NCBI GenBank assembly: GCA_947588605.1
Contig: CANPYK010000005.1
Span: 1-64,000 of the forward strand
Direction: 5' to 3'
From: an uncultured Oscillospiraceae bacterium
Lineage (GTDB): Bacteria > Bacillota > Clostridia > Oscillospirales > Oscillospiraceae
Length of the DNA stretch: 64,000 bases
This document shows, one piece after another, positions 1 to 64,000 of this stretch. Each line of letters starts with the position of its first letter. Within the stretch, counting starts at the first letter, position 1. The notes under the pieces were generated by a model. That model saw only the letters and a list, made by a program, of their open reading frames with translations, was not told the DNA's origin and ran no database searches. The position numbers and the translations under genes were made by a program.

Positions 1-475
1 TAGAGCGAAACCGCCCCTCACGATCCGCCGATCCGGGCCGCTTTGCCTTTGTGAGGGGAGTTAATCAGGGGTTACCTGGGAGGGGTGCCCGAGCGAAGCG
101 ATGGGCAGGGTGGGAGCGTCTATCGTACCGCTCAGAAACCTCAACGTTCGATCCCTCAGTCTCGCTTCGCTCGACAGCTCCCTTTACGAAAGGGAGCCTC
201 AAAAAGGTTGCGGCTTCGCCGCGTTTATATTCAATTGCGCCTCCGGCGCAATCAAATCGAGAATGCGGCGTCAGCCGCAAACCTTTTTCGCCCCCTCCTC
301 GTAGGAGGGGGGCAGGGGGGCAGCGAACGTGGGAGGATAGAGCGGTCCCGATGATCCGCACGCACCAAAACCCCTCCCTCTGGGAGGGGCGGCCGCGCGA
401 AGCGACGGCCAGGGTGGGTGCGTCTATCCGGACGCCGGACCTGGGCGGTCCCGCCCTCCCACGGTATTAGATACA
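1..475. repeat. Mosaic intergenic palindromic repeats
   Basis: No credible gene is seen here. The stretch is a string of short repeat modules that recur in other gaps of this window. One is a GC-rich module with the palindrome CTCCTCGTAGGAGG followed by a G-rich tail (about 288-332). Another is an arm reading GGGAGGGG near 'cgaagcgacggccagggtgg' (about 369-425). A third is a palindromic 'cggcttcgccg' type module (about 202-250). Short open frames across it are low-complexity products of the repeats. Confidence 0.75.
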
Positions 476-481
476 GTGATA

Positions 482-511
482 AAATTTCCCCTGAAAAGGG
501 GGAATTTTTTT
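482..511 (+). terminator. Rho-independent terminator before malic enzyme
   Basis: A 10-bp stem (482-491 with 498-507, one G-T wobble) has the loop TGAAAA and runs into a T tract ending at 511. It probably ends a plus-strand transcript entering from outside the window. The A-rich left arm could also let it work on the minus strand. Confidence 0.75.
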
Positions 512-526
512 GGGACAGTTTCCGTC

Positions 527-555
527 TTTCGATTTTGGGGCGGCGGGATTATAAT
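527..555 (+). promoter_or_regulatory. Promoter of malic enzyme gene
   Basis: A TTTCGA -35-like box (527-532), a 17-bp spacer and a perfect TATAAT -10 box (550-555) lie directly after the terminator. The predicted start is about 30 bases before the Shine-Dalgarno site. Confidence 0.6.
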
Positions 556-589
556 GTGGGTATCAATGTTTTTTCAGGAGGACCCCAAC

Positions 590-1762
590 ATGGATTACGC
601 CAAAGAGTCCCTGCGCCTCCACGGTGAGTGGAAGGGCAAAATTCGCGTGGAGACTGCCGTCCCCGTCAGCTCCAAGGAGGACCTGAGCCTGGCCTACACC
701 CCCGGCGTGGCCCAGCCGTGCCTGGAGATCCAGAAGGACATCTCCAAGTCCTACGACCTCACCCTCCGGCACAACCTGTGCGCCGTGATCACCGACGGCA
801 CCGCCGTTCTGGGCCTGGGCGACATCGGCCCCGAGGCGGGCATGCCCGTCATGGAGGGCAAGTGCGTCCTTTTTAAAGCCTTCGGCGGCGTGGACGCCTT
901 CCCCCTTTGCGTGAAGACCAAGGACGTGGACGAGTTCGTCAACACCGTGGCCCTCATCTCCGGCTCCTTCGGCGGCATCAATCTGGAGGACATCTCCGCC
1001 CCCCGGTGCTTTGAGATCGAGCGGAAGCTCAAGGAGCGGTGCGACATCCCCATCTTCCACGACGACCAGCACGGCACCGCCGTGATCACCCTGGCGGGCC
1101 TCACCAACGCCCTCAAGGTGGTGGGCAAACGGAAGGAGGACGTGCGCGTCGTCACCTCCGGCGCGGGCGCGGCGGCGGTGGCTATCGTGAAGCTCCTCCT
1201 CTCCGCCGGGTATCGCGACATCATCATGACCGACCGCACCGGGGCGATTTACGCCGGCCGGGAGAACTTAAACTGGATCAAGGCCGAGATGGCTGAGGTC
1301 ACGAACCTGGGGCACGAGACCGGGAAGCTGGCGGACGTCATCGTGGGCGCGGACGTGTTCATCGGTGTCTCCGGCCCCGGCACACTGACCACGGACATGG
1401 TGAAGACCATGGCCCGCGACGCCATCATCTTCGCCTGCGCCAACCCCACGCCGGAGATCTTCCCCGACGACGCCCGCGCCGGCGGCGCGAAGGTCATCGC
1501 CACAGGCCGCAGCGACTACCCCAACCAGATCAACAACGTCCTGGCCTTCCCCGGCATCTTCCGCGGGACCTTCGACGTGCGGGCCTCGGACATCAACGAG
1601 GAGATGAAAATGGCCGCCGCCGAAGCGTTGGCGGGCCTTATCTCCGACGAGGAGCTGAGCGCGGACTACATCATCCCCGCCGCCTTCGACAAGCGCGTGG
1701 GCCCCGCCGTAGCCAAAGCCGTGGCCGACGCCGCCCGCCGCACCGGCGTGGCACGCGTTTAA
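590..1762 (+). CDS. NAD-type malic enzyme (oxaloacetate-decarboxylating)
   Basis: This cytosolic enzyme oxidatively decarboxylates malate to pyruvate and CO2, linking C4 acids to pyruvate and NAD(P)H. The 390-residue length fits the short bacterial malic enzymes that lack a phosphotransacetylase domain. The catalytic Tyr lies in SLAYTPGVA (about Y36), the catalytic Lys in VMEGK (about K91), and metal ligands in NLEDISAP (E133, D134) and HDDQHGTA (157-164). The Rossmann loop SGAGAA is near 190-195. The start is the ATG at 590 because AGGAGG sits 9 bases upstream; the open frame extends 114 bases further upstream without an SD site. It is monocistronic with its own promoter. Cofactor preference (NAD or NADP) cannot be settled by eye. 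Confidence 0.93.
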   Translation: MDYAKESLRLHGEWKGKIRVETAVPVSSKEDLSLAYTPGVAQPCLEIQKDISKSYDLTLRHNLCAVITDGTAVLGLGDIGPEAGMPVMEGKCVLFKAFGGVDAFPLCVKTKDVDEFVNTVALISGSFGGINLEDISAPRCFEIERKLKERCDIPIFHDDQHGTAVITLAGLTNALKVVGKRKEDVRVVTSGAGAAAVAIVKLLLSAGYRDIIMTDRTGAIYAGRENLNWIKAEMAEVTNLGHETGKLADVIVGADVFIGVSGPGTLTTDMVKTMARDAIIFACANPTPEIFPDDARAGGAKVIATGRSDYPNQINNVLAFPGIFRGTFDVRASDINEEMKMAAAEALAGLISDEELSADYIIPAAFDKRVGPAVAKAVADAARRTGVARV

Positions 1763-1782
1763 CGAAAACTTCGCCCCGCGCC

Positions 1783-1811
1783 TTGACAAACCGGGCGCGG
1801 GAGAGTATAAT
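1783..1811 (+). promoter_or_regulatory. Consensus promoter of module A (rightward RNA)
   Basis: A perfect TTGACA (1783-1788), 17-bp spacer and perfect TATAAT (1806-1811). No protein gene follows on this strand. It should start a short RNA near 1818 that ends at the hairpin at 1920-1960. Confidence 0.8.
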
Positions 1812-1817
1812 AAAGCC

Positions 1818-1963
1818 AGACAAAAGGGAGGGCGCCTCCAAACGCCTTCACCCGACAGTCTGACCCAGAAAGAAAGTTCGTTTTATCTTCACCGCAACAA
1901 AAATGTCACGGCAAAGATCAAAGGCCGATCGCTCTGCTTCAGCGGCGGTCTTTATCTTTTATT
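1818..1963 (+). ncRNA. Predicted small structured RNA of module A (candidate antitoxin RNA)
   Basis: This predicted transcript of about 145 nt runs from the consensus promoter to a bidirectional terminator. It contains a stem-loop (about 1885-1918) in which ATCTT pairs with AAGAT and an inner CCG pairs with CGG. In the second copy (near 17,730-17,760) the inner pair is CTG with CAG, a compensatory change that supports real structure. Its 3' end overlaps the end of the oppositely transcribed peptide mRNA. Ends are inferred, not measured. Confidence 0.6.
1920..1960. terminator. Shared bidirectional terminator of module A
   Basis: AAAGGCCG (1920-1927) pairs with CGGTCTTT (1946-1953) with one wobble, and an inner CGCT pairs with AGCG. 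A T-rich run follows on the plus strand; a weaker T-rich run lies on the minus strand. In copy B the outer stem is AAAGACCG with CGGTCTTT, a perfect match. The peptide stop codon lies inside this hairpin. Confidence 0.65.
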
Positions 1964-2022
1964 ACCTGGACCTGGATGGTGATCCGATATCCATGGTAAT
2001 GAAAGGTAAATGTAAAATACAT
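1939..2022 (-). CDS. 27-aa peptide, candidate type I toxin-like (module A)
   Basis: This unrecognised small gene begins MYFTFTFHYHGYR and ends in a charged KDKDRR tail. The first two thirds alternate hydrophobic or aromatic with polar residues, as an amphipathic beta-strand would, and no classical membrane helix is visible. A strong AAAGGAGGGG site (2031-2040) lies 8 bases upstream of the ATG, and a perfect minus-strand promoter lies at 2105-2133. The stop codon is inside the shared terminator. Copy B (start 18032) would encode nearly the same peptide once its MITE is removed (I to F at position 14 and one extra KD), so the frame is conserved. Toxicity is inference from the layout, which resembles the convergent Fst/par type I system. 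It could instead be a signalling or leader peptide. Confidence 0.6.
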   Translation of the reverse strand: MYFTFTFHYHGYRITIQVQVIKDKDRR

Positions 2023-2104
2023 CTACACACCCCCTCCTTTCGGAAAGAGTGGTCAGACCGTCGTATTGTCGGCTCCGGCGCCCTTCAGCGCCCTCCGCCC
2101 TCCC

Positions 2105-2133
2105 ATTATACCGCCCGAGGCGAAATTTGTCAA
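2105..2133 (-). promoter_or_regulatory. Consensus promoter of the peptide mRNA (module A)
   Basis: Read on the minus strand it is TTGACA, a 17-bp spacer and TATAAT, all perfect matches. It faces the promoter at 1783-1811 across about 300 bp. The predicted start near 2098 gives a leader of about 75 nt before the peptide ATG. Confidence 0.8.
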
Positions 2134-2219
2134 CGTAAAGCGGCGGGGCCGGAAATCGGAGCGCAGCACCACCCCGGCGCTTCGCGCCACCCCGACCTAG
2201 GAGGGGCAAAAAATTCCCC

Positions 2220-2409
2220 CCATCGAGCCATTTTTTCCGGCGGCATGTACGTCGGAAAAAATTCCTTTTGTCACAAGTGTGCCGCTTGCGGCGCGCGCAG
2301 CGTGACAGCAGAAACCCCCGGCGTGAATTCCGCAGAATTCACGCCGGGGGTTTCGCACGTTCCCCCTTGGCATTTGAAGGCCGCAACGCGGCCTTCAAAG
2401 CCAGTTTAA
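2220..2409 (-). repeat. Gene-end repeat, copy T1
   Basis: First of five copies of a repeat that follows gene stop codons. From the gene side (right to left) it holds a TTTGAAGGC/GCCTTCAAA hairpin, a perfect 19-bp stem with GAATTC at its tip and CGCA loop (2312-2353), a second stem around 'gtgacaaa', and an A/T-flanked hairpin around 'cgacgtacatgccg'. It would follow the stop of the SLH gene directly if the MITE at 2410-2568 were removed. It may act as a 3'-end or terminator structure; this is inference. Confidence 0.7.
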
Positions 2410-2568
2410 TACTAATATCTATTTAAAAGGAGACACCGAGCGGCGAGGATTTTTCGCGTCAGGCAAGGAAGACGCCGCAGGGAATACTTTGTGTATTCCC
2501 AAGGCGGCTGACGCAGCATGACGCGAAAAAGACCGTCGCAAATGTCTTGTTTTAATTAGATATTAGTA
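2410..2568. mobile_element. MITE copy 1 (159 bp)
   Basis: A non-coding element with terminal inverted repeats of about 26 bp, starting TACTAATATCTA on both ends, flanked by direct TAA (2407-2409 and 2569-2571). Inside, TTTTTCGCGTCA pairs with TGACGCGAAAAA and GGGAATAC with GTATTCCC, so the element can fold into one long hairpin. It lies between the stop codon of the SLH/transglutaminase gene and gene-end repeat T1. A 160-bp relative lies at 17863-18022. No transposase is encoded. Confidence 0.85.
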
Positions 2569-2572
2569 TAAG

Positions 2573-5500
2573 TTATTGTTCAAAATCCTTCACAACTCTC
2601 GTGAAGATCACGGCGGCCTGGCAGCGCAGGGCGGTGGAGCGGGGGGCGAGCTCGGTGGGGGAGACGCCCTGGATGATGCCCTTGCCCACGGCCCACTTAA
2701 AGGCCGTCAGGGCGTAGTCGTGGATGTCCGAGACGTCGGCGTAGGCGGACAGGTCGGTGTCGCTGTCCGGGCAGTCGAAGTAGCGCCAGAGCATGGTGAC
2801 CAGCTGCTCGCGGGTGATGGAGCCCAGGGGGTCGGAGCCGTCGGTGATGCCCTTCTCCACGGCCCAGGCCATGCTTTCGCCGTTCACGTCGTCTTCGCTC
2901 CAGCCGGCCTCCTGGAAGTCGAACCTCGCCAGCAGGATCATCCACTGGACGCGGGTCAGGTTCTCCTGGGGGCTGAACTGGCCGGCGCTTGTGCCGAGGA
3001 TCAGGTTGCGCTCAACGGCGAACTTCAGATCCTCCTCGTACCACTCGCCGGCGGTGACATCCTCAAAGCCCTTGTAGGTGTTGACCACCGGGTGCGTGGG
3101 CCGCTCGACCTCGGGCGCGCCGCAGCGGGTGCACTCGCCGTTTTCAAAGGTATGTCCCAGGGCGGGGACGGTACGCGACGCGGTGGCGCCGCAGCGGCTG
3201 CAGGAGGCGCGCATAAGGCCCGTCTCGGTGCAGGTGGCCTCGGTGACGGTCCGGTACGCGCCGAAGCTGTGACCCAGGGCGGGGACCTCCTCCTTCACGT
3301 CCGTATGGCCGCAGACGGCGCAGTCGCCCACGTTCTTGCCGGCCGTGGTGCAGGTGGCGGGGGTGGACTTCTCCGCGTTGGGGACGATGCTGTGGGGCAG
3401 AAGCTCGGTCCTCTGCCGGGTGATCTCCTTTTTGCAGACGGAGCAGATGCCGGTCTCGGTGCCGTACTCCACGCAGGTGGCGTCGGGGTTGGGCTTGAAC
3501 TCCACGGTGTGGCCCACAGCAGGGATCGTCACGGAATCGGAAGTCGCGGTAAATTTCTGGTCGTTGATGGTGACGACAGCCTCGAAGACCTCGCTGCCGT
3601 CTTCCGTGCAACTCGCTTCCGTCGTCACCTTCTTCGTCACATCCGCGACAAAGGTCTCCTTGTGGCCGCAGCCGGCCCGCTTGCAGGGGACGGTGGCGGA
3701 GGCGGTGTTCAGGCCGTCCTCGGACCAGGTCCAGGTGATGTGCTCCACATCGTAGTCATGGCCCAGGGCGGGGATGGTCGTCTGGGGCTTAATAATGTCC
3801 TTGCACTCGCTGCATCTCTCGCCGGCGGTGAGGCCCTGCTCGGTGCAGGTGGGATCCTTGGCCTCCAGCGGCTCGGGGGTATGGTCCTTGGTGGGGCTCA
3901 GCTCGCCGCAATTGCGGCACGCGACCTGCTTGCTGTGGTCATAGGCCGGGAAGTCATGCCCCTTGGCAGGAATGATGGTCTGCTCCTTGAACACATGGCC
4001 GCAAACGGAGCAGTGGGAGCCCTCGGTCAGACCGTTCTCGGTACAGGTGGCGGGCACGGCCTCATCGATTACCTTTTTGTGGCCCTCCTTTTCGCAGACG
4101 TACTCTTTGCACATCTCGCAAATACCGGTCTCGGGGTCGACCTGGTGATCCTTTTTCGTACCGGAGACCGGCACTTCCTCGGTCTCCTCGCACCACTGGC
4201 ACTTCATGACGTTGATCTGGTCGCTGGTGCAGGTGGCTTCTTTTACGCTCTGCTTTTGGTTGAACTTGTGCTCCACCTTCTCGGAGACGTCGTACAGCGT
4301 CTCCGTCTCGTTGCAGCCCTCGCGGTCGCACTTGGCCGTGTAAGCCTGACCCTTGCAGGTAGGCGCGCCGTCTTTCTCATACTTGGTGAAGGAGTGGCCC
4401 AGCGCCTGGACATCGGACTTGGTAGTGATTTCCTTCTTGCAGTCGTTGCAGTAATACACGGCGGTGGTGCCGTTGTCCGTGCAGGTGGCGGCCTTGGCGA
4501 GCGTCCTGATCTCGGTATTTACGTGGCCCGTGGCGGGGATGACCTGGCCCTGGGTGACGACCTGCTGGCAGTCCTCACAGACCGTGCCCAGCTTGTAGCC
4601 GTCTTCCGTGCAGGTGGCGGGCTTGGCGGTGTGTCCGTCTTGCAGGTCGCTGGTATGGAGATGCGCGCAAGCCTTGGCCACGACGGCCTCGCCGAAGGTT
4701 TCCTCCTCCTGCTTCTTCACTTCCTGAGGCACGAAGGTGACGTTGAGCACGTCGGTATCGGTGACGTTCTGGAGGATATAGGCGTTTTCGCCGCCCTCCG
4801 CGATGCACTCGGTGTCGCCGCCGAAGGATACAGTGTCCACCACATAGCCCGGGGCGGGCTCCACGGTGAATTTGAGGGAGCCGTTGTTCTGGACCTCCCA
4901 GTTGCCCTTCTCGCCCACGGCCTCCGTGCCGCCGATCTTGACCTTGCCGTTTTCGCCGGCCACGACGATGACGTTGTAGGTCGCCTCCTCCTCGGCGGCG
5001 GCGAGGGCCGTTTCGTCCTTCTTCACGGCCACCAGCTCAAAGGGAGAGAACGCGTCGCACATGATGACGATGCCGTAGGGGGTGGGGATGAGCTGGATCT
5101 GCTCGGTGCTGAGAATGTCGTCTCCCCACTTGTGGCCCGGCTTGTCTTTGTTTTTGCAGGGCTTCTCCGCGCTGCAACGGGTGAAGTGGTACGCCTTCAA
5201 ATCGTACCCGGACAGCGTCTCATAGGTGATCCCGGCGGGGTAGCCCACCTGGACGCGCAGGGACTGGTCCTTGTTGGGCTGGAGCTTCACCATGGGGCAG
5301 ACGCGGTTGAAGTTGATCTCAAAGATGGAGGAGAAAGCGATCTCCTGGCCCTCAAGCTTTCCGCCCTCGCCGGTGAGCGCGTCGTTGATCTTCTCGTAGT
5401 CCTCGCGGCTGCCGGCGCCCTTGCTCTTATCCTCCACCACCAGCATGAGCCGGCCGTTGATGTCGTCGCGGTGGATCTGGTCGTTGAACGCCTCCAAAGC

Positions 5501-7834
5501 CGCCTTGGCCTCATCGGAATCGTCCTCGGCGCTGGCGAGCCTGCTCAGGTCCAGGTTCTCCGGGGCGTCCAGCAGCGTGGGCTGGCCCCAGAGGTTCCAG
5601 TCGATGCCCTGGGAGCGGTAGCACGCCGGGCACAGGCCGGGGACCGTGGCGATGACGGAGAAGTTGTTGGGATACTTGTTGGAGCGGGAGCCCACCAGGC
5701 CCTCCGGGATGAAGGTGTACTGGGTCACGTCGTCGATCCACTGGTCGGAGGCGCGGAAGTTGAACTCCACGCCCACGATGGGACAGCCGTCGTTCACGTC
5801 GCACTTGCCGTTTTTATGCTTCGCCGCGTTGGGACAGACCGTCAGCCCCCGGCCGCCCTCCTCGAGGGAGTCCGTGGCGTAGATCCACTTGAAATCGGTG
5901 TCAGGGTCGTCCATATCCACCACGCCGTCGCGGTTTTTATCGAAGGGCAGCTCGCCCACCACCTGGTGGAACACCACGGCGTTGTTGTTGTGGAGGTCCT
6001 GCTGGTCCGTGGTGTAGCGCACCTGGACGGTCTGCTTCGTGGCCTGCTCGTAGTTGTCCTCAAAGATATCGACCGTCGCGATGCCGTTGGCGGCATTTTG
6101 GTCCGCGGGCAGGATGTGGTAGAGAAGGTCGTCGTAGATGACCTTGAAGCGGTATGTATAGCCCGCCGTGGCGTTGCCGTTGGGGGCGGGATACTGGGTC
6201 AGCACGTAGGGAGGGGCCTCGTACTTGGAGTTGACGTTATAGAGCATCCCGGACTGGGCGATGATCTCGCTCTCGCTCCCATGGAAATAGCCGGCCTCGC
6301 CGTCGGTTTTGGTAAGCTCGTTCTGGTCGGTCGGCAGCCCCCAGGTGTCACGGCCGTCGGGCTTGCGGGTGGTGACGGCGATCTCAATATACTCGCAGGT
6401 GGCGGTGGAGATGCGCAGCGTCCCGCCGTAGTCGCCGAAGTACGGGTTCTCCGAGGAAAGTGCGAAGGTGGCGTCGGCGTAGTACCACTCATTCATCACG
6501 TCGGCGGTGCCGTCCTGGTGGTAGTCGTACATCTTCACCATGAAGTAGAGGCCCTTTGCCCGCGCCTTGGCGGCGTCCATGCCCTTATAGGTCACGGCGA
6601 ACACGCCCGCCGGGATGTTGTCCTCCATGGACGCGCCGGCGGAATACTGGATCTTCAGGCCGCTATCGTCGCCGTACACGGTGGCGCCGGAGTAAGAGCC
6701 CGTCTCGATGGTGGGATATTTGAACTCAAAGTTGCCGGTGGACACGTAGCCCGAGGGATGCCAATACTCGCCCACGGTGGACTGGCCCACCAGGAGGTAG
6801 GTGTTCGTCTCGTTGCCGTCCTCGCCGTTTTTGAAGGTGAGGTCCCTGGTGCCGTCGTATTTGGCCACCAGCGGGTCGTCCCAGGTGGCGTCCACCGCGT
6901 ACCAATGCTCATGCCCCTCGTCGTCCGGGATGTTCACGGCGTTCCACATGTGGTCCTCCGGCGTGCCCTTGGACTGGACGCCGTGGATGAGCACGCACTC
7001 GATGCCCAGCTTCGTCAGGGCCACCTGGAGGGTGCGGGCGTAGGCCTCGCAGACGCCCTCGTGGCTGACGATACCGTAGAGGGTACGGATGTACTTGGCG
7101 TACTTGCCGTCCAGCCGGCACTCCGTCTCATACCGGTAGTGGATGCCCTTGGTGATGCTGTCGTGGACGTTGCTCACAAGGTAGGAGATCTTGTCCTGTT
7201 GGGAGAAATCCTTGGCGGCGTCGTTTTTATTGAGGTCCGCGAGCGCCTTGTCCACGATCTTCTGAATGGCATCCTCCACATCCTTGTTCATCTTCGCGAC
7301 GGTCATGCCGTCCCCCAGCTTGGCGATGTCCTCCTTGGTCTGGCCGGCCAGGAGGTACGTCTTGCCCCTGCCCGGCCCAACAAGGACGTGGTACTTCCCG
7401 TTGTCCTGGGTCACCTGGAAGCTCAGGTACCCGGAATCCATCCACCAAAGCTCGGAGTGGTCCAGGTCCAGCGCGTCCTTGGCGGCGCAGAAGTCGTTGA
7501 AGATGTCCTTGTTGCCCTTGATGTAGTTGTCGATGTCGGATTGAGAAATGATTTTGCCGGTCTTCCCCCCGGCGGCATCCTTACCGTACTCGACGTCGAT
7601 GAGGTCGATGAACGTCGTGCCGTCGTAGTACTCCGTTCCCTTCTCAAACTCGGTCAAAAGCTTCGTGTAGATGGCCTTGGCCCGGTCGTTGAGCTGTTCG
7701 TAAAAGTAGTCTGACTTAACGGGTTTGACTTCATAGACCTCCCTGGCGGTCCCTACCGCCAGGCCGCTGGCCGCCAGCATGGGGATGACCATGCAGACCG
7801 CGAGCAGTAAGGAAAGCGCGCGCTTTTTTCTCAT
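2573..7834 (-). CDS. Large secreted transglutaminase-like and SLH-domain surface protein
   Basis: A 1753-residue exported protein with a signal peptide (residues 1-30). A transglutaminase/protease-like domain (about 215-330) shows a Cys-His-Asp triad: C262 in GVCEAYA, H295 in DHMWN and D315 in VDATWDD. A long middle region carries no recognised domain. A run of roughly ten repeats of about 45 residues follows (about 1085-1585), each with paired CxxC or CxxxG motifs of the type ATCTEDGY...CxxC. SLH repeats end the protein (GFEDVTAGEWYEEDLKFAVE and following). SLH repeats bind secondary wall polymers, so it is probably cell-wall attached. It is monocistronic, with a promoter at 7901-7930. A role in cross-linking or cleaving surface proteins is inference. 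Confidence 0.85.
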   Translation of the reverse strand: MRKKRALSLLLAVCMVIPMLAASGLAVGTAREVYEVKPVKSDYFYEQLNDRAKAIYTKLLTEFEKGTEYYDGTTFIDLIDVEYGKDAAGGKTGKIISQSDIDNYIKGNKDIFNDFCAAKDALDLDHSELWWMDSGYLSFQVTQDNGKYHVLVGPGRGKTYLLAGQTKEDIAKLGDGMTVAKMNKDVEDAIQKIVDKALADLNKNDAAKDFSQQDKISYLVSNVHDSITKGIHYRYETECRLDGKYAKYIRTLYGIVSHEGVCEAYARTLQVALTKLGIECVLIHGVQSKGTPEDHMWNAVNIPDDEGHEHWYAVDATWDDPLVAKYDGTRDLTFKNGEDGNETNTYLLVGQSTVGEYWHPSGYVSTGNFEFKYPTIETGSYSGATVYGDDSGLKIQYSAGASMEDNIPAGVFAVTYKGMDAAKARAKGLYFMVKMYDYHQDGTADVMNEWYYADATFALSSENPYFGDYGGTLRISTATCEYIEIAVTTRKPDGRDTWGLPTDQNELTKTDGEAGYFHGSESEIIAQSGMLYNVNSKYEAPPYVLTQYPAPNGNATAGYTYRFKVIYDDLLYHILPADQNAANGIATVDIFEDNYEQATKQTVQVRYTTDQQDLHNNNAVVFHQVVGELPFDKNRDGVVDMDDPDTDFKWIYATDSLEEGGRGLTVCPNAAKHKNGKCDVNDGCPIVGVEFNFRASDQWIDDVTQYTFIPEGLVGSRSNKYPNNFSVIATVPGLCPACYRSQGIDWNLWGQPTLLDAPENLDLSRLASAEDDSDEAKAALEAFNDQIHRDDINGRLMLVVEDKSKGAGSREDYEKINDALTGEGGKLEGQEIAFSSIFEINFNRVCPMVKLQPNKDQSLRVQVGYPAGITYETLSGYDLKAYHFTRCSAEKPCKNKDKPGHKWGDDILSTEQIQLIPTPYGIVIMCDAFSPFELVAVKKDETALAAAEEEATYNVIVVAGENGKVKIGGTEAVGEKGNWEVQNNGSLKFTVEPAPGYVVDTVSFGGDTECIAEGGENAYILQNVTDTDVLNVTFVPQEVKKQEEETFGEAVVAKACAHLHTSDLQDGHTAKPATCTEDGYKLGTVCEDCQQVVTQGQVIPATGHVNTEIRTLAKAATCTDNGTTAVYYCNDCKKEITTKSDVQALGHSFTKYEKDGAPTCKGQAYTAKCDREGCNETETLYDVSEKVEHKFNQKQSVKEATCTSDQINVMKCQWCEETEEVPVSGTKKDHQVDPETGICEMCKEYVCEKEGHKKVIDEAVPATCTENGLTEGSHCSVCGHVFKEQTIIPAKGHDFPAYDHSKQVACRNCGELSPTKDHTPEPLEAKDPTCTEQGLTAGERCSECKDIIKPQTTIPALGHDYDVEHITWTWSEDGLNTASATVPCKRAGCGHKETFVADVTKKVTTEASCTEDGSEVFEAVVTINDQKFTATSDSVTIPAVGHTVEFKPNPDATCVEYGTETGICSVCKKEITRQRTELLPHSIVPNAEKSTPATCTTAGKNVGDCAVCGHTDVKEEVPALGHSFGAYRTVTEATCTETGLMRASCSRCGATASRTVPALGHTFENGECTRCGAPEVERPTHPVVNTYKGFEDVTAGEWYEEDLKFAVERNLILGTSAGQFSPQENLTRVQWMILLARFDFQEAGWSEDDVNGESMAWAVEKGITDGSDPLGSITREQLVTMLWRYFDCPDSDTDLSAYADVSDIHDYALTAFKWAVGKGIIQGVSPTELAPRSTALRCQAAVIFTRVVKDFEQ

Positions 7835-7900
7835 AAAAACCCCTCACTTTTCAGGTTTTTTCGCCGTGCGCCGGCCCCAGGGCCGGTTTACGTAATGTCT

Positions 7901-7930
7901 ATTATAAGACAGTCCCCGGGAGATTGTCAA
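7901..7930 (-). promoter_or_regulatory. Promoter of the transglutaminase/SLH gene
   Basis: On the minus strand: TTGACA (7925-7930), 18-bp spacer, TATAAT (7901-7906). A GC-rich hairpin (CCGGCCC with GGGCCGG) lies in the leader between promoter and start codon. Confidence 0.75.
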
Positions 7931-8021
7931 GAAATAATCAAACTGGCAAATGGAAAAATTTTTTTGCATTTTTTGTCACATCTTGTGGACATTCCCGGAA
8001 AAAACAGCATATTTTGTACTT

Positions 8022-8711
8022 TTATCCGCAGTTGACCCGGAGCATCGGCCAATTTCCCGCGGTTACCGTAATTCTGACGGTCAAATCGCTCCCCTCCACC
8101 AGCACAAGTCCCCCGGTGCCGTCCGGCTCCGCGGCATATGGCAGGAGGCCCAGGGGCTCCAGCGCCGTCAGGGCCAGGTCAAAAAGTTCCGTCTCGGTCA
8201 CCGCCTCCTCCGGGGTGGGATCGAGCTTGGATTCCTCCTCCCCGTAGAGGGCGTAGCTCAGCACGCTCTCGGTGTCGTCGTCCAGCGTGAGCTCTCCGGT
8301 GACCCCGTCGGCGGTGATATACGACCGCCACACCACGAAGGACCGGCCGTCGGTGCCCACCGCCAGCATGGGATATGCCTCCTGACACGTCCACTCTCCG
8401 GGGATACGGAGCGCCTTGGCGATCGTCTCCATTTCCTTCTCGGCGGCCCTTTGCGCCGCCCGCTGGGTCATGTGCGCCCCGGTGCTCAGGGGGACGAATT
8501 CCGTGGTCCCCTGCGCCCCCGCGAGGCCCAGCTTGTCCTCCCGGGTGAGGGCGGCGGCCAGCGCCCCCACGGGGGTGGTATCCACGGCCACCCGCTCCTG
8601 ACGCTCCTCCAAACGCCTGTCCCGGAGGGCCAGCACCGCCTCCGGCAGGGCAAACCCCGCCGCCAGCAGCGCCGCCACCAGGACGATCACGGCGATATTG
8701 CGTTTTTTCAT
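8022..8711 (-). CDS. Membrane-anchored protein of unknown function, third gene of two-component operon
   Basis: A 229-residue protein with one N-terminal membrane or uncleaved signal segment (about 6-28) and an acidic extracytoplasmic part. No family is recognised. Its ATG overlaps the histidine kinase stop as ATGA, so the two are translationally coupled. This position suggests an accessory or sensory partner of the kinase, or an envelope target. The start at 8711 is chosen for that overlap and for the MKKRN signal-like beginning. Confidence 0.7.
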   Translation of the reverse strand: MKKRNIAVIVLVAALLAAGFALPEAVLALRDRRLEERQERVAVDTTPVGALAAALTREDKLGLAGAQGTTEFVPLSTGAHMTQRAAQRAAEKEMETIAKALRIPGEWTCQEAYPMLAVGTDGRSFVVWRSYITADGVTGELTLDDDTESVLSYALYGEEESKLDPTPEEAVTETELFDLALTALEPLGLLPYAAEPDGTGGLVLVEGSDLTVRITVTAGNWPMLRVNCG

Positions 8712-10093
8712 GCCCGGCCTCCCTTCAGCTCCGCGGTGATGACGGTCCCCCGCCCCAGGACACTGCGGATCGTCAGGGACCCGTGGTGGAGCCGCGCGAT
8801 CTCGTCGCACAGCGCCAGCCCCAGCCCCACGCCCCCCTGGGCCCGGGAGCGGGATTTGTCCACCCGGTAAAAGGCCTCGGTAATGCGCGCAAGGTCCGCC
8901 TCCGGGATGCCCCGTCCGTTGTCGGTGACGGAGAAGCGGCACCCCTCCTCCGTGAGCTCGGCGAGGATGAAAATGGCCCCGCCGTTGTCCATGGCCTTCC
9001 TGGCGTTGTCTACAAGGTTGATGAGCAGGGATTTCACAAGGTCCGGCTCCAGAAGACACCGCCCCTCCCCCGCCCGGTAGCGCAGCGTCACCCCGGCGCG
9101 GGTGAGCACGGGCCGCATGACCCGCACCACGCCGGAGAGGAGCGCCTTCGGCTCCGCAGGCGTCAGCTCGAAGTCCTCCTTCTTGAGCAAAATGAGGTCC
9201 TGGAGCTTCAGCGACAGCGCCTCCAGCCGGCGGCTTTCGGAGAAGATATAGTTGGCGGCCTCCCGTGCCTCCTCCTCGGTGAGGGTACTGCGGCGCAGGA
9301 GGTCGGAATAGCCGATGATGCTGGTCATGGGCGTCTTGAGCTCGTGGGCGAAGGACCCCATGAAGGCCGTCTGCCGGTCCACGAAGTCCCGCATCTTCCC
9401 CATGCTCGTCTCCAGCTCGTCGGCCATGGCGTTGAATTCATGGGCCAGCGTCTCCAGCTCGTCGCCGCTTTTCACGTCCGCGCGGCTCGTCAGGTCCCCC
9501 GCCGCCAGCTTCCGGGAGGCGCGCCCCAGCTTCGCGAGGGGACGGGTGAGGAGCGTGGCCATGAGCCAGGACCCCGCCGCGCCGATGACCAGCGCCGCTA
9601 AGAGCAGCCGCCGGAACACGGAAAGCTGGGCCGCCCGGGCCTCATAGACGGCGGTGATGTCGCTGACCAGCTTTAGCTCCAGCTCCCGCCCCCCGGCGCT
9701 CACCGTCCCGGACAGCTGGAGATAGTGGGTCTCCCCCCGGCGGAAGGCGGTGATGAGACAGCTGCCCGCCTGGGACTCCGCCGCCTCCGGGTCCACCCCC
9801 GCGCCGTAGACGCGCCTGTCGCCCTCCATGAGCTCCACGCCGTCCCAGAGGGCCCGGCCGCCGTTCTCCATGGCCCGGAGGGCCCGCTGGAGGTCGGCGC
9901 TGCCCGTCCCGGCCCCGGAGGCGCCTACCACCTCAATAGTGGTCCGCACCGAGTTCCAGGTCCGCAACGCCGAGGCCCGCTGGCTGTCCATCATGGCATC
10001 AAAGGACGCGGAGATGAGCACCGAAGCGCAGATACCCAGCACCAGCGCCAAAAGCCCCACCGTCCCCAGCAAGAGCTTGACCCTCAGCTTCAT
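8708..10093 (-). CDS. Sensor histidine kinase
   Basis: A 461-residue membrane sensor kinase. Two membrane segments (about 6-30 and 160-182) bracket an extracytoplasmic sensor region, followed by a HAMP linker (about 183-235). The HisKA H-box SFAHELKTP carries the phosphorylated H250. The HATPase_c domain shows the N-box around N363 (LLINLVDNARKA), DNGRGIP (from D391) and GGVGLGLAL (420-428). The ATG at 10093 overlaps the regulator stop as ATGA. It should phosphorylate the regulator encoded just upstream. The signal is unknown. Confidence 0.93.
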   Translation of the reverse strand: MKLRVKLLLGTVGLLALVLGICASVLISASFDAMMDSQRASALRTWNSVRTTIEVVGASGAGTGSADLQRALRAMENGGRALWDGVELMEGDRRVYGAGVDPEAAESQAGSCLITAFRRGETHYLQLSGTVSAGGRELELKLVSDITAVYEARAAQLSVFRRLLLAALVIGAAGSWLMATLLTRPLAKLGRASRKLAAGDLTSRADVKSGDELETLAHEFNAMADELETSMGKMRDFVDRQTAFMGSFAHELKTPMTSIIGYSDLLRRSTLTEEEAREAANYIFSESRRLEALSLKLQDLILLKKEDFELTPAEPKALLSGVVRVMRPVLTRAGVTLRYRAGEGRCLLEPDLVKSLLINLVDNARKAMDNGGAIFILAELTEEGCRFSVTDNGRGIPEADLARITEAFYRVDKSRSRAQGGVGLGLALCDEIARLHHGSLTIRSVLGRGTVITAELKGGRA

Positions 10094-10749
10094 CCGTCGG
10101 CCTCCAGCCGGTAGCCCACCTTGTGGACGCTGACCAGCTTCGTCTCCCAGCCCACCTTCTTCCGGAGGCGCTGGATGTGCAGGTCCACTGTGCGGCTGCC
10201 GGCGTTGTAGTCCCCGCCCCACACCCGCTCGTAGATCGTCTCCCGGTAGAGCGCCGCGCCGGGGTTGCGGGCGAAGAGCAGGAGCAGATTATATTCCTTG
10301 TTGGTGAGGACGATGTCCTCCCCGTCCTTCGTCACCCGCATGGAGCGTGTGTCGATGGAGAGGCCCCCGATCTCGATGACGCTGGCAAGCTTATTATAGC
10401 GCCGCAGCACCACCTCCACCCGCGCCAGGAGCTCCACGATCTCAAAGGGCTTGACGATATAGTCCTCCGCCCCCATCCGAAGCCCCTGCACCCGGTCGGC
10501 AATGGCCCCCTTGGCGGTGAGGAAGATGACCGGCACCCCCAGGGGCCGGATGTAGTCCATAAGCTCGAACCCCGTGGCCCCGGGGAGCATGATGTCCAGC
10601 AAAATAAGGTCAAACGTCTCCTTTTCCAGAATATCCGCCGCCTGGAGCCCGTCGTAGGCGCAGACGCAGGTATAGCCGGCCTTGGTAAGGCTCATGCGGA
10701 TGAGCGTGGCGATGGGCCGCTCGTCGTCAACGATAAGGATCCTGATCAT
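10090..10749 (-). CDS. OmpR/PhoB-family response regulator
   Basis: A 219-residue DNA-binding regulator. The receiver domain (1-115) has acidic D8 and D9, the phosphoacceptor D52 in LILLDIMLPG, T78 and K100 in YIVKPFE. The winged-helix effector domain (about 125-217) carries the RTVDLHIQRLRKK recognition region. It is first in a three-gene operon with the kinase and the membrane protein, each overlapping the next by 4 bases. Targets are unknown. Confidence 0.94.
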   Translation of the reverse strand: MIRILIVDDERPIATLIRMSLTKAGYTCVCAYDGLQAADILEKETFDLILLDIMLPGATGFELMDYIRPLGVPVIFLTAKGAIADRVQGLRMGAEDYIVKPFEIVELLARVEVVLRRYNKLASVIEIGGLSIDTRSMRVTKDGEDIVLTNKEYNLLLLFARNPGAALYRETIYERVWGGDYNAGSRTVDLHIQRLRKKVGWETKLVSVHKVGYRLEADG

Positions 10750-10820
10750 GGCAGTCGTCTCCCGGTAATGATTTTAATGCGTCTAATTCTACATCGGCCT
10801 TGCATCAAAGCTGTATCATC

Positions 10821-10849
10821 TTGCGTTTTTTTCGCCGGCGTATTACAAT
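10821..10849 (+). promoter_or_regulatory. Promoter of HAD phosphatase gene
   Basis: TTGCGT (10821-10826), 17-bp spacer, TACAAT (10844-10849), with the start codon about 35 bases downstream. Confidence 0.6.
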
Positions 10850-10883
10850 AATCCTATCGCGATTTTGACAGGGAAGTGACAAC

Positions 10884-11738
10884 ATGAAAAAAACAAAGCC
10901 CGCCGTGGCGCTGCTCTACGACTTCGACAAGACCCTGTGCACCAAAGACATGCAGGAATACTCCTTCATCCCCAACGTGGGCATGACCGCCGCGGACTTC
11001 TGGCGGGAGGCCAACGAGCTGGCCCGCCAAAAGAAGATGGACGGCATCCTCGCCTACATGTACGTGATGCTGGACCGGGCCCGTTCGGCTAAAAACGTCT
11101 CCGTCCGGCGGGACAGCTTCGTGGCCCTGGGCCGGGACCTCCGGTTCTATCCCGGCGTGGAGACCTGGTTTGACCGGGTCAACGCCTTCGGCAAGACGCT
11201 GGGCGTGGAGGTGCGCCACTACATCATCTCCTCGGGCCTGCGGGAGATCATCGAGGGCAGCTCCATCTACAAATATTTCACCGAGGTCTTCGCCTGCGAG
11301 TTCCTCTATGACTTCGACGGCATGCCCATCTGGCCCAAGAACGTGGTGAACTACACCACCAAGACCCAGTTCCTCTTCCGGGTGAACAAGGGCGTGGAGG
11401 ACCTGTCCGAGGACGCCGCCCTCAACGACTACACCCCGGAGGACGAGCGCCCGGTGCCCTTCCGCAACATGCTCTACATCGCCGACGGCAAGACGGACGT
11501 GCCCTGCATGAAGCTGGTGCGCGTCAACGGCGGCACCTCCGTCGCCGTCTACCCCAAGGGCAAAAAAGACACCGCCGCCGGCTTACTCCGGGACGGCCGC
11601 GCCGACCTCATGCTCCCGGCGGACTACTCCGAGGGCGGCGAGCTGGAGCGGACGGTCCAAAATATCCTGCGGAAAATGGCCCTCACCGACGCCTTGAAGC
11701 GCCAGTCCGCCGCGCAGCTGGAGAAGGTGCGCCTGTGA
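10884..11738 (+). CDS. HAD-family phosphatase
   Basis: A 284-residue cytosolic hydrolase. HAD motif I is YDFDKTLC (nucleophile D13, acid/base D15), motif II falls in YIISSG, and the acidic motif is IADGKTDVPC. The cap-like insert after motif I resembles phosphoserine-phosphatase-like HADs, but the substrate cannot be inferred. The last base triplet overlaps the GTG start of the DUF1294 gene. Confidence 0.85.
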   Translation: MKKTKPAVALLYDFDKTLCTKDMQEYSFIPNVGMTAADFWREANELARQKKMDGILAYMYVMLDRARSAKNVSVRRDSFVALGRDLRFYPGVETWFDRVNAFGKTLGVEVRHYIISSGLREIIEGSSIYKYFTEVFACEFLYDFDGMPIWPKNVVNYTTKTQFLFRVNKGVEDLSEDAALNDYTPEDERPVPFRNMLYIADGKTDVPCMKLVRVNGGTSVAVYPKGKKDTAAGLLRDGRADLMLPADYSEGGELERTVQNILRKMALTDALKRQSAAQLEKVRL

Positions 11739-12007
11739 GACTCGCCATCGCCGCCGCCCTCGCGGCCCTCAACATTTTCACCTTTGTCCTCTACGCTGTG
11801 GATAAACGCCGCGCGCAGCGCCACATGTGGCGCGTCCCGGAATCCGCCCTCCTCCTGACCGCCGCCCTCGGCGGCTCCCTGGGCGCGCTTTTGGCCATCC
11901 ATCTCCTCCACCACAAAACCACCCGCCCCAAATTCACCCTCCTGGTCCCCACCTTCCTCCTCATCCACACGGCGTTCTTCGCGTGGGTGTTCTGGAGGGT
12001 GGGATAA
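11735..12007 (+). CDS. DUF1294-family small membrane protein
   Basis: A 90-residue integral membrane protein with the DUF1294 pattern: an N-terminal helix ending in YAVDKRRAQ, the middle motif RVPESALLL, the segment GGSLGALLAI and the HKTTRPKF loop before the last helix. It starts with GTG overlapping the upstream TGA (GTGA), so translation is coupled to the HAD phosphatase. Function is unknown in the family. Confidence 0.85.
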   Translation: MRLAIAAALAALNIFTFVLYAVDKRRAQRHMWRVPESALLLTAALGGSLGALLAIHLLHHKTTRPKFTLLVPTFLLIHTAFFAWVFWRVG

Positions 12008-12948
12008 ACGAGAAAACAGGGACGGGAGACGGGCGGGTTTAGAACCCGCCCCTACCAAAAAGGTTTGCGCCGCAGGCGCAATTGAATCCAAACGCGCCGC
12101 TTGCGGCGCATCCTTATTTCCCCCCCGACCCCTTTTTCGGAAAAACTACGCCCGCAGGCGTGTTTCGGAGGCCAACCGCCGCGAAGCGGCGGCTCTTAGG
12201 CCAGAGATGGGGTGCCGCCGCAGCGGCGGGGTATTCGAGCCCCCGTCCCTCGTCTTAGCCTTCCCCGCAGGGCGGGGAAGGTGGCGCCCGCAGGCGCCGG
12301 ATGAGGTGCGTGCGTTCATCGAAGCCGGTTGCAGCCCTGCGGGCGCAGCCGCCCTGCGGGGAGGGCTCTCAATCGGGGGCGGGTGCGGTTTGTCGGGACC
12401 GCTCTGTCCTCCCACCTTCGCTTCCCCCCTGCCCCCCTTTCCCGGAAAGGGGGGCTAAAAGGTTTGCGGCTTCGCCGCAGGCTCGATTTTATTGCGCCGC
12501 AGGCGCAATTGAATATAAACGCGGCGAAGCCGCAACCTTATTCCCCCGACCCCTTTTTCGGAAAAACTACGCCCGCAGGCGTGTTTCGGAGGCCAACCGC
12601 CGCGAAGCGGCGGCTCTTAGGCCAGAGATGGGGTGCCGCCGCAGCGGCGGGGTATTCGAGCCTGTGGGGCGTAACGGACGCTTCCGATGAACGGATCGCA
12701 GCACCACCCCGGCGCTTCGCGCCACCCCTCCGTTGGAGGGGCAAAAGAGGTTGCGATACCGGAACGGTTTCGAACAAACGCACCCGCCCCCGTCTCGGAG
12801 CCCCCTCCTCGTAGGAGGGGGGCAGGGGGGAAGCGAACGTTGAGGTTTTTGAGCGGTATCATAGACGCACCCACCCTGGCCGTCGCTTCGCTCGGCCACC
12901 CCTCCAAGAGGGAGGGGCTTTTCCGCGGCGGCGGGGGCGGGTGGGTGG
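12008..12948. repeat. Mosaic repeat region with a 119-bp direct duplication
   Basis: No gene is supported. The stretch holds GGGCGGGTTTAGAACCCGCC palindromes, 'cgccgcaggcgcaattgaat' modules, the CTCCTCGTAGGAGG module (12800-12843) and a CGCCCGCAGGCGCC module. Bases 12123-12241 recur almost identically at 12544-12662. Reading frames here differ from every recognised protein and are repeat translations. Confidence 0.75.
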
Positions 12949-13052
12949 GAAATATAATTCCCGCTCCCGCGTATGGTCTTCCCGTCTATCGCCACGGTAC
13001 TGCCTGTGACATCCACGATCTCCCGCAGGGCAACTTTCGCCTCAGTTGACAT
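12949..13052 (-). pseudogene. ISAs1-family transposase remnant
   Basis: About 34 codons on the minus strand read MSTEAKVALREIVDVTGSTV and continue into AIDGKTIRGSG. The last motif is characteristic of ISAs1 (H-repeat-like) transposases. The frame then runs into mosaic repeats with no further similarity, so this is a short relic of an insertion sequence. No inverted ends were identified. Confidence 0.65.
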
Positions 13053-13111
13053 AATAGCATAAAGGCCCGAAAAAGTAAATGCTGTCGCCGTGTGAAACTC
13101 CCTGAACCCTC

Positions 13112-13140
13112 TTGAAATCGGAAAAATCCGGGTGTATACT
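13112..13140 (+). promoter_or_regulatory. Promoter of lipoprotein gene
   Basis: TTGAAA (13112-13117), 17-bp spacer, TATACT (13135-13140). The predicted start is near 13147, leaving a short leader before the two competing translation signals at 13173 and 13192. Confidence 0.7.
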
Positions 13141-13191
13141 GGCAGCAATACCCCTATTTGGGAGAACGAAGCATGAGGAGGAAACAAACAG

Positions 13192-14544
13192 ACGAAAAAA
13201 CGCGCGTTCCTGATTTTTCTTTGTATCGCCCTGACTCTCTCCCTGGCCGCCTGCGGCGATAAGGAGACCGGCAAGGACCCGAAGCCCTCTGATGAGCCCG
13301 CCTCCGGCCAGACCGCCGACAAGCCCTCCGAGCCCAAGGACGACGCCACCGAGCCTTCGGGCAACACCACCGAGCCCGCGACCGAGCCCTCCACCGAGCC
13401 CGCCACGGAGCCGCCCACTGAGCCCGCCACGGAGCCGCCCACCGAGCCCCCCGCGAAGGACCCGCAGGTCCAGGCCGCCGCTGATTTTCTGGAGCTTTTA
13501 AAGGCGGAATACAACAGCGACACGGCGGTCGGGATAACGGCAAAGCACTTCTATTCCAAATGGAGCAGGATCACCTCTCCCATTACCTATTGCATGATCC
13601 CCACCGGCAAGGATACGGTTTGTTTCTATCGCGACGATTTTGACACCCAGACCTGGTACTCCTATAACTACCGGACGAAGGAGCTGACCGAGCTGCCCGA
13701 CTTCTTCCCCGACGACCCGGACCTTGCCAGCGCCATTCTTTATTCTAATAATAATTACAGTTTTTATTTGGATGGGTATTTCTATTTTGTAGATCCCACC
13801 TCCAACCTGAAGACGGTCCTCAAAACAGACATGAGCGGAAACAAGGTCCCACTCACGCCCTACGAAAACAGCTCCTTTAACCTTCGCTGCTATGGCACCG
13901 GATTATACAGCCTCCCGGGTAATTCGCAGAACGAAACGAAGCTCTATTCCATGGATCTTGAGGAGCTCGCCTCTGTCCCCGTTCCCCAAAAGGAGGCGGC
14001 CCACGGCCTCACCGAACCGTTTCGTTTAAGGGGGAATTATTCCGTCGGCGGGAAAATTTATCGCAAAGGTAATACGGAGAGCGATTCCACCGATTATCTT
14101 TTCTGCCTCGATCCCTCCGCCGCCACGCCGGAGTGGACGAATCTGGGGAAGCTGTCCGACCAGCCGCTGTTCATTCGTGAATATATGGAGGGTATGCTGG
14201 TCTGCGAGCCTATTTTAGGCAAATATTACTACTGCCTGGAGAATTATGAGAACACCGTTTTTGATCTGTCCACAGGCGAGGCGGTCTTTGAGCTTGGCGA
14301 GCTCTATAAGCCCGTCGCCTACTTCGGCGGCGACCGGTACATCGGCTATGGCGGCAGCCCAAGGGAATATCGATGGGTGGATCTCTCGACCCGCACCATG
14401 TCCGACCCCCTCAAGCTTCCCGATAAGCTCTTTTCGCTGTACTTCCTGAACGAGACATACTGCGTTTACACCGACGAATACGGCGTCTTCCTCTGGAATT
14501 TCGAGACCGGCGAGGAAACCACCATCTTCATGGACAAAACCTGA
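13192..14544 (+). CDS. Lipoprotein with Thr/Glu/Pro-rich linker; start codon irregular
   Basis: From the ACG at 13192 the frame reads (M)KKRAFLIFLCIALTLSLAAC, a clear lipoprotein signal with lipobox cysteine 21. A TEPATEPSTEP-type linker (about 55-85) and a soluble domain of about 360 residues follow. The latter has repeated short beta-rich segments and may be propeller-like; no family is recognised. No ATG, GTG or TTG exists in this frame before the signal peptide. AGGAGG lies 10 bases before the ACG, as if ATG had mutated to ACG. A second ATG at 13173 has its own SD (GGGAG) but lies in another frame that would join this one only by losing one A from the A6 run at 13195-13200. The gene may be ACG-initiated, slippage-dependent or recently inactivated. 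Confidence 0.7.
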   Translation, partial: TKKRAFLIFLCIALTLSLAACGDKETGKDPKPSDEPASGQTADKPSEPKDDATEPSGNTTEPATEPSTEPATEPPTEPATEPPTEPPAKDPQVQAAADFLELLKAEYNSDTAVGITAKHFYSKWSRITSPITYCMIPTGKDTVCFYRDDFDTQTWYSYNYRTKELTELPDFFPDDPDLASAILYSNNNYSFYLDGYFYFVDPTSNLKTVLKTDMSGNKVPLTPYENSSFNLRCYGTGLYSLPGNSQNETKLYSMDLEELASVPVPQKEAAHGLTEPFRLRGNYSVGGKIYRKGNTESDSTDYLFCLDPSAATPEWTNLGKLSDQPLFIREYMEGMLVCEPILGKYYYCLENYENTVFDLSTGEAVFELGELYKPVAYFGGDRYIGYGGSPREYRWVDLSTRTMSDPLKLPDKLFSLYFLNETYCVYTDEYGVFLWNFETGEETTIFMDKT

Positions 14545-14567
14545 CGCTGCATCGCGTCGCGCCGTCC

Positions 14568-14601
14568 AAGCGGCAGGCCCCCGGGGGCCTGCCGCTTTTG
14601 T
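14568..14601 (+). terminator. Terminator of lipoprotein gene
   Basis: A perfect 30-bp palindrome (14568-14597) rich in G and C, followed by a short T run. It lies between two convergent genes and may serve both. Confidence 0.8.
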
Positions 14602-15780
14602 TTACTTCCCCCTCTCCTCCAGCCACCGCATGGCGCAGTGGGTCAGGCCGGCGGCACCGACGGGCAGGACGTCCTCGTTGAACATGACCTTGGGGTTGTG
14701 GGCCGGGGCGTCGCCGCGCTCGTCGGGGAAGCCCGAGGCCAGGTAGATGAAGGCCGTGGGGACGCGCTCGGCCACCAGGGCAAAGTCCTCGGAGGCGCTG
14801 GAGGCGATACCGGGATACTCGGCAAAGCCGGGGATGTCCATCTCCCGGAGATACCCCATCATCTCGCGCACGGTGTCGCCGTCGCACACAAGCGGCGGCA
14901 CGCCGCGGGGGATCTCAACGACCGCCTCGCCGCCGTAGGCCTTGGCGATGCCCTCGGTGAGCTCCCGGACGCGCCGGAGGAGCTTGTCCCGGGCCTCCTT
15001 GTCGTTGGTGCGGATGGTGCCCTCCAGCACGGCGGTGTCGGGGATGATGTTGGCGGTGGCGCCGGACTCAAAGTGTCCCACGGTGAGGAGCGTGCACTTC
15101 TGGGGGTCGGACTCCCGGGCGATGAGCTCCTGGAGCCCTAAATGGACGTGGACGCCGATGTTGATGGGGTCCACCGCCGTGTGGGGGTACGCCCCGTGGC
15201 CGCCCCGGCCCTTGATGGTGATCTTGAAAATGTCCGTGGAGAACATCATGGTGGAGCGGTCATTGTACATGACAAGGCCCACCGGGAGCTTCCCCGGCCC
15301 GGTGTGGAAGGCCAGCGCCGCCGCCGGCGCGGGGTTTTCCAGGATGCCGGCCCCGATCATGTTTTTACTGCCCTCGAAGGTCTCCTCCCCCGGCTGGAAC
15401 ATGAATTTCACGGTTCCCTTGAGCTCGCTCTCCCGCTCCTTGAGCATCCTGGCCGCCGTCAGGAGCATGGCGGCGTGGCAGTCGTGGCCGCAGGCGTGGG
15501 CCTCCGTACCCGTGGGGCAGGCGAAGGGCAGGCCGGACTCCTCCGGCATGGGCAGGGCGTCCATGTCCGCCCGCAGCAGCAGCACGGGCTCCCCGGACCC
15601 CAGCGTGGCGGTGACGCCCTCCCCCAGGGGCTTCGGGTCCAGGCCGTAGTCGCGCAGCTTCTCCGTCACAAAGGCCACGGCCTTGGGCATGTGGACGCCG
15701 CATTCGGCGTTTTTGTGGAAGAACCGGCGGTTTTCCACCGTCTCGTCCCTGAGCTCCAGGGCTCTTTCGTATGCGTTCAT
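14602..15780 (-). CDS. M20-family amidohydrolase (hippurate hydrolase/IAA-amino acid hydrolase type)
   Basis: A 392-residue cytosolic metallo-hydrolase that probably cleaves N-acyl amino acids. Metal-site motifs include LLLRADMDALPMPEE, the HACGHDCHAAMLL motif and the GEETFEGSKNMI region with a catalytic Glu. The dimerisation domain lies near residues 180-290, and a metal-binding region near the C terminus contains SASEDFALVAE. The ATG at 15780 is preceded by GGGAGG, and the upstream open frame has no coding signal. It is divergent from the SpoU gene across a 96-bp promoter region. Confidence 0.9.
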   Translation of the reverse strand: MNAYERALELRDETVENRRFFHKNAECGVHMPKAVAFVTEKLRDYGLDPKPLGEGVTATLGSGEPVLLLRADMDALPMPEESGLPFACPTGTEAHACGHDCHAAMLLTAARMLKERESELKGTVKFMFQPGEETFEGSKNMIGAGILENPAPAAALAFHTGPGKLPVGLVMYNDRSTMMFSTDIFKITIKGRGGHGAYPHTAVDPINIGVHVHLGLQELIARESDPQKCTLLTVGHFESGATANIIPDTAVLEGTIRTNDKEARDKLLRRVRELTEGIAKAYGGEAVVEIPRGVPPLVCDGDTVREMMGYLREMDIPGFAEYPGIASSASEDFALVAERVPTAFIYLASGFPDERGDAPAHNPKVMFNEDVLPVGAAGLTHCAMRWLEERGK

Positions 15781-15808
15781 AAAAACGACCTCCCTGTATT
15801 TTTTCACT

Positions 15809-15837
15809 ATTATACACCTTTGCGCGTTGACTTGAAA
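15809..15837 (-). promoter_or_regulatory. Promoter of M20 amidohydrolase
   Basis: On the minus strand: TTTCAA (15832-15837), 17-bp spacer, TATAAT (15809-15814). Its -35 region overlaps that of the divergent promoter at 15827. Confidence 0.6.
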
Positions 15838-15855
15838 GGGGCAAGGTGATAAAAT
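15827..15855 (+). promoter_or_regulatory. Promoter of SpoU methyltransferase gene
   Basis: TTGACT (15827-15832), 17-bp spacer, TAAAAT (15850-15855). It overlaps the divergent amidohydrolase promoter. Confidence 0.65.
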
Positions 15856-15876
15856 TTTCACAAAGGATGTGTGAAA

Positions 15877-16692
15877 ATGGAAAACGTCATCGAAGTCACC
15901 GACCTCACCGCCCCCGGCCTCGCCCCCTACGCGTCCCTCACGGAGGCGCAGCTGCGCTCGCGCCTGGACCCGGCGCGGGGGCTTATCATCGTGGAGAGCC
16001 CCAAGGTCATCGCCACCGCCCTGGACCGGGGGCTCACGCCCGTGTCCCTCCTTATGGAGCGCCGGCACATCGCCGGCGACGGCGCGGCCGTCATCGCCCG
16101 GTGCGGGGACGTGCCCGTCTACACCGGGGCGCGGGAGACGCTCAGCGCCCTCACCGGCTACACCCTCACCCGGGGCGTGCTGTGCGCCATGCGCCGTCCC
16201 GCCCCGGCGCGGCCGGAGGCGGTTTTGGAAAACGCCCGCCGCGCGGCGGTGCTGGAAGGGGTGGTGGACGCCGCCAACATCGGCGCCATCTTCCGCTCGG
16301 CGGCGGCGCTGGGGGTGGACGCGGTGCTCCTGGCCCCCACCTGCTGCGACCCCCTCAACCGCCGGAGCATCCGGGTGAGCATGGGCGCGGTCTTCCAGGT
16401 CCCCTGGGCCACGCTGGACGGCTGGCCGGAGGCGGGCTTCGCCCTTTTGCGCGCCCACGGCTTCCAAACCGCCGCCCTGGCGCTGACGGACGCTTCTTTG
16501 CCCATCGACCACCCGTCCCTCCGGGCCGCGCCGCGCCTCGCCATGCTCCTGGGCAGCGAAGGGGACGGCCTCTCAAGCGCGGCCCTCGCTCTTTCCGACT
16601 GCGCGGTGAAGATTCCCATGGCCCACGGGGTGGATTCCCTGAACGTGGCCGCCGCCGCGGCGGTGGCGTTCTGGGAGCTGCGGGCACGATAA
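15877..16692 (+). CDS. SpoU/TrmH-family RNA 2'-O-methyltransferase
   Basis: A 271-residue SAM-dependent methyltransferase acting on tRNA or rRNA ribose. The N-terminal substrate-binding part (1-100) is followed by the SpoU knot with motif 1 (ANIGAIFRSAAALGVDAVLL), motif 2 (LLGSEGDGLS) and motif 3 (IPMAHGVDSLNVAAAAAV). The ATG at 15877 is chosen because AAAGGA lies about 9 bases upstream; a GTG two codons earlier is less well placed. The exact target nucleotide cannot be inferred. Confidence 0.88.
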   Translation: MENVIEVTDLTAPGLAPYASLTEAQLRSRLDPARGLIIVESPKVIATALDRGLTPVSLLMERRHIAGDGAAVIARCGDVPVYTGARETLSALTGYTLTRGVLCAMRRPAPARPEAVLENARRAAVLEGVVDAANIGAIFRSAAALGVDAVLLAPTCCDPLNRRSIRVSMGAVFQVPWATLDGWPEAGFALLRAHGFQTAALALTDASLPIDHPSLRAAPRLAMLLGSEGDGLSSAALALSDCAVKIPMAHGVDSLNVAAAAAVAFWELRAR

Positions 16693-16792
16693 AAAATTTT
16701 TTGAAAAATTTGACGGATGATGCAGAAAGGATGCTTTACCGCGCTATACTGACGACGCTGGGCAAACCGGTAAAGACGAGAGGAGTGGGAAC

Positions 16793-17605
16793 ATGACCAG
16801 TTGGGAAGAGGAATATGAGAAACAGGCCGCCCGGGAGGACGAGCTTTACCGCCGGAGACTGGCGGCGGAGGCGCGCCGTCGCGCCCATCGAAGGAAGCTT
16901 CTGCTGTTGGCGGCGGTATTGGCGCTTTTCATCGCCGTCACCGTCCTCATCGTGGTCATGACCGTCCACAGCGCCGGCTCCAGCCGGGATCGGGACCGGG
17001 ACGAGGACGATACCCCCTCCACGCAGACGGAGCCCAAAAAGGATCCCCACGAGACGAAGCCGGAGAAGACGGAGCCGGACAAGACCCTGCCGCAGGACAT
17101 CGAGATCCCGGACTGGATCACCGTGGACCTCCTGCCCCTCAACGAGTATTCCCGCCCCGGCGACCCTCTGGAGGTGGTCAACGGTGTGGTGGTCCACTAC
17201 GTGGGCAACCCCAACACCACCGCTAAGCAGAACAGGTCCTACTTCGCAAACCTGGCCACGACCCATGAGACCTCCGCCAGCAGCCATTTCCTGATTGGCC
17301 TGGACGGTGAGATCCTCCTGATCGTGCCCCTTAATGAGATCAGCTACTGCTCCACCATCCGCAACCACGACACCATCGCCATTGAGTGCTGCCACCCGGA
17401 CGAGACGGGCAAATTCACCGAGGCCACCGAGGAGTCCCTGGTGAAGCTCCTCAAATGGCTGTGCGACGTCTACGACCTCGACCGCGACGACGTCATCCGC
17501 CACTATGACGTAGCCGGCAAGGTCTGCCCCAAATACTACGTCGACCACCCCGAAGCCTGGGAGGCCCTGAAGGACCGCGTCTTCCGCTGGAGCCTGTGGG
17601 GGTAA
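16793..17605 (+). CDS. Membrane-anchored N-acetylmuramoyl-L-alanine amidase (amidase_2/PGRP fold)
   Basis: A 270-residue type II membrane protein with a basic N terminus, one membrane helix (about 36-57), a charged linker rich in D, E, K and T (62-105) and an amidase_2 domain (about 125-265). Zinc ligands are visible as H135 in VVVHYVG, H237 in IRHYDVAGK and C245 in KVCPKYY, with catalytic-region E198 in IAIECCH. It should cut the MurNAc-L-Ala bond of peptidoglycan outside the membrane. It lies 100 bases after the SpoU gene, and no clear promoter was found. Confidence 0.88.
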   Translation: MTSWEEEYEKQAAREDELYRRRLAAEARRRAHRRKLLLLAAVLALFIAVTVLIVVMTVHSAGSSRDRDRDEDDTPSTQTEPKKDPHETKPEKTEPDKTLPQDIEIPDWITVDLLPLNEYSRPGDPLEVVNGVVVHYVGNPNTTAKQNRSYFANLATTHETSASSHFLIGLDGEILLIVPLNEISYCSTIRNHDTIAIECCHPDETGKFTEATEESLVKLLKWLCDVYDLDRDDVIRHYDVAGKVCPKYYVDHPEAWEALKDRVFRWSLWG

Positions 17606-17621
17606 AATTTACTCCCACCCC

Positions 17622-17651
17622 TTGACAACCAAGGCGGCGGGAGGGTATAAT
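17622..17651 (+). promoter_or_regulatory. Promoter of module B (rightward RNA)
   Basis: TTGACA (17622-17627), 18-bp spacer, TATAAT (17646-17651). It corresponds to the module A promoter at 1783-1811. Confidence 0.78.
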
Positions 17652-17657
17652 AGAGAC

Positions 17658-17810
17658 GGGCAAGGAGAGAGGGAGCGGCCGCACGCCTTCACCTGACAGC
17701 CTGGCCCGAGATACTGGGATTTGTGATCTTCACTGCAACAAACCTGTCACAGCAAAGATCAAAGACCGTTCGCTCTGGCTCAGCGGCGGTCTTTATCTTT
17801 ATCTTTTATT
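17658..17810 (+). ncRNA. Predicted small structured RNA of module B
   Basis: This second copy of the small RNA keeps its promoter, the inner stem in compensated form (CTG with CAG in place of CCG with CGG) and the AAAGACCG/CGGTCTTT terminator followed by T-rich sequence. It appears intact although the opposing peptide gene is broken. Ends are inferred. Confidence 0.55.
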
Positions 17811-18032
17811 ACCTGGACTTGGATGGTGAATCTGTATCCATGGTAATGAAAGGTAAATGTAATACTAACATCTATTTAAAAGAAGACACCGAGCGGCGTG
17901 GATTTTTTGCGTCAGGCAAGGAAGACGCCGCAGGGAATACCCTTTGGTATTTCCAAGGCGGCTGACGCGGCATGACGCGAAAAAGACCGGCGCGAATGAC
18001 TTCTTTTAATTAGATATTAGTATAAAATACAT
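17778..18032 (-). pseudogene. Module B peptide gene, interrupted by a MITE
   Basis: The ATG at 18032 with its AAAGGAGGGG site and promoter (18127-18155) is intact. After three codons the frame enters the MITE and stops (MYFILISN). The rest of the peptide frame continues beyond the element (about 17778-17862) and would restore a peptide almost identical to that of module A. This is a disrupted copy of the 27-aa gene. Confidence 0.75.
17863..18022. mobile_element. MITE copy 2 (160 bp) inside module B
   Basis: This relative of the element at 2410-2568 has terminal inverted repeats starting TACTAACATCTA and ending TAGATATTAGTA, flanked by TAA on both sides (17860-17862 and 18023-18025). Module A carries the uninterrupted target with a single TAA at 2013-2015, so the boundaries and a 3-bp target duplication can be read directly. 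The internal sequence folds back on itself, and no protein is encoded. Confidence 0.9.
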
Positions 18033-18126
18033 CTACACACCCCCTCCTTTCGGAAAGAGTGGCCAGACCGTCGTATTGTCGGATCCGGCGCCAGCCGCGC
18101 CCTCCGCCCCTTGCGGGACTGACCGT

Positions 18127-18155
18127 ATTATACCGCCCACCGCAAATCTTGTCAA
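18127..18155 (-). promoter_or_regulatory. Promoter of the disrupted module B peptide
   Basis: On the minus strand: TTGACA (18150-18155), 17-bp spacer, TATAAT (18127-18132). It matches the module A promoter at 2105-2133. Confidence 0.75.
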
Positions 18156-18159
18156 CATT

Positions 18160-18266
18160 TTCCCGAAGCAGAACCCCCCGCATCGAATTCCGCGGAATTC
18201 GTTGCGGGGGGTCGCACGTATCCCCTTGGCATTTGAAGGCGCTCCACGCCTTCAAAGCCAGCTTAT
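18160..18266 (-). repeat. Gene-end repeat, copy T2 (partial)
   Basis: Follows the ackA stop. It keeps the TTTGAAGGC/GCCTTCAAA hairpin and the GAATTC-tipped stem (18173-18212, 17 of 18 pairs) but lacks the distal 'gtgacaaa' and A/T-flanked hairpins. Confidence 0.65.
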
Positions 18267-19456
18267 TTGCAAAGCTCGGCGGTATCCATGGCGATCATCA
18301 GCTCCTCATTGGTGGGGATGACGAAGACCTTGACCTTGGAGTCGGCGGCGGAGATCTCCTCCTTGCCGCGGGTGGCGTTGCAGTGGGGGCAGATCTTGAC
18401 GCCCATGTACTCAAGGCCGGAGGCGATGCGCATGCGCATGTCCGCGTCGTTCTCGCCTACGCCGGCGGTGAAGACGATGGCGTCCACCCCGCCCATGGCG
18501 GCGGCGTACGCGCCGATGTACTTCTTTACCTCGTAGGCGAACTTATCGAGAGCCAGGGCGGCGCGCTCGTTGCCCTCCTTGGCGGCGGCAGCCAGATCCC
18601 GGAAGTCGGAGCTGACGCCGGAGATGCCGAGGACCCCGGACTTCTTGTTGAGAACATTCAGCATCTCCTTGATGTCCCAGCCGTACCGGCCCATGAGGTA
18701 CTCCATGATGGTGGGGTCGATGTCGCCGGAGCGGGTGCCCATGGGGAACCCGGCGAGGGGCCCCAGGCCCATGGAGGTGTCCACCACCTTGCCGTCCACG
18801 ATGGCGGCGAGGCTGGAGCCGTTGCCCAGGTGGCAGGAGATGATCTTCGTCCCCTCGGGGTGACCCTCTTTCCCCAGCGCCCGGAGGGCCTGACCGGCGA
18901 TGTACTTGTGGCTGGTGCCGTGGAAGCCGTAGCGCCGCACGCCGTCCTTCTCATAATACTCGTAGGGCAGGGCGTAGATGTACGCCTTGGGGGGCATGGT
19001 CTGGTGGAAGGCGGTGTCGAAAACGGCCACCTGCTTTTTCCCCGGCATGGCCTCCATGCAGGCGCGGATGCCCATGAGGTTGGCGGGGTTGTGGAGGGGC
19101 CCGAAGGGGATGCACCGCTCGATGGCGGCGATGACGTCGTCGTCGATGAGGCAGGAGGCGGCGAACTCCGCGCCGCCGTGGACGACGCGGTGGCCCACGG
19201 CGTCGATCTCGTCGGTGGAGGCGATGACGCCGCACTCAGGGCTCACCAGGGCGTCCATGACGGCCTTGATGGCCTCGTTGTGGGTGGGCATGGGGATGTC
19301 GCGCTTCACGTCGTCCCGGCCGGGGACCTTGTGGGTGAGGCGGCCGTCGATGCCGATGCGCTCGCACAGGCCCTTGGCGAAGACGGCCCCGGAGTCGGAG
19401 TCCATGAGCTGGTATTTGAGAGAGGAGGAACCGGCGTTGATGACAAGAATTTTCAT
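18263..19456 (-). CDS. ackA: Acetate kinase
   Basis: A 397-residue cytosolic enzyme that transfers phosphate between acetyl phosphate and ADP, giving ATP and acetate in fermentation. It shows the N-terminal signature MKILVINAGSSSLKYQL, the catalytic-region VGHRVVHGG, FDTAFHQTMP, RRYGFHGTSHKY and the GDIDPTIMEY region. The start at 19456 is preferred over the ATG two codons upstream because GGGAAGG is spaced correctly. No pta gene is in the window. It is divergent from tmcAL with overlapping promoters, and gene-end repeat T2 follows the stop. Confidence 0.97.
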   Translation of the reverse strand: MKILVINAGSSSLKYQLMDSDSGAVFAKGLCERIGIDGRLTHKVPGRDDVKRDIPMPTHNEAIKAVMDALVSPECGVIASTDEIDAVGHRVVHGGAEFAASCLIDDDVIAAIERCIPFGPLHNPANLMGIRACMEAMPGKKQVAVFDTAFHQTMPPKAYIYALPYEYYEKDGVRRYGFHGTSHKYIAGQALRALGKEGHPEGTKIISCHLGNGSSLAAIVDGKVVDTSMGLGPLAGFPMGTRSGDIDPTIMEYLMGRYGWDIKEMLNVLNKKSGVLGISGVSSDFRDLAAAAKEGNERAALALDKFAYEVKKYIGAYAAAMGGVDAIVFTAGVGENDADMRMRIASGLEYMGVKICPHCNATRGKEEISAADSKVKVFVIPTNEELMIAMDTAELCK

Positions 19457-19471
19457 TTTCATTACCTTCCC

Positions 19472-19500
19472 TTGTAAATTTGTCGGCGCTGGGTTACAAT
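19472..19500 (+). promoter_or_regulatory. Promoter of tmcAL
   Basis: TTGTAA (19472-19477), 17-bp spacer, TACAAT (19495-19500). Confidence 0.6.
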
Positions 19501-19510
19501 AGATACGTCT

Positions 19511-19539
19511 ATTTTAATACAACTTCCCGTTTTAGACAA
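19511..19539 (-). promoter_or_regulatory. Promoter of ackA
   Basis: On the minus strand: TTGTCT (19534-19539), 17-bp spacer, TAAAAT (19511-19516). The divergent tmcAL promoter lies between it and ackA, so the two transcripts overlap at their 5' ends. Confidence 0.6.
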
Positions 19540-19566
19540 CACTTTTTTGCCGTTGGGGGAAATTTT

Positions 19567-20760
19567 ATGCAAATCACCGGGATCGTCTGCGAATATAACC
19601 CCTTCCACCTGGGCCACAGCTATCAGCTGGAGGCCGCGCGGCGCGCGGCCAACGAGGACTGCGCCGTGGTGTGCGTCATGAGCGGGAACTTCGTCCAGCG
19701 GGGGGAGCCGGCCGTTTTGCCCAAGGCGGCCCGGGCGGAAATGGCCGTCCGGTGCGGGGCGGACCTTGTGGCGGAGCTGCCCCTGCCCTGGGCGCTTTCG
19801 TCGGCGGAGCGGTTCGCCGACGGCGGCGTGGCGCTTTTGGAGGCCCTGGGCGCGGACAACCTCGCCTTCGGCGCGGAATGTCCCGACGTGTCGCGTCTCA
19901 AAGCCCTGGCGGAGGCGCTTTTGCGGGAGGAGACGGGAGCGCTCATCCGGGAAAAGCTTCGCGACGGCGTCTCCTACGCCGCGGCGCGGGAGCGGGCGCT
20001 TTGGGAGCTCGTCGGCCCGGACGCGGCGCTGCTGCGTGAGCCCAACAACATCCTGGCGGTGGAGTACATAAAGGCCGCGCTCAGGCGCGGCGCCGCCCTG
20101 CGCTTCACGGCGGTGGAGCGCTTTGGCGCTTTACACGACGGACCGGTAAAGGCCGGCGCGGCCAGCGCCGCCGCTATCCGGAAGCTTCTTCTCGCGGGTG
20201 ACGACCCGGCGCCGTTCCTGCCGGAGGCGGCGGCGGAAATATTGCGGCGGGAGATTGCCGCCGGCCGGGGGCCGGTGACCGTGGAGGCGGCGGAGGGGGC
20301 CATGCTGGCCCGGTTCAGGACCATGACGGAGGCGGATTTCGCGGCCCTGCCCGACGGGTCCGAGGGGCTGTGGCGGCGGTTCATGGAGGCCGCCAGGTCC
20401 GAGCCCACGCTGGAGGCGGTGCTGGTAAAGGCCAAGACGAAGCGCTACGCCCTTTCGCGCCTGCGGCGCATGGCCATGGCGGCGTACCTGGGCCTCACCG
20501 CCGACGCCCGGCCCGACGACCCGCCCTACATCCGCGTCCTGGCGGTGGGAGCGCGCGGCCGGGAGATTCTCCGCCGCGCGAAATTCCGGGGGACCCTCCC
20601 CGTCCTCACCAAGCCCGCCGCCGTCCGCAGGCTCTCCCCCGAGGCCCAATCCCTCTTCGCCCTGGAGTCCCGCGCCGCCGACCTCTACGCCCTCCTGTAC
20701 CCCTCCCCCGCCCAGCGCCAGGGCGGGAGCGAGTGGCGCACCGGGCCGGTGGTGGTGTGA
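19567..20760 (+). CDS. tmcAL: tRNA(Met) cytidine acetate ligase
   Basis: A 397-residue enzyme of the TmcAL family, which uses acetate and ATP to acetylate the wobble cytidine of elongator tRNA-Met. The nucleotidyltransferase-like N terminus reads MQITGIVCEYNPFHLGH with the HxGH motif (H14, H17). SGNFVQRGEPAVLPK and REPNNILAVEYIKA are further family signatures. ATG 19567 follows a GGGGGA site; the longer upstream frame overlaps the promoter. It is divergent from ackA, another acetate enzyme. Confidence 0.93.
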   Translation: MQITGIVCEYNPFHLGHSYQLEAARRAANEDCAVVCVMSGNFVQRGEPAVLPKAARAEMAVRCGADLVAELPLPWALSSAERFADGGVALLEALGADNLAFGAECPDVSRLKALAEALLREETGALIREKLRDGVSYAAARERALWELVGPDAALLREPNNILAVEYIKAALRRGAALRFTAVERFGALHDGPVKAGAASAAAIRKLLLAGDDPAPFLPEAAAEILRREIAAGRGPVTVEAAEGAMLARFRTMTEADFAALPDGSEGLWRRFMEAARSEPTLEAVLVKAKTKRYALSRLRRMAMAAYLGLTADARPDDPPYIRVLAVGARGREILRRAKFRGTLPVLTKPAAVRRLSPEAQSLFALESRAADLYALLYPSPAQRQGGSEWRTGPVVV

Positions 20761-21169
20761 GGGATCCCGGGCGGGTTTAGAACCCGCCCCTACAGTTTTG
20801 GATTGACCCCAACCAACGCCGTACGGGCCGCCGTCCCCGGCGACCCGCGTTGCAGGTTTCGGATTGCCCTCGTTAACCGCCGTACGGGCCGCCGCCCAGG
20901 TTGGCCCACGTCGCAGGGTTTGAATTGCCTCCGATGAACGCCGTAGGGGCCGCCTCTCTTGGCGGCCCGCGTTTCGATGACCTCCGATGTCGGTTGAATG
21001 GGACGACCTTCCATATCCCCTGTAGGGGCGGGTTCCAAACCCGCCCGTGCCACGTTGCGGGACGGGAACGGTTCCGATAAAACGGAAATAGGCGGCCCGT
21101 ACGGCGTTGATTGGAACGGGTCAAGTATCGAGGGGCGGGTCGCCGGGGACGGCGACCCCTACGCTCCCC
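20761..21169. repeat. Mosaic repeats between tmcAL and htpG
   Basis: No gene. It holds GGGCGGGTTTAGAACCCGCC (20769-20789), at least four 'cgccgtaggggccgcc' or 'cgccgtacgggccgcc' modules with partner arms, and the 'gcgggttccaaacccgcc' variant near 21028. They are spaced about 60 bases apart. Confidence 0.75.
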
Positions 21170-21344
21170 TCATCGATCATTTTTTCCGGCGGCATGTACG
21201 TCGGAAAAAATACCTTTTGTCAAATCGAGTGCGCGAGATTTGACAGCAGAAACTCCCTTGCTGAATTCCGCAGAATTCAGCAAGGGAGTTTCGCACGTTT
21301 CCCCTTTGGCAGGAAAATGGCGAAGCCATTTTTCGCCAGTTATA
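21170..21344 (-). repeat. Gene-end repeat, copy T3
   Basis: A full copy placed directly after the htpG stop. The GAATTC-tipped stem is perfect over 19 bp (21250-21268 with 21273-21291). The hairpin nearest the gene is AAAATGGC/GCCATTTT instead of TTTGAAGGC/GCCTTCAAA, so its structure is kept although its sequence differs. Confidence 0.72.
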
Positions 21345-23253
21345 GCAGCGCGCACACCGCCTCGGAGTACGCCGCCAGGTCCTCCACAGGCAGGCCCGCC
21401 AGGAGCTTGGCCTGGTCGCACAGCACCCGGGCGATCTTCCCGGCGCGGTCGCGGTCGGCCTCGAAGGCGGCGGTGAGGGAGGCGAAGGCGGGGTGGGCGG
21501 GGTTGAGCTCCAGGACCCGTTTGGCCCGGATCTTCTCCCCGGCCTCACCGGGCATCTGGCGGAAATAGCGCTCCATCTCCAGGGTGATCTCCCCCTCATA
21601 GGACATACACACGGCGGAGCTGACCAGGGACTTGGACAGCTTCACGTCCGCCACGTCGTCCTTCAGCGTCTCCTTCAGGAAGTCCAGGAGCTCCTTGGAT
21701 TTGCCGGCCGTCTCCTCCTGCTCGGCCTTCTCCTCCTCGGTCTCCAGCCCCAGGTCCCCGGCGGCGACGCTCTTGAGCTCCTTGTCGTCGTAGCTATAAA
21801 GCATCTGGACGGCGAACTCGTCGATGTCCTCGGTCATGTAGAGGAGCTCGTAGCCCTTGGCCTTGACCTGCTCATTCTGCGGAAGACCGGCGGCGGTGCG
21901 GAGACTGTCCGCGGCGGCGTAGTAGATGTACTTCTGCGCCTCGGGCATCCGGGAGACGTAATCCTTGAGAGTGGTGAGCTTTTCGTCGTTGGAGGAGTAG
22001 AATTTCAAAAGGTCCTTCAAAAGCTCCTTCTTCATCCCGTAGTCGCCCACGATGCCGTACTTGATCTGCCGGCCGAAGGCGGCCCAGAAGGTGTCGTACT
22101 TCTCGGGGTCGGCGCTCTGGAGCTTCAAAAGCTCCGCCTTGACCTTGTTCTCCAGATTCCCGGCGATGGTCTTGAGCTGCCGGTCGTGCTGGAGGATCTC
22201 CCGGGAGATGTTGAGGCTCAGGTCCGGCGAGTCCACCACGCCCCGCACAAAGCGGAAGCACTCCGGGAGAAGATCGGCGCAGGACTCCATGATCATCACG
22301 CCGGAGGAGTAAAGCGCCAGGCCCGGCTTATAATCGCGGCTATAGAAGTCGTAGGGCGCCTTGGCGGGGATGAACAGCAGCGCCCGGTAGCTCGTCAGTC
22401 CCTCGGCGTTGACGCGGATGACCGCCACCGGGTCCTCCGTGTCGTGGAACCGCTCCTTGTAGAAGGCGACGCACGCCTCGTCCGTGGCCTCGGTCTTGGA
22501 CCGCTGCCAGATGGGCACCATGGAATTGACTGTCTCCTCCTCGGTGTGCGTGACGGGCTCGGTCTTCTTGTGGCCGTGCTCGTCCGTCTCCTCCGTCTCC
22601 ACGTACTCCGTGTGCTCGATGTCCATGCGGATGGGGAAGCGCACGTAGTCGGAGTATTTTTTGATGAGCTCGCGGATTCTCCACGTCTCCAGGAATTCCC
22701 CGTAATGCTCCTCGCCGGCGTCGGGCTTAATGTGCATGACGACGTCCGTGCCCACGTCGGCCTTGTCGCACTCCGTGACGGTGTACCCGTCGGCGCCCTC
22801 GCTCTCCCACTTGTACGCCGCGTCCGCGCCGTAGGCCCGGGAGAGGACGGTCACCTTGTCGGACACCATGAACGCGGAGTAGAAGCCCACGCCGAACTGG
22901 CCGATGATGTCCACGTCGTCGTTTTCGCCCTTGTCCAGCTCGGATTTGAACTTAAAAGACCCCGAGTGGGCGATGACGCCCAGGTTCTCCTCCATCTCCT
23001 CCTTCGTCATGCCGATGCCGTTGTCGGAGACGGTGATCGTCCGCGCGTCCTTGTCCGGCACCACGCGGATGCGGAAATCCTCCCGGCTCAGCCCCACGTT
23101 CTGGTCCGTCAGCGCCTTGTACGCCAGCTTATCGATGGCGTCGGAGGCGTTGGAGATGATCTCCCGCAGGAAAATTTCCCGGTGGGTGTAGATGGAGTTG
23201 ATCATCAGATCCAGCAGCCGCTTGGATTCCGCTTTGAACTGTTTCTTTGCCAT
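21340..23253 (-). CDS. htpG: Hsp90-family chaperone HtpG
   Basis: A 637-residue cytosolic ATP-dependent chaperone. The N-terminal GHKL ATPase (1-215) shows EIISNASDAIDK (N35, D38) and DNGIGM (77-82). The middle domain contains FSLNISRE-like text (LSLNISREILQ), and a C-terminal dimerisation domain follows. It starts MAKKQFKAESKRLLDLM with a correctly spaced SD. It is third in a minus-strand run with thrH and mntP (18-base gap), which is unusual company for htpG. No heat-shock CIRCE element was seen nearby. Confidence 0.96.
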   Translation of the reverse strand: MAKKQFKAESKRLLDLMINSIYTHREIFLREIISNASDAIDKLAYKALTDQNVGLSREDFRIRVVPDKDARTITVSDNGIGMTKEEMEENLGVIAHSGSFKFKSELDKGENDDVDIIGQFGVGFYSAFMVSDKVTVLSRAYGADAAYKWESEGADGYTVTECDKADVGTDVVMHIKPDAGEEHYGEFLETWRIRELIKKYSDYVRFPIRMDIEHTEYVETEETDEHGHKKTEPVTHTEEETVNSMVPIWQRSKTEATDEACVAFYKERFHDTEDPVAVIRVNAEGLTSYRALLFIPAKAPYDFYSRDYKPGLALYSSGVMIMESCADLLPECFRFVRGVVDSPDLSLNISREILQHDRQLKTIAGNLENKVKAELLKLQSADPEKYDTFWAAFGRQIKYGIVGDYGMKKELLKDLLKFYSSNDEKLTTLKDYVSRMPEAQKYIYYAAADSLRTAAGLPQNEQVKAKGYELLYMTEDIDEFAVQMLYSYDDKELKSVAAGDLGLETEEEKAEQEETAGKSKELLDFLKETLKDDVADVKLSKSLVSSAVCMSYEGEITLEMERYFRQMPGEAGEKIRAKRVLELNPAHPAFASLTAAFEADRDRAGKIARVLCDQAKLLAGLPVEDLAAYSEAVCALL

Positions 23254-23271
23254 TTGTACCTTACTTCTTTC

Positions 23272-23838
23272 TTAAAAATGTATGACGTCCAGATGCTCTA
23301 AAAGTATCTTAAGTCCGATGAGGATGAGGATGACGCCGCCGGCGATCTCCGCCTTTTCGTGGAATTTGCCGCCCACCCGGTTGCCGAGATAGACGCCGCC
23401 CACGCCGAAGCCGAAGGTGGTGACGCCGATGACGGCCACGGAGGACCAGATATCCACCGAGAGAAAGGCGAAGGTGATGCCCACCGCCAGGGCGTCGATG
23501 CTGGTGGCGACGGCGAGGATCAGGAGCTCCTTGAAGCCGAAGGAGCCGCTCGTCTCCTCCTCCTTGCCAAAAAGCACCTCCCAGATCATCTTCCCGCCGA
23601 TGAAGGCGAGGAGGATGAAGGCGATCCAGTGGTCGATCTCGGTGATGTACGCCTCAAACTGCCGGCCCAGGAGCCAGCCGAGAAGGGGCATCAGCGCCTG
23701 AAAGCCCCCGAAGAAAAGCCCGGTCTTCATCGCGTCCCGCGCCCGGAGGTCCCGGGCGGACAGGCCCTTGCAGACGGAGACGGCGAAGGCGTCCATGGAG
23801 AGGCCCACGGCGGTGAGGAAAAGCTCCCAAAACCCCAT
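23272..23838 (-). CDS. mntP: Manganese efflux pump MntP
   Basis: A 188-residue membrane protein of the MntP (formerly DUF204) family with about six helices in two repeats. Each repeat carries an intramembrane acidic motif: SMDAFAVSVCKG in the first and TSIDALAVGITFA in the second. The ATG at 23838 lies one base from the thrH stop; an upstream in-frame extension has no similarity. No yybP-ykoY riboswitch was recognised, and expression probably comes from the thrH promoter. Confidence 0.92.
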   Translation of the reverse strand: MGFWELFLTAVGLSMDAFAVSVCKGLSARDLRARDAMKTGLFFGGFQALMPLLGWLLGRQFEAYITEIDHWIAFILLAFIGGKMIWEVLFGKEEETSGSFGFKELLILAVATSIDALAVGITFAFLSVDIWSSVAVIGVTTFGFGVGGVYLGNRVGGKFHEKAEIAGGVILILIGLKILLEHLDVIHF

Positions 23839-23839
23839 G

Positions 23840-24445
23840 TCAGCCCCCGATGGCGGCGCGGATGCCGGCCAGAAGCTCGTCAAAGCTCTCATAGGCCGGA
23901 AGGTCCGGGTTGTCGGCCTTTATCTTGTCCGTGCTGCGGAAAAGGAACCCGGCCTTACTGGCCCTGATCATGGCAAGGTCGTTGTAGCTGTCCCCGGCGG
24001 CCACCGTCTCGAACCCGCAGGACTGGAGGGCCCGGACGGTGGTGAGCTTGGAGTTTTCGCACCGCATCCGAAAGCCCGTGATCTCCCCGGAGGGGGCGAC
24101 GGTGAGCTCGTTGCAGAAAATAGCGGGCCAGCCCAGCTTGCGCATCAGGGGCGAAGCAAACTGGGTGAAGGTGTCCGAGAGGATGACGGCCTGCGTCTCG
24201 GCCCGGAGGGTATCGAGAAAATCCTTCGCGCCGGGGAGCGGGTCGATCTTGGCGATGACGTCCTGGATCTCACGAAGCCCCAGCCCGCGCTCCTTTAAGA
24301 TCGCCAGCCGGAAGGCCATGAGCTTATGATAATCCGGCTCGTCCCGGGTGGTGCGCCGCAGCTCCGGGATCCCGGACACCTCCGAAAACGCGATCCAGAT
24401 CTCCGGCACCAGCACGCCCTCCAGATCCAGGCAGACAATATTCAT
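23840..24445 (-). CDS. thrH: HAD phosphatase of ThrH type (phosphoserine phosphatase/homoserine phosphotransferase)
   Basis: A 201-residue HAD enzyme resembling ThrH. Motif I is CLDLEGVLVPE (D7, E9), with the ThrH-type glutamate at the second acidic site. LSDTFTQFASPLMRKLGWP is motif II and AAGDSYNDLAMI is motif III. In characterised relatives it dephosphorylates phosphoserine and can move phosphate to homoserine. It is first gene of the operon with mntP and htpG. Confidence 0.88.
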   Translation of the reverse strand: MNIVCLDLEGVLVPEIWIAFSEVSGIPELRRTTRDEPDYHKLMAFRLAILKERGLGLREIQDVIAKIDPLPGAKDFLDTLRAETQAVILSDTFTQFASPLMRKLGWPAIFCNELTVAPSGEITGFRMRCENSKLTTVRALQSCGFETVAAGDSYNDLAMIRASKAGFLFRSTDKIKADNPDLPAYESFDELLAGIRAAIGG

Positions 24446-24962
24446 AACGACACCTCGTTTTCAATGGCATTTCAGACTATTATACATCGTTTTTCTTGAT
24501 TTGCAAGGGGAAAAAGAGGGCGGGGGTGGGTGCGTTTTGCCGGAACCGCTCTGTCATCCAACGTTCGCTGCCCCCCTGCCCCCCTCCTACGAGGAGGGGG
24601 CTCCGGGACGGGGGCGGGTGCGGGTTATCGGGACCTCTCCGTCTCTCATCGTGGCACGGGCGGGTTTGGAACCCGCCCCTACGGGGGATATGGAAGGGTA
24701 TCTCATTCAAATGACGTGGGAGGTCATCGGAACACGGGCGGCCAAGAGAGGCCGCCCCTACGGCGTTGATGGAACGCAAATTAAAACTGTAGGGGCGGGT
24801 TCTAAACCCGCCCGTCCCCCCCGTCTCTCGTCCCCCCGTCCCCGCCGCGCGGGCAAATCAAAATTTGCGGCGAAGCCGCAACCTTTTTCGCCCCCTCCTC
24901 GCAGGGTGGGGCAGGGGGGCAGCGAAGGCGGAGGGTTCTGAGCCGTTTCGTCCGATTGCGGG
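24446..24962. repeat. Mosaic repeats before the BMP-domain gene
   Basis: Apart from the thrH promoter (24479-24506), this gap is made of the CTCCTACGAGGAGG module (about 24572-24603), GCGGGTTTGGAACCCGC (near 24661), a 'ggccaagagaggccgcc' module (near 24740), GCGGGTTCTAAACCCGC (near 24796) and a second GC-rich module near 24890-24935. Confidence 0.72.
24479..24506 (-). promoter_or_regulatory. Promoter of thrH-mntP-htpG
   Basis: On the minus strand: TTGCAA (24501-24506), 16-bp spacer, TATAAT (24479-24484). Confidence 0.65.
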
Positions 24963-24964
24963 GG

Positions 24965-24992
24965 TTGACAGGCTTGACAGATATGGTACAAT
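24965..24992 (+). promoter_or_regulatory. Promoter of the BMP-domain gene
   Basis: TTGACA (24965-24970), 16-bp spacer, TACAAT (24987-24992), 34 bases before the start codon. Confidence 0.7.
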
Positions 24993-25026
24993 CAGAACAT
25001 GAAACTGAACCCTTTGGGAGGAGCTT

Positions 25027-26961
25027 ATGCCGGAACAGTATTATAAGGAAGCGCTGAAGGCGGGGCAGAAGGAGTACCGGGCGTGCATCGCAAAGGGCGT
25101 GAGCCCCGTGCTGCCGGTGCTGGACGACTTTGTGCCCGACGAGCGGTGCAACATCGGCATCCGCCTGGGGACCATCCAGATCCCGGCGGAATTCATCGTG
25201 GGCACCAAGACCCGGGGCCGCACCACCAGCTTTGCCAGGAACTTCATGCCCATCCTCGACGAGGACACGGAGTTTGCCGCCAAGTGGAAGGCCCTGTGCG
25301 CCGCCCATCTGAAGGACGGCATCCGGGACCCCATCAAGGCTTATGAGTACATGAACCGCTACTACGTCCAGGAGGGCAACAAGCGGGTCAGCGTCCTGAA
25401 GTTCTTCGACGCCGCCACCGTCACGGCGGAGGTCATCCGCGTCATGCCCGAGCCCGGCACGCCGGAGAGCGACCACTACGCGGAATTCGTGGAGTTCAAC
25501 CGGGTGACCCACATCAACTACCTGGAGATCTCCAAGAAGGGCGGCTACCGGGAGCTCCTGCGCCTTCTGGGCCGGGACCCGGAGTCCGTCTGGACCGAGG
25601 AGGACCGGCGGCGGTTCTCCTCCGTCTACCACTATTTCCGCGCCGCCTTTGACGAGCGCGCCGGCGGACGCCTCTCCATCAGCGCCGGGGACGCGCTGCT
25701 GGTGTTTTTGAAAATTTACCCCTACGAGGACCTGCGCGGCATGGACTCCGCCCAGATGAAGAAGTCCGTGGGCAGGCTCTGGGAGGAGCTGAAGCTCCAG
25801 CAGGAGGAGGCCCCCATCGAGGTCAAGCCCGTGCCCGTGGAGCCCCGGGCCACCCTCCTCACCAAGGTCCTGACCACCGCTACCACGGCCCTGGGGCTGA
25901 AGGTGGGCTTCGTCCACGACAAGACGCCGGAGACCTCCGGCTGGACCCACGGCCACGACCAGGGCCGGCGGTACGTGGAGCGGGTTTTTGGGGAGAAGAT
26001 CGCCACCGCCTCCTACTTCGACGCCATGGCCTCCGACCCACGGGAGGTCCTGGAGAAAGCCATCCACCAGGACAAGTGCGACGTGCTCTTCACCACCTCC
26101 CCGGTGCTCCTGCCGGCCTCCCTCCGGGCGGCGGTGGATCACCCGGACATTCTTCTTCTCAACTGCTCCATCAACAAGTCCCACCGGTATGTGCGCACCT
26201 ACTACGCCCGGATCTACGAGGCCAAGTTCATCATCGGCGCCGTGGCCGGGGCGCTGTGCGAGGGCGGGCGCATCGGGTACGTCTGCGACTACCCCATCTA
26301 CGGCCAGATCGCCGGCATCAACGCCTTCGCCCTGGGGGCCCGGATGGTGAACCCCCGGTCTAAAGTGGAGCTGGAGTGGTCCAGCGTAGGCGGCCGCCGC
26401 GCCGCCGCCAAGCGTCTGGCCGACCGGGGCATCCGCCTCATCTCCGCCATGGACAACGCCAAGCTCTACGAGTCCGACGCCGCCTTCGGCCTGTATCTCG
26501 TGGAAAACGGCGCCCCCACGCGCCTGGCGGCCCCCTTATGGAACTGGGGCGTCTACTACGAGGGACTCATCCGCCAGATTTTGAACGGCGCCATCCGCGC
26601 CGAGTACGAAAGCTCCAGCAAGGCCATCAACTACTACTGGGGCATGTCCGCCGGCGTGGTGGACCTGTCCCTCTCCGACGCGGTGCCCGAGCCCGTGAAG
26701 CGTCTGGCCGGGTATCTCCGGGAGGGCATCAGCCACTGGATCGTAGACCCCTTCGTCGGCCCCATCCACATCCAGGGCGGCGACACGGTGGGGGAGGAGG
26801 GCCGCGCCTTCGACCTGGAGGAGATCATCTCCATGGACTACCTGGTGGAGAACGTGGTGGGCAAGATCCCCGAGTACGAGGAGCTGAGCTCCACCGGCAA
26901 GGCCACCGTGGAGTCCGTGGGCGTGGAGCCGGCCAAGAAGCCGGAGGGCGCCCGGGAATGA
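25027..26961 (+). CDS. Soluble BMP/Med-family protein with ParB-like N-terminal region
   Basis: A 644-residue protein with no signal peptide or lipobox. The N-terminal part (about 30-140) includes GIRDPIKAYEYMNRYYVQEG then NKRVSVLKFF, which resembles the ParB/sulfiredoxin-like fold. Residues about 290-560 resemble the BMP (basic membrane protein/nucleoside-binding) periplasmic domain, with LKVGFVHDKTPETSGWT, CDVLFTTSP and GRIGYVCDYPIYGQIAGINAF. BMP proteins are normally exported lipoproteins feeding ABC transporters. The missing signal and the added N terminus suggest a cytosolic sensor of nucleoside-like ligands. No ABC genes are adjacent. The metallophosphoesterase gene overlaps its stop. 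Confidence 0.78.
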   Translation: MPEQYYKEALKAGQKEYRACIAKGVSPVLPVLDDFVPDERCNIGIRLGTIQIPAEFIVGTKTRGRTTSFARNFMPILDEDTEFAAKWKALCAAHLKDGIRDPIKAYEYMNRYYVQEGNKRVSVLKFFDAATVTAEVIRVMPEPGTPESDHYAEFVEFNRVTHINYLEISKKGGYRELLRLLGRDPESVWTEEDRRRFSSVYHYFRAAFDERAGGRLSISAGDALLVFLKIYPYEDLRGMDSAQMKKSVGRLWEELKLQQEEAPIEVKPVPVEPRATLLTKVLTTATTALGLKVGFVHDKTPETSGWTHGHDQGRRYVERVFGEKIATASYFDAMASDPREVLEKAIHQDKCDVLFTTSPVLLPASLRAAVDHPDILLLNCSINKSHRYVRTYYARIYEAKFIIGAVAGALCEGGRIGYVCDYPIYGQIAGINAFALGARMVNPRSKVELEWSSVGGRRAAAKRLADRGIRLISAMDNAKLYESDAAFGLYLVENGAPTRLAAPLWNWGVYYEGLIRQILNGAIRAEYESSSKAINYYWGMSAGVVDLSLSDAVPEPVKRLAGYLREGISHWIVDPFVGPIHIQGGDTVGEEGRAFDLEEIISMDYLVENVVGKIPEYEELSSTGKATVESVGVEPAKKPEGARE

Positions 26962-27548
26962 AGATCCTTGCCGTGTCCGACGAGGAGGCCAAGAGCCTCT
27001 ACGACTACTACCGGCCCGGCGTTCTGACGGGCTACGACCTTATCCTCTCCTGCGGGGACTTAAAGCGCGCGTACCTTGAGTTTCTGGTCACTATGTCCAA
27101 CACCCCCCTGGTGTACGTCCGCGGCAACCACGACGACGGCTTTACCGCCGACCCGCCCACCGGCTGTATCTGCGCCGACGGCAAGGTGGTGACGGTGAAG
27201 GGCGTGCGCATCATGGGCCTGGGCGGCGCCCGGAAATACCGCCCCGGCGAGAACATGTACACCGAGCTCCAGATGGAGCGCCGCGCCGGGAAGCTGCGCT
27301 TCCCCGCCTGGCGCGCCGGCGGCGTGGACATCATCCTCACCCACGCCCCGCCCCGGGACATCCACGACCTGGAGGACCTGCCCCATCAGGGCTTCGAGTG
27401 CTTCAACGCCCTCATCGAAAAATACGAGCCCACCTACTTCATCCACGGCCACATCCACCTCAACTACGGCGTCAACATCCCCCGCCGCACCCGCTACCGC
27501 CGCACCGAGGTGATCAACGCGTTTGAGAAGGTGGAAATCTGGCTTTGA
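26958..27548 (+). CDS. Calcineurin-like metallophosphoesterase
   Basis: A 196-residue cytosolic phosphoesterase. Motifs in order: MKILAVSDEEAK (the usual DxH is VSDEE here, so the first His ligand is replaced), LILSCGDLK (GD), YVRGNHDD (GNHD), ILTHAPP and YFIHGHIH (GHxH). The reduced first motif is known in some divergent members but could alter metal binding. The ATG overlaps the upstream stop as ATGA, implying coupled function with the BMP-domain protein. Substrate unknown. Confidence 0.85.
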   Translation: MKILAVSDEEAKSLYDYYRPGVLTGYDLILSCGDLKRAYLEFLVTMSNTPLVYVRGNHDDGFTADPPTGCICADGKVVTVKGVRIMGLGGARKYRPGENMYTELQMERRAGKLRFPAWRAGGVDIILTHAPPRDIHDLEDLPHQGFECFNALIEKYEPTYFIHGHIHLNYGVNIPRRTRYRRTEVINAFEKVEIWL

Positions 27549-27718
27549 AGGCGCGGAGCGCCTTCAAATGCCAAGGGGGAACGTGCGAAACTCCCTTCCT
27601 GAATTCAGCGGAATTCAGGAAGGGAGTTTCTGCTGTCACGCTGCGCGCGCCGCAAGCGGCACACTTGCGTGACAAAAGGTATTTTTTCCGACGTACATGC
27701 CGCCGGAAAAAATGCTCG
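27546..27718 (+). repeat. Gene-end repeat, copy T4
   Basis: A full copy that begins within the stop codon region of the metallophosphoesterase. It has a TTTGAAGGC/GCCTTCAAA hairpin, a 19-bp GAATTC-tipped stem (27588-27606 with 27611-27629, loop AGCG), and the distal 'gtgacaaa' and 'cgacgtacatgccg' parts. Orientation relative to the gene is the same as in the other copies. Confidence 0.75.
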
Positions 27719-28140
27719 ATTAGGGGCTGTAGGGGTCGCCCTTCTGGGCGACCCGCCTCTCGTTTATTGACACGTTCCAATCAACGCCGTACGGGCCGCC
27801 GCCCACGGCGGCCCTTTTTCGTTGACTGACGTTTACCGTTTTATCGGAACCGTCCCCGTCATGCAACGTGGCACGGGCGGGTTTGGAACCCGCCCCTACA
27901 GGCAAATTGGGAAGGTATCCCATTCATTTAACATCGGAGGTCATCGAAACGCGGGCCGCCGTGGGCGGCGGCCCGTACGGCGTTTATTGAAGGTAATTTA
28001 GAAACTGTAGGGGCGGGTTCTAAACCCGCCCGTTCCCCCGTCCCCGCCGCAGCGGATTATTCAAAACTGCGGCGAAGCCGCAACCTTTTTCGCCCCCTCC
28101 TCGTAGGAGGGGGGCAGGGGGGCAGCGAAGGTTGGATAAC
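27719..28140. repeat. Mosaic repeats
   Basis: No gene. Modules include 'gggtcgcccttctgggcgaccc', 'cgccgtacgggccgcc', GCGGGTTTGGAACCCGC (27879-27895), GCGGGTTCTAAACCCGC (near 28013), 'gcggcgaagccgc' and the CTCCTCGTAGGAGG module (about 28094-28135). Confidence 0.72.
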
Positions 28141-28150
28141 AAAGCGGGAA

Positions 28151-28204
28151 ATACTTTAGTATACTGAAATGTTCCACGTGGAACATTTCAGTATACTAAA
28201 GTAT
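28151..28204. promoter_or_regulatory. 54-bp perfect palindrome with parS-like core
   Basis: The centre (28170-28185) reads TGTTCCACGTGGAACA, a fully symmetric form of the bacterial parS sequence to which ParB/Spo0J binds. The symmetry continues for 19 more bases on each side without a mismatch (arms ending TTTCAGTATACTAAAGTAT on the right). parS sites are usually only 16 bp. It could be a centromere-like ParB loading site. A transcription terminator or another protein's operator is the main alternative. Confidence 0.7.
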
Positions 28205-28206
28205 CC

Positions 28207-28236
28207 GCGGGCGGGTCCGTGGACCCGCCCGCTTTT
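28207..28236 (+). terminator. GC hairpin with T run after the palindrome
   Basis: GCGGGCGGGTCC (28207-28218) pairs with GGACCCGCCCGC (28221-28232), followed by TTTT. The T run serves plus-strand transcription; the minus-strand gene ending at 28240 reads the hairpin without a U tract. Confidence 0.55.
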
Positions 28237-28239
28237 GTG

Positions 28240-30114
28240 TCAAAGCTTTGTTCCGCACCTGGTGCAGAATTTTGTGTTTTCCCCGTTTTCGCTGCCGCAG
28301 TGGGGGCACAGGCGCTTGGACGGCTTTTTGCGCCGTTTGACCAGGACCGCGACCGTCACAGCGGCAGCCGCCAGCAGCAGCGCAGCCGCGCCGCCGGCGA
28401 TCGCCCACACGGCCCACGACGCCATGCCGGAGGCTTCCGGCGTTATGTCGGGGGACTCGGGCGTCGTATCCGGGGTTTTGGGCGTTGTGTCGGGGGCTTC
28501 CGGCGTCGTATCGGGGGTCTCGGGCGTCGTGTCCGGGGTCTCCGGCGTCGTATCGGGGGTCTCGGGTGTCGTATCCGGGGTCTCCGGTGTCGTATCGGGG
28601 GTCTCGGGCGTCGTATCGGGGGTCTCGGGCGGCTGGGTGGGATCTTCCGGGGGATCCTCGGGGGCCGTCGGGTCCGTGACCGGGCCAGGGGTGGGGGTGT
28701 CGGCGAGGAGCCGCGCATAGGCGCGCAGGGCCGCCGCGGTGACGGCGGTGTTGGTCATTCTGAGCTCCTCACCGGGGTAGTCGCCCAGGATCTGATGGTA
28801 AAAGACCTCGTAGTCCTCGGTGATCCCCAGCTCCTCCGCCGGGTTCACGGTCCCGGAATAGGTCCCGTCCAGAACCCAGGCCGTCCCGCCGGAGGTCTCC
28901 TCCGTGGTCACCGTATGCCACAGCCGCAGGCGGCCCCGCTCGGACTTATAATATTTGGCCCCGTTCTCGGGGGTATAGAGGTCGTAGGTAACTCCGCCCC
29001 GGAGCACCTTGCCCTCGGGGGAATCGCAGACGGCGAATTCTCCAAGGAGTGAATCGGAATAGGGCGAAACGAACTGGGACACAACGGCCTTGCCGTTTTG
29101 GTATTCATGGAAGACCGGGCTCTCCCAGGAGCTGTCTACGTAGGGATCGGGGATGGGCTCGCTGGACACCGTCACGGGGTATCCGTCCCCCAGGTCAATG
29201 AGAGCGGTGTACCCAAGATCCGTTTTCTCCAGCGCCTCGGCGTATGCCAAGGCCATTTGGGCGTCCATTTGGCACCTCGTCCTGTCCCCCATGTACGCCA
29301 CGCTGGCCAGGGGGTCACGGGGGTCGATGCGCGCGATGTCTTTCTCACCGGCCCGGGCCCACAGCCGGCGCATCAGGGACCTGACGTCGTTGCTCCGTAC
29401 GCTTCTGTTATCAAAGAGCAAATACCACTGGCTCTCCGGCCACCGGTCATAGACCGCCTGAGCCTCCGGCGCGCTGGTAAGACCGCCCTCGGTGTCATAA
29501 TCCGCTTCTTCATAGATCGCGTTCCCGTTGATGGTCAGGGAATAGGAGCTGTCCATTTCATACCGTTCATAGCTCCAGCGTTCGTACATCTCGACAACGG
29601 GCCCGGAGTGTTCTCCGGCAAATTCGTTCACAAAGAGGTTGTGATTCTCGCCCCACGCGCTGCCGCCTTCACAGCTCGTCACAAAGTAGACCTTTCCGTC
29701 CCTGCGCATAAGGGCAAACTCGTTTTCTATCTCCAGGTAAGGAACCTCAGGGACCTCAAATCTCTCCGCCCGCATGCCGTTGAAGCGCCAGATCTCCTCC
29801 TCCGGCATGGGGTCATACTCTTCGGGTATGGTGTACAGGTACAGCTCCGGCACGCCGTCGCCCTCGAAGTCGATGAGGTCGGCGTAGACAAGGCCGTAGG
29901 CGCTGTCCACTATGGTGTTGGATTCGGCGTAATTGATCCCCCATTCCGTCGCCTTGTCCACCAGAACCTCATGAAACGCCAGGGCCGCCTCGGGCGAGAG
30001 GCTGTCCACCGGCGCGCTCACAGCTCCCCCGGCGGCGGACGCCCTCGCCGGCAGGGCCGGAATAAGCGCCGCCAGGACGGCAAAAATAAGGACAAAAGAG
30101 ATGATTTTCCTCAT
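28240..30114 (-). CDS. Exported protein with proline/threonine repeats, membrane helix and zinc-ribbon tail
   Basis: A 624-residue protein with a signal peptide (1-26) and an extracytoplasmic region (about 30-500) of no recognised family, including DLIDFEGDGVPELYLYTIPE, a pattern seen in exported VCBS/FG-GAP-like or DUF-type domains. A PETPDTT heptad is repeated about nine times (about 515-570), followed by a membrane helix (about 578-600) and a basic stop-transfer. The C-terminal zinc ribbon has two CxxC pairs (CPHCGSENG and FCTRCGTKL). Topology predicts a wall-spanning outside part and a cytosolic zinc ribbon. ATG 30114 follows AGGGAGG; an upstream ATG lacks an SD. Function unknown. Confidence 0.78.
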   Translation of the reverse strand: MRKIISFVLIFAVLAALIPALPARASAAGGAVSAPVDSLSPEAALAFHEVLVDKATEWGINYAESNTIVDSAYGLVYADLIDFEGDGVPELYLYTIPEEYDPMPEEEIWRFNGMRAERFEVPEVPYLEIENEFALMRRDGKVYFVTSCEGGSAWGENHNLFVNEFAGEHSGPVVEMYERWSYERYEMDSSYSLTINGNAIYEEADYDTEGGLTSAPEAQAVYDRWPESQWYLLFDNRSVRSNDVRSLMRRLWARAGEKDIARIDPRDPLASVAYMGDRTRCQMDAQMALAYAEALEKTDLGYTALIDLGDGYPVTVSSEPIPDPYVDSSWESPVFHEYQNGKAVVSQFVSPYSDSLLGEFAVCDSPEGKVLRGGVTYDLYTPENGAKYYKSERGRLRLWHTVTTEETSGGTAWVLDGTYSGTVNPAEELGITEDYEVFYHQILGDYPGEELRMTNTAVTAAALRAYARLLADTPTPGPVTDPTAPEDPPEDPTQPPETPDTTPETPDTTPETPDTTPETPDTTPETPDTTPETPDTTPEAPDTTPKTPDTTPESPDITPEASGMASWAVWAIAGGAAALLLAAAAVTVAVLVKRRKKPSKRLCPHCGSENGENTKFCTRCGTKL

Positions 30115-30144
30115 AAAGCTCCCTCCCTCATGTGGATAAGACAC

Positions 30145-30173
30145 ATTTTAGCAGATTTTCCTGCTCATTGCAA
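30145..30173 (-). promoter_or_regulatory. Promoter of the zinc-ribbon surface protein
   Basis: On the minus strand: TTGCAA (30168-30173), 17-bp spacer, TAAAAT (30145-30150). Confidence 0.6.
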
Positions 30174-30191
30174 GCGGCGGGGGCATCCATC

Positions 30192-30220
30192 TTGAAAATC
30201 CCGCGGGAATCTGCTACAAT
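30192..30220 (+). promoter_or_regulatory. Promoter of obg
   Basis: TTGAAA (30192-30197), 17-bp spacer, TACAAT (30215-30220), with an AAAGG site 9 bases before the chosen ATG. Confidence 0.68.
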
Positions 30221-30249
30221 AGTTTCAATGAAAGCAAAGGATGATCGGT

Positions 30250-31515
<1,266 letters not shown>

Positions 31516-31519
31516 CCCA

Positions 31520-31548
31520 TTGACTTTTCGCAGGAAAAATACTACAAT
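31520..31548 (+). promoter_or_regulatory. Promoter of the xpaC-telA run
   Basis: TTGACT (31520-31525), 17-bp spacer, TACAAT (31543-31548), directly after the obg stop. Confidence 0.68.
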
Positions 31549-31580
31549 ATAATACTATAGTTTTGAAAGGGGGCGCGCCC

Positions 31581-32234
31581 ATGAAAAAGACGATCCGCCG
31601 TCCCTCCGCCATTCCGCTCTACGGCGCGGCGGCGGTGTGGCTCATCTGGTGCCTTTTCCTCCCGCTCTACCGGCTGTGGCACTTCGCCGCCCTTCTGGTC
31701 CTCACCGTCGGGGCTTTCTTCGGCCTGCGGGCGCTCTTCCCGGGGACCACGGAGGAGATCGAGGTGGAGGAGCCCGCCCCCGCGCCGGTGACCACCGGCG
31801 ACCCGGAGCGCGATAAGCTCCTGGAGGAGGGGCAGAGGGCCGTGGCGGAGCTTACGCGCCTGCGCGGGACCATCCCCGACCCCACGGTCCAAAGCCGCGT
31901 GGACGAGCTTGCCGATCTCACCGACAAGATCTTCAAGGACATCGTGGACGATCCCAAGGACGTGCCGCAGGTAAAGCGCTTCGCGAGCTACTATCTGCCC
32001 ACCACCATGAAGCTTTTGAACGCCTACGACCGCATGAGCGGCGAGGGCGCCGGCGAGAACGTCTCCGGCACCCTCCGGCGCATCGAGGACATCCTGGACA
32101 CCACCGTCCAGGCTTACCGCAAGCAGTACGACGCCCTCTTCGCCAACGAGGCGCTGGATATCGAGACGGACATCACCGTTCTGGAATCCATGCTCAAGCG
32201 CGAGGGCCTCTCCGGCGGCGATTTTAAGATTTAA
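31581..32234 (+). CDS. XpaC-like protein (5-bromo-4-chloroindolyl phosphate hydrolysis family)
   Basis: A 217-residue membrane protein with two adjacent N-terminal helices (about 12-30 and 34-50) and a cytosolic alpha-helical, probably coiled, domain. The YYLPTTMKLLNAYDRM motif is characteristic of the XpaC/PF10112 family. In many Firmicutes this gene precedes telA, as here (47-base gap). Biochemical role is unclear; the family name comes from a screening phenotype. ATG 31581 is preceded by AAAGGGGG. Confidence 0.8.
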   Translation: MKKTIRRPSAIPLYGAAAVWLIWCLFLPLYRLWHFAALLVLTVGAFFGLRALFPGTTEEIEVEEPAPAPVTTGDPERDKLLEEGQRAVAELTRLRGTIPDPTVQSRVDELADLTDKIFKDIVDDPKDVPQVKRFASYYLPTTMKLLNAYDRMSGEGAGENVSGTLRRIEDILDTTVQAYRKQYDALFANEALDIETDITVLESMLKREGLSGGDFKI

Positions 32235-32281
32235 AACCAATACAACATCACATAAACTTATTTTCAGAAAGGAAGACCGAC

Positions 32282-33439
32282 ATGACCGAAGAATACACCC
32301 CCACCCTGACCTTCAACGCCACCACCGACACCCCCGCCGGACAGGCGGCCGCCGCGGCTGCCGCCGCCCAGGCCCAGTCCGAGGTCCCCGCCGTCTCCGC
32401 CACCGAGCACGAGGAGAGCCAGCTCACCCCCGAGGAGCTCAAGCAGGTGGAGGACTTCTCCCAGAAGATCGACATCACCGACACCAACGCCATCCTCCAG
32501 TACGGCGCGGCCAGCCAGAAGAACATCGCCGACTTCTCCGGCACCACCCTCCAGAACGTCCGCACCAAGGACATGGGCGAGGTGGGCGATATGCTCTCCG
32601 ACCTCGTGGTGGAGCTGAAGGGCTTCAACTACGACGGGGAGGAGCGGGGGTTTCTCGGCATCAAGAAGAAGGTGAAGAACCAGATCGCCTCCCTGAAGGC
32701 CCAGTACGACAAGGCCGAGGTCAACGTGGACAAGATCGCCGGGATGCTGGAGGGCCAGCAGGTCACCCTTTTGAAGGACATCGCCACCCTCGATAAGATG
32801 TACGACCTCAACCAGGACTACTTCAAGGAGCTGACCATGTACATCCTGGCCGGCAAGAAGAAGCTGAAGGAATGCGAGGAGGTGGAGCTGCCCCGCCTTC
32901 GCGAGAAGGCCCAGAAATCCGGCCTTCCCGAGGACGCCCAGGCGGCCAACGACTACCAGAACATGATCAGCCGCTTCGACAAGAAGCTCCACGACCTGGA
33001 GCTGACGCGGATGATCTCCATCCAGATGTCCCCCCAGATCCGCCTCATCCAGAATAACGACACCCTCATGGTGGAAAAGATACAGACGTCCATCGTGAAC
33101 ACCATCCCCCTGTGGAAGAGCCAGATGGTCCTGGCTCTGGGCCAGCAGCACTCCCAGCAGGCCATGGAGGCCCAGCGGGAGGTCACCGACATGACCAACG
33201 AGCTTTTGAAGCGCAACGCCGAGAAGCTCAAGCAGGGCTCCATCGAGATCGCCCGGGAGTCCGAGCGGGGCATCGTGGACCTGGAGACGCTGAAGGCCAC
33301 CAACCAGTCCCTCATCGAGACGCTGGAGGAGGTCCGCACCATCCAGGCCGAGGGCGCCGCCAAGCGCCGCGCCGCCGAGGCGGAGCTTGGCAAGATCGAG
33401 TCCGACCTGAAGTCCAAGCTCCTTGAGCTCAACAAGTGA
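32282..33439 (+). CDS. telA: TelA-family toxic-anion resistance protein
   Basis: A 385-residue soluble, largely helical protein of the TelA (PF05816) family, linked in some bacteria to tellurite and cell-envelope stress resistance. Features are an Ala-rich N terminus, the GFLGIKKKVKNQIASLKAQY segment, LARDQQ-like central helices (YKELTMYILAGKKKL) and the ISIQMSPQIRLIQNNDTLMV motif. The stop codon overlaps the next ATG (TGATG). It probably works with the XpaC-like partner. Biochemical function is not established for the family. Confidence 0.9.
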   Translation: MTEEYTPTLTFNATTDTPAGQAAAAAAAAQAQSEVPAVSATEHEESQLTPEELKQVEDFSQKIDITDTNAILQYGAASQKNIADFSGTTLQNVRTKDMGEVGDMLSDLVVELKGFNYDGEERGFLGIKKKVKNQIASLKAQYDKAEVNVDKIAGMLEGQQVTLLKDIATLDKMYDLNQDYFKELTMYILAGKKKLKECEEVELPRLREKAQKSGLPEDAQAANDYQNMISRFDKKLHDLELTRMISIQMSPQIRLIQNNDTLMVEKIQTSIVNTIPLWKSQMVLALGQQHSQQAMEAQREVTDMTNELLKRNAEKLKQGSIEIARESERGIVDLETLKATNQSLIETLEEVRTIQAEGAAKRRAAEAELGKIESDLKSKLLELNK

Positions 33440-33996
33440 TGAGGAAGCTTTTATCCGACCGGCGCGTGGCCGCCGCCGTCCTCGCCCTGGTGGTCCTCAT
33501 TTTCACGCCCCTGGGGGCGAAAATGAGCCTTCAGCGCGCCGCCGAGAAGGTGGAGGAGCAGTTCTTCACCGGCGTGGACGGCCGGGGGGCCATCGCCGAC
33601 TACCTCTCCGACAGCGCCAACGCCGCCCTGGGCCTCGTCACCGTGGGCGCCGGCTATGACGACGCCGCGGGAGAGACCGGGGATCTGCGGGCGGCCCGGT
33701 CCGCCCTTCTGGACGTGATGGACGGGCGGGACGTGTCCCAATACGCCGAGGCCAACCTCCGGCTGGTCCAATCCTTCCGCGCCCTGCGGGACGTGCTCCT
33801 CGCCGTCCCCCTCACCGAGGAGGACACCAGGTCGCTGGAGCTCTACGTGAGCACCTTTGAGGGCGCCCAGGGCGCAGTCAACCGCGCCGGCTACAACGAG
33901 GCGGTGGAGGACTTCACGGAGAACACCTTAGGCGAGTTCCCCGCCGGCCTCCTGGGCGGCCTTCTGGGCGTGGACCCGCCCGAAAAATTCCAGTGA
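33439..33996 (+). CDS. LemA-like membrane protein
   Basis: A 185-residue protein with one N-terminal helix (about 9-26) and a helical body. The C-terminal segment GYNEAVEDFTENTLGEFPAG and the following LLGGLLG resemble the end of LemA proteins. The N-terminal LemA motif region is weak, so it may be a divergent relative. ATG 33439 shares its A with the telA stop. It is followed by a TPM-domain gene, a pairing commonly seen for LemA. Confidence 0.65.
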   Translation: MRKLLSDRRVAAAVLALVVLIFTPLGAKMSLQRAAEKVEEQFFTGVDGRGAIADYLSDSANAALGLVTVGAGYDDAAGETGDLRAARSALLDVMDGRDVSQYAEANLRLVQSFRALRDVLLAVPLTEEDTRSLELYVSTFEGAQGAVNRAGYNEAVEDFTENTLGEFPAGLLGGLLGVDPPEKFQ

Positions 33997-34006
33997 GGTG
34001 GTCCCT

Positions 34007-34930
34007 TTGAAGAAAACCGTTTCCCTGCTCCTGACGCTCCTGCTGGCCCTGGGCCTGGCCGTCCCGGCCCTGGCGCTCACGCAAAGCGAGGACTTCTACG
34101 TCACCGACGAGACGGGCTCCCTCTCCCAAGAGACGGTGGAGCACGTCCTGGAGGTCAACGACGACCTGGAGGAGTCCTGCGGCGGCGCCCAGATCGTGGT
34201 GGTCTTTGTCAATTGGTTCGGCGACATCGGCGCCGACGAGTACGCCGTCGGCCTCTTCAACGACTGGCAGCTCTCCGACCGGGCCATGCTCCTGGCGGTC
34301 TCCCCCAAGGAAGGGCGCGGCGGCATCACCGTGGGCATGGCCCTGGACGGCCGCTTCACCCCCGGCGACTCCAACAGCTACCTGGACCGCTATTTCTGGG
34401 ACGACTTTGACGACGGCAAGTACGACCGGGCCGTCACCAACCTGGTCGACGAGCTGGCGGACTGGTTCTACGACGAGTACGACGTGGCCCCGCCCTCCCA
34501 GGGCGCATCGAGCTCCTCCGGCGTGCTGGCGGGCCTGGGCATTTTCGGGACGGTCCTGGGCTTTCTCTTCCGGAATCTCTTCATTATCCTGATTTTTGCG
34601 GCGATCATAGCCGTGGTCATTCTTGCCGACCGGCGGCGCTACCGGGGCTACTATACGTCCCTGGGGATGCCCATCCCCCGCTACTACCCCTGGTACATGT
34701 TCACCTCCCGCCCCTACCGCCGCTATAACCCGCCCCCGCGTCCCCGCCCCGGCCCGGGACCGGGCCCGCATGGCCCGACGCCCACATCCCACCGGCCCTC
34801 CCGGCCCTCCGCCCCCGCCCGCCGCTCCGGCAGCGCCGGCTCCTTCGGCGGCCGCTCCTCGGCCCCCAGCCGCCCCAGCCGCCCCACCACCGGCGGCCGC
34901 TCCAACGGCTCCTTCGGCGGGAGAAGATAA
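34007..34930 (+). CDS. TPM-domain membrane protein
   Basis: A 307-residue exported protein with a signal peptide (1-25), a TPM domain (about 30-160, from QSEDFYVTDETGSLSQET to the DGRFTPGDSN region), a membrane helix (about 178-205) and a cytosolic tail rich in Pro, Arg, Gly and Ser. TPM domains occur with LemA and in photosystem-repair-related phosphatases; here the role is unknown. The TTG at 34007 is favoured because GAGG lies 8 bases upstream and the translation begins MKKTVSLLLT. It is last in the xpaC-telA run. Confidence 0.82.
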   Translation: MKKTVSLLLTLLLALGLAVPALALTQSEDFYVTDETGSLSQETVEHVLEVNDDLEESCGGAQIVVVFVNWFGDIGADEYAVGLFNDWQLSDRAMLLAVSPKEGRGGITVGMALDGRFTPGDSNSYLDRYFWDDFDDGKYDRAVTNLVDELADWFYDEYDVAPPSQGASSSSGVLAGLGIFGTVLGFLFRNLFIILIFAAIIAVVILADRRRYRGYYTSLGMPIPRYYPWYMFTSRPYRRYNPPPRPRPGPGPGPHGPTPTSHRPSRPSAPARRSGSAGSFGGRSSAPSRPSRPTTGGRSNGSFGGRR

Positions 34931-34940
34931 ACGAAACGAA

Positions 34941-34975
34941 TTTGCCCCATCTCCAGGCTTTGGAGGTGGGGCAAA
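34941..34975 (+). terminator. Hairpin after the TPM gene
   Basis: A stem of about 15 bp (34941-34955 with 34961-34975) and a 5-base loop just after the last gene of the run. The T run after it is short and interrupted, so termination may be weak. Confidence 0.5.
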
Positions 34976-34979
34976 GCTT

Positions 34980-35720
34980 TGCGCGGCGGGGGAAATCGGA
35001 ACCGCCCGGATGCCCTCCCCCTTCGCTTCCCCCTGCCCCGCCCTGCGAGGAGGGGGCTCCGAGACGGGGGCGGGTGCGGATTATCGGGACCATTCCGTTA
35101 TCGCAACCTCTTTTGCCCCTCCTAGGTCGGGGTGGCGCGAAGCGCCGGGGTGGTGCTATGATCCGTTCATCGGAAGTATCAGTTACGCTCCACGGGCTCG
35201 AATGCCCCGCCGCCGCGGCGGCACCCCTTTTTCCGAAAAAGGGGTCGAGGGAAATAAGGATGCGGCGCTTCGCGCCGCGTTTATATAAAAATTGCGCCGC
35301 AAAGCGGCGCAAACCTTTTTAAGCCCCCTCCTCGTAGGAGGGGGGCAGGGGGGGAAGCGAGCGTGGGAGGACGGGGCGGTCCCGATGACCCGCAGGGTAT
35401 AAATGCCGCCGTAGGGGTCGCCGTCCCCGGCGACCCGCCCCTCGTCTATTGACACAATTCGAACACCGCCGTACGGGCCGCCGCCCAGGTTGGCCCTGCC
35501 CCGGTTGACCACCAATTTCCGTTTTATCGGAACCGTTCCCGTCACGCCACGTGGCACGGGCGGACACATGGGTCCGCCCGTCCCCCGTCCCCGCCGCGCG
35601 GACAAATCAAAGAATGCGCCACAGGCGCAAACCTTTTAAAGCCCCCTCCTCGTAGGAGGGGGGCAGGGGGGAAGCGAGCGTGGGAGGACGGGATGCCTTC
35701 GAAAAAGCGCGCAAATCAAC
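34980..35720. repeat. Mosaic repeats before the NlpC/P60 gene
   Basis: No gene. Modules include the GC-rich 'ctgcgaggaggggg' variant (near 35041), a copy of the 'ggggtggcgcgaagcgccgggg' hairpin (near 35129), 'ccctttttccgaaaaagggg' (near 35223), 'gcgccgcaaagcggcgc', two CTCCTCGTAGGAGG modules (about 35327-35365 and 35640-35680) and 'cgccgtacgggccgcc'. Confidence 0.72.
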
Positions 35721-35723
35721 GGA

Positions 35724-35751
35724 AAGCCCCCGGCCGATCGGTCGGGGGCTT
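35724..35751 (-). terminator. Hairpin after the NlpC/P60 gene
   Basis: A near-perfect GC-rich inverted repeat (AAGCCCCCG...CGGGGGCTT) lies 17 bases past the stop. The minus-strand T run is weak. Confidence 0.5.
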
Positions 35752-35767
35752 GACGGTTTTCTTGGCT

Positions 35768-36679
35768 TCAGATGACTCTCGCGCCGCAGTAGAAGCGCTG
35801 GGAGTAGTGGGTGCTGTCGAGGTCGGAGATGATGACGCCGACGCGGGAGTTGGAGGCGTGGACGAACTGGCCGTTGCCGATGTACATGCCTACGTGGTAC
35901 ATGACCTTGCCGCCGTCCTTGGAGAAGAAGACCAGGTCACCGGGCTGGAGCTCGTCACGCTTTAAGCGGTTGGGGAGGGCCTTGTACTGGGAGGTGGCGC
36001 CGCGCTCGATCTTATAGCCGAACTGGCCGTAGACGTAGTACATAAGGCCGGAGCAGTCAAAGCCGCGGGAGGGGGATTCCTCGCCGTAGACGTATTTGTA
36101 GCCCACGAACTGGAGGGCGTAGTTGGCGATCTGCTGGCCCAGGGAGAGGGTCTCGGACTTGACGGAGGTGTAGCTGGGGCCCCCGCCGGTGATCTTCATG
36201 TAGTCGGAGCGTATGTAACCGGTACCGTCCTGGGTGACCACCTTGTACCAGCCGTTGTTGATGCCGATGACGGAGAGCGTCTCGCCCTCGTCGTACATGG
36301 TGATGACGGCCTTGTCGGTGGAGGGGCCCTTGCGCATCCGGACCTTTTTGCCGATGACGGTGCCGGTGGCCTTGAAGTTCTCGGCCTTCAGCACGTCGGT
36401 GAGGTACTCGCTGGCCACATAGCCCACGGTGCCGGCGTAGTTTATTTTGTACCAGTCGGCATTGGTCTTCTCCAGGATCACCACGATGGTGCCGCCGGCG
36501 ATGATGCCCACCCGGTCGTTGTCGGTGGAGGGGCCGGAGCGGATGTTGAGGGCCGCGGTGTCCACCGTGGCGGCGCCCCAGGCGATCTCCACGGAGTCGG
36601 CCAGGGCGGTGGCGCTCATAAGGCCCGTCAGGATGACCAGCGCCATGAGGAATGCCAGGACCTTCTTTTGTGTCTTCAT
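35768..36679 (-). CDS. Secreted NlpC/P60 endopeptidase with two SH3b domains
   Basis: A 303-residue exported cell-wall hydrolase. Signal peptide 1-27; SH3b domain 1 (about 38-95, TAALNIRSGPSTDNDRVG); SH3b domain 2 (about 102-165, KKVRMRKGPSTDKAV); NlpC/P60 domain (about 180-303) with catalytic C209 in FDCSGLMYY, H262 in YHVGMYIG and H274 in FVHASN. It should cut gamma-D-Glu-diaminopimelate or related peptide bonds. ATG 36679 starts the signal peptide MKTQKKVLAF. It lies 20 bases after the small gene upstream, in one operon. Confidence 0.93.
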   Translation of the reverse strand: MKTQKKVLAFLMALVILTGLMSATALADSVEIAWGAATVDTAALNIRSGPSTDNDRVGIIAGGTIVVILEKTNADWYKINYAGTVGYVASEYLTDVLKAENFKATGTVIGKKVRMRKGPSTDKAVITMYDEGETLSVIGINNGWYKVVTQDGTGYIRSDYMKITGGGPSYTSVKSETLSLGQQIANYALQFVGYKYVYGEESPSRGFDCSGLMYYVYGQFGYKIERGATSQYKALPNRLKRDELQPGDLVFFSKDGGKVMYHVGMYIGNGQFVHASNSRVGVIISDLDSTHYSQRFYCGARVI

Positions 36680-36699
36680 CTTTTGTATAAGTCCTTTCG

Positions 36700-36996
36700 T
36701 CACTTGGCTGAGAGCGCCCGCTCCAGCCACACCGACGCCACGTCCATCGCGGCGTACAACCCGCTTTTCTCTGTCTTCTTGACCACACGGTCACGGGATT
36801 TGAGGTCGGGGTCCGTCAGCTGGAGCTGGACGGAGACCCGCGTGGCCACGTCCATATCGTCCACCTTTTTGGTGTCCGTGACCTGCATCATGATGATATA
36901 CTTGTCCGCCATGCTGCCGTAATAGAGGATGTTGTCCAGCCTGCGAAGGGGCCGGCCGCGATACTCCAGCAGCTTATTACCAGTCGCGCTTGCCAT
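36700..36996 (-). CDS. Conserved-looking small protein of unknown function
   Basis: A 98-residue soluble protein, not recognised. It begins MASATGNKLLEYRGRPLRRL and contains an IIMMQVTDTKKVDDMDVATR stretch and a helical C terminus. GGGAGG lies 8 bases before the ATG, and a near-perfect promoter lies 33 bases further up. It is co-transcribed with the NlpC/P60 gene, so it may belong to envelope or growth control, but nothing in the sequence shows its function. Confidence 0.72.
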   Translation of the reverse strand: MASATGNKLLEYRGRPLRRLDNILYYGSMADKYIIMMQVTDTKKVDDMDVATRVSVQLQLTDPDLKSRDRVVKKTEKSGLYAAMDVASVWLERALSAK

Positions 36997-37028
36997 TTGG
37001 GAACCTCCCGGAACGTTATCGTAACCAA

Positions 37029-37057
37029 ATTGTAACACATTGTTTCCTCTTTGTCAA
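37029..37057 (-). promoter_or_regulatory. Promoter of the small gene and NlpC/P60 operon
   Basis: On the minus strand: TTGACA (37052-37057), 17-bp spacer, TACAAT (37029-37034). Confidence 0.78.
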
Positions 37058-37235
37058 TATCAAATTTTCCTGCCGCCAAAGGACGCTTTTGTGTGGCTTT
37101 TGCCGCAAGATGTGGGGTTTGCGGGAATTTTTCACGCAAAATCTTGACGATTCCCGGCGAATTCGGCCAAAACCCGCCAAAAAAGGGGCGGAAAAAATAG
37201 TTACAAAATTGTAAACATTTTTTCCGCGAATTCCC

Positions 37236-37264
37236 TTGACGCCCGCCTTTCCCTGTGCTATACT
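37236..37264 (+). promoter_or_regulatory. Promoter of the metal-efflux operon
   Basis: TTGACG (37236-37241), 17-bp spacer, TATACT (37259-37264), just upstream of the operator. Confidence 0.72.
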
Positions 37265-37278
37265 CTGACCATCAACAC

Positions 37279-37294
37279 ATGAACACTTGTTCAT
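37279..37294 (+). promoter_or_regulatory. ArsR/SmtB-type operator
   Basis: A perfect inverted repeat ATGAACA-CT-TGTTCAT covers the expected transcription start. Its form (ATGAACA half-sites) matches operators of CadC/CzrA-like repressors, so the regulator encoded next probably represses its own operon. Confidence 0.78.
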
Positions 37295-37312
37295 ATGAAA
37301 GGATGAGCCATT

Positions 37313-37672
37313 GTGGAAGAGAAAAACGAGCTCCTGTGCGACGAGCCCGCCGCCCATCTGGACGTGGTGGACCGGGTCCGGGACGTGCTGCCGGAGGACG
37401 ACACGCTCTACGAGCTGGCGGACCTTTTCAAGATGTTCGGCGACTCCACCAGAATGAAGATCCTCTTTGTGCTCATGGAGTCGGAGATGTGCGTCTGCGA
37501 CATCGCGGAGCTGCTGGGCATCAGCCAATCGGCCATTTCCCACCAGCTGCGCATTTTGAAGCAGGCCAAGCTCATCTCCTCCCGCCGGGAGGGCAAGAAC
37601 ATCGTCTGCTTCCTGGCCGACGACCATGTGCGGAGTATTATCGATCAAGGCTTGAACCACGTTCTGGAGTAA
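37313..37672 (+). CDS. ArsR/SmtB-family metal-sensing repressor (CadC/CzrA-like)
   Basis: A 119-residue winged-helix repressor. Metal-site cysteines are visible in EMCVCDIAELL (C60, C62), and a possible N-terminal ligand is C9. The recognition helix is SQSAISHQLRILKQAKL. The last helix has the pattern DDHVRSIIDQGLNH, which could form an alpha-5 metal site. GTG 37313 is the start, 9 bases after AAAGGA. It should release DNA on binding Zn, Cd or Pb. First gene of an operon with the HMA protein and ATPase. Confidence 0.92.
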   Translation: MEEKNELLCDEPAAHLDVVDRVRDVLPEDDTLYELADLFKMFGDSTRMKILFVLMESEMCVCDIAELLGISQSAISHQLRILKQAKLISSRREGKNIVCFLADDHVRSIIDQGLNHVLE

Positions 37673-37698
37673 CATCAAAATATAAGGAGGATCTACAT

Positions 37699-37917
37699 AT
37701 GAAAAAGATTTTTCGTCTGAAGGACCTGGACTGCGCCAACTGCGCGGCCAAGATGGAGCGGCACATCAAAAAGATCGACGGCGTCAACGACGCCAGCGTC
37801 AATTTCCTCACCCAGAAGATGACCGTGGACGCCGACGAGGGGCGTTTTGAGGAGATCATGGACGAGGTCGTCAGGCTCTGCCGCAAGGTGGAGCCGGACT
37901 GCGTCATCGTGAGGTGA
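37699..37917 (+). CDS. Free-standing heavy-metal-associated (HMA) domain protein
   Basis: A 72-residue ferredoxin-like HMA domain with the metal-binding motif LDCANCAAKME near the N terminus. The P-type ATPase encoded four bases downstream lacks this domain, so it probably supplies the metal-binding or chaperone function in trans. AAGGAGG precedes the ATG. Confidence 0.9.
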   Translation: MKKIFRLKDLDCANCAAKMERHIKKIDGVNDASVNFLTQKMTVDADEGRFEEIMDEVVRLCRKVEPDCVIVR

Positions 37918-37921
37918 CGGT

Positions 37922-39760
<1,839 letters not shown>

Positions 39761-40517
39761 AGCCGCCGCCACGAGGGGGAACGTGGGCACGGGCGGGTTT
39801 AGGACCCGCCCGTGCAGTTTACAATTTACCTTCAATCAACGCCGTAGGGGCCGCCACTCCTGGCGGCCCGCGTTGCGATGACCTCCAATGTCGGTTAAAT
39901 GGGATAACCTCCCATATTCCCTGTAGGGGCGGGTTCCAACCCGCCCTTGCGCGGTTGCGTGACGGAAACAGGTCCGATAAAACGGGAAATGTCGGTTATC
40001 GGGGGGCATGGGCCGCTGTGGGCAGCGGCCCGTACGGCGTTGGTCGGGACGGGTCAATAGTCGAGAGGCGGGTCGCCCGGGAGGGCGACCCCTACGGCAG
40101 TGTTTATACCCTGCGGGTCGTCGGGACCGCCCTGTCATCCCACGCTCGCTTCTCCCCTGCCCCCCTCCTACGAGGAGGGGGCGAAAAAGGTTGCGCCGCT
40201 TTGCGGCGCAATTTTTTATAAACGCGGCGCGAAGCGCCGCAACCTTATTCCCCCGACCCCTTTTTCGGAAAAAGGGGTGCCGCCGCGGCGGCGGGGTATT
40301 CGAGCCTTCGTCTCTCGTCCCCCGTCTTAGCCTTCCCCACAAAGTGGGGAAGGTGGCGCCCGCAGGCGCCGGATGAGGTCGGTGCGTTCATCGCAGCCGC
40401 CCAAAGCCCTTCGGCTCCCACCTCACCCCTGCCCCTCCCCGCCCTGCGGGGAGGGCTCTGAGACGGAGCGGGTGCGATGATTCGGAAGCTTTTCCACAAC
40501 ATTTTCCTCCCCATCGA
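39761..40517. repeat. Mosaic repeats after the metal-efflux operon
   Basis: No gene. Modules: a variant of the GCGGGTTTAG palindrome (near 39790), 'cgccgtaggggccgcc', GCGGGTTCCAACCCGC (near 39928), 'gggtcgcccgggagggcgaccc', CTCCTACGAGGAGG (about 40147-40185), 'gcgccgctttgcggcgc', 'ccctttttcggaaaaagggg' and CGCCCGCAGGCGCC (near 40357). Confidence 0.73.
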
Positions 40518-40611
40518 GCCATTTTTTCCGGCGGCATGTACGTCGGAAAAAATTCGCACGTATCCCCTTTGGCATTGGAAGGCCGCTTTGCGGCCTTCCA
40601 AGCCAGCTTCT
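40518..40611 (-). repeat. Gene-end repeat, copy T5 (internal part missing)
   Basis: Lies directly past the DUF975 stop. The GGAAGGCCGC/GCGGCCTTCC hairpin and the distal A/T-flanked 'cgacgtacatgccg' hairpin are present. The GAATTC-tipped stem is absent, leaving only 'ttcgcacg', which looks like an internal deletion. Confidence 0.65.
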
Positions 40612-41403
40612 TTAAAACTGTATCTCCGGACCGGGATCGGGGCGGTAGGCGGGGAGGAGCTCCTTGTAGAATTCGGCGCGGGTGAGGTAGGTATAGGGGG
40701 TGAGGTAGATGTTCAGCAGGGGGACGCCGATCAGGGTGGTGACGAGGCCCGCGCCCAAGTACCAGAAGATGAAGGAGAACTCCAGCTTGAAAAGCCGCCA
40801 CTTGTGGCCGCGCATGAGGCGCGCGGACTCCTTCAGGCACTGGATGGGGCCCTTGGAGGGGTCGTCCACCAGGATCATGACGGACATGGAGAGCATCAGC
40901 GCGGCGACGACGCCGGGGACCACCAGGAAAATGGAGCCCAGGCCCACGATGAGGCCCGTGAGGAGGCTGATGACCAGGGCCTTCCACATCACCTGGAAGC
41001 CGAAAAGAAGGCTGGAGACATGCGTCTCCTCCCCCCGGCTCTCCCGGAGGATGTGGTTGGTGTAGCCCACGGACAGGGGGATGCTCATCAGGGAGATCAG
41101 CACCGACAGGACGATGCCGAAGGTGTTCCTGGCGAAGGAGTTGACGCTGGGCATACCGGCTATGATGTCGTTGAAGACCTGCTCCATCTCCTCGGGGGTG
41201 GCGGTCGCGAGCTTGTCGGCGGAGGCGGCGATCTGGTCCATGAGGCGGCGGGACCAGTCGTTGGTGCCGTCCAGCTCCCCGGACAGCCAGGAGAGCATCG
41301 TGTCGGCCACGATGAAGATGAGGGCGATCAGTAAAATGGCGCCGAGCCGCCGGCGCAGCGTGGACTTGGCCCGGAGCTTCAAAACGCGCGAGGTTGAACC
41401 CAT
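40612..41403 (-). CDS. DUF975-family integral membrane protein
   Basis: A 263-residue protein with about five to six membrane segments. The N-terminal LRAKSTLRRRLGAILLIAL, the later FQVMWKALVISLLTGLIVGL and LRESRGEETHVSSLLFGF fit the DUF975 family of Firmicutes. Function unknown; many relatives are annotated only by the domain. It is monocistronic, with a promoter just upstream and gene-end repeat T5 downstream. Confidence 0.82.
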   Translation of the reverse strand: MGSTSRVLKLRAKSTLRRRLGAILLIALIFIVADTMLSWLSGELDGTNDWSRRLMDQIAASADKLATATPEEMEQVFNDIIAGMPSVNSFARNTFGIVLSVLISLMSIPLSVGYTNHILRESRGEETHVSSLLFGFQVMWKALVISLLTGLIVGLGSIFLVVPGVVAALMLSMSVMILVDDPSKGPIQCLKESARLMRGHKWRLFKLEFSFIFWYLGAGLVTTLIGVPLLNIYLTPYTYLTRAEFYKELLPAYRPDPGPEIQF

Positions 41404-41442
41404 GGTCTTATCTCCCTTCCAGCGGGTCAGTTTTCTGCATCT

Positions 41443-41470
41443 ATCATAATCTTTTTATAAAATTTGTCAA
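41443..41470 (-). promoter_or_regulatory. Promoter of DUF975 gene
   Basis: On the minus strand: TTGACA (41465-41470), 16-bp spacer, TATGAT (41443-41448), starting just past the purL terminator. Confidence 0.65.
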
Positions 41471-41474
41471 GGGG

Positions 41475-41509
41475 AAAAAGGGGGCCGGATATCACCGGCC
41501 CCCTTTTTT
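41475..41509 (-). terminator. Terminator of the purine operon
   Basis: GGGGGCCGG (41480-41488) pairs with CCGGCCCCC (41495-41503). T runs flank it on both strands, so it can stop transcription in either direction. It lies three bases past the purL stop. Confidence 0.88.
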
Positions 41510-41511
41510 GC

Positions 41512-44500
41512 TTATTTGAAGTATTCCACGCCGGCGCGGAAGAGCTTCATGTCGAACTCGCCGGGGACGTTCTTGTAGAGCCCGCCGACGCGTTCGGAGT
41601 GGCCCATCTTGCCGAAGACGCGCCCATCGGGGCTTGTGATGCCCTCGATGGCGGCCACGGAGCCGTTGGGATTGTGGGCGATGTCCATGGTGGGGCGGCC
41701 GGCGAAGTCCACGTACTGGGTGGCGATCTGGCCCTTTTCCGCCAGCTGCGCCACGGTCTGGGCGCTGGCCAGGAACTTGCCCTCGCCGTGGGAGATGGGG
41801 ACGGTGTAGATCTCCCCGGGGTTCGTGAGGGCCAGCCAGGGGGATTTGTTGGACGCCACGCGGGTGCGCACCAGGCGCGACTGGTGGCGGCCGATGGTGT
41901 TGAAGGTCAGGGTGGGACAATTGGGGTCGGTGTCCACGATCTTGCCGAAGGGCACCAGGCCCAGCTTGACCAGCGCCTGGAAGCCGTTGCAGATGCCGCC
42001 CATCAGGCCGTCCCGGCGCTCTAAAAGCTCGGTGACGGCGTCCCGGACCTCGCCGGCGCGGAAGAAGGCGGTGATGAACTTGCCGGAGCCGTCCGGCTCG
42101 TCGCCGCCGGAGAAGCCGCCGGGGACGAAGATGATCTGGCTCTCCCCCACCAGCTTTGCGAATTCCTCGGCGCTGCGGGCGATGGCGGCGCTGGTCTGGT
42201 TGCGGACCACGAAAATTTTTGCCTCCGCCCCCGCCTCCTCGAAGGCCCGGGCGGTGTCAAATTCGCAGTTGGTGCCGGGGAACACGGGGATGAGCACCCG
42301 GGGCCGGGCGCATTTGACCTTGGGGGACACGCGGGTGATGGCGGTGAAGCTGTACTCCGGCGCGGGGACGGAATCCCCGGCGCGGGTGGGATAGACCCGC
42401 TCCAGCTTCCCCTCCCAGGCCGCCCGGACGTCCTCCAGAAGGACGCTCTCGCCGCCCAAAGTGATGACGGGGTCCAATGTCGTCTGACCAAGGACAAATT
42501 CATCGGTGTCGCCGGTCATTTCCAGGATGAAGGAGCCGTAGGCGCGGCCAAATAGCTCCTCTTTTTGAACATCCGGCGCGAAGGCAAAGCCCACGCCGTT
42601 GCCCAGGCACATCTTGAAGACGCCCTCCGCCGCGCCGCCGTAAGCGGGCGTCCAGGCGGAGACGGCCGCGCCGCTCATCAAAAGGCCGTGGACCTTGTCA
42701 AAGAGCTTTTTGAGGCTGTCGGCGGTGGGAAGGCCGTCCTTCGTCTCCGGCTTCAGCCACACGACCTTGCGGCCGGGGGCCTTGAATTCCGGGGAACGGA
42801 CCTGGTCCTCGGTGCCCATGGTGACGGCGAAGGAGACGAGGGTGGGCGGCACGTCCAGGTCCTCAAAGGAGCCGGACATGGAGTCCTTGCCGCCGATGGA
42901 GCCGATGCCCAGCTCCCGCTGGGCCTTCAGCGCGCCGAGAAGCGCCGCCAGGGGCTGGCCCCAGCGCTCCGGCTTTGCGCCGGGGCGGCAGAAATATTCC
43001 TGGAAGGTGAGGTACACGTCCTCAAAGGACGCGCCGGCGGCGATGAGCTTGCTCACCGATTCCACCACCGCCAGGTACGCGCCCTTGAAGGGGCTGGCCT
43101 CCATGACGGCGGGGTCGTAGCCCCAGGCCATGAAGGAGCAGGCGTCGGTATGGCCGTGGTCCAGAGGCAGGCGATGGGCCATGGCCTCGATGGGCGTGAG
43201 CTGATTTTTTCCGCCGAAGGGCATGAGCAAACTGGCCGCGCCGATGGTGGAGTCAAAGCGCTCGGAAAGGCCCCGCTTGGAGCAGACGTTGAGGTCGGAA
43301 GCCAGGGCCAGCAGGTCCTCCGCGAAGGACCCGGCGGGCCGGGGCTCCACGGCCTTTTCGGCGGGGACCTTGATGGCGGTGTGCTTGGGCGCGCCGTTGG
43401 TGTTCAAAAAGTCACGGGAGATGTCCACGATCTTTTTGCCGTTCCACTCCATGACGAGGCGCGGCTCGGCGGTGACCACGGCGATGACGGTGGACTCCAG
43501 ATTCTCCCCGTCCGCCAGGGCCATGAAGGCGTCCCGGTCCTCCGGGGCCACCACCACGGCCATGCGCTCCTGGGACTCGGAGATGGCAAGCTCCGTGCCG
43601 TCCAGCCCATCGTACTTCCTGGGCACGGCGTTGAGGTCGATATAGAGGCCGTCGGCCAACTCCCCCACCGCCACGCTGACACCGCCCGCGCCGAAGTCGT
43701 TGCACCGCTTGATGAGCCGGGTGGCGTCGGGGTTGCGGAAAAGGCGCTGGAGCTTGCGCTCCTCGGGGGCGTTGCCCTTCTGGACCTCCGCCCCGCAGGT
43801 CTCCACGGAGTGGGCGTTGTGGGCCTTGGAGGAGCCGGTGGCCCCGCCGATGCCGTCCCGGCCGGTGCGGCCGCCGAGTAAGATCACGATATCCCCCGGC
43901 GCGGGGACCTCCCGCCGGACGTTGGAGGCCGGGGCCGCGCCCAGGACCGCGCCGATCTCCATGTGCTTGGCCGCGTATCCGGGGTGGTAGATCTCGTCCA
44001 CGATGCCCGTGGCAAGGCCGATCTGGTTGCCGTAGGAGCTGTACCCCGCCGCCGCGCCGGTGACCAGCTTGCGCTGGGGAAGCTTCCCGGCCATGGTGTC
44101 GCTCACGGGCACCGTAGGGTCGGAAGCGCCGGTGACGCGCATGGCGGCGTAGACGTAGCTGCGCCCGGAGAGGGGGTCCCGGATGGCGCCGCCGATGCAG
44201 GTGGCCGCGCCGCCGAAGGGCTCGATCTCCGTAGGGTGGTTGTGCGTCTCGTTTTTGAAGAGCAAAAGCCAGTCCTGCACCTCGCCGTCCACGGTAATTT
44301 TAATTTTCACCGTGCAGGCGTTGATCTCCTCGGACTCGTCGAGCTTGGGGAGAAGGCCCCGCTTTTTGAGGTATTTCGCGCCCACGGTGGCGATATCCAT
44401 GAGGCACATGGGCTTTTTGTCGCCGCAATACTCCCGCATGGCCAGGTAGATCTCAAACTCCTCCTGGCACAGGGGGTCCTCAAACTCCACGCTGTCGATC

Positions 44501-45186
44501 TGGGTGAGGAAGGTGGTGTGGCGGCAGTGGTCGGACCAGTAGGTGTCGATCATGCGGATCTCGGTGATGGTGGGCTCCCGCCCCTCGGAGGCGAAGTAGT
44601 CCCGGCAGAACAGGAGGTCGTCCGCGTCCATGGCAAGGCCGTACCTTTTGACGAAGTCCTCGATGCCGTCGTGGGTGAGGGCGGTGAAGCCCTCCAGCGT
44701 CTCCACCGCGGTGGGGATGGCGTAGTCGGTCCGGAGTGTCTCGGGCTTGTCCAAAGACGCCTCCCGTGCCTCTACGGGGTTTATCACATATTTCTTGACC
44801 TTCTGAAGGTCGCTCTGCGACAGCCGCCCCCGCAGAACGTAGACCTTGGCGGTGCGGACCGTGGGGCGCTCGCCGTGGGAGATGATCTGGATGCACTGGG
44901 CCGCCGAGTCCGCCCGCTGGTCGAACTGCCCCGGCAGGTACTCCACGGCGAAGACGGTCCCCTCCGCCTCCAGCTCCTCGTAGGTCACGTCCAGCTGGGG
45001 CTCGGAGAAGACGGTGCGCACCGCCGTCTTAAAGAGCGCCTCGTCGATGCCCTCCACGTCGTAGCGGTTGAGCACCCGCAGGCCCCGCAGATTTTTGACG
45101 CCCAGAAGCTCCCGGAGGTCGGACGCCAGGGCGTCGGCCTCCAGCGTCAGGCCGTTTCGTTTCTCCACAAATACTCTGTAAACCAT
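41512..45186 (-). CDS. purL: Phosphoribosylformylglycinamidine synthase (single-chain)
   Basis: A 1224-residue enzyme catalysing the ATP- and glutamine-dependent FGAR to FGAM step of purine synthesis. The N-terminal region (about 1-165) and two AIRS-like ATP-binding halves (about 170-650 and 670-960) contain WSDHCRHTTF, FKNETHNHPTEIEPFGGAAT and GGKDSMSGSF. The C-terminal class I glutaminase (about 970-1224) begins RPRVLIPVFPGTNCEFDTA, with the catalytic C1066 in GGICNGFQAL and a late PISHGEGKF. The length is typical of the clostridial single-chain form, so no purS or purQ is expected. Last gene of the operon. Confidence 0.96.
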   Translation of the reverse strand: MVYRVFVEKRNGLTLEADALASDLRELLGVKNLRGLRVLNRYDVEGIDEALFKTAVRTVFSEPQLDVTYEELEAEGTVFAVEYLPGQFDQRADSAAQCIQIISHGERPTVRTAKVYVLRGRLSQSDLQKVKKYVINPVEAREASLDKPETLRTDYAIPTAVETLEGFTALTHDGIEDFVKRYGLAMDADDLLFCRDYFASEGREPTITEIRMIDTYWSDHCRHTTFLTQIDSVEFEDPLCQEEFEIYLAMREYCGDKKPMCLMDIATVGAKYLKKRGLLPKLDESEEINACTVKIKITVDGEVQDWLLLFKNETHNHPTEIEPFGGAATCIGGAIRDPLSGRSYVYAAMRVTGASDPTVPVSDTMAGKLPQRKLVTGAAAGYSSYGNQIGLATGIVDEIYHPGYAAKHMEIGAVLGAAPASNVRREVPAPGDIVILLGGRTGRDGIGGATGSSKAHNAHSVETCGAEVQKGNAPEERKLQRLFRNPDATRLIKRCNDFGAGGVSVAVGELADGLYIDLNAVPRKYDGLDGTELAISESQERMAVVVAPEDRDAFMALADGENLESTVIAVVTAEPRLVMEWNGKKIVDISRDFLNTNGAPKHTAIKVPAEKAVEPRPAGSFAEDLLALASDLNVCSKRGLSERFDSTIGAASLLMPFGGKNQLTPIEAMAHRLPLDHGHTDACSFMAWGYDPAVMEASPFKGAYLAVVESVSKLIAAGASFEDVYLTFQEYFCRPGAKPERWGQPLAALLGALKAQRELGIGSIGGKDSMSGSFEDLDVPPTLVSFAVTMGTEDQVRSPEFKAPGRKVVWLKPETKDGLPTADSLKKLFDKVHGLLMSGAAVSAWTPAYGGAAEGVFKMCLGNGVGFAFAPDVQKEELFGRAYGSFILEMTGDTDEFVLGQTTLDPVITLGGESVLLEDVRAAWEGKLERVYPTRAGDSVPAPEYSFTAITRVSPKVKCARPRVLIPVFPGTNCEFDTARAFEEAGAEAKIFVVRNQTSAAIARSAEEFAKLVGESQIIFVPGGFSGGDEPDGSGKFITAFFRAGEVRDAVTELLERRDGLMGGICNGFQALVKLGLVPFGKIVDTDPNCPTLTFNTIGRHQSRLVRTRVASNKSPWLALTNPGEIYTVPISHGEGKFLASAQTVAQLAEKGQIATQYVDFAGRPTMDIAHNPNGSVAAIEGITSPDGRVFGKMGHSERVGGLYKNVPGEFDMKLFRAGVEYFK

Positions 45187-45196
45187 GTCTGCCCTC

Positions 45197-46468
45197 TTAT
45201 TTCTTTAAGGCGTCCAGCGCCCGTTTTCCGATGTCCCGGCGGCAAAAGCCGTTTTCAAAGCGCACGGCGTCCGCCGTCTCATACGCCCCGGCGACGGCCT
45301 TTTCCAGCGTGTCCTCCACGGCCACGCACCCCAGGACCCGCCCGCCGTGGCTGAGGAGCCTTCCGTCCCGCGTCTCCGCGCCGGCAACAAAGATGTCCCG
45401 GTCGGGACCGAGCTTCGGAAGCTCGATCTCAAAGCCGCTTTCGTACTTCACAGGGTAGCCCTTGGAGGCCAGCACCACGCAGGCGGCGGATTTCTCCGAG
45501 AACTTGACCTCCGTCTCCGCAAGCCGCTCCTCGGTGACGGCACGCATGACGGTGAGGAGGTCGGATTCCAGCAGCGGCAGGACCACCTGCGTCTCCGGGT
45601 CGCCGAAGCGGCAGTTATACTCGATGACCTTGGGGCCGTCCCGGGTGATCATCAGGCCGAAGTAGAGGCACCCCTTAAAGGGCCGGCCCTCGGCGGCCAT
45701 GGCCTTAATGGTGGGGACGAAAATTTCGTCCATGCACCGCTGTGCCACCTCCGGGGTGTAGTAGGGATTGGGGGCCACGGTGCCCATGCCGCCGGTGTTG
45801 GGGCCGGCGTCGCCGTCGTGAGCGCGCTTGTGGTCCATGCTGGACACCATGGGGACCACGGTCTTCCCGTCGGTGAAGGAGAGGACCGAAACCTCCGGCC
45901 CCTCCAGGTACTCCTCGATGACCACTGTGGAGCCGGAGGCGCCGAATTTGCCGCCCTCCATCATCTCCCGGATGGCCGCCTTCGCCTCCCCCACCGTCAT
46001 GGCGACGGTGACGCCCTTGCCCAGGGCAAGGCCGTCGGCCTTCACCACGATGGGCGCGCCCATCTTCTCCACGTAGGCCAGGGCCTCGTTCATATGGGTG
46101 AAGGTCCGGTGCTGGGCGGTGGGGATGCCGTACTTCTTCATGAGGGCCTTGGAAAAGGCCTTGCTGGCCTCGATGACGGCGGCGTTTTTCCGGGGGCCGA
46201 AGCAGGGGATGCCGAGCTTCTCCAGCTCGTCCACGCACCCCAGGGCCAGGGGGTCGTCCGGGGCCACCACGGCGTAGTCCACGTGCTTTTCCCCGGCAAA
46301 TCGGACGATGCCCTCGATGTCCGTGGCCTTGATGGGCACGCACACCGCGTCCGCGGCGATGCCCCCGTTCCCCGGCAGGGCGTAGATGACGTCCGCCGCC
46401 GGGTTTTTCCGAAGCGCCTTGATGATGGCGTGCTCGCGGCCCCCGCCGCCCACAACAAGAATCTTCAT
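45197..46468 (-). CDS. purD: Phosphoribosylamine-glycine ligase
   Basis: A 423-residue ATP-grasp ligase making GAR from phosphoribosylamine and glycine. The N terminus MKILVVGGGGREHAIIKAL binds substrate. The ATP-grasp core shows MKKYGIPTAQH, VVKADGLALGKGVT, EEYLEGPEVS, HKRAHDGDAGPNTGGMG and EYNCRFGDPETQ. A 10-base gap separates it from purL. Confidence 0.96.
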   Translation of the reverse strand: MKILVVGGGGREHAIIKALRKNPAADVIYALPGNGGIAADAVCVPIKATDIEGIVRFAGEKHVDYAVVAPDDPLALGCVDELEKLGIPCFGPRKNAAVIEASKAFSKALMKKYGIPTAQHRTFTHMNEALAYVEKMGAPIVVKADGLALGKGVTVAMTVGEAKAAIREMMEGGKFGASGSTVVIEEYLEGPEVSVLSFTDGKTVVPMVSSMDHKRAHDGDAGPNTGGMGTVAPNPYYTPEVAQRCMDEIFVPTIKAMAAEGRPFKGCLYFGLMITRDGPKVIEYNCRFGDPETQVVLPLLESDLLTVMRAVTEERLAETEVKFSEKSAACVVLASKGYPVKYESGFEIELPKLGPDRDIFVAGAETRDGRLLSHGGRVLGCVAVEDTLEKAVAGAYETADAVRFENGFCRRDIGKRALDALKK

Positions 46469-46489
46469 GGAACGCGCCTCCCCTTTCTC

Positions 46490-47674
46490 TTAATGGTGGA
46501 ACAGCCTCATGCCGGTGAAGGCCATGGCCATACCGTATTTGTTGGCGACCTCGATGACGTTATCGTCCCGCACGGACCCGCCGGGTTCGGCGACGTACTT
46601 GACGCCGCTCTTGTGGGCCCGCTCCACGTTGTCGCCGAAGGGGAAGAAGGCGTCGGAGCCCAGGGACACGTCGGTAATGGTGTCGAGATAGGCCCGCTGC
46701 TCCTCCGCGCTGAAATACCGGGGCTGTTCGGTGAAATAACGCTGCCAGACGCCGTCTGCGGTGACGTCCTCCTCGTTGTGGTTGATGAAGCCGTCGATGA
46801 CGTTGTCCCGGTCGGCGCGGCCCAGGCCTTTTATAAAGGGCAGCTCCAGGACCCGCTGGGACTGGCGAAGATGCCAGGTGTCGGCCTTCCCGCCGGCAAG
46901 GCGGGTGCAGTGGATGCGGCTTTGCTGGCCCGCGCCCACGCCGATGGCCTGTCCGTCGGCGGCGAAGCAGACGGAGTTGGACTGGGTGTATTTGAGGGTG
47001 ATGAGGGAGATGATGAGGTCCCTTTTCGCAAACTCCGGGATGTCCTTATTCTCCGTCACCACGTTTTTCAGAAGCTCACGGTCGATCTTGAAGTCGTTCC
47101 TGCCCTGGGAGAAGGTGACACCGAAGACGTCCTTCGTCTCCTCGTGCTCCGGCACGTAGCCGGCGTCGATTTTTACCACGTTGTAGCCGCCGTTCTTCTT
47201 CTGGCGCAGGAGCTCCAGCGCCTCGGGGGTGTAGCCGGGGGCGATGACGCCGTCGCTGACCTCGCGCTTGATGATCCTGGCGGTGGTGACGTCGCACACG
47301 TCGGAGAGGGCGATCCAGTCGCCAAAGCTGCTCATCCGGTCGGTTCCTCTGGCTCTCGCGTAGGCGCAGGCCAGGGGCGAATCGTCCAGGCCCTTGATGT
47401 CGTGGACGAAGCAGGCTCTTTTCAGCTCCTCGGACAGCGGATTGCCCACCGCCGCCCCGGCGGGGGAGACGTGCTTGAAGCTGGCCGCCGCCGGAAGGCC
47501 CAGCTCACGCTGAAGCTCCCGGACCAGCTGCCAGGAGTTGAGGGCGTCCAGGAAATTGATGTACCCCGGCCGTCCGTTCAGGACCTCCAGGGGCAGCGCG
47601 GCGCCGGAGCGCATGAAGATCTTCGCCGGCTTCTGGTTGGGGTTGCAGCCGTATTTCAGTTCAAATTCAGTCAT
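46490..47674 (-). CDS. AICAR formyltransferase (stand-alone PurH C-terminal type)
   Basis: A 394-residue enzyme that formylates AICAR to FAICAR. It matches only the AICAR transformylase part of PurH; the IMP cyclohydrolase domain is absent and is replaced by the PurO-type gene upstream. Motifs include LKYGCNPNQKPA at the start, SFKHVSPAGAAVG, and FPFGDNVERAHKSGVKYVAE with GGSVRDDNVIEVAN near the end. The ATG at 47674 is used because GAGGTG lies just before it; the preceding GTG overlaps the PurO stop. Confidence 0.92.
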   Translation of the reverse strand: MTEFELKYGCNPNQKPAKIFMRSGAALPLEVLNGRPGYINFLDALNSWQLVRELQRELGLPAAASFKHVSPAGAAVGNPLSEELKRACFVHDIKGLDDSPLACAYARARGTDRMSSFGDWIALSDVCDVTTARIIKREVSDGVIAPGYTPEALELLRQKKNGGYNVVKIDAGYVPEHEETKDVFGVTFSQGRNDFKIDRELLKNVVTENKDIPEFAKRDLIISLITLKYTQSNSVCFAADGQAIGVGAGQQSRIHCTRLAGGKADTWHLRQSQRVLELPFIKGLGRADRDNVIDGFINHNEEDVTADGVWQRYFTEQPRYFSAEEQRAYLDTITDVSLGSDAFFPFGDNVERAHKSGVKYVAEPGGSVRDDNVIEVANKYGMAMAFTGMRLFHH

Positions 47675-47682
47675 GTCGCACC

Positions 47683-48384
47683 TCACACGTTCTTGTTGAC
47701 GATGACGCTGTCGTCTTTTCCGGTCTCAATGTCGATGTAGCTCACATAGAGGGACACCTTGTTGTCCTCGTTAAGGCTCCTCCAGAGAAGGTCGGCGAAC
47801 GCCTTCGCGCTCTCCGCCTCGACGGACACGCGCTCCGGCTCGCCCTCAAAGCTGGGGATGGGGTCCCCGTCGCGCTTATAGGTGTGGATGAAGTGGCCCG
47901 TGCCGGGCAGGGGCCGGTCGTACTCGTAAAAGTACCGGCAGCAGCAGGTGGGGTCGCCGTCCATGGACTTGAGGATGGACAGGGCGTACTTCCCATCCGG
48001 CGTCACCACGCCGGAGACGCGGGGCGTCCAGTTGGGTCCGTCTGGCTCGAAGGTCCGCTTGTGCAGGGCGTGGCGGTAGCAGTGGCCCTCCGCCATGGCG
48101 TCCCGGATGGTGTCCGTCTGGTCGCCGTTGGTGACGATGGTGGTGCCGTTCAGCACCCGCACCGGGTGGTAGATGATGAGGCTGGGGTCCTCCATCTTAG
48201 ATTCGTCAAAGGCTTTCGTGCGGATGCCGTCCTCGGTGGCCTCGAAGACCCGGTTGCGGCTGTTGGCGCTCCGGCCCATGATGAAGTAGGCGATCACGGC
48301 CTTTTTGTCGTCCTTCGACCGGCCCAGAACGATGCCCCGGCCGGGGTAGGTATTCTCCGTGAGAAGCTTAGTTAGATCGTACAT
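47683..48384 (-). CDS. purO: IMP cyclohydrolase, PurO-like
   Basis: A 233-residue protein of the PurO-type IMP cyclohydrolase family, first known in archaea. It closes FAICAR to IMP. Visible: GRGIVLGRSKDDKKAVIAYF, IMGRSANSRNRVFE, PSLIIYHPVRVL, GNGTQTD-like NGDQTDTIRDAM and PNWTPRVSGV. Two ATGs (48387, 48384) share one GGAGGGG site; the choice is uncertain by one codon. It overlaps the purN 3' end by about 17 bases. Confidence 0.88.
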   Translation of the reverse strand: MYDLTKLLTENTYPGRGIVLGRSKDDKKAVIAYFIMGRSANSRNRVFEATEDGIRTKAFDESKMEDPSLIIYHPVRVLNGTTIVTNGDQTDTIRDAMAEGHCYRHALHKRTFEPDGPNWTPRVSGVVTPDGKYALSILKSMDGDPTCCCRYFYEYDRPLPGTGHFIHTYKRDGDPIPSFEGEPERVSVEAESAKAFADLLWRSLNEDNKVSLYVSYIDIETGKDDSVIVNKNV

Positions 48385-49000
48385 CATTTATCCCCTCCAT
48401 AAGCTCTTTTGAGACTTTTTCGGCGGCCTCGGGCAAAATGACCCACTCGGCCTCCTCCATGACTCTCCGTTGCAAAACCTCCGGCGTGTCGCCGTCGCGG
48501 ACATAGACGGCCTTCTGGGCGATGATCCGCCCGCCGTCGCAGACCTCGTTGACATAGTGGACCGTGGCCCCGGTGACCTTCACGCCGTAGGCAAGCGCCG
48601 CCTCGTGGACGTGGAGGCCGTACATCCCCTTGCCGCAGAAGCTGGGGATGAGGGCCGGGTGGACGTTGATGATCCGGCCGGGATACCGGGCGGTGAACGC
48701 TTCGGTAAGGATGTTGAGGTAGCCCGCCAGGATGATGAGGTCGATGCGGTGCTCATCCAGCACCCGCGCAAGCTCCCGGTCGAACGCCTCCTGGGTGCCG
48801 CCCAGGGCCTTTTTGGAGATGAACAGCGCCTCGACCCCCGCGTTTTTTGCCCGCTCCAGGGCGTAGGCGCTTTTGACGTTGGAGACGACCAGGACGATCT
48901 CGCCGCTGGTGAGAATCCCGCTCTTCTCCGCGTCCAGGAGGGCCTGCAAATTCGTGCCGCCGCCGGAGACCAGCACGGCGATCCTCGCCTTTTTCAGCAT
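48368..49000 (-). CDS. purN: Phosphoribosylglycinamide formyltransferase
   Basis: A 210-residue 10-formyl-THF-dependent GAR transformylase. It shows IAVLVSGGGTNLQALLDA, LAGYLNILTEAF, NVHPALIPSFCGKGMYG with the catalytic His, and TGATVHYVNEVCDGGRII. It overlaps purM by 7 bases upstream and purO by about 17 bases downstream, implying coupled translation. Confidence 0.96.
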   Translation of the reverse strand: MLKKARIAVLVSGGGTNLQALLDAEKSGILTSGEIVLVVSNVKSAYALERAKNAGVEALFISKKALGGTQEAFDRELARVLDEHRIDLIILAGYLNILTEAFTARYPGRIINVHPALIPSFCGKGMYGLHVHEAALAYGVKVTGATVHYVNEVCDGGRIIAQKAVYVRDGDTPEVLQRRVMEEAEWVILPEAAEKVSKELMEGINDVRSN

Positions 49001-50034
49001 AGCTCCATCCTCGTGTCCGACCGGACGACCTCACCGCAGACGTAGGCGTCCTCGCCGGCGGCTTTCAGGACCTCCACGGCCTTCGCCGCGTCCTCGGGGG
49101 CGACAATGACGGTCATGCCCACGCCCATGTTGTAGACGTTGAACATCTCCCGCTCCGGCACGTTCCCGAGGCGGGCCATAAGGCCGAAGATGGGGAGAAT
49201 TTGGAGGCTGGATTTCTGGATCTTCGCCCCCAGCCCCTCCGGGAGGGCCCGGGGGATGTTCTCATAAAACCCGCCGCCGGTGATGTGGGCCACGGATTTG
49301 ACCTTCACGGCGTCCATAAGCGCCAAAATGGGCTTTACGTAGAGCCTGGTGGGGGTCAGCAGGACCTCGCCGATGGGCCTGCCGCCCAGCTCGTCAAAGG
49401 TGTCGGTGAGCTTTGTCCCGGAATCGGCCAAAATCTTCCGCACCAGCGAAAACCCGTTGGAGTGGACGCCGCTGGACTTGAGGGCGACGATGGCGTCCCC
49501 CTCCCGGACGGAATCGGGCCTCAGCACCTTCTCCCTGTCCACGATGCCCACGGCGAAGCCGGCCAGATCGTACTCCTCCTCGGGCATGAGGCCGGGATGC
49601 TCGGCGGTCTCGCCGCCGATGAGGGCGCAGCCCGAGCGGACGCACCCCTCGGCCACGCCGCCCACGATGGCGGCGATCTTCTCCGGGATGTTGCGCCCGC
49701 AGGCGATGTAATCGAGGAAGAAGAGGGGCTTTGCGCCGCAGCAGATGATGTCGTTGACGCACATGGCCACGCAGTCGATGCCCACGGTGTCGTGCCTGTC
49801 CAGCTCAAAGGCCAGCTTGATCTTCGTCCCCACGCCGTCGGTGCCGGAGACAAGCACCGGCTCCTTCATCCCGGCGAGATTCGGCACGAACGTCCCGCCG
49901 AAGCCGCCGATGTCGTCGTCCGCGCCGGGGATCACCGTGCGACGGACGTGCTTTTTCATGAGCTCCACGGCCTTATACCCCGCCGTGATGTCCACCCCCG
50001 CGGAGGCGTAAAAATCGGACTTGGACTCGTTCAT
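48994..50034 (-). CDS. purM: Phosphoribosylformylglycinamidine cyclo-ligase
   Basis: A 346-residue AIR synthetase converting FGAM to AIR. YASAGVDITAGYKAVELMK opens the protein; GGFGGTF, LVSGTDGVGTKIKLAFELDR, MCVNDIICCGAKPLFFLDY and ALIGGETAEHPG are family signatures. The start lies three bases past the purF stop. Confidence 0.96.
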   Translation of the reverse strand: MNESKSDFYASAGVDITAGYKAVELMKKHVRRTVIPGADDDIGGFGGTFVPNLAGMKEPVLVSGTDGVGTKIKLAFELDRHDTVGIDCVAMCVNDIICCGAKPLFFLDYIACGRNIPEKIAAIVGGVAEGCVRSGCALIGGETAEHPGLMPEEEYDLAGFAVGIVDREKVLRPDSVREGDAIVALKSSGVHSNGFSLVRKILADSGTKLTDTFDELGGRPIGEVLLTPTRLYVKPILALMDAVKVKSVAHITGGGFYENIPRALPEGLGAKIQKSSLQILPIFGLMARLGNVPEREMFNVYNMGVGMTVIVAPEDAAKAVEVLKAAGEDAYVCGEVVRSDTRMELC

Positions 50035-50037
50035 GGC

Positions 50038-51462
50038 TCATTCCTCCCCGTTCCAGCAGTAGGTGCAAAGCTTGCACTTATCGATCCCGATGGCGCTCAG
50101 CGTCCCGTCCAGGGTCTGGTACTCCAGCGAATCGAACTTCAGCGTCTTGCAGATGTGCTCCCGCATGGCGCGGCCCCGCGCCGTGGTGCCGTCCACGTAC
50201 TCGTCGGCGTGCTGGAAGCCCTCGTCGCCCTCCAGGGCCTTCATGGTGCGGCGGGCGATAAGCTCCATTTCACTGGTGGAGCGGGAGAAGTTGAGGTACT
50301 TGCACCCGTACATGATGGGCGGGCAGGCCGAGCGCATATGGAGCTCCTTGGCCCCGTTGTTGCGGAGGAAGTCCACGGTCCCGGCAAGCTGCGTGCCCCG
50401 GACGATGGAGTCGTCCACAAAGAGGAGCTTCTTGCCCTCGATGAGCTCGTGGACGGGGATGAGCTTCATTTTCGCCACCTGATTGCGGATCTCCTGCCGG
50501 TAGGGCATGAAGCTCCGGGGCCAGGTGGGGGTGTATTTGATGAAGGGCCGGGCGTAGTCGATGCCCGACTCATTGGAGTAGCCAATGGCGTGGCCCACGC
50601 CGGAGTCCGGCACGCCGCAGACATAATCGACCTCCGGGATGCCGTTGTGCTCCCGGTCATACTTGGCCATGAGCCGCCCGTTTTTGGCGCGGCTGACCTC
50701 CACGTTGGAGCCCTCGTACCGGCTGTTGGGGTAGCCGTAGTAGGTCCAGAGGAACGTGCAGATCTTCATCCGCTCCCCCGGCGCGGCCAGCTGCTCCACG
50801 CCGTCGGCGGTGATCCGGACGATCTCCGCCGGGCCCAGGTCCCGGACGTGCCGGTAGCCCAGCTTTTCAAAGGCGAAGGACTCAAAGCTCACGCAGTACC
50901 CGTCCTCGTTTTGCCCCAGGATGATGGGCAGACGCCCCTCCCTGTCCCGGGCGGCAATCATCTCACCCTTGTCGGTGAGGAGGAGAAGGGACACCGTCCC
51001 CTCGATCTTCTCCTGGGCGAAGCGGATGCCGTCCTCAAAGGTCCTCTGCTGGTTGATGAGCGCCGCCACAAGCTCGCACTGGTTCACCTTCCCGCCGCCC
51101 ATGGCCTCGAAGTGGCCGTAGGTGGCGTCCAAAAAGCGGTTCGCCAGGTCCTCCTGGTTGCGGATGATGCCCACCATGCTCACGGCGTAGGTCCCCAGGT
51201 GCGAGCGGACCAGCAGCGGCTGGGGGTCGGTGTCGGAGATGCACCCGATGCAGCTCGATCCCGTAAGGTCCGCCGCGTCCTGCTCAAACTTCGTCCGGAA
51301 GGGCGTGTTCTCGATGTTGTGGATCTCCCGCTGGAGCCCGTCCTCCGGGTTCCAGGCCGCCATGCCGCCCCGGCGGGTGCCGAGGTGGGAATGGTAGTCC
51401 GTCCCGAAGAACACATCCCACACCGCGTTCCGTTTGCTTGTCACGCCAAAAAATCCGCCCAT
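50038..51462 (-). CDS. purF: PurF-family amidophosphoribosyltransferase lacking the N-terminal cysteine
   Basis: A 474-residue protein with an Ntn-type glutaminase-like N-terminal half (about 1-235) and a type I phosphoribosyltransferase half (about 240-450) with the PRPP motif [16 protein letters not shown]. The C terminus has CKLCTYCW, and other cysteines could complete an Fe-S site as in B. subtilis PurF. The catalytic nucleophile that normally follows the initiator Met is missing: the protein starts [11 protein letters not shown], with Gly where Cys should be. No alternative start restores it. It may use ammonia, need a separate glutaminase or have another role, but its operon position between purE and purM argues for purine synthesis. 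Confidence 0.85.
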
Positions 51463-51489
51463 ATGCTCTCCTTTATCAAAAAATAAAAT

Positions 51490-51984
51490 TCAGTGCCTGA
51501 ACTTTTCCGCAAGCTCCGCGTCCGCGGCCAAAACCTTCTCCGCCCCGGCCTTGCGGGCCGCGTCCAGCTTGTCCGCGAGCTGCCCGTCCTCCACGGCCAA
51601 AATCTCCACAGCCAGCAGGGCCGCGTTCTGCGCGCCGTTGACGGCGACGGTGGCCACGGGGATGCCGGAGGGCATCTGGACGGTGGCGAGAAGCGCGTCC
51701 ATCCCGTCCAGCACCGGCCCCTTGCAGGGGATGCCGATGACCGGGAGGGTGGTGTTGGCGGCCACGGCTCCCGCCAGGTGCGCGGCCATGCCGGCGGCGC
51801 AGATGAGCGCCCCGAAGCCGTTGACCCGGGCATTGCGCGCGAAGTCCCGCGCCTCCTCCGGCGTGCGGTGGGCCGAGTAGACGTGGGCCTCAAAGGGCAC
51901 GCCGTATTCCCGCAGCACCGCGAAGGCCTTCTCCACCACGGGCAGGTCGCTGGCGCTGCCCATCAGGATTCCCACTTTTTTCAT
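51490..51984 (-). CDS. purE: N5-carboxyaminoimidazole ribonucleotide mutase
   Basis: A 164-residue class I Pur[19 protein letters not shown], the catalytic-region [13 protein letters not shown] and [13 protein letters not shown] are seen. It is first in the operon, directly after the promoter at 52051-52079. No purK is present in the window. Confidence 0.95.
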
Positions 51985-51994
51985 AGCGTCTCCT

Positions 51995-52045
51995 TAAAAT
52001 AAAAATTCCGACCTATCGTCTTCGCGGTCGGGCACAGGTTGTCTA
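51995..52045 (-). promoter_or_regulatory. Leader hairpin before purE
   Basis: In the purE leader CCGACC pairs with GGTCGG (6 bp) and is followed by a T-rich run before the AAGGAG site. It could be an attenuator or only a structured leader. No guanine or PRPP riboswitch core was recognised. Confidence 0.4.
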
Positions 52046-52050
52046 CATCT

Positions 52051-52079
52051 ATTATAGGGTAGGAAATTCCCGTCGTCAA
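52051..52079 (-). promoter_or_regulatory. Promoter of the purine operon
   Basis: On the minus strand: TTGACG (52074-52079), 17-bp spacer, TATAAT (52051-52056). It appears to drive all eight pur genes. Confidence 0.78.
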
Positions 52080-52258
52080 GGGCAAAACTCGCCTCCCGAC
52101 AAAGCTTGTATCTTTGAATAACGAACCCCCCGCCAAACGCCCCCGGATTCAACAGTTTTCTTGCGGGAAACGTGGGCGAAACGGTAAGACACACGTAAGA
52201 CACAAAATATTTTTCCGCGTTTTTTCCTTCGATCAGAACGGTCCGCCCCTCCTCCGGC
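52080..52258. other. Intergenic stretch between pur promoter and S-layer terminator
   Basis: No gene seen. It contains two closely spaced copies of GTAAGACACA (near 52184 and 52195). The same core recurs in inverted orientation on the other side of the S-layer gene (near 55065). Confidence 0.5.
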
Positions 52259-52260
52259 AC

Positions 52261-52294
52261 AAAAAACCGCCCCGCGGCATATGCCGCGGGGCGG
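52261..52294 (-). terminator. Terminator of the major S-layer gene
   Basis: A perfect 28-bp palindrome (52267-52294, CCGCCCCGCGGCAT and its complement) followed on the minus strand by TTTTTT. It lies 32 bases past the stop. Confidence 0.92.
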
Positions 52295-52326
52295 AAAAAC
52301 GGTTAAGTTTTAGGTGACGGCTGGGT

Positions 52327-54927
52327 TTACTGAGTGACTCCGGGGTTGATGACGATGAGGACAACCTTCGCGTCAGCGGCGGTAGCTTCCTTGTTGAAGT
52401 ACAGACTCACGGTGTCGTCAACTTCAACGAAGTCAGGCTCGTAAGTGAACAGGACACTAGAGGTCCTGTTGACAACAACGCAGGCATCGACCAGATTGTA
52501 CTGTGTATTGGTCCCTTCGACCTCGACAATGACGAAGGAGTTGTCAACAACCTTGACTTTGCCGCTCTTGCTGTTGGCTGCGGCAACAGGAGTTGCGCTT
52601 TCAAGAGCGCCTTCCTTAAGCTCCAGGTTGAACACCTTGCCCCTATTGGCATCGGTCAGATCCGGAATGTTTGTTTTCGCAGTGTACTCAGTCACAGCGG
52701 TGCCGGTATAGAAGGAGTGGGCAACTCCGTCAGCAGTCTCTTCACCCTTGCCGAGATAGATGGCGTAGTTCACAGGAATAGTGGGCTCAACGTAGTCGTC
52801 AATGATGATAATGGTCGAGACAACATTGGTGGTACCCTGCATGATAACGATCGCTTTCTTCGTGGCCGCGACGACCGGGAACCCGGAGATGCCGGTGTAA
52901 GTGGAGATCGTTGCACCGTCTTTATTCTTGTTCATAGTGAAGGTGGTGACAACCGTGTTGCTGTTCGCATACTTGCCAGTCGTAATCTCAGACTTGTTCT
53001 TCTCGAGGGTCACCTGATCAAGAGAAAGATTTTCACCGAGGCAGTAATCGCCGTCCACATCATAGTACGGATAAACACCGGGAACAAACTCAGCGTCATT
53101 CCATGTGGTCTTGCCATCCGCCGCCTTAGTGGTCGATTTAACTACAGTCGTGGTGGGAGCGCCCTTCTTGTTCGCATAGACCCATCTGCCATTGATATCC
53201 TTGGTGATCGCCAGATCGACCACGGAAACCTTACCGTCAGAAAGGCTGATGACCTTCGCCTGAGCCTTAGCGTCAATATCCTTGCCATTGGTCCCAAACA
53301 GGTCGTCGCCATCTGTCTTGTCAGCGCCCTCAGCGGCCACATCAAGCACGTAGACATATTTGGTCTCGGGGTCGTCGACCTTACCGGCAGCGACGGCTAC
53401 GATATAACCGTAGTTGTCCAGATAATAGGTGTTGGTAACAGGGGGAGTTGCAAGCTTGAGTTCGGCCGTGGTCCCAATGGTAAGATTGTTGTTGTTCTTG
53501 GAAAGAGTATAGGCTTCTCCGTCAACGCGGACATAGGCATTGTTGGAACCGACGGCGGTGATCACACCGCTGATGGAGTTGGCGAGGGTAACGACCTGAA
53601 CCTGCTTGCCAGCCTCACCGTCCTTATCGACGGTGTAGAGAACGACGTTGCCCTTCTTATAGGCGTCGGTCACGTAAGTGTACTCTCCGCTGGCACCAAG
53701 CTTGATATAAGCGGGCTGAGCATCGGTGGTGCCGGTGGCGGGGACCGCCTTTACAATGTCTGCGTCGGTGAGAACATCAACATAGGTGTTGACGATCACG
53801 GCCTTGAAGCTGTCAGTGCCCTTCTTGTAGATCTCAACAAGGCTTCCGTTGCCGCCCAGCGGAGTGGTTGTAGCAGTGGCAACGCTGTACTTACCAGCGG
53901 TAGCGTTGTAGGTTGTGTCAGAAACAGTTTCGCCGTCTTCGACGATCTCAAGGGAAATCTCCTTTACCTTGCTGCTGTAGCCAAGGGCGCTCATAAGCTC
54001 GGAGGCGGTAGGCGCCTTGCCCTCAAACTTGGCAACAGGCGTGCCGTCAATAACGACCTTGACATTCCCGTTCGCGGTGTAGGTGGTGGTGGGACGGCCA
54101 AACGCGTCGGTCGTGGTGTTCACGGACCTAAGTCCGTAGACTTTATCGCCAAGGGACCCAACAATGGTCTTAATCTCTTCGAGTTTGGCGTTGGTAACCC
54201 CTGTCCCCGGACTAACGAGAGCTGCCATGGCCTGCATCTCGCTGGACCCGCTGTAAACCACGATTTCCTTTTCTACACCATTTTCCGTACGCGTACCTTT
54301 TACCGTATAGTTAACAGCAACCGTGGTATCGACCTCGGACATCAGCGCGTTGAAGGCCATCTGGATCGCGTCGTCACGGGTGAGGGGCTCGGAAAGGTCC
54401 AAATCGTCAAGCTCCTTGAGCAGGCCGGACTTGGCGGCGTTCAGGCTGACGTCGATGGTCCAGTTGGGGCCGGTGTACTGGCCGTCAATACCCATGGCGA
54501 CCAGAAGCATCTTCGCGAACTGATGACCGGTGAGATCGCTGAGCGGGTCATACTTGTTGTTGCCAACACCGCCGATAATTCCGGCGGAAGCGCCGTAGGC
54601 AATGTAGCCGGCAGCCCAGTTTCCGGCAGGAACATCGTCAAAGGGACTGACGTTGTTGTCGAGGTACTTGGCGTTGCTTCCAAGGACGGTCTCAACAACG
54701 ATCTTGGCGCCCTGATCGCGCTTGAGAATCTCCTTGGGCGCAAGCTCGCCTTTCTCATTGCCGCCCAGGATTCCCAGCGCCGTCAGTACCTTCGCGGCGG
54801 TGGTGTGCTCGACATCATCCTTGTCGGTGTAATCATCGTAGTCGATCGCGCTCGCGGGAATCACGAGCACGCCGACTACCATGACTACCGCCAAGACCAA
54901 GCACAGGGTCTTTTTCAGAGTCTTCAT
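52327..54927 (-). CDS. S-layer protein with N-terminal SLH domains
   Basis: An 866-residue exported protein. Signal peptide 1-28 (MKTLKKTLCLVLAVVMVVGV onwards), followed by SLH repeats (about 36-185) with FDDVPAGNWAAGYIAYGASA then GIIGG and LTRDDAIQMAFNALM. A long Thr/Val/Lys/Asp-rich body forms the rest. The gene is visibly less GC-rich than its neighbours and uses codons such as aac, gtt and act more freely, as expected for a very highly expressed structural protein or a locus under different selection. It has a strong SD (GGAGG) and a strong terminator. It is probably a main surface-layer subunit bound to wall polymers through SLH. Confidence 0.88.
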   Translation of the reverse strand: MKTLKKTLCLVLAVVMVVGVLVIPASAIDYDDYTDKDDVEHTTAAKVLTALGILGGNEKGELAPKEILKRDQGAKIVVETVLGSNAKYLDNNVSPFDDVPAGNWAAGYIAYGASAGIIGGVGNNKYDPLSDLTGHQFAKMLLVAMGIDGQYTGPNWTIDVSLNAAKSGLLKELDDLDLSEPLTRDDAIQMAFNALMSEVDTTVAVNYTVKGTRTENGVEKEIVVYSGSSEMQAMAALVSPGTGVTNAKLEEIKTIVGSLGDKVYGLRSVNTTTDAFGRPTTTYTANGNVKVVIDGTPVAKFEGKAPTASELMSALGYSSKVKEISLEIVEDGETVSDTTYNATAGKYSVATATTTPLGGNGSLVEIYKKGTDSFKAVIVNTYVDVLTDADIVKAVPATGTTDAQPAYIKLGASGEYTYVTDAYKKGNVVLYTVDKDGEAGKQVQVVTLANSISGVITAVGSNNAYVRVDGEAYTLSKNNNNLTIGTTAELKLATPPVTNTYYLDNYGYIVAVAAGKVDDPETKYVYVLDVAAEGADKTDGDDLFGTNGKDIDAKAQAKVISLSDGKVSVVDLAITKDINGRWVYANKKGAPTTTVVKSTTKAADGKTTWNDAEFVPGVYPYYDVDGDYCLGENLSLDQVTLEKNKSEITTGKYANSNTVVTTFTMNKNKDGATISTYTGISGFPVVAATKKAIVIMQGTTNVVSTIIIIDDYVEPTIPVNYAIYLGKGEETADGVAHSFYTGTAVTEYTAKTNIPDLTDANRGKVFNLELKEGALESATPVAAANSKSGKVKVVDNSFVIVEVEGTNTQYNLVDACVVVNRTSSVLFTYEPDFVEVDDTVSLYFNKEATAADAKVVLIVINPGVTQ

Positions 54928-55091
54928 GTAGTGTTTCCTCCTTAATAACACCGCGGGTTTGGGCGGATCGGACTTTTCGCGGGTCGTAGGCGGCGGTTTT
55001 GGGGCGGGGCAGTGAAAATCCGCATTTTTGGAGGGCAAATTTTTCGGCGCTTGTGTCTTACGCGTGACTTTAACAGGAATTCCCAAATCAT

Positions 55092-55121
55092 TGACTTTTC
55101 TGTAGAGTGTATGGTATAATG
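55092..55121 (+). promoter_or_regulatory. Upstream promoter of the AOS/SDR operon
   Basis: TTGACT, an 18-bp spacer and TATAAT lie about 120 bases before the first start codon. A second candidate lies downstream at about 55179-55207 (TTGACA, 17 bp, TACATT). Confidence 0.55.
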
Positions 55122-55178
55122 AAAAGTTTATCTTTCTATCTGCGCCGGACATATTTCTTAAAAATGTCGCATTAATCT

Positions 55179-55207
55179 TGACAATGGCGCTTTTTTGCGG
55201 TACATTA
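55179..55207 (+). promoter_or_regulatory. Downstream promoter of the AOS/SDR operon
   Basis: TTGACA, 17-bp spacer, TACATT, ending about 35 bases before the start codon. Confidence 0.6.
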
Positions 55208-55243
55208 TGAGAGATTACATAAAATCAAAAGGAGGGCACACCT

Positions 55244-56431
55244 ATGATCGATATATTCAAAAAACTGGAGCACGGCAACGTCCAGGCCGCCGAGGCGCGG
55301 CGGCAGGGGGTCTACCCCTATTTCCACGCGCTGGAATCCCGGCAGGACGTGGAGGTCATCATGGAGGGCAAGCGCCGCATCATGCTGGGGTCCAACAACT
55401 ACTTAGGGCTGACCACCAACCCCGAGGTCATCGAGGCCGGCGTCAAGGCCATCGAGAAATACGGCACCGGCTGTTCCGGCTCCCGGTTTTTGAACGGCAC
55501 GCTGGAGCTCCACCTGGAGCTGGAGGACAAGCTGGCCAAATTCCTGGGCAAGGAGGGCGTTGTCACCTTCTCCACCGGGTTCCAGTCGAACCTCGGCATC
55601 ATCTCCTGCGTGGTGGGCCGGGGGGATTACGTGATTTGCGACCGGGAGAACCACGCCAGCATCTACGACGGCTGCAAGCTCTCCTACGGCACCATGCTCC
55701 GCTATCACCACGCGGACATGGCGGACTTAGAGCGGCAGCTCCAGAAGGTCCCCGACGAGGCCGGCGCCCTCATCGTCACCGACGGCGTCTTCTCCATGGG
55801 CGGCGATATCGCCAAGCTCCCGGAGATCGTGGCCCTCGCCAAGAAGTACGGCGCGCGGGTGATGGTGGACGACGCCCACGCCCTGGGCGTCATCGGCAAG
55901 GGCGGCCGGGGCTCGGCCAGCTACTTTGGCCTTGAGAAGGATGTGGACATCTACATGGGCACCTTCTCCAAGTCCCTGGCGTCCCTGGGCGGCTACATGG
56001 CGGCGGACGCCAACGTGTGCGACTACGTGCGCCACGGCTCCCGGCCCTTCATCTTCTCCGCCTCCATCACCCCGGCCTCCTGCGCCACGGCCATGGCGGC
56101 GCTGGACCAGCTCATCCGGCACCCCGAGCTCGTGGATAACCTCCAGAACATCGCCGCTTACTTCCGCCAGCTTCTCAAGGAACGCGGCGTCAAGATCCGC
56201 GAGTCCCAAACGCCCATCGTGCCCATCTATACATACGAAATGGCGGACACCCTGCTCATCACCAAGCAGCTCTACGACGCCGGCGTCTATGTCAACTCCT
56301 CCATTCCCCCCGCGGTGGCCCCCCACGAGTGCCTCCTGCGCACCTCCCTCATGGCCACCCACACCAAGGCCCTGGTGGAGGAGGCCGCCGACATCATCCG
56401 GTCCGTCCTCCATCAAAACGGCCTATGCTGA
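55244..56431 (+). CDS. Alpha-oxoamine synthase, serine-palmitoyltransferase-like
   Basis: A 395-residue PLP enzyme that condenses an amino acid with an acyl thioester. It has NNYLGLTTNP, YGTGCSGSRFLNGTLELH, the ring-stacking H137 in ENHASIYDG, D210 and H212 in VDDAHALG, and the PLP lysine K243 in GTFSKSLASLGGYMAAD. The GTFSKS...GGY loop and the GTGCSGSRFLNGT block resemble serine palmitoyltransferases more than 2-amino-3-ketobutyrate ligase (GTLGKA type) or biotin BioF. The next gene is an SDR reductase, as expected for a 3-ketosphinganine-type pathway. No biotin or threonine-degradation genes are nearby. A Kbl-like activity remains the main alternative. Confidence 0.82.
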   Translation: MIDIFKKLEHGNVQAAEARRQGVYPYFHALESRQDVEVIMEGKRRIMLGSNNYLGLTTNPEVIEAGVKAIEKYGTGCSGSRFLNGTLELHLELEDKLAKFLGKEGVVTFSTGFQSNLGIISCVVGRGDYVICDRENHASIYDGCKLSYGTMLRYHHADMADLERQLQKVPDEAGALIVTDGVFSMGGDIAKLPEIVALAKKYGARVMVDDAHALGVIGKGGRGSASYFGLEKDVDIYMGTFSKSLASLGGYMAADANVCDYVRHGSRPFIFSASITPASCATAMAALDQLIRHPELVDNLQNIAAYFRQLLKERGVKIRESQTPIVPIYTYEMADTLLITKQLYDAGVYVNSSIPPAVAPHECLLRTSLMATHTKALVEEAADIIRSVLHQNGLC

Positions 56432-57225
56432 AGGAGAAAAAGGTCGCCCTGGTCACCGGCGGGTCCAGCGGCATCGGCCTCGCGGCGGTGAAGGCCCTCT
56501 CGGAGGCCGGCGTCACGGTCTATGAGACGAGCCGCCGGGAGATCGCCCTTCCCAACGCCGTCCACCTCCCCGGCGACGTCACCGACGAGGCGGCCATGGC
56601 GCGCGTCGTGGACACCGTCCTCGAAAAGGAGGGGCGGCTGGACATTCTCGTGTGCTGCGCGGGCTTCGGCATCTCCGGGGCGGTGGAATTTACGGACCTT
56701 ACGGCGGCGAAACATCAGCTGGAGGTCAACCTCTTCGGCGTGGTCAATGCCGTGAAGGCCGTCCTGCCCCATATGCGCTCCCGCAAGGCGGGGCGGATCG
56801 TGGTGGTCAGCTCCGTGGCCGGGGCCATTCCCATCCCCTTCCAGACCTACTACTCCGTGTCCAAAGCGGCGCTGAACGCCTACGTCTCCGCCCTGCGCAA
56901 TGAGGTCCGCCCCTACGGCGTCACCGTCACCGCCGTCCAGCCCGGGGATATCGCCACGGGCTTCACCGACGCCCGGGAGAAATCCCCCGCCGGCGACGAC
57001 GTTTACGGGGGCCGTATCGCCCGGTCCGTTTCCCGTATGGAGCGCGACGAGCGCAACGGCATGAAGCCCGAGGCCGCCGGGGCGTACATCCGCAAACTAT
57101 CCCTCCGCCGCACTGTCCCCCCCGCCTCCACCATCGGCATAAGCTACAAGGTGCTGGTGGCGCTTGCCCGCCTTTTGCCGGGGAGGCTGGTAAATTGGGT
57201 GGTGTATTTGATGTACGCGAAATAA
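56425..57225 (+). CDS. Short-chain dehydrogenase/reductase, candidate 3-keto-long-chain-base reductase
   Basis: A 266-residue classical SDR. TGGSSGIG (11-18) binds the cofactor, CCAGFGISG is the NAG-like motif, and the catalytic S130, Y143 and K147 lie in VVVSSVAG and YYSVSK. The hydrophobic C terminus (VLVALARLLPGRLVNWVVYL) could associate with the membrane, as 3-ketodihydrosphingosine reductases do. The ATG overlaps the upstream stop by 7 bases with no own SD, so translation depends on the AOS gene. Confidence 0.85.
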   Translation: MLKEKKVALVTGGSSGIGLAAVKALSEAGVTVYETSRREIALPNAVHLPGDVTDEAAMARVVDTVLEKEGRLDILVCCAGFGISGAVEFTDLTAAKHQLEVNLFGVVNAVKAVLPHMRSRKAGRIVVVSSVAGAIPIPFQTYYSVSKAALNAYVSALRNEVRPYGVTVTAVQPGDIATGFTDAREKSPAGDDVYGGRIARSVSRMERDERNGMKPEAAGAYIRKLSLRRTVPPASTIGISYKVLVALARLLPGRLVNWVVYLMYAK

Positions 57226-57530
57226 TCATTTTTCGAGCCCGCTCTGTCCTCCCACCTTCGCTTCCCCCCTGCCCCCCTCCTACGAGGAGGGGGCTTTTAA
57301 ATGGTTTGCGCCGCTATGCGGCGCATTCTTTGATTTGCCCGCTGCGGCGGGGACGACCCTTCCGGCGCTTCGCGCCACCTCCCCTGAAGGGGAGGCTAAA
57401 GGGCGGGTTTAGAACCCGCCCCTACAGTTTTAAGTTGCGTTCAATTTATGCCGTAGGGGCCGCCTCTCTTGGCGGCCCGTGTTTCTTTTTTGTAATGATT
57501 TGTAAGCCGATTTTCATGGTTTTTTCAAGC
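57226..57530. repeat. Mosaic repeats after the AOS/SDR operon
   Basis: No gene. It holds a CTCCTACGAGGAGG module (about 57252-57290), a 'gcgccgctatgcggcgc' hairpin, 'ggcgcttcgcgcc', GGGCGGGTTTAGAACCCGCC (57402-57421) and a 'cgccgtaggggccgcc' module (about 57450). A TATAAT near 57538-57543 may be the -10 box of the next gene; no clear -35 box was found. Confidence 0.7.
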
Positions 57531-57565
57531 CGGCGCGGTATAATAAGGAAAAAGGGGGAGTTGTC

Positions 57566-59446
57566 ATGAAAAAGACGCTGTCGTTCATTTTGGCGCTTGC
57601 GTTGGCGCTGTCTCTCGCGGCCTGCGGGACGGGGGAGGTCCCGGCGGGGTCCTCCGCGCCCTCGGTGCCGCCCGCGACCGTGCCCGGCGAGCCCACGCGG
57701 CCCGGCGAGCCCACGCAACCCGCGGAGCCTCCCATCACCGCGCCCCACTTCACCCGCGAGGAGTTTCCCCGCCTGGACGGGTCCACCTCCACCGCGCCCC
57801 TGGCCGTGGCCATGGCGGCGCTGATGCTGGGCGAGAGCGAGGAGGACGTGAAGTCGCTCATCAGCTTCAACCGCACCACCAACTCCTACTATAACCTCCT
57901 CTACGGCAGCGCAGACCTCCTCATCGTCAGCGAGGGGAACGAGGAGGTCTACGCCGAACGGGAGCGCATGGGCTTTGAATGGGAGCAGACGCCCTTCGCC
58001 ACCGACGCCTTCGTCTTCGTGGTGAACGAGGCAAACCCGGTGGAGTCCCTGACCGTCGACCAGATCCGCAGGATCTACACCGGTGAGATCACCAATTGGT
58101 CCGAGGTGGGCGGCCCGGACGAGCCCATCATCCCCCTCCAGCGCAACCCGGAGGCGGGAAGCCAGTCGCTGATGGAGAAGCTCGTGATGCGGGGCACGCC
58201 CATGATGGAGCCGCCCACCCAATATGTAGCCACCTCCATGGGCGGGCTCATGGAGGCCGTCCGGGGCTATGACAGCTCCGCCGGGGCCATCGGGTACTCC
58301 GTCTACTACTACGCCGAGGAGATGCGCGCCGCCGAAGGGCTGAAGCTCCTGCGCGTCGAGGGCGTCGCCCCCGAGCCGGAGGCCATCCGCTCCGGGGCCT
58401 ATCCCCTCACCAACCCCTACTACGTGGTCCTCCCCGCCTCCGCGCCGGAGGGGTCCCCCGCCCGGGTCATCCGGGACTGGCTTTTGAGCGAGGACGGCCA
58501 GCGTCTGGCCGCCGGGCAGGGGTATGTGTCGGTCCTCGACCTGCCCACCGCGCCCCGGGACCCCGCGCCGGAGGTGGGCACGCGGCTTTTCCCGGAATTT
58601 ACCGGCGAGCTCGTCCCCGGCAGCTACGGCCTGCTCATCCCCTACGCCGGCCGGCGGCTGTCGGCCAACGAATTTGTGACCACCGGCTGTCTCTACGGCC
58701 TCATGACCCCCGAAGGGGCGGTGGTCATGGACCCGGTATGTACCGACGTCTGGGCCTGCGGGGACGTTCTGGTCCTCACCGAGGTCGTGGACGGCGAGAC
58801 CAGCGCGGCCGCCGCCGCTCTGGACGGGTCCTGGTGGACGGGCTTTGAGTACCTGGCCGCCTCCGGCTGGAACGACGGCGTGATCCTCTATAAGGAGGAC
58901 TCCGTCACCCTCCTGCGCCGGGACGGCGAAAACCTGGGCGCCTTTACCATGCAGGACCTGGGCATCACCGTAGAGCAGCTTGCCGTCATGCGCCAGGGCG
59001 CCCTGGAGGGCGGCGGCGGAGAGTGGCTGGGGGACAAGATCTCCGTTCTGTACCAATTTGACGGGGAGGACGGCGGCGTCCTCTACTTCGACCTTACCGA
59101 CCGGCAGCTCCACGAGATGTCCATGGACGACTGGGCGCTCCTCTACCCCTCCCGCCCGGAGAAGATCCCGCCGGTGGAGAACGCCTGGTACGTCTACGAC
59201 GAGCTCCTGGGCGAGGACGCCCCCGCCATCCTGGCAAGCCCCGACCCGGAGACCTACGCCACCTCCTACCTCTACGCCGACGGCACGCCCATCCCCGGCC
59301 TCGCCTCCGTCCCCCTCTCCCCCACCCAGTCCGTCCGCCTCCTCGGCGGCCTCATCGAGCACCTGGACGTCAACGTGGCGGAATATTTCGATTTGGACAC
59401 CATGGAGGTGGTCTTCCGCACGTACCTGGGGTTCGGGGAGGACTGA
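57566..59446 (+). CDS. PstS-like substrate-binding lipoprotein
   Basis: A 626-residue lipoprotein with lipobox LSLAAC (C20), a Pro/Thr/Glu-rich linker (25-60) and a PstS-like binding domain (about 65-345), with LDGSTSTAPLAVAMAAL, VNEANPVESLTVDQIRRIYT and GAIGYSVYYY. A C-terminal region (about 350-626) reads like repeated WG or beta-propeller-type segments (YGLLIPYAGRR, YGLMTPEGAVV). The loop LDGSTST resembles the phosphate-binding loop, but no pstCAB or phoU genes are adjacent, so it may be an orphan or a phosphate sensor. Phosphate specificity is inferred. Confidence 0.8.
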   Translation: MKKTLSFILALALALSLAACGTGEVPAGSSAPSVPPATVPGEPTRPGEPTQPAEPPITAPHFTREEFPRLDGSTSTAPLAVAMAALMLGESEEDVKSLISFNRTTNSYYNLLYGSADLLIVSEGNEEVYAERERMGFEWEQTPFATDAFVFVVNEANPVESLTVDQIRRIYTGEITNWSEVGGPDEPIIPLQRNPEAGSQSLMEKLVMRGTPMMEPPTQYVATSMGGLMEAVRGYDSSAGAIGYSVYYYAEEMRAAEGLKLLRVEGVAPEPEAIRSGAYPLTNPYYVVLPASAPEGSPARVIRDWLLSEDGQRLAAGQGYVSVLDLPTAPRDPAPEVGTRLFPEFTGELVPGSYGLLIPYAGRRLSANEFVTTGCLYGLMTPEGAVVMDPVCTDVWACGDVLVLTEVVDGETSAAAAALDGSWWTGFEYLAASGWNDGVILYKEDSVTLLRRDGENLGAFTMQDLGITVEQLAVMRQGALEGGGGEWLGDKISVLYQFDGEDGGVLYFDLTDRQLHEMSMDDWALLYPSRPEKIPPVENAWYVYDELLGEDAPAILASPDPETYATSYLYADGTPIPGLASVPLSPTQSVRLLGGLIEHLDVNVAEYFDLDTMEVVFRTYLGFGED

Positions 59447-59950
59447 GAAACCCCCTCAGTCATGGCCTGCGGCCGTGCCAGCTCCCCCAAAGGGGGGAGC
59501 TGACGGGCGGGTTTAGAACCCGCCCCTACAGTGCAAATTGCGTTCAATCCACGCCGTACGGGCCGCTGCCCACAGCGGCCCGCGTTGCAGGTTTCGGATT
59601 GCCTCCAGTCAACGCCGTAGGGGCGGCCTCTCTTGGCCGCCCGCGTTTCAGGTTTCGGATTGCTCCCGATAAACGCCGTAGGGGTCGCCGTCTCGGCGAC
59701 CCGCGTTCCGATAACCTCCCATGTCGGTTGAATGGGATAACCTTCCAAATTCCCTGTAGGGGCGGGTTCCAAACCCGCCCGTGCCCACATTATGTGACGG
59801 AGCGGTTCCGATAAAACGCATCATCCCTGGTCTTAGTGCCCCCTCCTCGTAGGAGGGGGGCAGGGGGGTAGCGAAGGTTGAGGTTTTTGAGCTGTATCAT
59901 AGACGCACCCACCCTGCCCATCGCTGCGCTTGGCCACCCCTCCCGGAGGG
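59447..59950. repeat. Mosaic repeats before the coat genes
   Basis: No gene. Modules: GGGCGGGTTTAGAACCCGCC (near 59503), three or more 'cgccgtaggggycgcc' type units (near 59549, 59613, 59676), GCGGGTTCCAAACCCGC (near 59763), CTCCTCGTAGGAGG (about 59838-59880) and the 'ggagggagaggct' arm near 59945. Confidence 0.73.
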
Positions 59951-59962
59951 AGAGGCTCCAAT

Positions 59963-59989
59963 AAAAAACCGGGAGGTCTCCCCTCCCGG
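59963..59989 (-). terminator. Terminator of the coat-protein pair
   Basis: CCGGGAGG (59969-59976) pairs with CCTCCCGG (59982-59989), followed on the minus strand by TTTTTT. Confidence 0.88.
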
Positions 59990-60007
59990 CTTTTTCGTGT
60001 GCTCCCC

Positions 60008-60256
60008 TCAGTTCGCGCTTGTAAACTTCTGCTTGACCTGGTCGATCTTGGACTGGGGGACGTTCTGGGTGGCGTACCAGCCCTTTTGGGTCATCTGCTG
60101 GTAGATGGCGTCCTGCATACACAGGGCGTCGGTGAGGGAGTCCTTGAAGGCGCAGTTGACCTTCGGGGTGCCGGACTCGATGGCGCCGTGCATATAGAGG
60201 TCGCAGACGCCCTTGGTGGTGAGAAGGATGTTCTCCATGATAGTCTTGTCGTCCAT
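60008..60256 (-). CDS. CotF-family spore-coat protein
   Basis: An 82-residue protein resembling the coat F domain: MDDKTIMENILLTTKGVCDL, GAIESGTPKVNCAFKDSLTD, and YQQMTQKGWYATQNVP near the end. Proteins of this family are made in the mother cell and join the spore coat. ATG 60256 follows AGGAGGTGA. It lies 13 bases after a smaller related gene. Confidence 0.88.
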   Translation of the reverse strand: MDDKTIMENILLTTKGVCDLYMHGAIESGTPKVNCAFKDSLTDALCMQDAIYQQMTQKGWYATQNVPQSKIDQVKQKFTSAN

Positions 60257-60269
60257 GCCTGTCACCTCC

Positions 60270-60443
60270 TTACACCAGCGCGTAGAACCGGCCGAAGATC
60301 TGGCGGTTCTTGTCCACCAGCTGCTGGGCCTGGGCCTTGAGCTGGGGGTCCTGCAGGGTGTTCACGGCGTCCTGACACTGCTTGGAGAGAAATTCAGCGT
60401 GTCCCAGGGCGTCTTCGATATAGAGCAGCTCTTTTTCGCTCAT
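60270..60443 (-). CDS. Small helical protein paired with CotF (57 aa)
   Basis: A 57-residue frame starting MSEKELLYIEDALGHAEFLS and ending FGRFYALV. The composition and the heptad-like QLKAQAQQLVDKN helix fit the short N-terminal partner often found before CotF proteins. GAGGTGAT precedes the ATG. A sporulation-type promoter may lie just upstream. Confidence 0.72.
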   Translation of the reverse strand: MSEKELLYIEDALGHAEFLSKQCQDAVNTLQDPQLKAQAQQLVDKNRQIFGRFYALV

Positions 60444-60460
60444 AAGAAATCACCTCGCTG

Positions 60461-60490
60461 TCAGTATGACCGCAAAGCGCCCGATTATGC
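60461..60490 (-). promoter_or_regulatory. Possible sporulation sigma-E/sigma-K promoter
   Basis: On the minus strand the -10 region reads CATACTGA and a GCATA lies 17 bases upstream, close to the sigma-E/sigma-K pattern. No vegetative promoter was seen before the coat pair. Confidence 0.35.
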
Positions 60491-60552
60491 GCCGGCGCTG
60501 GGACATATATGAAATTTTCCCGGAATATACTGGCGGTGAGAGGTGAGGAACT

Positions 60553-61026
60553 ATGAAATGGAAACCGAAAAAGCTGGCGGTCTGCCTGCTCATCCCGCTC
60601 ATCGTCGGCGGCGTGGCGGCGGCGCTGTCCATGTCCGGCATGAAGGCGTTCGACGCGCTGGAAAAGCCCGCCCTGACGCCGCCGGGGTGGGTCTTCCCGG
60701 TGGTCTGGACGGCGCTCTACCTCATGATGGGGCTGGCCTCGTATCTGGTGTCCGAGAGCGGCGCTCCCGCCGACGCCGTCAGCGCGGCGCTGACGGTGTA
60801 CGCCTGTCAGCTGTGCGTCAATTTCTTCTGGCCCATGCTCTTTTTCCACTTTGAGCTGTACTTATTCTCCTTCTTCTGGCTGGTGGCCCTCTGGTTCATG
60901 GTCCTGGCGACCTTCGCCATCTTCCGCAAGCTCCACAAAACGGCGGGCCTCCTCATCCTGCCCTACCTCCTCTGGGTGACCTTCGCGGGCTACCTCAACC
61001 TGGGGGTGTATCTGCTGAACCGATGA
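60553..61026 (+). CDS. tspO: TspO/MBR-family membrane protein
   Basis: A 157-residue protein with five membrane helices. It has the TspO pattern: KPALTPPGWVFPVVWTALYL on the first loop, a LASYLV helix, CVNFFWPMLFFHFELYLFSF, and a closing LPYLLWVTFAGYLNLGVYLLN. TspO binds porphyrins and related molecules; the role here is unknown. GAGGTGAGG precedes the ATG. Confidence 0.9.
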   Translation: MKWKPKKLAVCLLIPLIVGGVAAALSMSGMKAFDALEKPALTPPGWVFPVVWTALYLMMGLASYLVSESGAPADAVSAALTVYACQLCVNFFWPMLFFHFELYLFSFFWLVALWFMVLATFAIFRKLHKTAGLLILPYLLWVTFAGYLNLGVYLLNR

Positions 61027-61032
61027 ACGCGC

Positions 61033-61069
61033 GCGGCGCACGTTTTCACGAAACGCGCGCCGCTTTTTT
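61033..61069 (+). terminator. Terminator of tspO
   Basis: A 13-bp stem with one mismatch (61033-61045 with 61051-61063) followed by TTTTTT. Confidence 0.88.
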
Positions 61070-61094
61070 ATTCCACTTTACCGGACGTAATGTT

Positions 61095-63524
61095 TTATCG
61101 GAGCATCCAGGCGCAAAACCGGGCCAGCATCGCCGCGGCCTCGGCGCGGGTAGCGGTGCTCTGGGGGGCGATCCCCGTACCGTTGCCGGTGACGATCCCC
61201 GCTCCCACGGCCCAGCGCATGGCTTCCAGCGCGTAGGAGCTGACGTCGGAGGCGTCGGCAAAACCGTCAAGCTCCTTACCGTCGGACACGTCCAGCCCTC
61301 TGGCGGCGGCAAAGCGGCAGAGCATGACCGCAAACTGCTCGCGTGTCAGGTCATTCTCCGCGCCGAACACCCCGTTGCCGAGTCCGTTGACGATCCCCTG
61401 TCCGGCGGCCCAGGCCACGGCATCGCTGTAATACGCGCCGCTTGCAATGTCGGAAAAGACTGTGTCCGATGTCTCCGGCTCATACGCCAGGCGGTAAAGG
61501 ACCGTGGCGGCCATACCTCTGGAGACGGTCGTCTCGGGGGAGAAGGCGTCGGTATCCGTCCCCACCATGAGCTGGCGGGAGGTGACGAATTTCACCGCCG
61601 TGTCCGCCCAGGGCTGCAACGATTTGGTATCCGCGAAGGTCATGCTGTTGTCCGCAAAGCTGACCGAGGCGGCGCCTGTCACCGGGAATACCATGTCGCC
61701 CCCATCCACAACGCTGTCGCGGATGATCTCCCGCGTGCCGTCCTCCCGGACGATAACGGCCACGACAGCGGGATCGGCGGCTTCCATCGGCACGCGGACC
61801 TTCACAGGCTCCTCGCCGGCGGCCTTGACGGTAAGCTCGGCGGTGTCGGAGACAGAGAACTCGACCGGCACGGTGAGGGAGGAGACTCCGGCGGGTACGG
61901 TGACTTCCGTAGAGGTGAGGGTCCCGTCGGAGGCATAGGCGCTGACGCTGGCGGCGCCGTTTGTGTCTGTCACGGTCACGGTCCTGCTCCCGTCCGGCTC
62001 CGTCCTGGTCTCCGTGACGCTGCCGTCGGGGTTTGTCACCCGGTCGACCGTGGCGGAGGGGACGGAGGGCTCCGGCTCGGACGGAACGGTAGGTTCGGGT
62101 TCGGAGGGGGCAGGCGGCGCGGTGATCTCGAACTGATAGGTCAGGGTCCCGGTATAATCGCCCTTGCCGGTGACGGTGAGGGTGGCGGTCCCGACCTCGA
62201 TGTTGTCGGTGTAGGTCACCTCATAGTCCCGGCCCTCCGTTAAGGGGAAGTTTTCCAGGGCCACCGGCGTCACGGTCTTTGTCTTAGGCGTCCCGTCGGC
62301 GGTCACGGAGGAGGTATCCACGGTGAAGAGGTTATCCGTCAGGGTGATCTTCAGTTCGTCGATCAGAATATAGTCCGACTCCGACCAGTCGCCGCTGCGA
62401 TACTCTTGGATATTGCCGGAAATGGGACGGATCTTGTAGGCCATCGGCGTGTCGAGATTGCCATAAAAATAATAGTGATCCTCTTCCTGATAAGCGTTGT
62501 CGGGGGTGTCGTAAAGGGGGGTCCATTCGCCGCCGTCCCCCTTGCGATACCGCATCACCTGATACCCGGAAACGTCCCCGACGGGAAGCCAGCACAGCTT
62601 ATCCAGGCCGCCCCCCATATAAGACGGTTCGATGACGCGGAAAAACTCAGTGGGCGCCGGGACCTTGGCGCTTTCATCCGGCAGAACGATCTCCTTGGAC
62701 TCGGAAAGGACCGTATGGCTCCGCGCGACGCAGGACCATCCCTGGATCGCGGGATCGGAGGCGTAAAGCAAAAACTGGACCACCGCTAGGTATGTTCCGC
62801 TTGCCGAGATATCTTTGTTCAACCCGTCGGATGTCCAGGTAAAGGATGTGATGCTCTGGGTGATCGTATCGGCCCGCCCAAGCCCGGCATTGCTGACGAT
62901 CTCCCCGGTAGTCATGTCATAGATATAGGCGGTCATCTCAAGCATATACCCGTAGGTGTCGCCCTCGATCGGGAGCGTCGGCTTGCCCGCGTTCAGGATG
63001 CCTGTATCCTCAAAATAGATGCGGTCGGGCAGTTCGATCTCATAGGAAGTCTCGATCTCCTCGATGTCGCTGAGCTTGATAAGCTCGGACCAGTCGCTCA
63101 GTTTGCCGTTCTCACGCAGCTGGACCTTTACGGCATAAAAATAGTCCTCGTATCCCGCTTCGATCGGGACCTCCGAGAAATATCCTCCGGGCTGTGTGGA
63201 GACCTGCGTCCACTCCTCCGCGTCCGCGGAAAGGTCGGTCTCGGCGCGATACCACTGGTAATTCAAAGAAGCGTAGCTTGTACGGCTGTCGCTTTCCAGC
63301 CAATACCCGACCTGTGTAACAGTCTTGATCGTCCAGCCGGCCGTGTCGAGCCGCTCCCGTTTCTCTATCCTCAGGTCGGCAGCCGTCGGCACGGGCAGGG
63401 ACTCCGGCGGCGTGGCCGCGGCGGCGCTGTCAGGGCTGGATGCGGCTTCCGCCGCCGGTCCCAAGACCAGGGCAAAGGCCAAAAGCAGCGGCAGGCATGA
63501 CGCGATTGACTTTTTGATACGCAT
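61095..63524 (-). CDS. SLH-domain surface protein
   Basis: An 809-residue exported protein with a signal peptide (1-29) and an N-terminal region of fibronectin-like or Ig-like segments (about 45-440). A 'DYEVTYTDNIEVGTATLTVT' Ig-like unit with GKGDYTGT is followed by a Pro/Ser/Glu linker (about 478-500). Beta-rich segments and three SLH repeats at the C terminus complete it (about 640-809; motifs include FSDIASGAYYSDAVAWAAGQ, NDLTREQFAVMLCRFA and ALEAMRWAVGAGIVTGNG). It should be wall-bound. ATG 63524 follows AGGAGG. It is divergent from the small HTH gene with overlapping promoters. Confidence 0.87.
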   Translation of the reverse strand: MRIKKSIASCLPLLLAFALVLGPAAEAASSPDSAAAATPPESLPVPTAADLRIEKRERLDTAGWTIKTVTQVGYWLESDSRTSYASLNYQWYRAETDLSADAEEWTQVSTQPGGYFSEVPIEAGYEDYFYAVKVQLRENGKLSDWSELIKLSDIEEIETSYEIELPDRIYFEDTGILNAGKPTLPIEGDTYGYMLEMTAYIYDMTTGEIVSNAGLGRADTITQSITSFTWTSDGLNKDISASGTYLAVVQFLLYASDPAIQGWSCVARSHTVLSESKEIVLPDESAKVPAPTEFFRVIEPSYMGGGLDKLCWLPVGDVSGYQVMRYRKGDGGEWTPLYDTPDNAYQEEDHYYFYGNLDTPMAYKIRPISGNIQEYRSGDWSESDYILIDELKITLTDNLFTVDTSSVTADGTPKTKTVTPVALENFPLTEGRDYEVTYTDNIEVGTATLTVTGKGDYTGTLTYQFEITAPPAPSEPEPTVPSEPEPSVPSATVDRVTNPDGSVTETRTEPDGSRTVTVTDTNGAASVSAYASDGTLTSTEVTVPAGVSSLTVPVEFSVSDTAELTVKAAGEEPVKVRVPMEAADPAVVAVIVREDGTREIIRDSVVDGGDMVFPVTGAASVSFADNSMTFADTKSLQPWADTAVKFVTSRQLMVGTDTDAFSPETTVSRGMAATVLYRLAYEPETSDTVFSDIASGAYYSDAVAWAAGQGIVNGLGNGVFGAENDLTREQFAVMLCRFAAARGLDVSDGKELDGFADASDVSSYALEAMRWAVGAGIVTGNGTGIAPQSTATRAEAAAMLARFCAWMLR

Positions 63525-63594
63525 ATTGTTTCCTCCTGTCAATAATATAAGAGAGCGATATTATCCGAATACGAATCATATAGCCCATAAACGG

Positions 63595-63623
63595 ATTATA
63601 GCTCTTCTATGGCTAATTGTCAA
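63595..63623 (-). promoter_or_regulatory. Promoter of the SLH surface gene
   Basis: On the minus strand: TTGACA (63618-63623), 17-bp spacer, TATAAT (63595-63600). Its -35 box overlaps that of the divergent promoter. Confidence 0.78.
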
Positions 63624-63645
63624 TATTCGAGCCAGGAAATATGCT
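63617..63645 (+). promoter_or_regulatory. Promoter of the small HTH gene
   Basis: TTGTCA (63617-63622), 17-bp spacer, TATGCT (63640-63645). It shares bases with the opposing promoter, so the two cannot be used at the same moment. Confidence 0.55.
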
Positions 63646-63677
63646 CTTTTTATAGCACACATTTGGGAGGAAACGGT

Positions 63678-63893
63678 ATGATCGTATATACGCGCCTTTG
63701 GCAGACCATGAAAGAAAAAGGGATCTCCCAATACAAGCTTCTCAAGGACTACCAAATCAGTGCCGGGCAGTTGGACAGGCTGCGGAAAAACCACAATGTC
63801 AGCACCTACACGCTCAATCTGCTCTGCTCTATTCTTCACTGCCGTCTGGAGGAGATCGCCGAGTTTGTGGAGGACGGGGAGACGAGGTCATAA
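63678..63893 (+). CDS. Small Cro/CI-type HTH regulator
   Basis: A 71-residue DNA-binding protein of the HTH_26-like type. Helices are TRLWQTMKEKGISQYKLLKD, QISAGQLDRLRKNHNVS (turn and recognition helix) and TLNLLCSILHCRLEEIAEFV. GGGAGG precedes the ATG. Divergence from the SLH gene suggests it may control that promoter, but this is inference. Confidence 0.85.
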   Translation: MIVYTRLWQTMKEKGISQYKLLKDYQISAGQLDRLRKNHNVSTYTLNLLCSILHCRLEEIAEFVEDGETRS

Positions 63894-63896
63894 ACC

Positions 63897-64000
63897 TTAT
63901 CCCGCGTCCTCCATGAGCTTTCGCAGGATCTCCGCGTCCGCGGGGCAGAAATCGTAGTTTGGGATCTCGTCAGGGCGGATATAGCGGATGTCCGTGTGCT
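63897..64000 (-). CDS. NUDIX hydrolase, C-terminal part (runs off window)
   Basis: The last 34 codons read HTDIRYIRPDEIPNYDFCPA and continue into a helix ending LRKLMEDAG. This matches the end of NUDIX pyrophosphohydrolases of the oxidised-nucleotide/ADP-ribose type. The NUDIX box lies outside the window, so activity cannot be judged. The stop is at 63897-63899. Confidence 0.7.
   Translation of the reverse strand, partial: HTDIRYIRPDEIPNYDFCPADAEILRKLMEDAG

Follow-up and report, generated by a model that had tools for sequence, protein, structure and literature searches.

A conserved peptide gene with an opposing antisense promoter in gut and rumen Oscillospirales, a candidate type I toxin-antitoxin-like module

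The window analyzed here, a 64-kb stretch of DNA from an uncultured Oscillospiraceae bacterium, contains at positions 1783-2133 a 351-bp unit composed of two convergent sigma-70 promoters, a 27-codon frame behind a hairpin with the Shine-Dalgarno (SD) sequence, and one terminator common to both directions. We regard it as almost certain that the unit contains a peptide gene that is conserved and under selection and is faced by an opposing promoter. Furthermore, we assign a probability of roughly 0.65 to the reading of the unit as a type I toxin-antitoxin-like module on the chromosome, in which an antisense small RNA would probably hold the peptide silent. This reading had been put forward in the original prediction, and the sequence tests described below support it, namely the recurrence of the unit, the selection on the peptide, the conservation of the promoters, and the persistence of the antisense side after loss of the peptide. 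As judged from genome and metagenome sequences, Oscillospirales of the gut and rumen carry the unit, often in several copies.

The unit in the window and its second copy

The two perfect TTGACA-17-TATAAT promoters that the original prediction had placed face to face were found at 1783-1811 (forward strand) and 2105-2133 (reverse strand). Perfect sites with a spacer of 16-18 nt occurred six times in the whole 64-kb window versus none in 100 shuffles, and four of the six fell within the two copies of the unit. The promoter at 1783-1811 would give rise to an antisense RNA, a putative antitoxin, with a predicted length of 146 nt (1817-1962, forward strand), close to the structured RNA of about 145 nt that had been claimed. 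Its fold z was -3.66 against 200 shuffles, and it fits the covariance model of this RNA, being itself one of the 12 model sources. The promoter at 2105-2133 would produce the peptide mRNA (1918-2098, reverse strand, with ends derived from the promoter and the terminator; start codons and transcript ends were inferred for all units), and the mRNA predicted over 2106-1915 gave a fold z of -4.26, likewise against 200 shuffles. The claimed 27-codon frame with an SD sequence corresponds to an ORF at 1939-2022, read from 2022 to 1939 on the reverse strand, which encodes the 27-aa peptide MYFTFTFHYHGYRITIQVQVIKDKDRR and a stop codon and is preceded by a predicted hairpin containing the SD sequence (2028-2051, reverse strand). 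The hairpin at 1920-1953 would act on both strands as a bidirectional terminator and also codes for the last residues of the peptide and its stop, in agreement with the claim of a common hairpin with the stop inside it, and compensatory changes were present there in relatives.

Two inverted repeat pairs, each of 92%, and no direct repeats were found in the window unit, so that both RNAs begin with like sequence. The first leader motif, CGACAGTCTGACC (1853-1865, forward strand), has its mRNA copy CGACGGTCTGACC at 2051-2063 (reverse strand), just 5' of the SD hairpin, while the second, AAAGGGAGGGCG (1823-1834, forward strand), is repeated at 2096-2107 (reverse strand), where it extends into the -10 box. 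The unit is flanked by a malic-enzyme gene on one side and a gene for an S-layer-domain protein on the other; the intergenic DNA 5' of the malic-enzyme gene (61-470) appeared repeat-rich by eye.

The second copy (17622-18155), whose neighbors are genes for an amidase-domain protein and an acetate kinase, had been said to keep the same design. This was borne out for the two promoters and the whole antisense side but not for the peptide, which is broken. The antisense promoter (17622-17651, forward strand) has an 18-nt spacer, the antisense RNA (17658-17803, forward strand) is matched by the covariance model without being one of its sources, and the mRNA promoter lies at 18127-18155 (reverse strand). 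A MITE-like repeat of about 166 bp (17860-18025) interrupts the peptide at its fourth codon, so that the frame from the start codon (18006-18032, reverse strand) reads MYFILISN*. The part 3' of the insertion (ITFTFHYHGYRFTIQVQVIKDKDKDRR, 17780-17863, reverse strand) was recognized by the peptide profile; over the 19 codons beyond the insertion it differs from the first copy by three synonymous and one non-synonymous changes, and the frame contains an additional in-frame insertion of 6 nt. The second copy is thus evidence that the unit as a whole is conserved, but not that the peptide stays intact.

The same repeat (about 166-170 bp, also present at 2405-2575) has 29 near-full-length copies in this genome, the search having returned 84 matches in all when reverse-strand matches to the same copies are counted. 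It is inserted a few bases past the start codon in two units of the MYF peptide group (C5:17792 and C1:56475), and a similar repeat adjoins the peptide core of another subfamily in genome G022 (locus L029). Repeated insertion near the peptide start suggests a preferred target or recurrent knock-outs.

The peptide family: distribution, selection, and predicted shape

A profile of the peptide gave six matches in the genome of origin. Four are of the MYF type, two of which are intact and two interrupted by the repeat; the remaining two belong to other subfamilies, and one of these lacks its 5' end. At E ≤ 0.1 the profile matched 15 of the 34 genus genomes, and at E ≤ 0.01 it matched 28 of 200 genomes of the family, spread over 22 of 106 genera. 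This is in line with the original prediction, which had called for recurring units with a conserved peptide across Oscillospiraceae. The order sample yielded 10 of 295 genomes, several of them weak and with the genome of origin and G185 already counted, and the class sample 2 of 391, i.e., the genome of origin and one weak match. Two matches outside the genus (G043 and G056) lay inside longer frames and were dropped as chance. Among GTDB r220 contigs, 147 of 152 stretches found with a sequence pattern encoded a relative, and the best 80 of the 147 were kept; the contig titles include Oscillospiraceae, Ruminococcaceae, Lachnospiraceae, Clostridiales, Oscillibacter, Lawsonibacter, and Subdoligranulum, and the carriers are mostly metagenome-assembled genomes, many of rumen or gut origin. 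Together with 27 genus and 30 family loci, these 80 named loci make up a set of 137 units, in which the commonest peptide form is approximately MPITLTFHIFGYTVTITVKSRNRHSAK. Loci with an unclear 5' end (among them L020, L023, L029, L033, L036, L049, L076, and L078) were removed from the set by hand, which biases it toward intact peptides, and for L058 the script chose a wrong start.

The original prediction had not recognized the peptide family, and our searches agreed with this. No Pfam or NCBIfam family scored above its cut-off for the peptides, nor did any PHROGs or PADLOC family for the 17 genus-level peptides scanned, and no peptide match was found among PDB sequences. Rfam 15 gave no match above the gathering score over the window and none over the unit in 6 + 20 related loci. 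A weak likeness to Bac_small_YrzI (PF09501/TIGR02413), seen for 3 of 31 members in Pfam (best E 0.024) and 2 of 31 in NCBIfam (best E 0.043), was taken as chance among short beta-patterned peptides. The peptide strings were absent from the open-access literature searched, and no such unit appeared in titles or abstract openings on type I systems of Oscillospiraceae, Ruminococcaceae, or Faecalibacterium; likewise, ruminococc, oscillo, and faecalibacterium do not occur in the available part of a review on type I systems of Clostridia (PMC6563280). In Vescimonas fastidiosa MM35, the single locus inspected had no annotated gene over the peptide, in a gene table known to be incomplete. Matches to five viral contigs (in one pattern scan), two unannotated phages, and one plasmid record were noted, and a mobile origin was set aside. 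Near individual units, we observed a T-box leader-like match below the gathering score (L013, 1035-1270, reverse strand; 67.8 bits versus 93) and group II intron matches above it (L075, 91-243 and 1733-1816, forward strand).

Since all 80 named loci had been found by the pattern MPITLTFH, codons 9-20, which lie outside this motif, were counted separately. Over these codons, pN/pS was 0.39 in the canonical group (77 distinct sequences, 1995 pairs with at least 70% identity), 0.21 in the MYF group, to which the window peptide belongs (10 sequences, 40 pairs), and 0.44 in a third small group of four distinct sequences, whereas the shifted-frame controls gave 1.13, 1.31, 1.66, and 2.40. By this measure, the frame is under purifying selection as a protein. 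The contrast between 0.21-0.39 in the two main groups and values above 1.1 in shifted frames also bears on the original prediction, according to which the peptide frame should be conserved in other copies rather than broken without bias, and it speaks for conservation. For codons 21-27, which double as the terminator, pN/pS was 0.70, so that part of the constraint on the C-terminal residues may come from the RNA. Departures from an intact frame also occur: that of L091 stops after 20 codons, and that of L031 is frameshifted past the core.

The peptides have a mean net charge of about +4 and a charged tail. For residues 3-18 of the canonical peptides (n = 70), the hydrophobic moment was 0.44 at 170 degrees, where shuffled peptides gave 0.19 (sd 0.10), and 0.11 at 100 degrees. 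The corresponding values for the MYF peptides (n = 10) were 0.49 and 0.30 versus 0.24 (sd 0.12) for shuffles; here the beta signal is weaker, with an alpha moment of 0.30 and a mean hydrophobicity of only 0.20. A canonical member of 32 residues, modeled by AlphaFold2 from an alignment with 20 relatives, showed strands at residues 3-9 and 12-18 (mean pLDDT 76, about 86 over residues 1-20, pTM 0.32); this member has an unusual C-terminus and is other than the window peptide. These results are in line with the claimed beta pattern, and the family is predicted to form a cationic amphipathic beta-hairpin. A solved-fold search with the predicted structure returned seven matches, none at E ≤ 0.001.

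The antisense side and RNA structure in relatives

Promoters were scored in the 134 of 137 units with enough flank on each side. The opposing promoter reached at least 10 of 12 in 132 of these 134 peptide-found units versus 4 of 274 control windows of 250 bases, and the peptide's own promoter in 107 versus 3 of 274 windows of 200 bases, the controls being random, mostly coding stretches of the same loci rather than matched intergenic DNA. All 134 units had an opposing promoter of at least 9, while the own promoter fell below 8.5 in 15. An antisense RNA gene with its own promoter, complementary to the mRNA, is predicted by the opposing promoter (132/134) together with the common terminator. Among the 116 units with both promoters, the median length from -35 to -35 was 294 bp, and the antisense promoter was stronger than that of the mRNA in 85, weaker in 9, and equal in 22; this difference is absent from the window copy, where both are perfect.

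The covariance model of the small RNA, suggested in the original prediction, could be built from 12 sequences and found matches in 23 of 34 genus genomes at E ≤ 0.1, some of them weak. The best 30 loci in the genus (those with E ≤ 2.7e-6 among 65 model matches) all had an antisense promoter of at least 11. Since 12 of the 30 were model sources picked with both promoters present, only the other 18 give a fair count: in these, the promoter scored at least 11 in 18 of 18, while an intact peptide was missing in 8 of 18 (two repeat insertions, three reduced to the last codons, three without the 5' end). The 12 sources comprised 11 intact peptides and one frameshifted. Intact and broken frames were called by eye, and 4 of the 21 counted as intact need a GTG start. 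Such one-sided loss is what one would expect if the antisense RNA were the antidote to a dispensable toxin, although an antisense RNA serving some other function would fit as well. Extra peptide-less antisense copies with promoter and terminator adjoin complete units at L252 (G017:C39:8734-8872) and L229 (G011:C9:2699-2833).

Structure was analyzed with RNAalifold in 44 of the 70 canonical units (mRNAs less than 80% alike), and the mRNA consensus contained the terminator, the SD hairpin, and base pairs between the leader and the region of the start codon. Two-sided changes affected 8 of 18 mRNA pairs: five belong to the terminator, where as many as 15 of the 44 sequences were changed, and three are among the five pairs of the SD hairpin, each changed in a single sequence; the start-codon/leader pairing is uninformative because it is almost invariant. 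For the 44 antisense RNAs, such changes were seen in 6 of the 11 predicted pairs, and each of these six lies in the terminator; the antisense leader hairpin is outside this count since the aligner gives no single register for it. A long-range closure of the mRNA between GGCGGTT in the leader and AACCGCC at the ORF end is possible, and its columns hardly vary. In L126 and L127, a repeat-like segment of about 110 nt lies in the mRNA leader 5' of the SD hairpin, and the peptide is intact.

The likeness of the two leaders extends beyond the window. Leader tests covered 108 of the 116 two-promoter units (leader of at most 110 nt) and then 102 of the 108. Same-sense alignment within a unit scored a mean of 30.8 in the 108 units versus 19.6 (sd 0.5) for permuted units; the reverse complement gave 15.1, and shuffles gave 15.0. 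In 44 non-redundant units, the same-sense mean was 28.7 versus 19.7 (sd 0.7). When the own partner was compared with the partner of the unit having the nearest mRNA leader (44 units), it won 31 times, lost 10, and tied 3, which indicates that each unit maintains or renews the likeness of its leaders. Two ways of direct pairing between leaders were rejected. For kissing of the leader motifs, the ungapped score was reached by 14 of 1000 permutations in 102 units and by 184 of 1000 in 56 distinct types; an energy test gave z -6.9, and other energy tests |z| of about 4, one of them opposite in direction (+3.6), so that part of the former value may be due to the units being related. Between the antisense 5' end and the mRNA leader, the pairing came to 8 nt in four of the 27 genus units and to 4-7 nt in the remaining 23.

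Proposed explanation, alternatives, and known systems

The toxin-antitoxin-like reading may be set out as follows. One promoter would yield a short mRNA with its SD sequence in a predicted hairpin and a frame of about 27-33 codons under protein selection, and the second, usually stronger promoter a predicted opposite-strand RNA of roughly 100-150 nt. Since one terminator serves both, the two RNAs should be complementary over about 35-45 nt, including the last codons. The antisense RNA would then pair with the mRNA through the common terminator palindrome, perhaps aided by the 5' leader present in the same sense on both RNAs, and the pairing would leave the mRNA untranslated or get it cut. Once the antisense RNA drops, the cationic amphipathic beta-hairpin peptide would be made and act on the cell, probably on the membrane; it is its toxic action and target that we infer here.

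The main competitor of this reading, which we consider unlikely though not negligible, is a small protein other than a toxin with an antisense regulator, for example, a condition-dependent signaling, envelope, or antimicrobial peptide. Any regulated small protein could have a frame under selection and a pair of conserved promoters, and a cationic amphipathic beta-hairpin could act on other cells; however, the four genes flanking the window copies are unlike an exporter or immunity gene, and an antisense promoter kept beside a lost peptide (8/18) fits an antidote better. Distinctly less probable is a selfish, repeat-like element with inward promoters, whose frame and structures would serve its spread or be by-products. 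Its leaders are inverted repeats, it is multi-copy and intergenic, and at the 3' end of the malic-enzyme gene 3 of the 18 readable genus genomes have the unit (21 loci, 3 unreadable), but the peptide frame is under selection and the terminator shows compensatory changes. Such an element could itself carry a toxin-antitoxin pair.

Membership in the Fst/Ldr (par) family appears very improbable, although the layout is alike. According to the available part of PMC7472228, par of pAD1 has convergent promoters, a bidirectional terminator common to both RNAs, an SD sequence in a 5' stem-loop, and a peptide of about 30 residues with a charged C-terminus, so that the Fst/par-like layout of the original prediction stands as regards the promoters, the terminator, and the SD hairpin. 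It does not stand for the direct repeats, which in par serve as a second complementary region: the window unit has none and two inverted pairs instead, and both RNAs have the same leader, alike in the same sense and at the level of shuffles as reverse complement. The transmembrane helix-tryptophan-charged-tail signature described for Fst is also absent, a beta-hairpin being predicted instead and only the charged tail being common to both, and no Pfam or NCBIfam family is above cut-off for the peptide. In addition, the terminator here codes for the end of the peptide, and the predicted antisense RNA is longer than the RNA II of about 40 nt given for par in the same source.

Convergent genes with a 3'-end overlap are likewise described for SprA/SprAAS, TxpA/RatA, and C. 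difficile CD2517.1/RCd8 in the available parts of PMC8167048 and PMC6563280, and the Bacillus section of the former reports an antitoxin promoter ten times stronger than that of the toxin. Unlike the peptide studied here, the toxins of these systems are described as membrane proteins of small size and hydrophobic character, whose structures, in so far as they have been solved or predicted, are alpha-helical; no Pfam or NCBIfam link to the peptide was found. All membrane-associated type I toxins in the accessible portion of a 2021 review (PMC8309996) have an alpha-helical transmembrane domain, which the peptide is not predicted to have as judged by its hydrophobic moment and AlphaFold2, so that a beta-hairpin toxin would be new among those covered. 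Whether the units amount to a new type I class, widespread in gut and rumen Oscillospirales but overlooked and combining a cationic amphipathic beta-hairpin toxin with recognition via the terminator palindrome and an inverted duplicated leader whose two versions stay similar within a unit, is a more tentative matter, and we would place the odds somewhat below even.

If the toxin-antitoxin-like reading is true, an easily missed toxin-antidote pair is present, often in multiple copies, across a large group of bacteria of the gut and rumen, with a toxin fold outside the known alpha-helical type and another layout of RNA-RNA recognition. The loci that retain the antidote side after loss of the peptide would, in addition, provide a natural series. 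Tandem units of different subfamilies, about 410 bp apart, were observed at two places (G027:C63, 797/1203, and G019:C46, 3297/3711).
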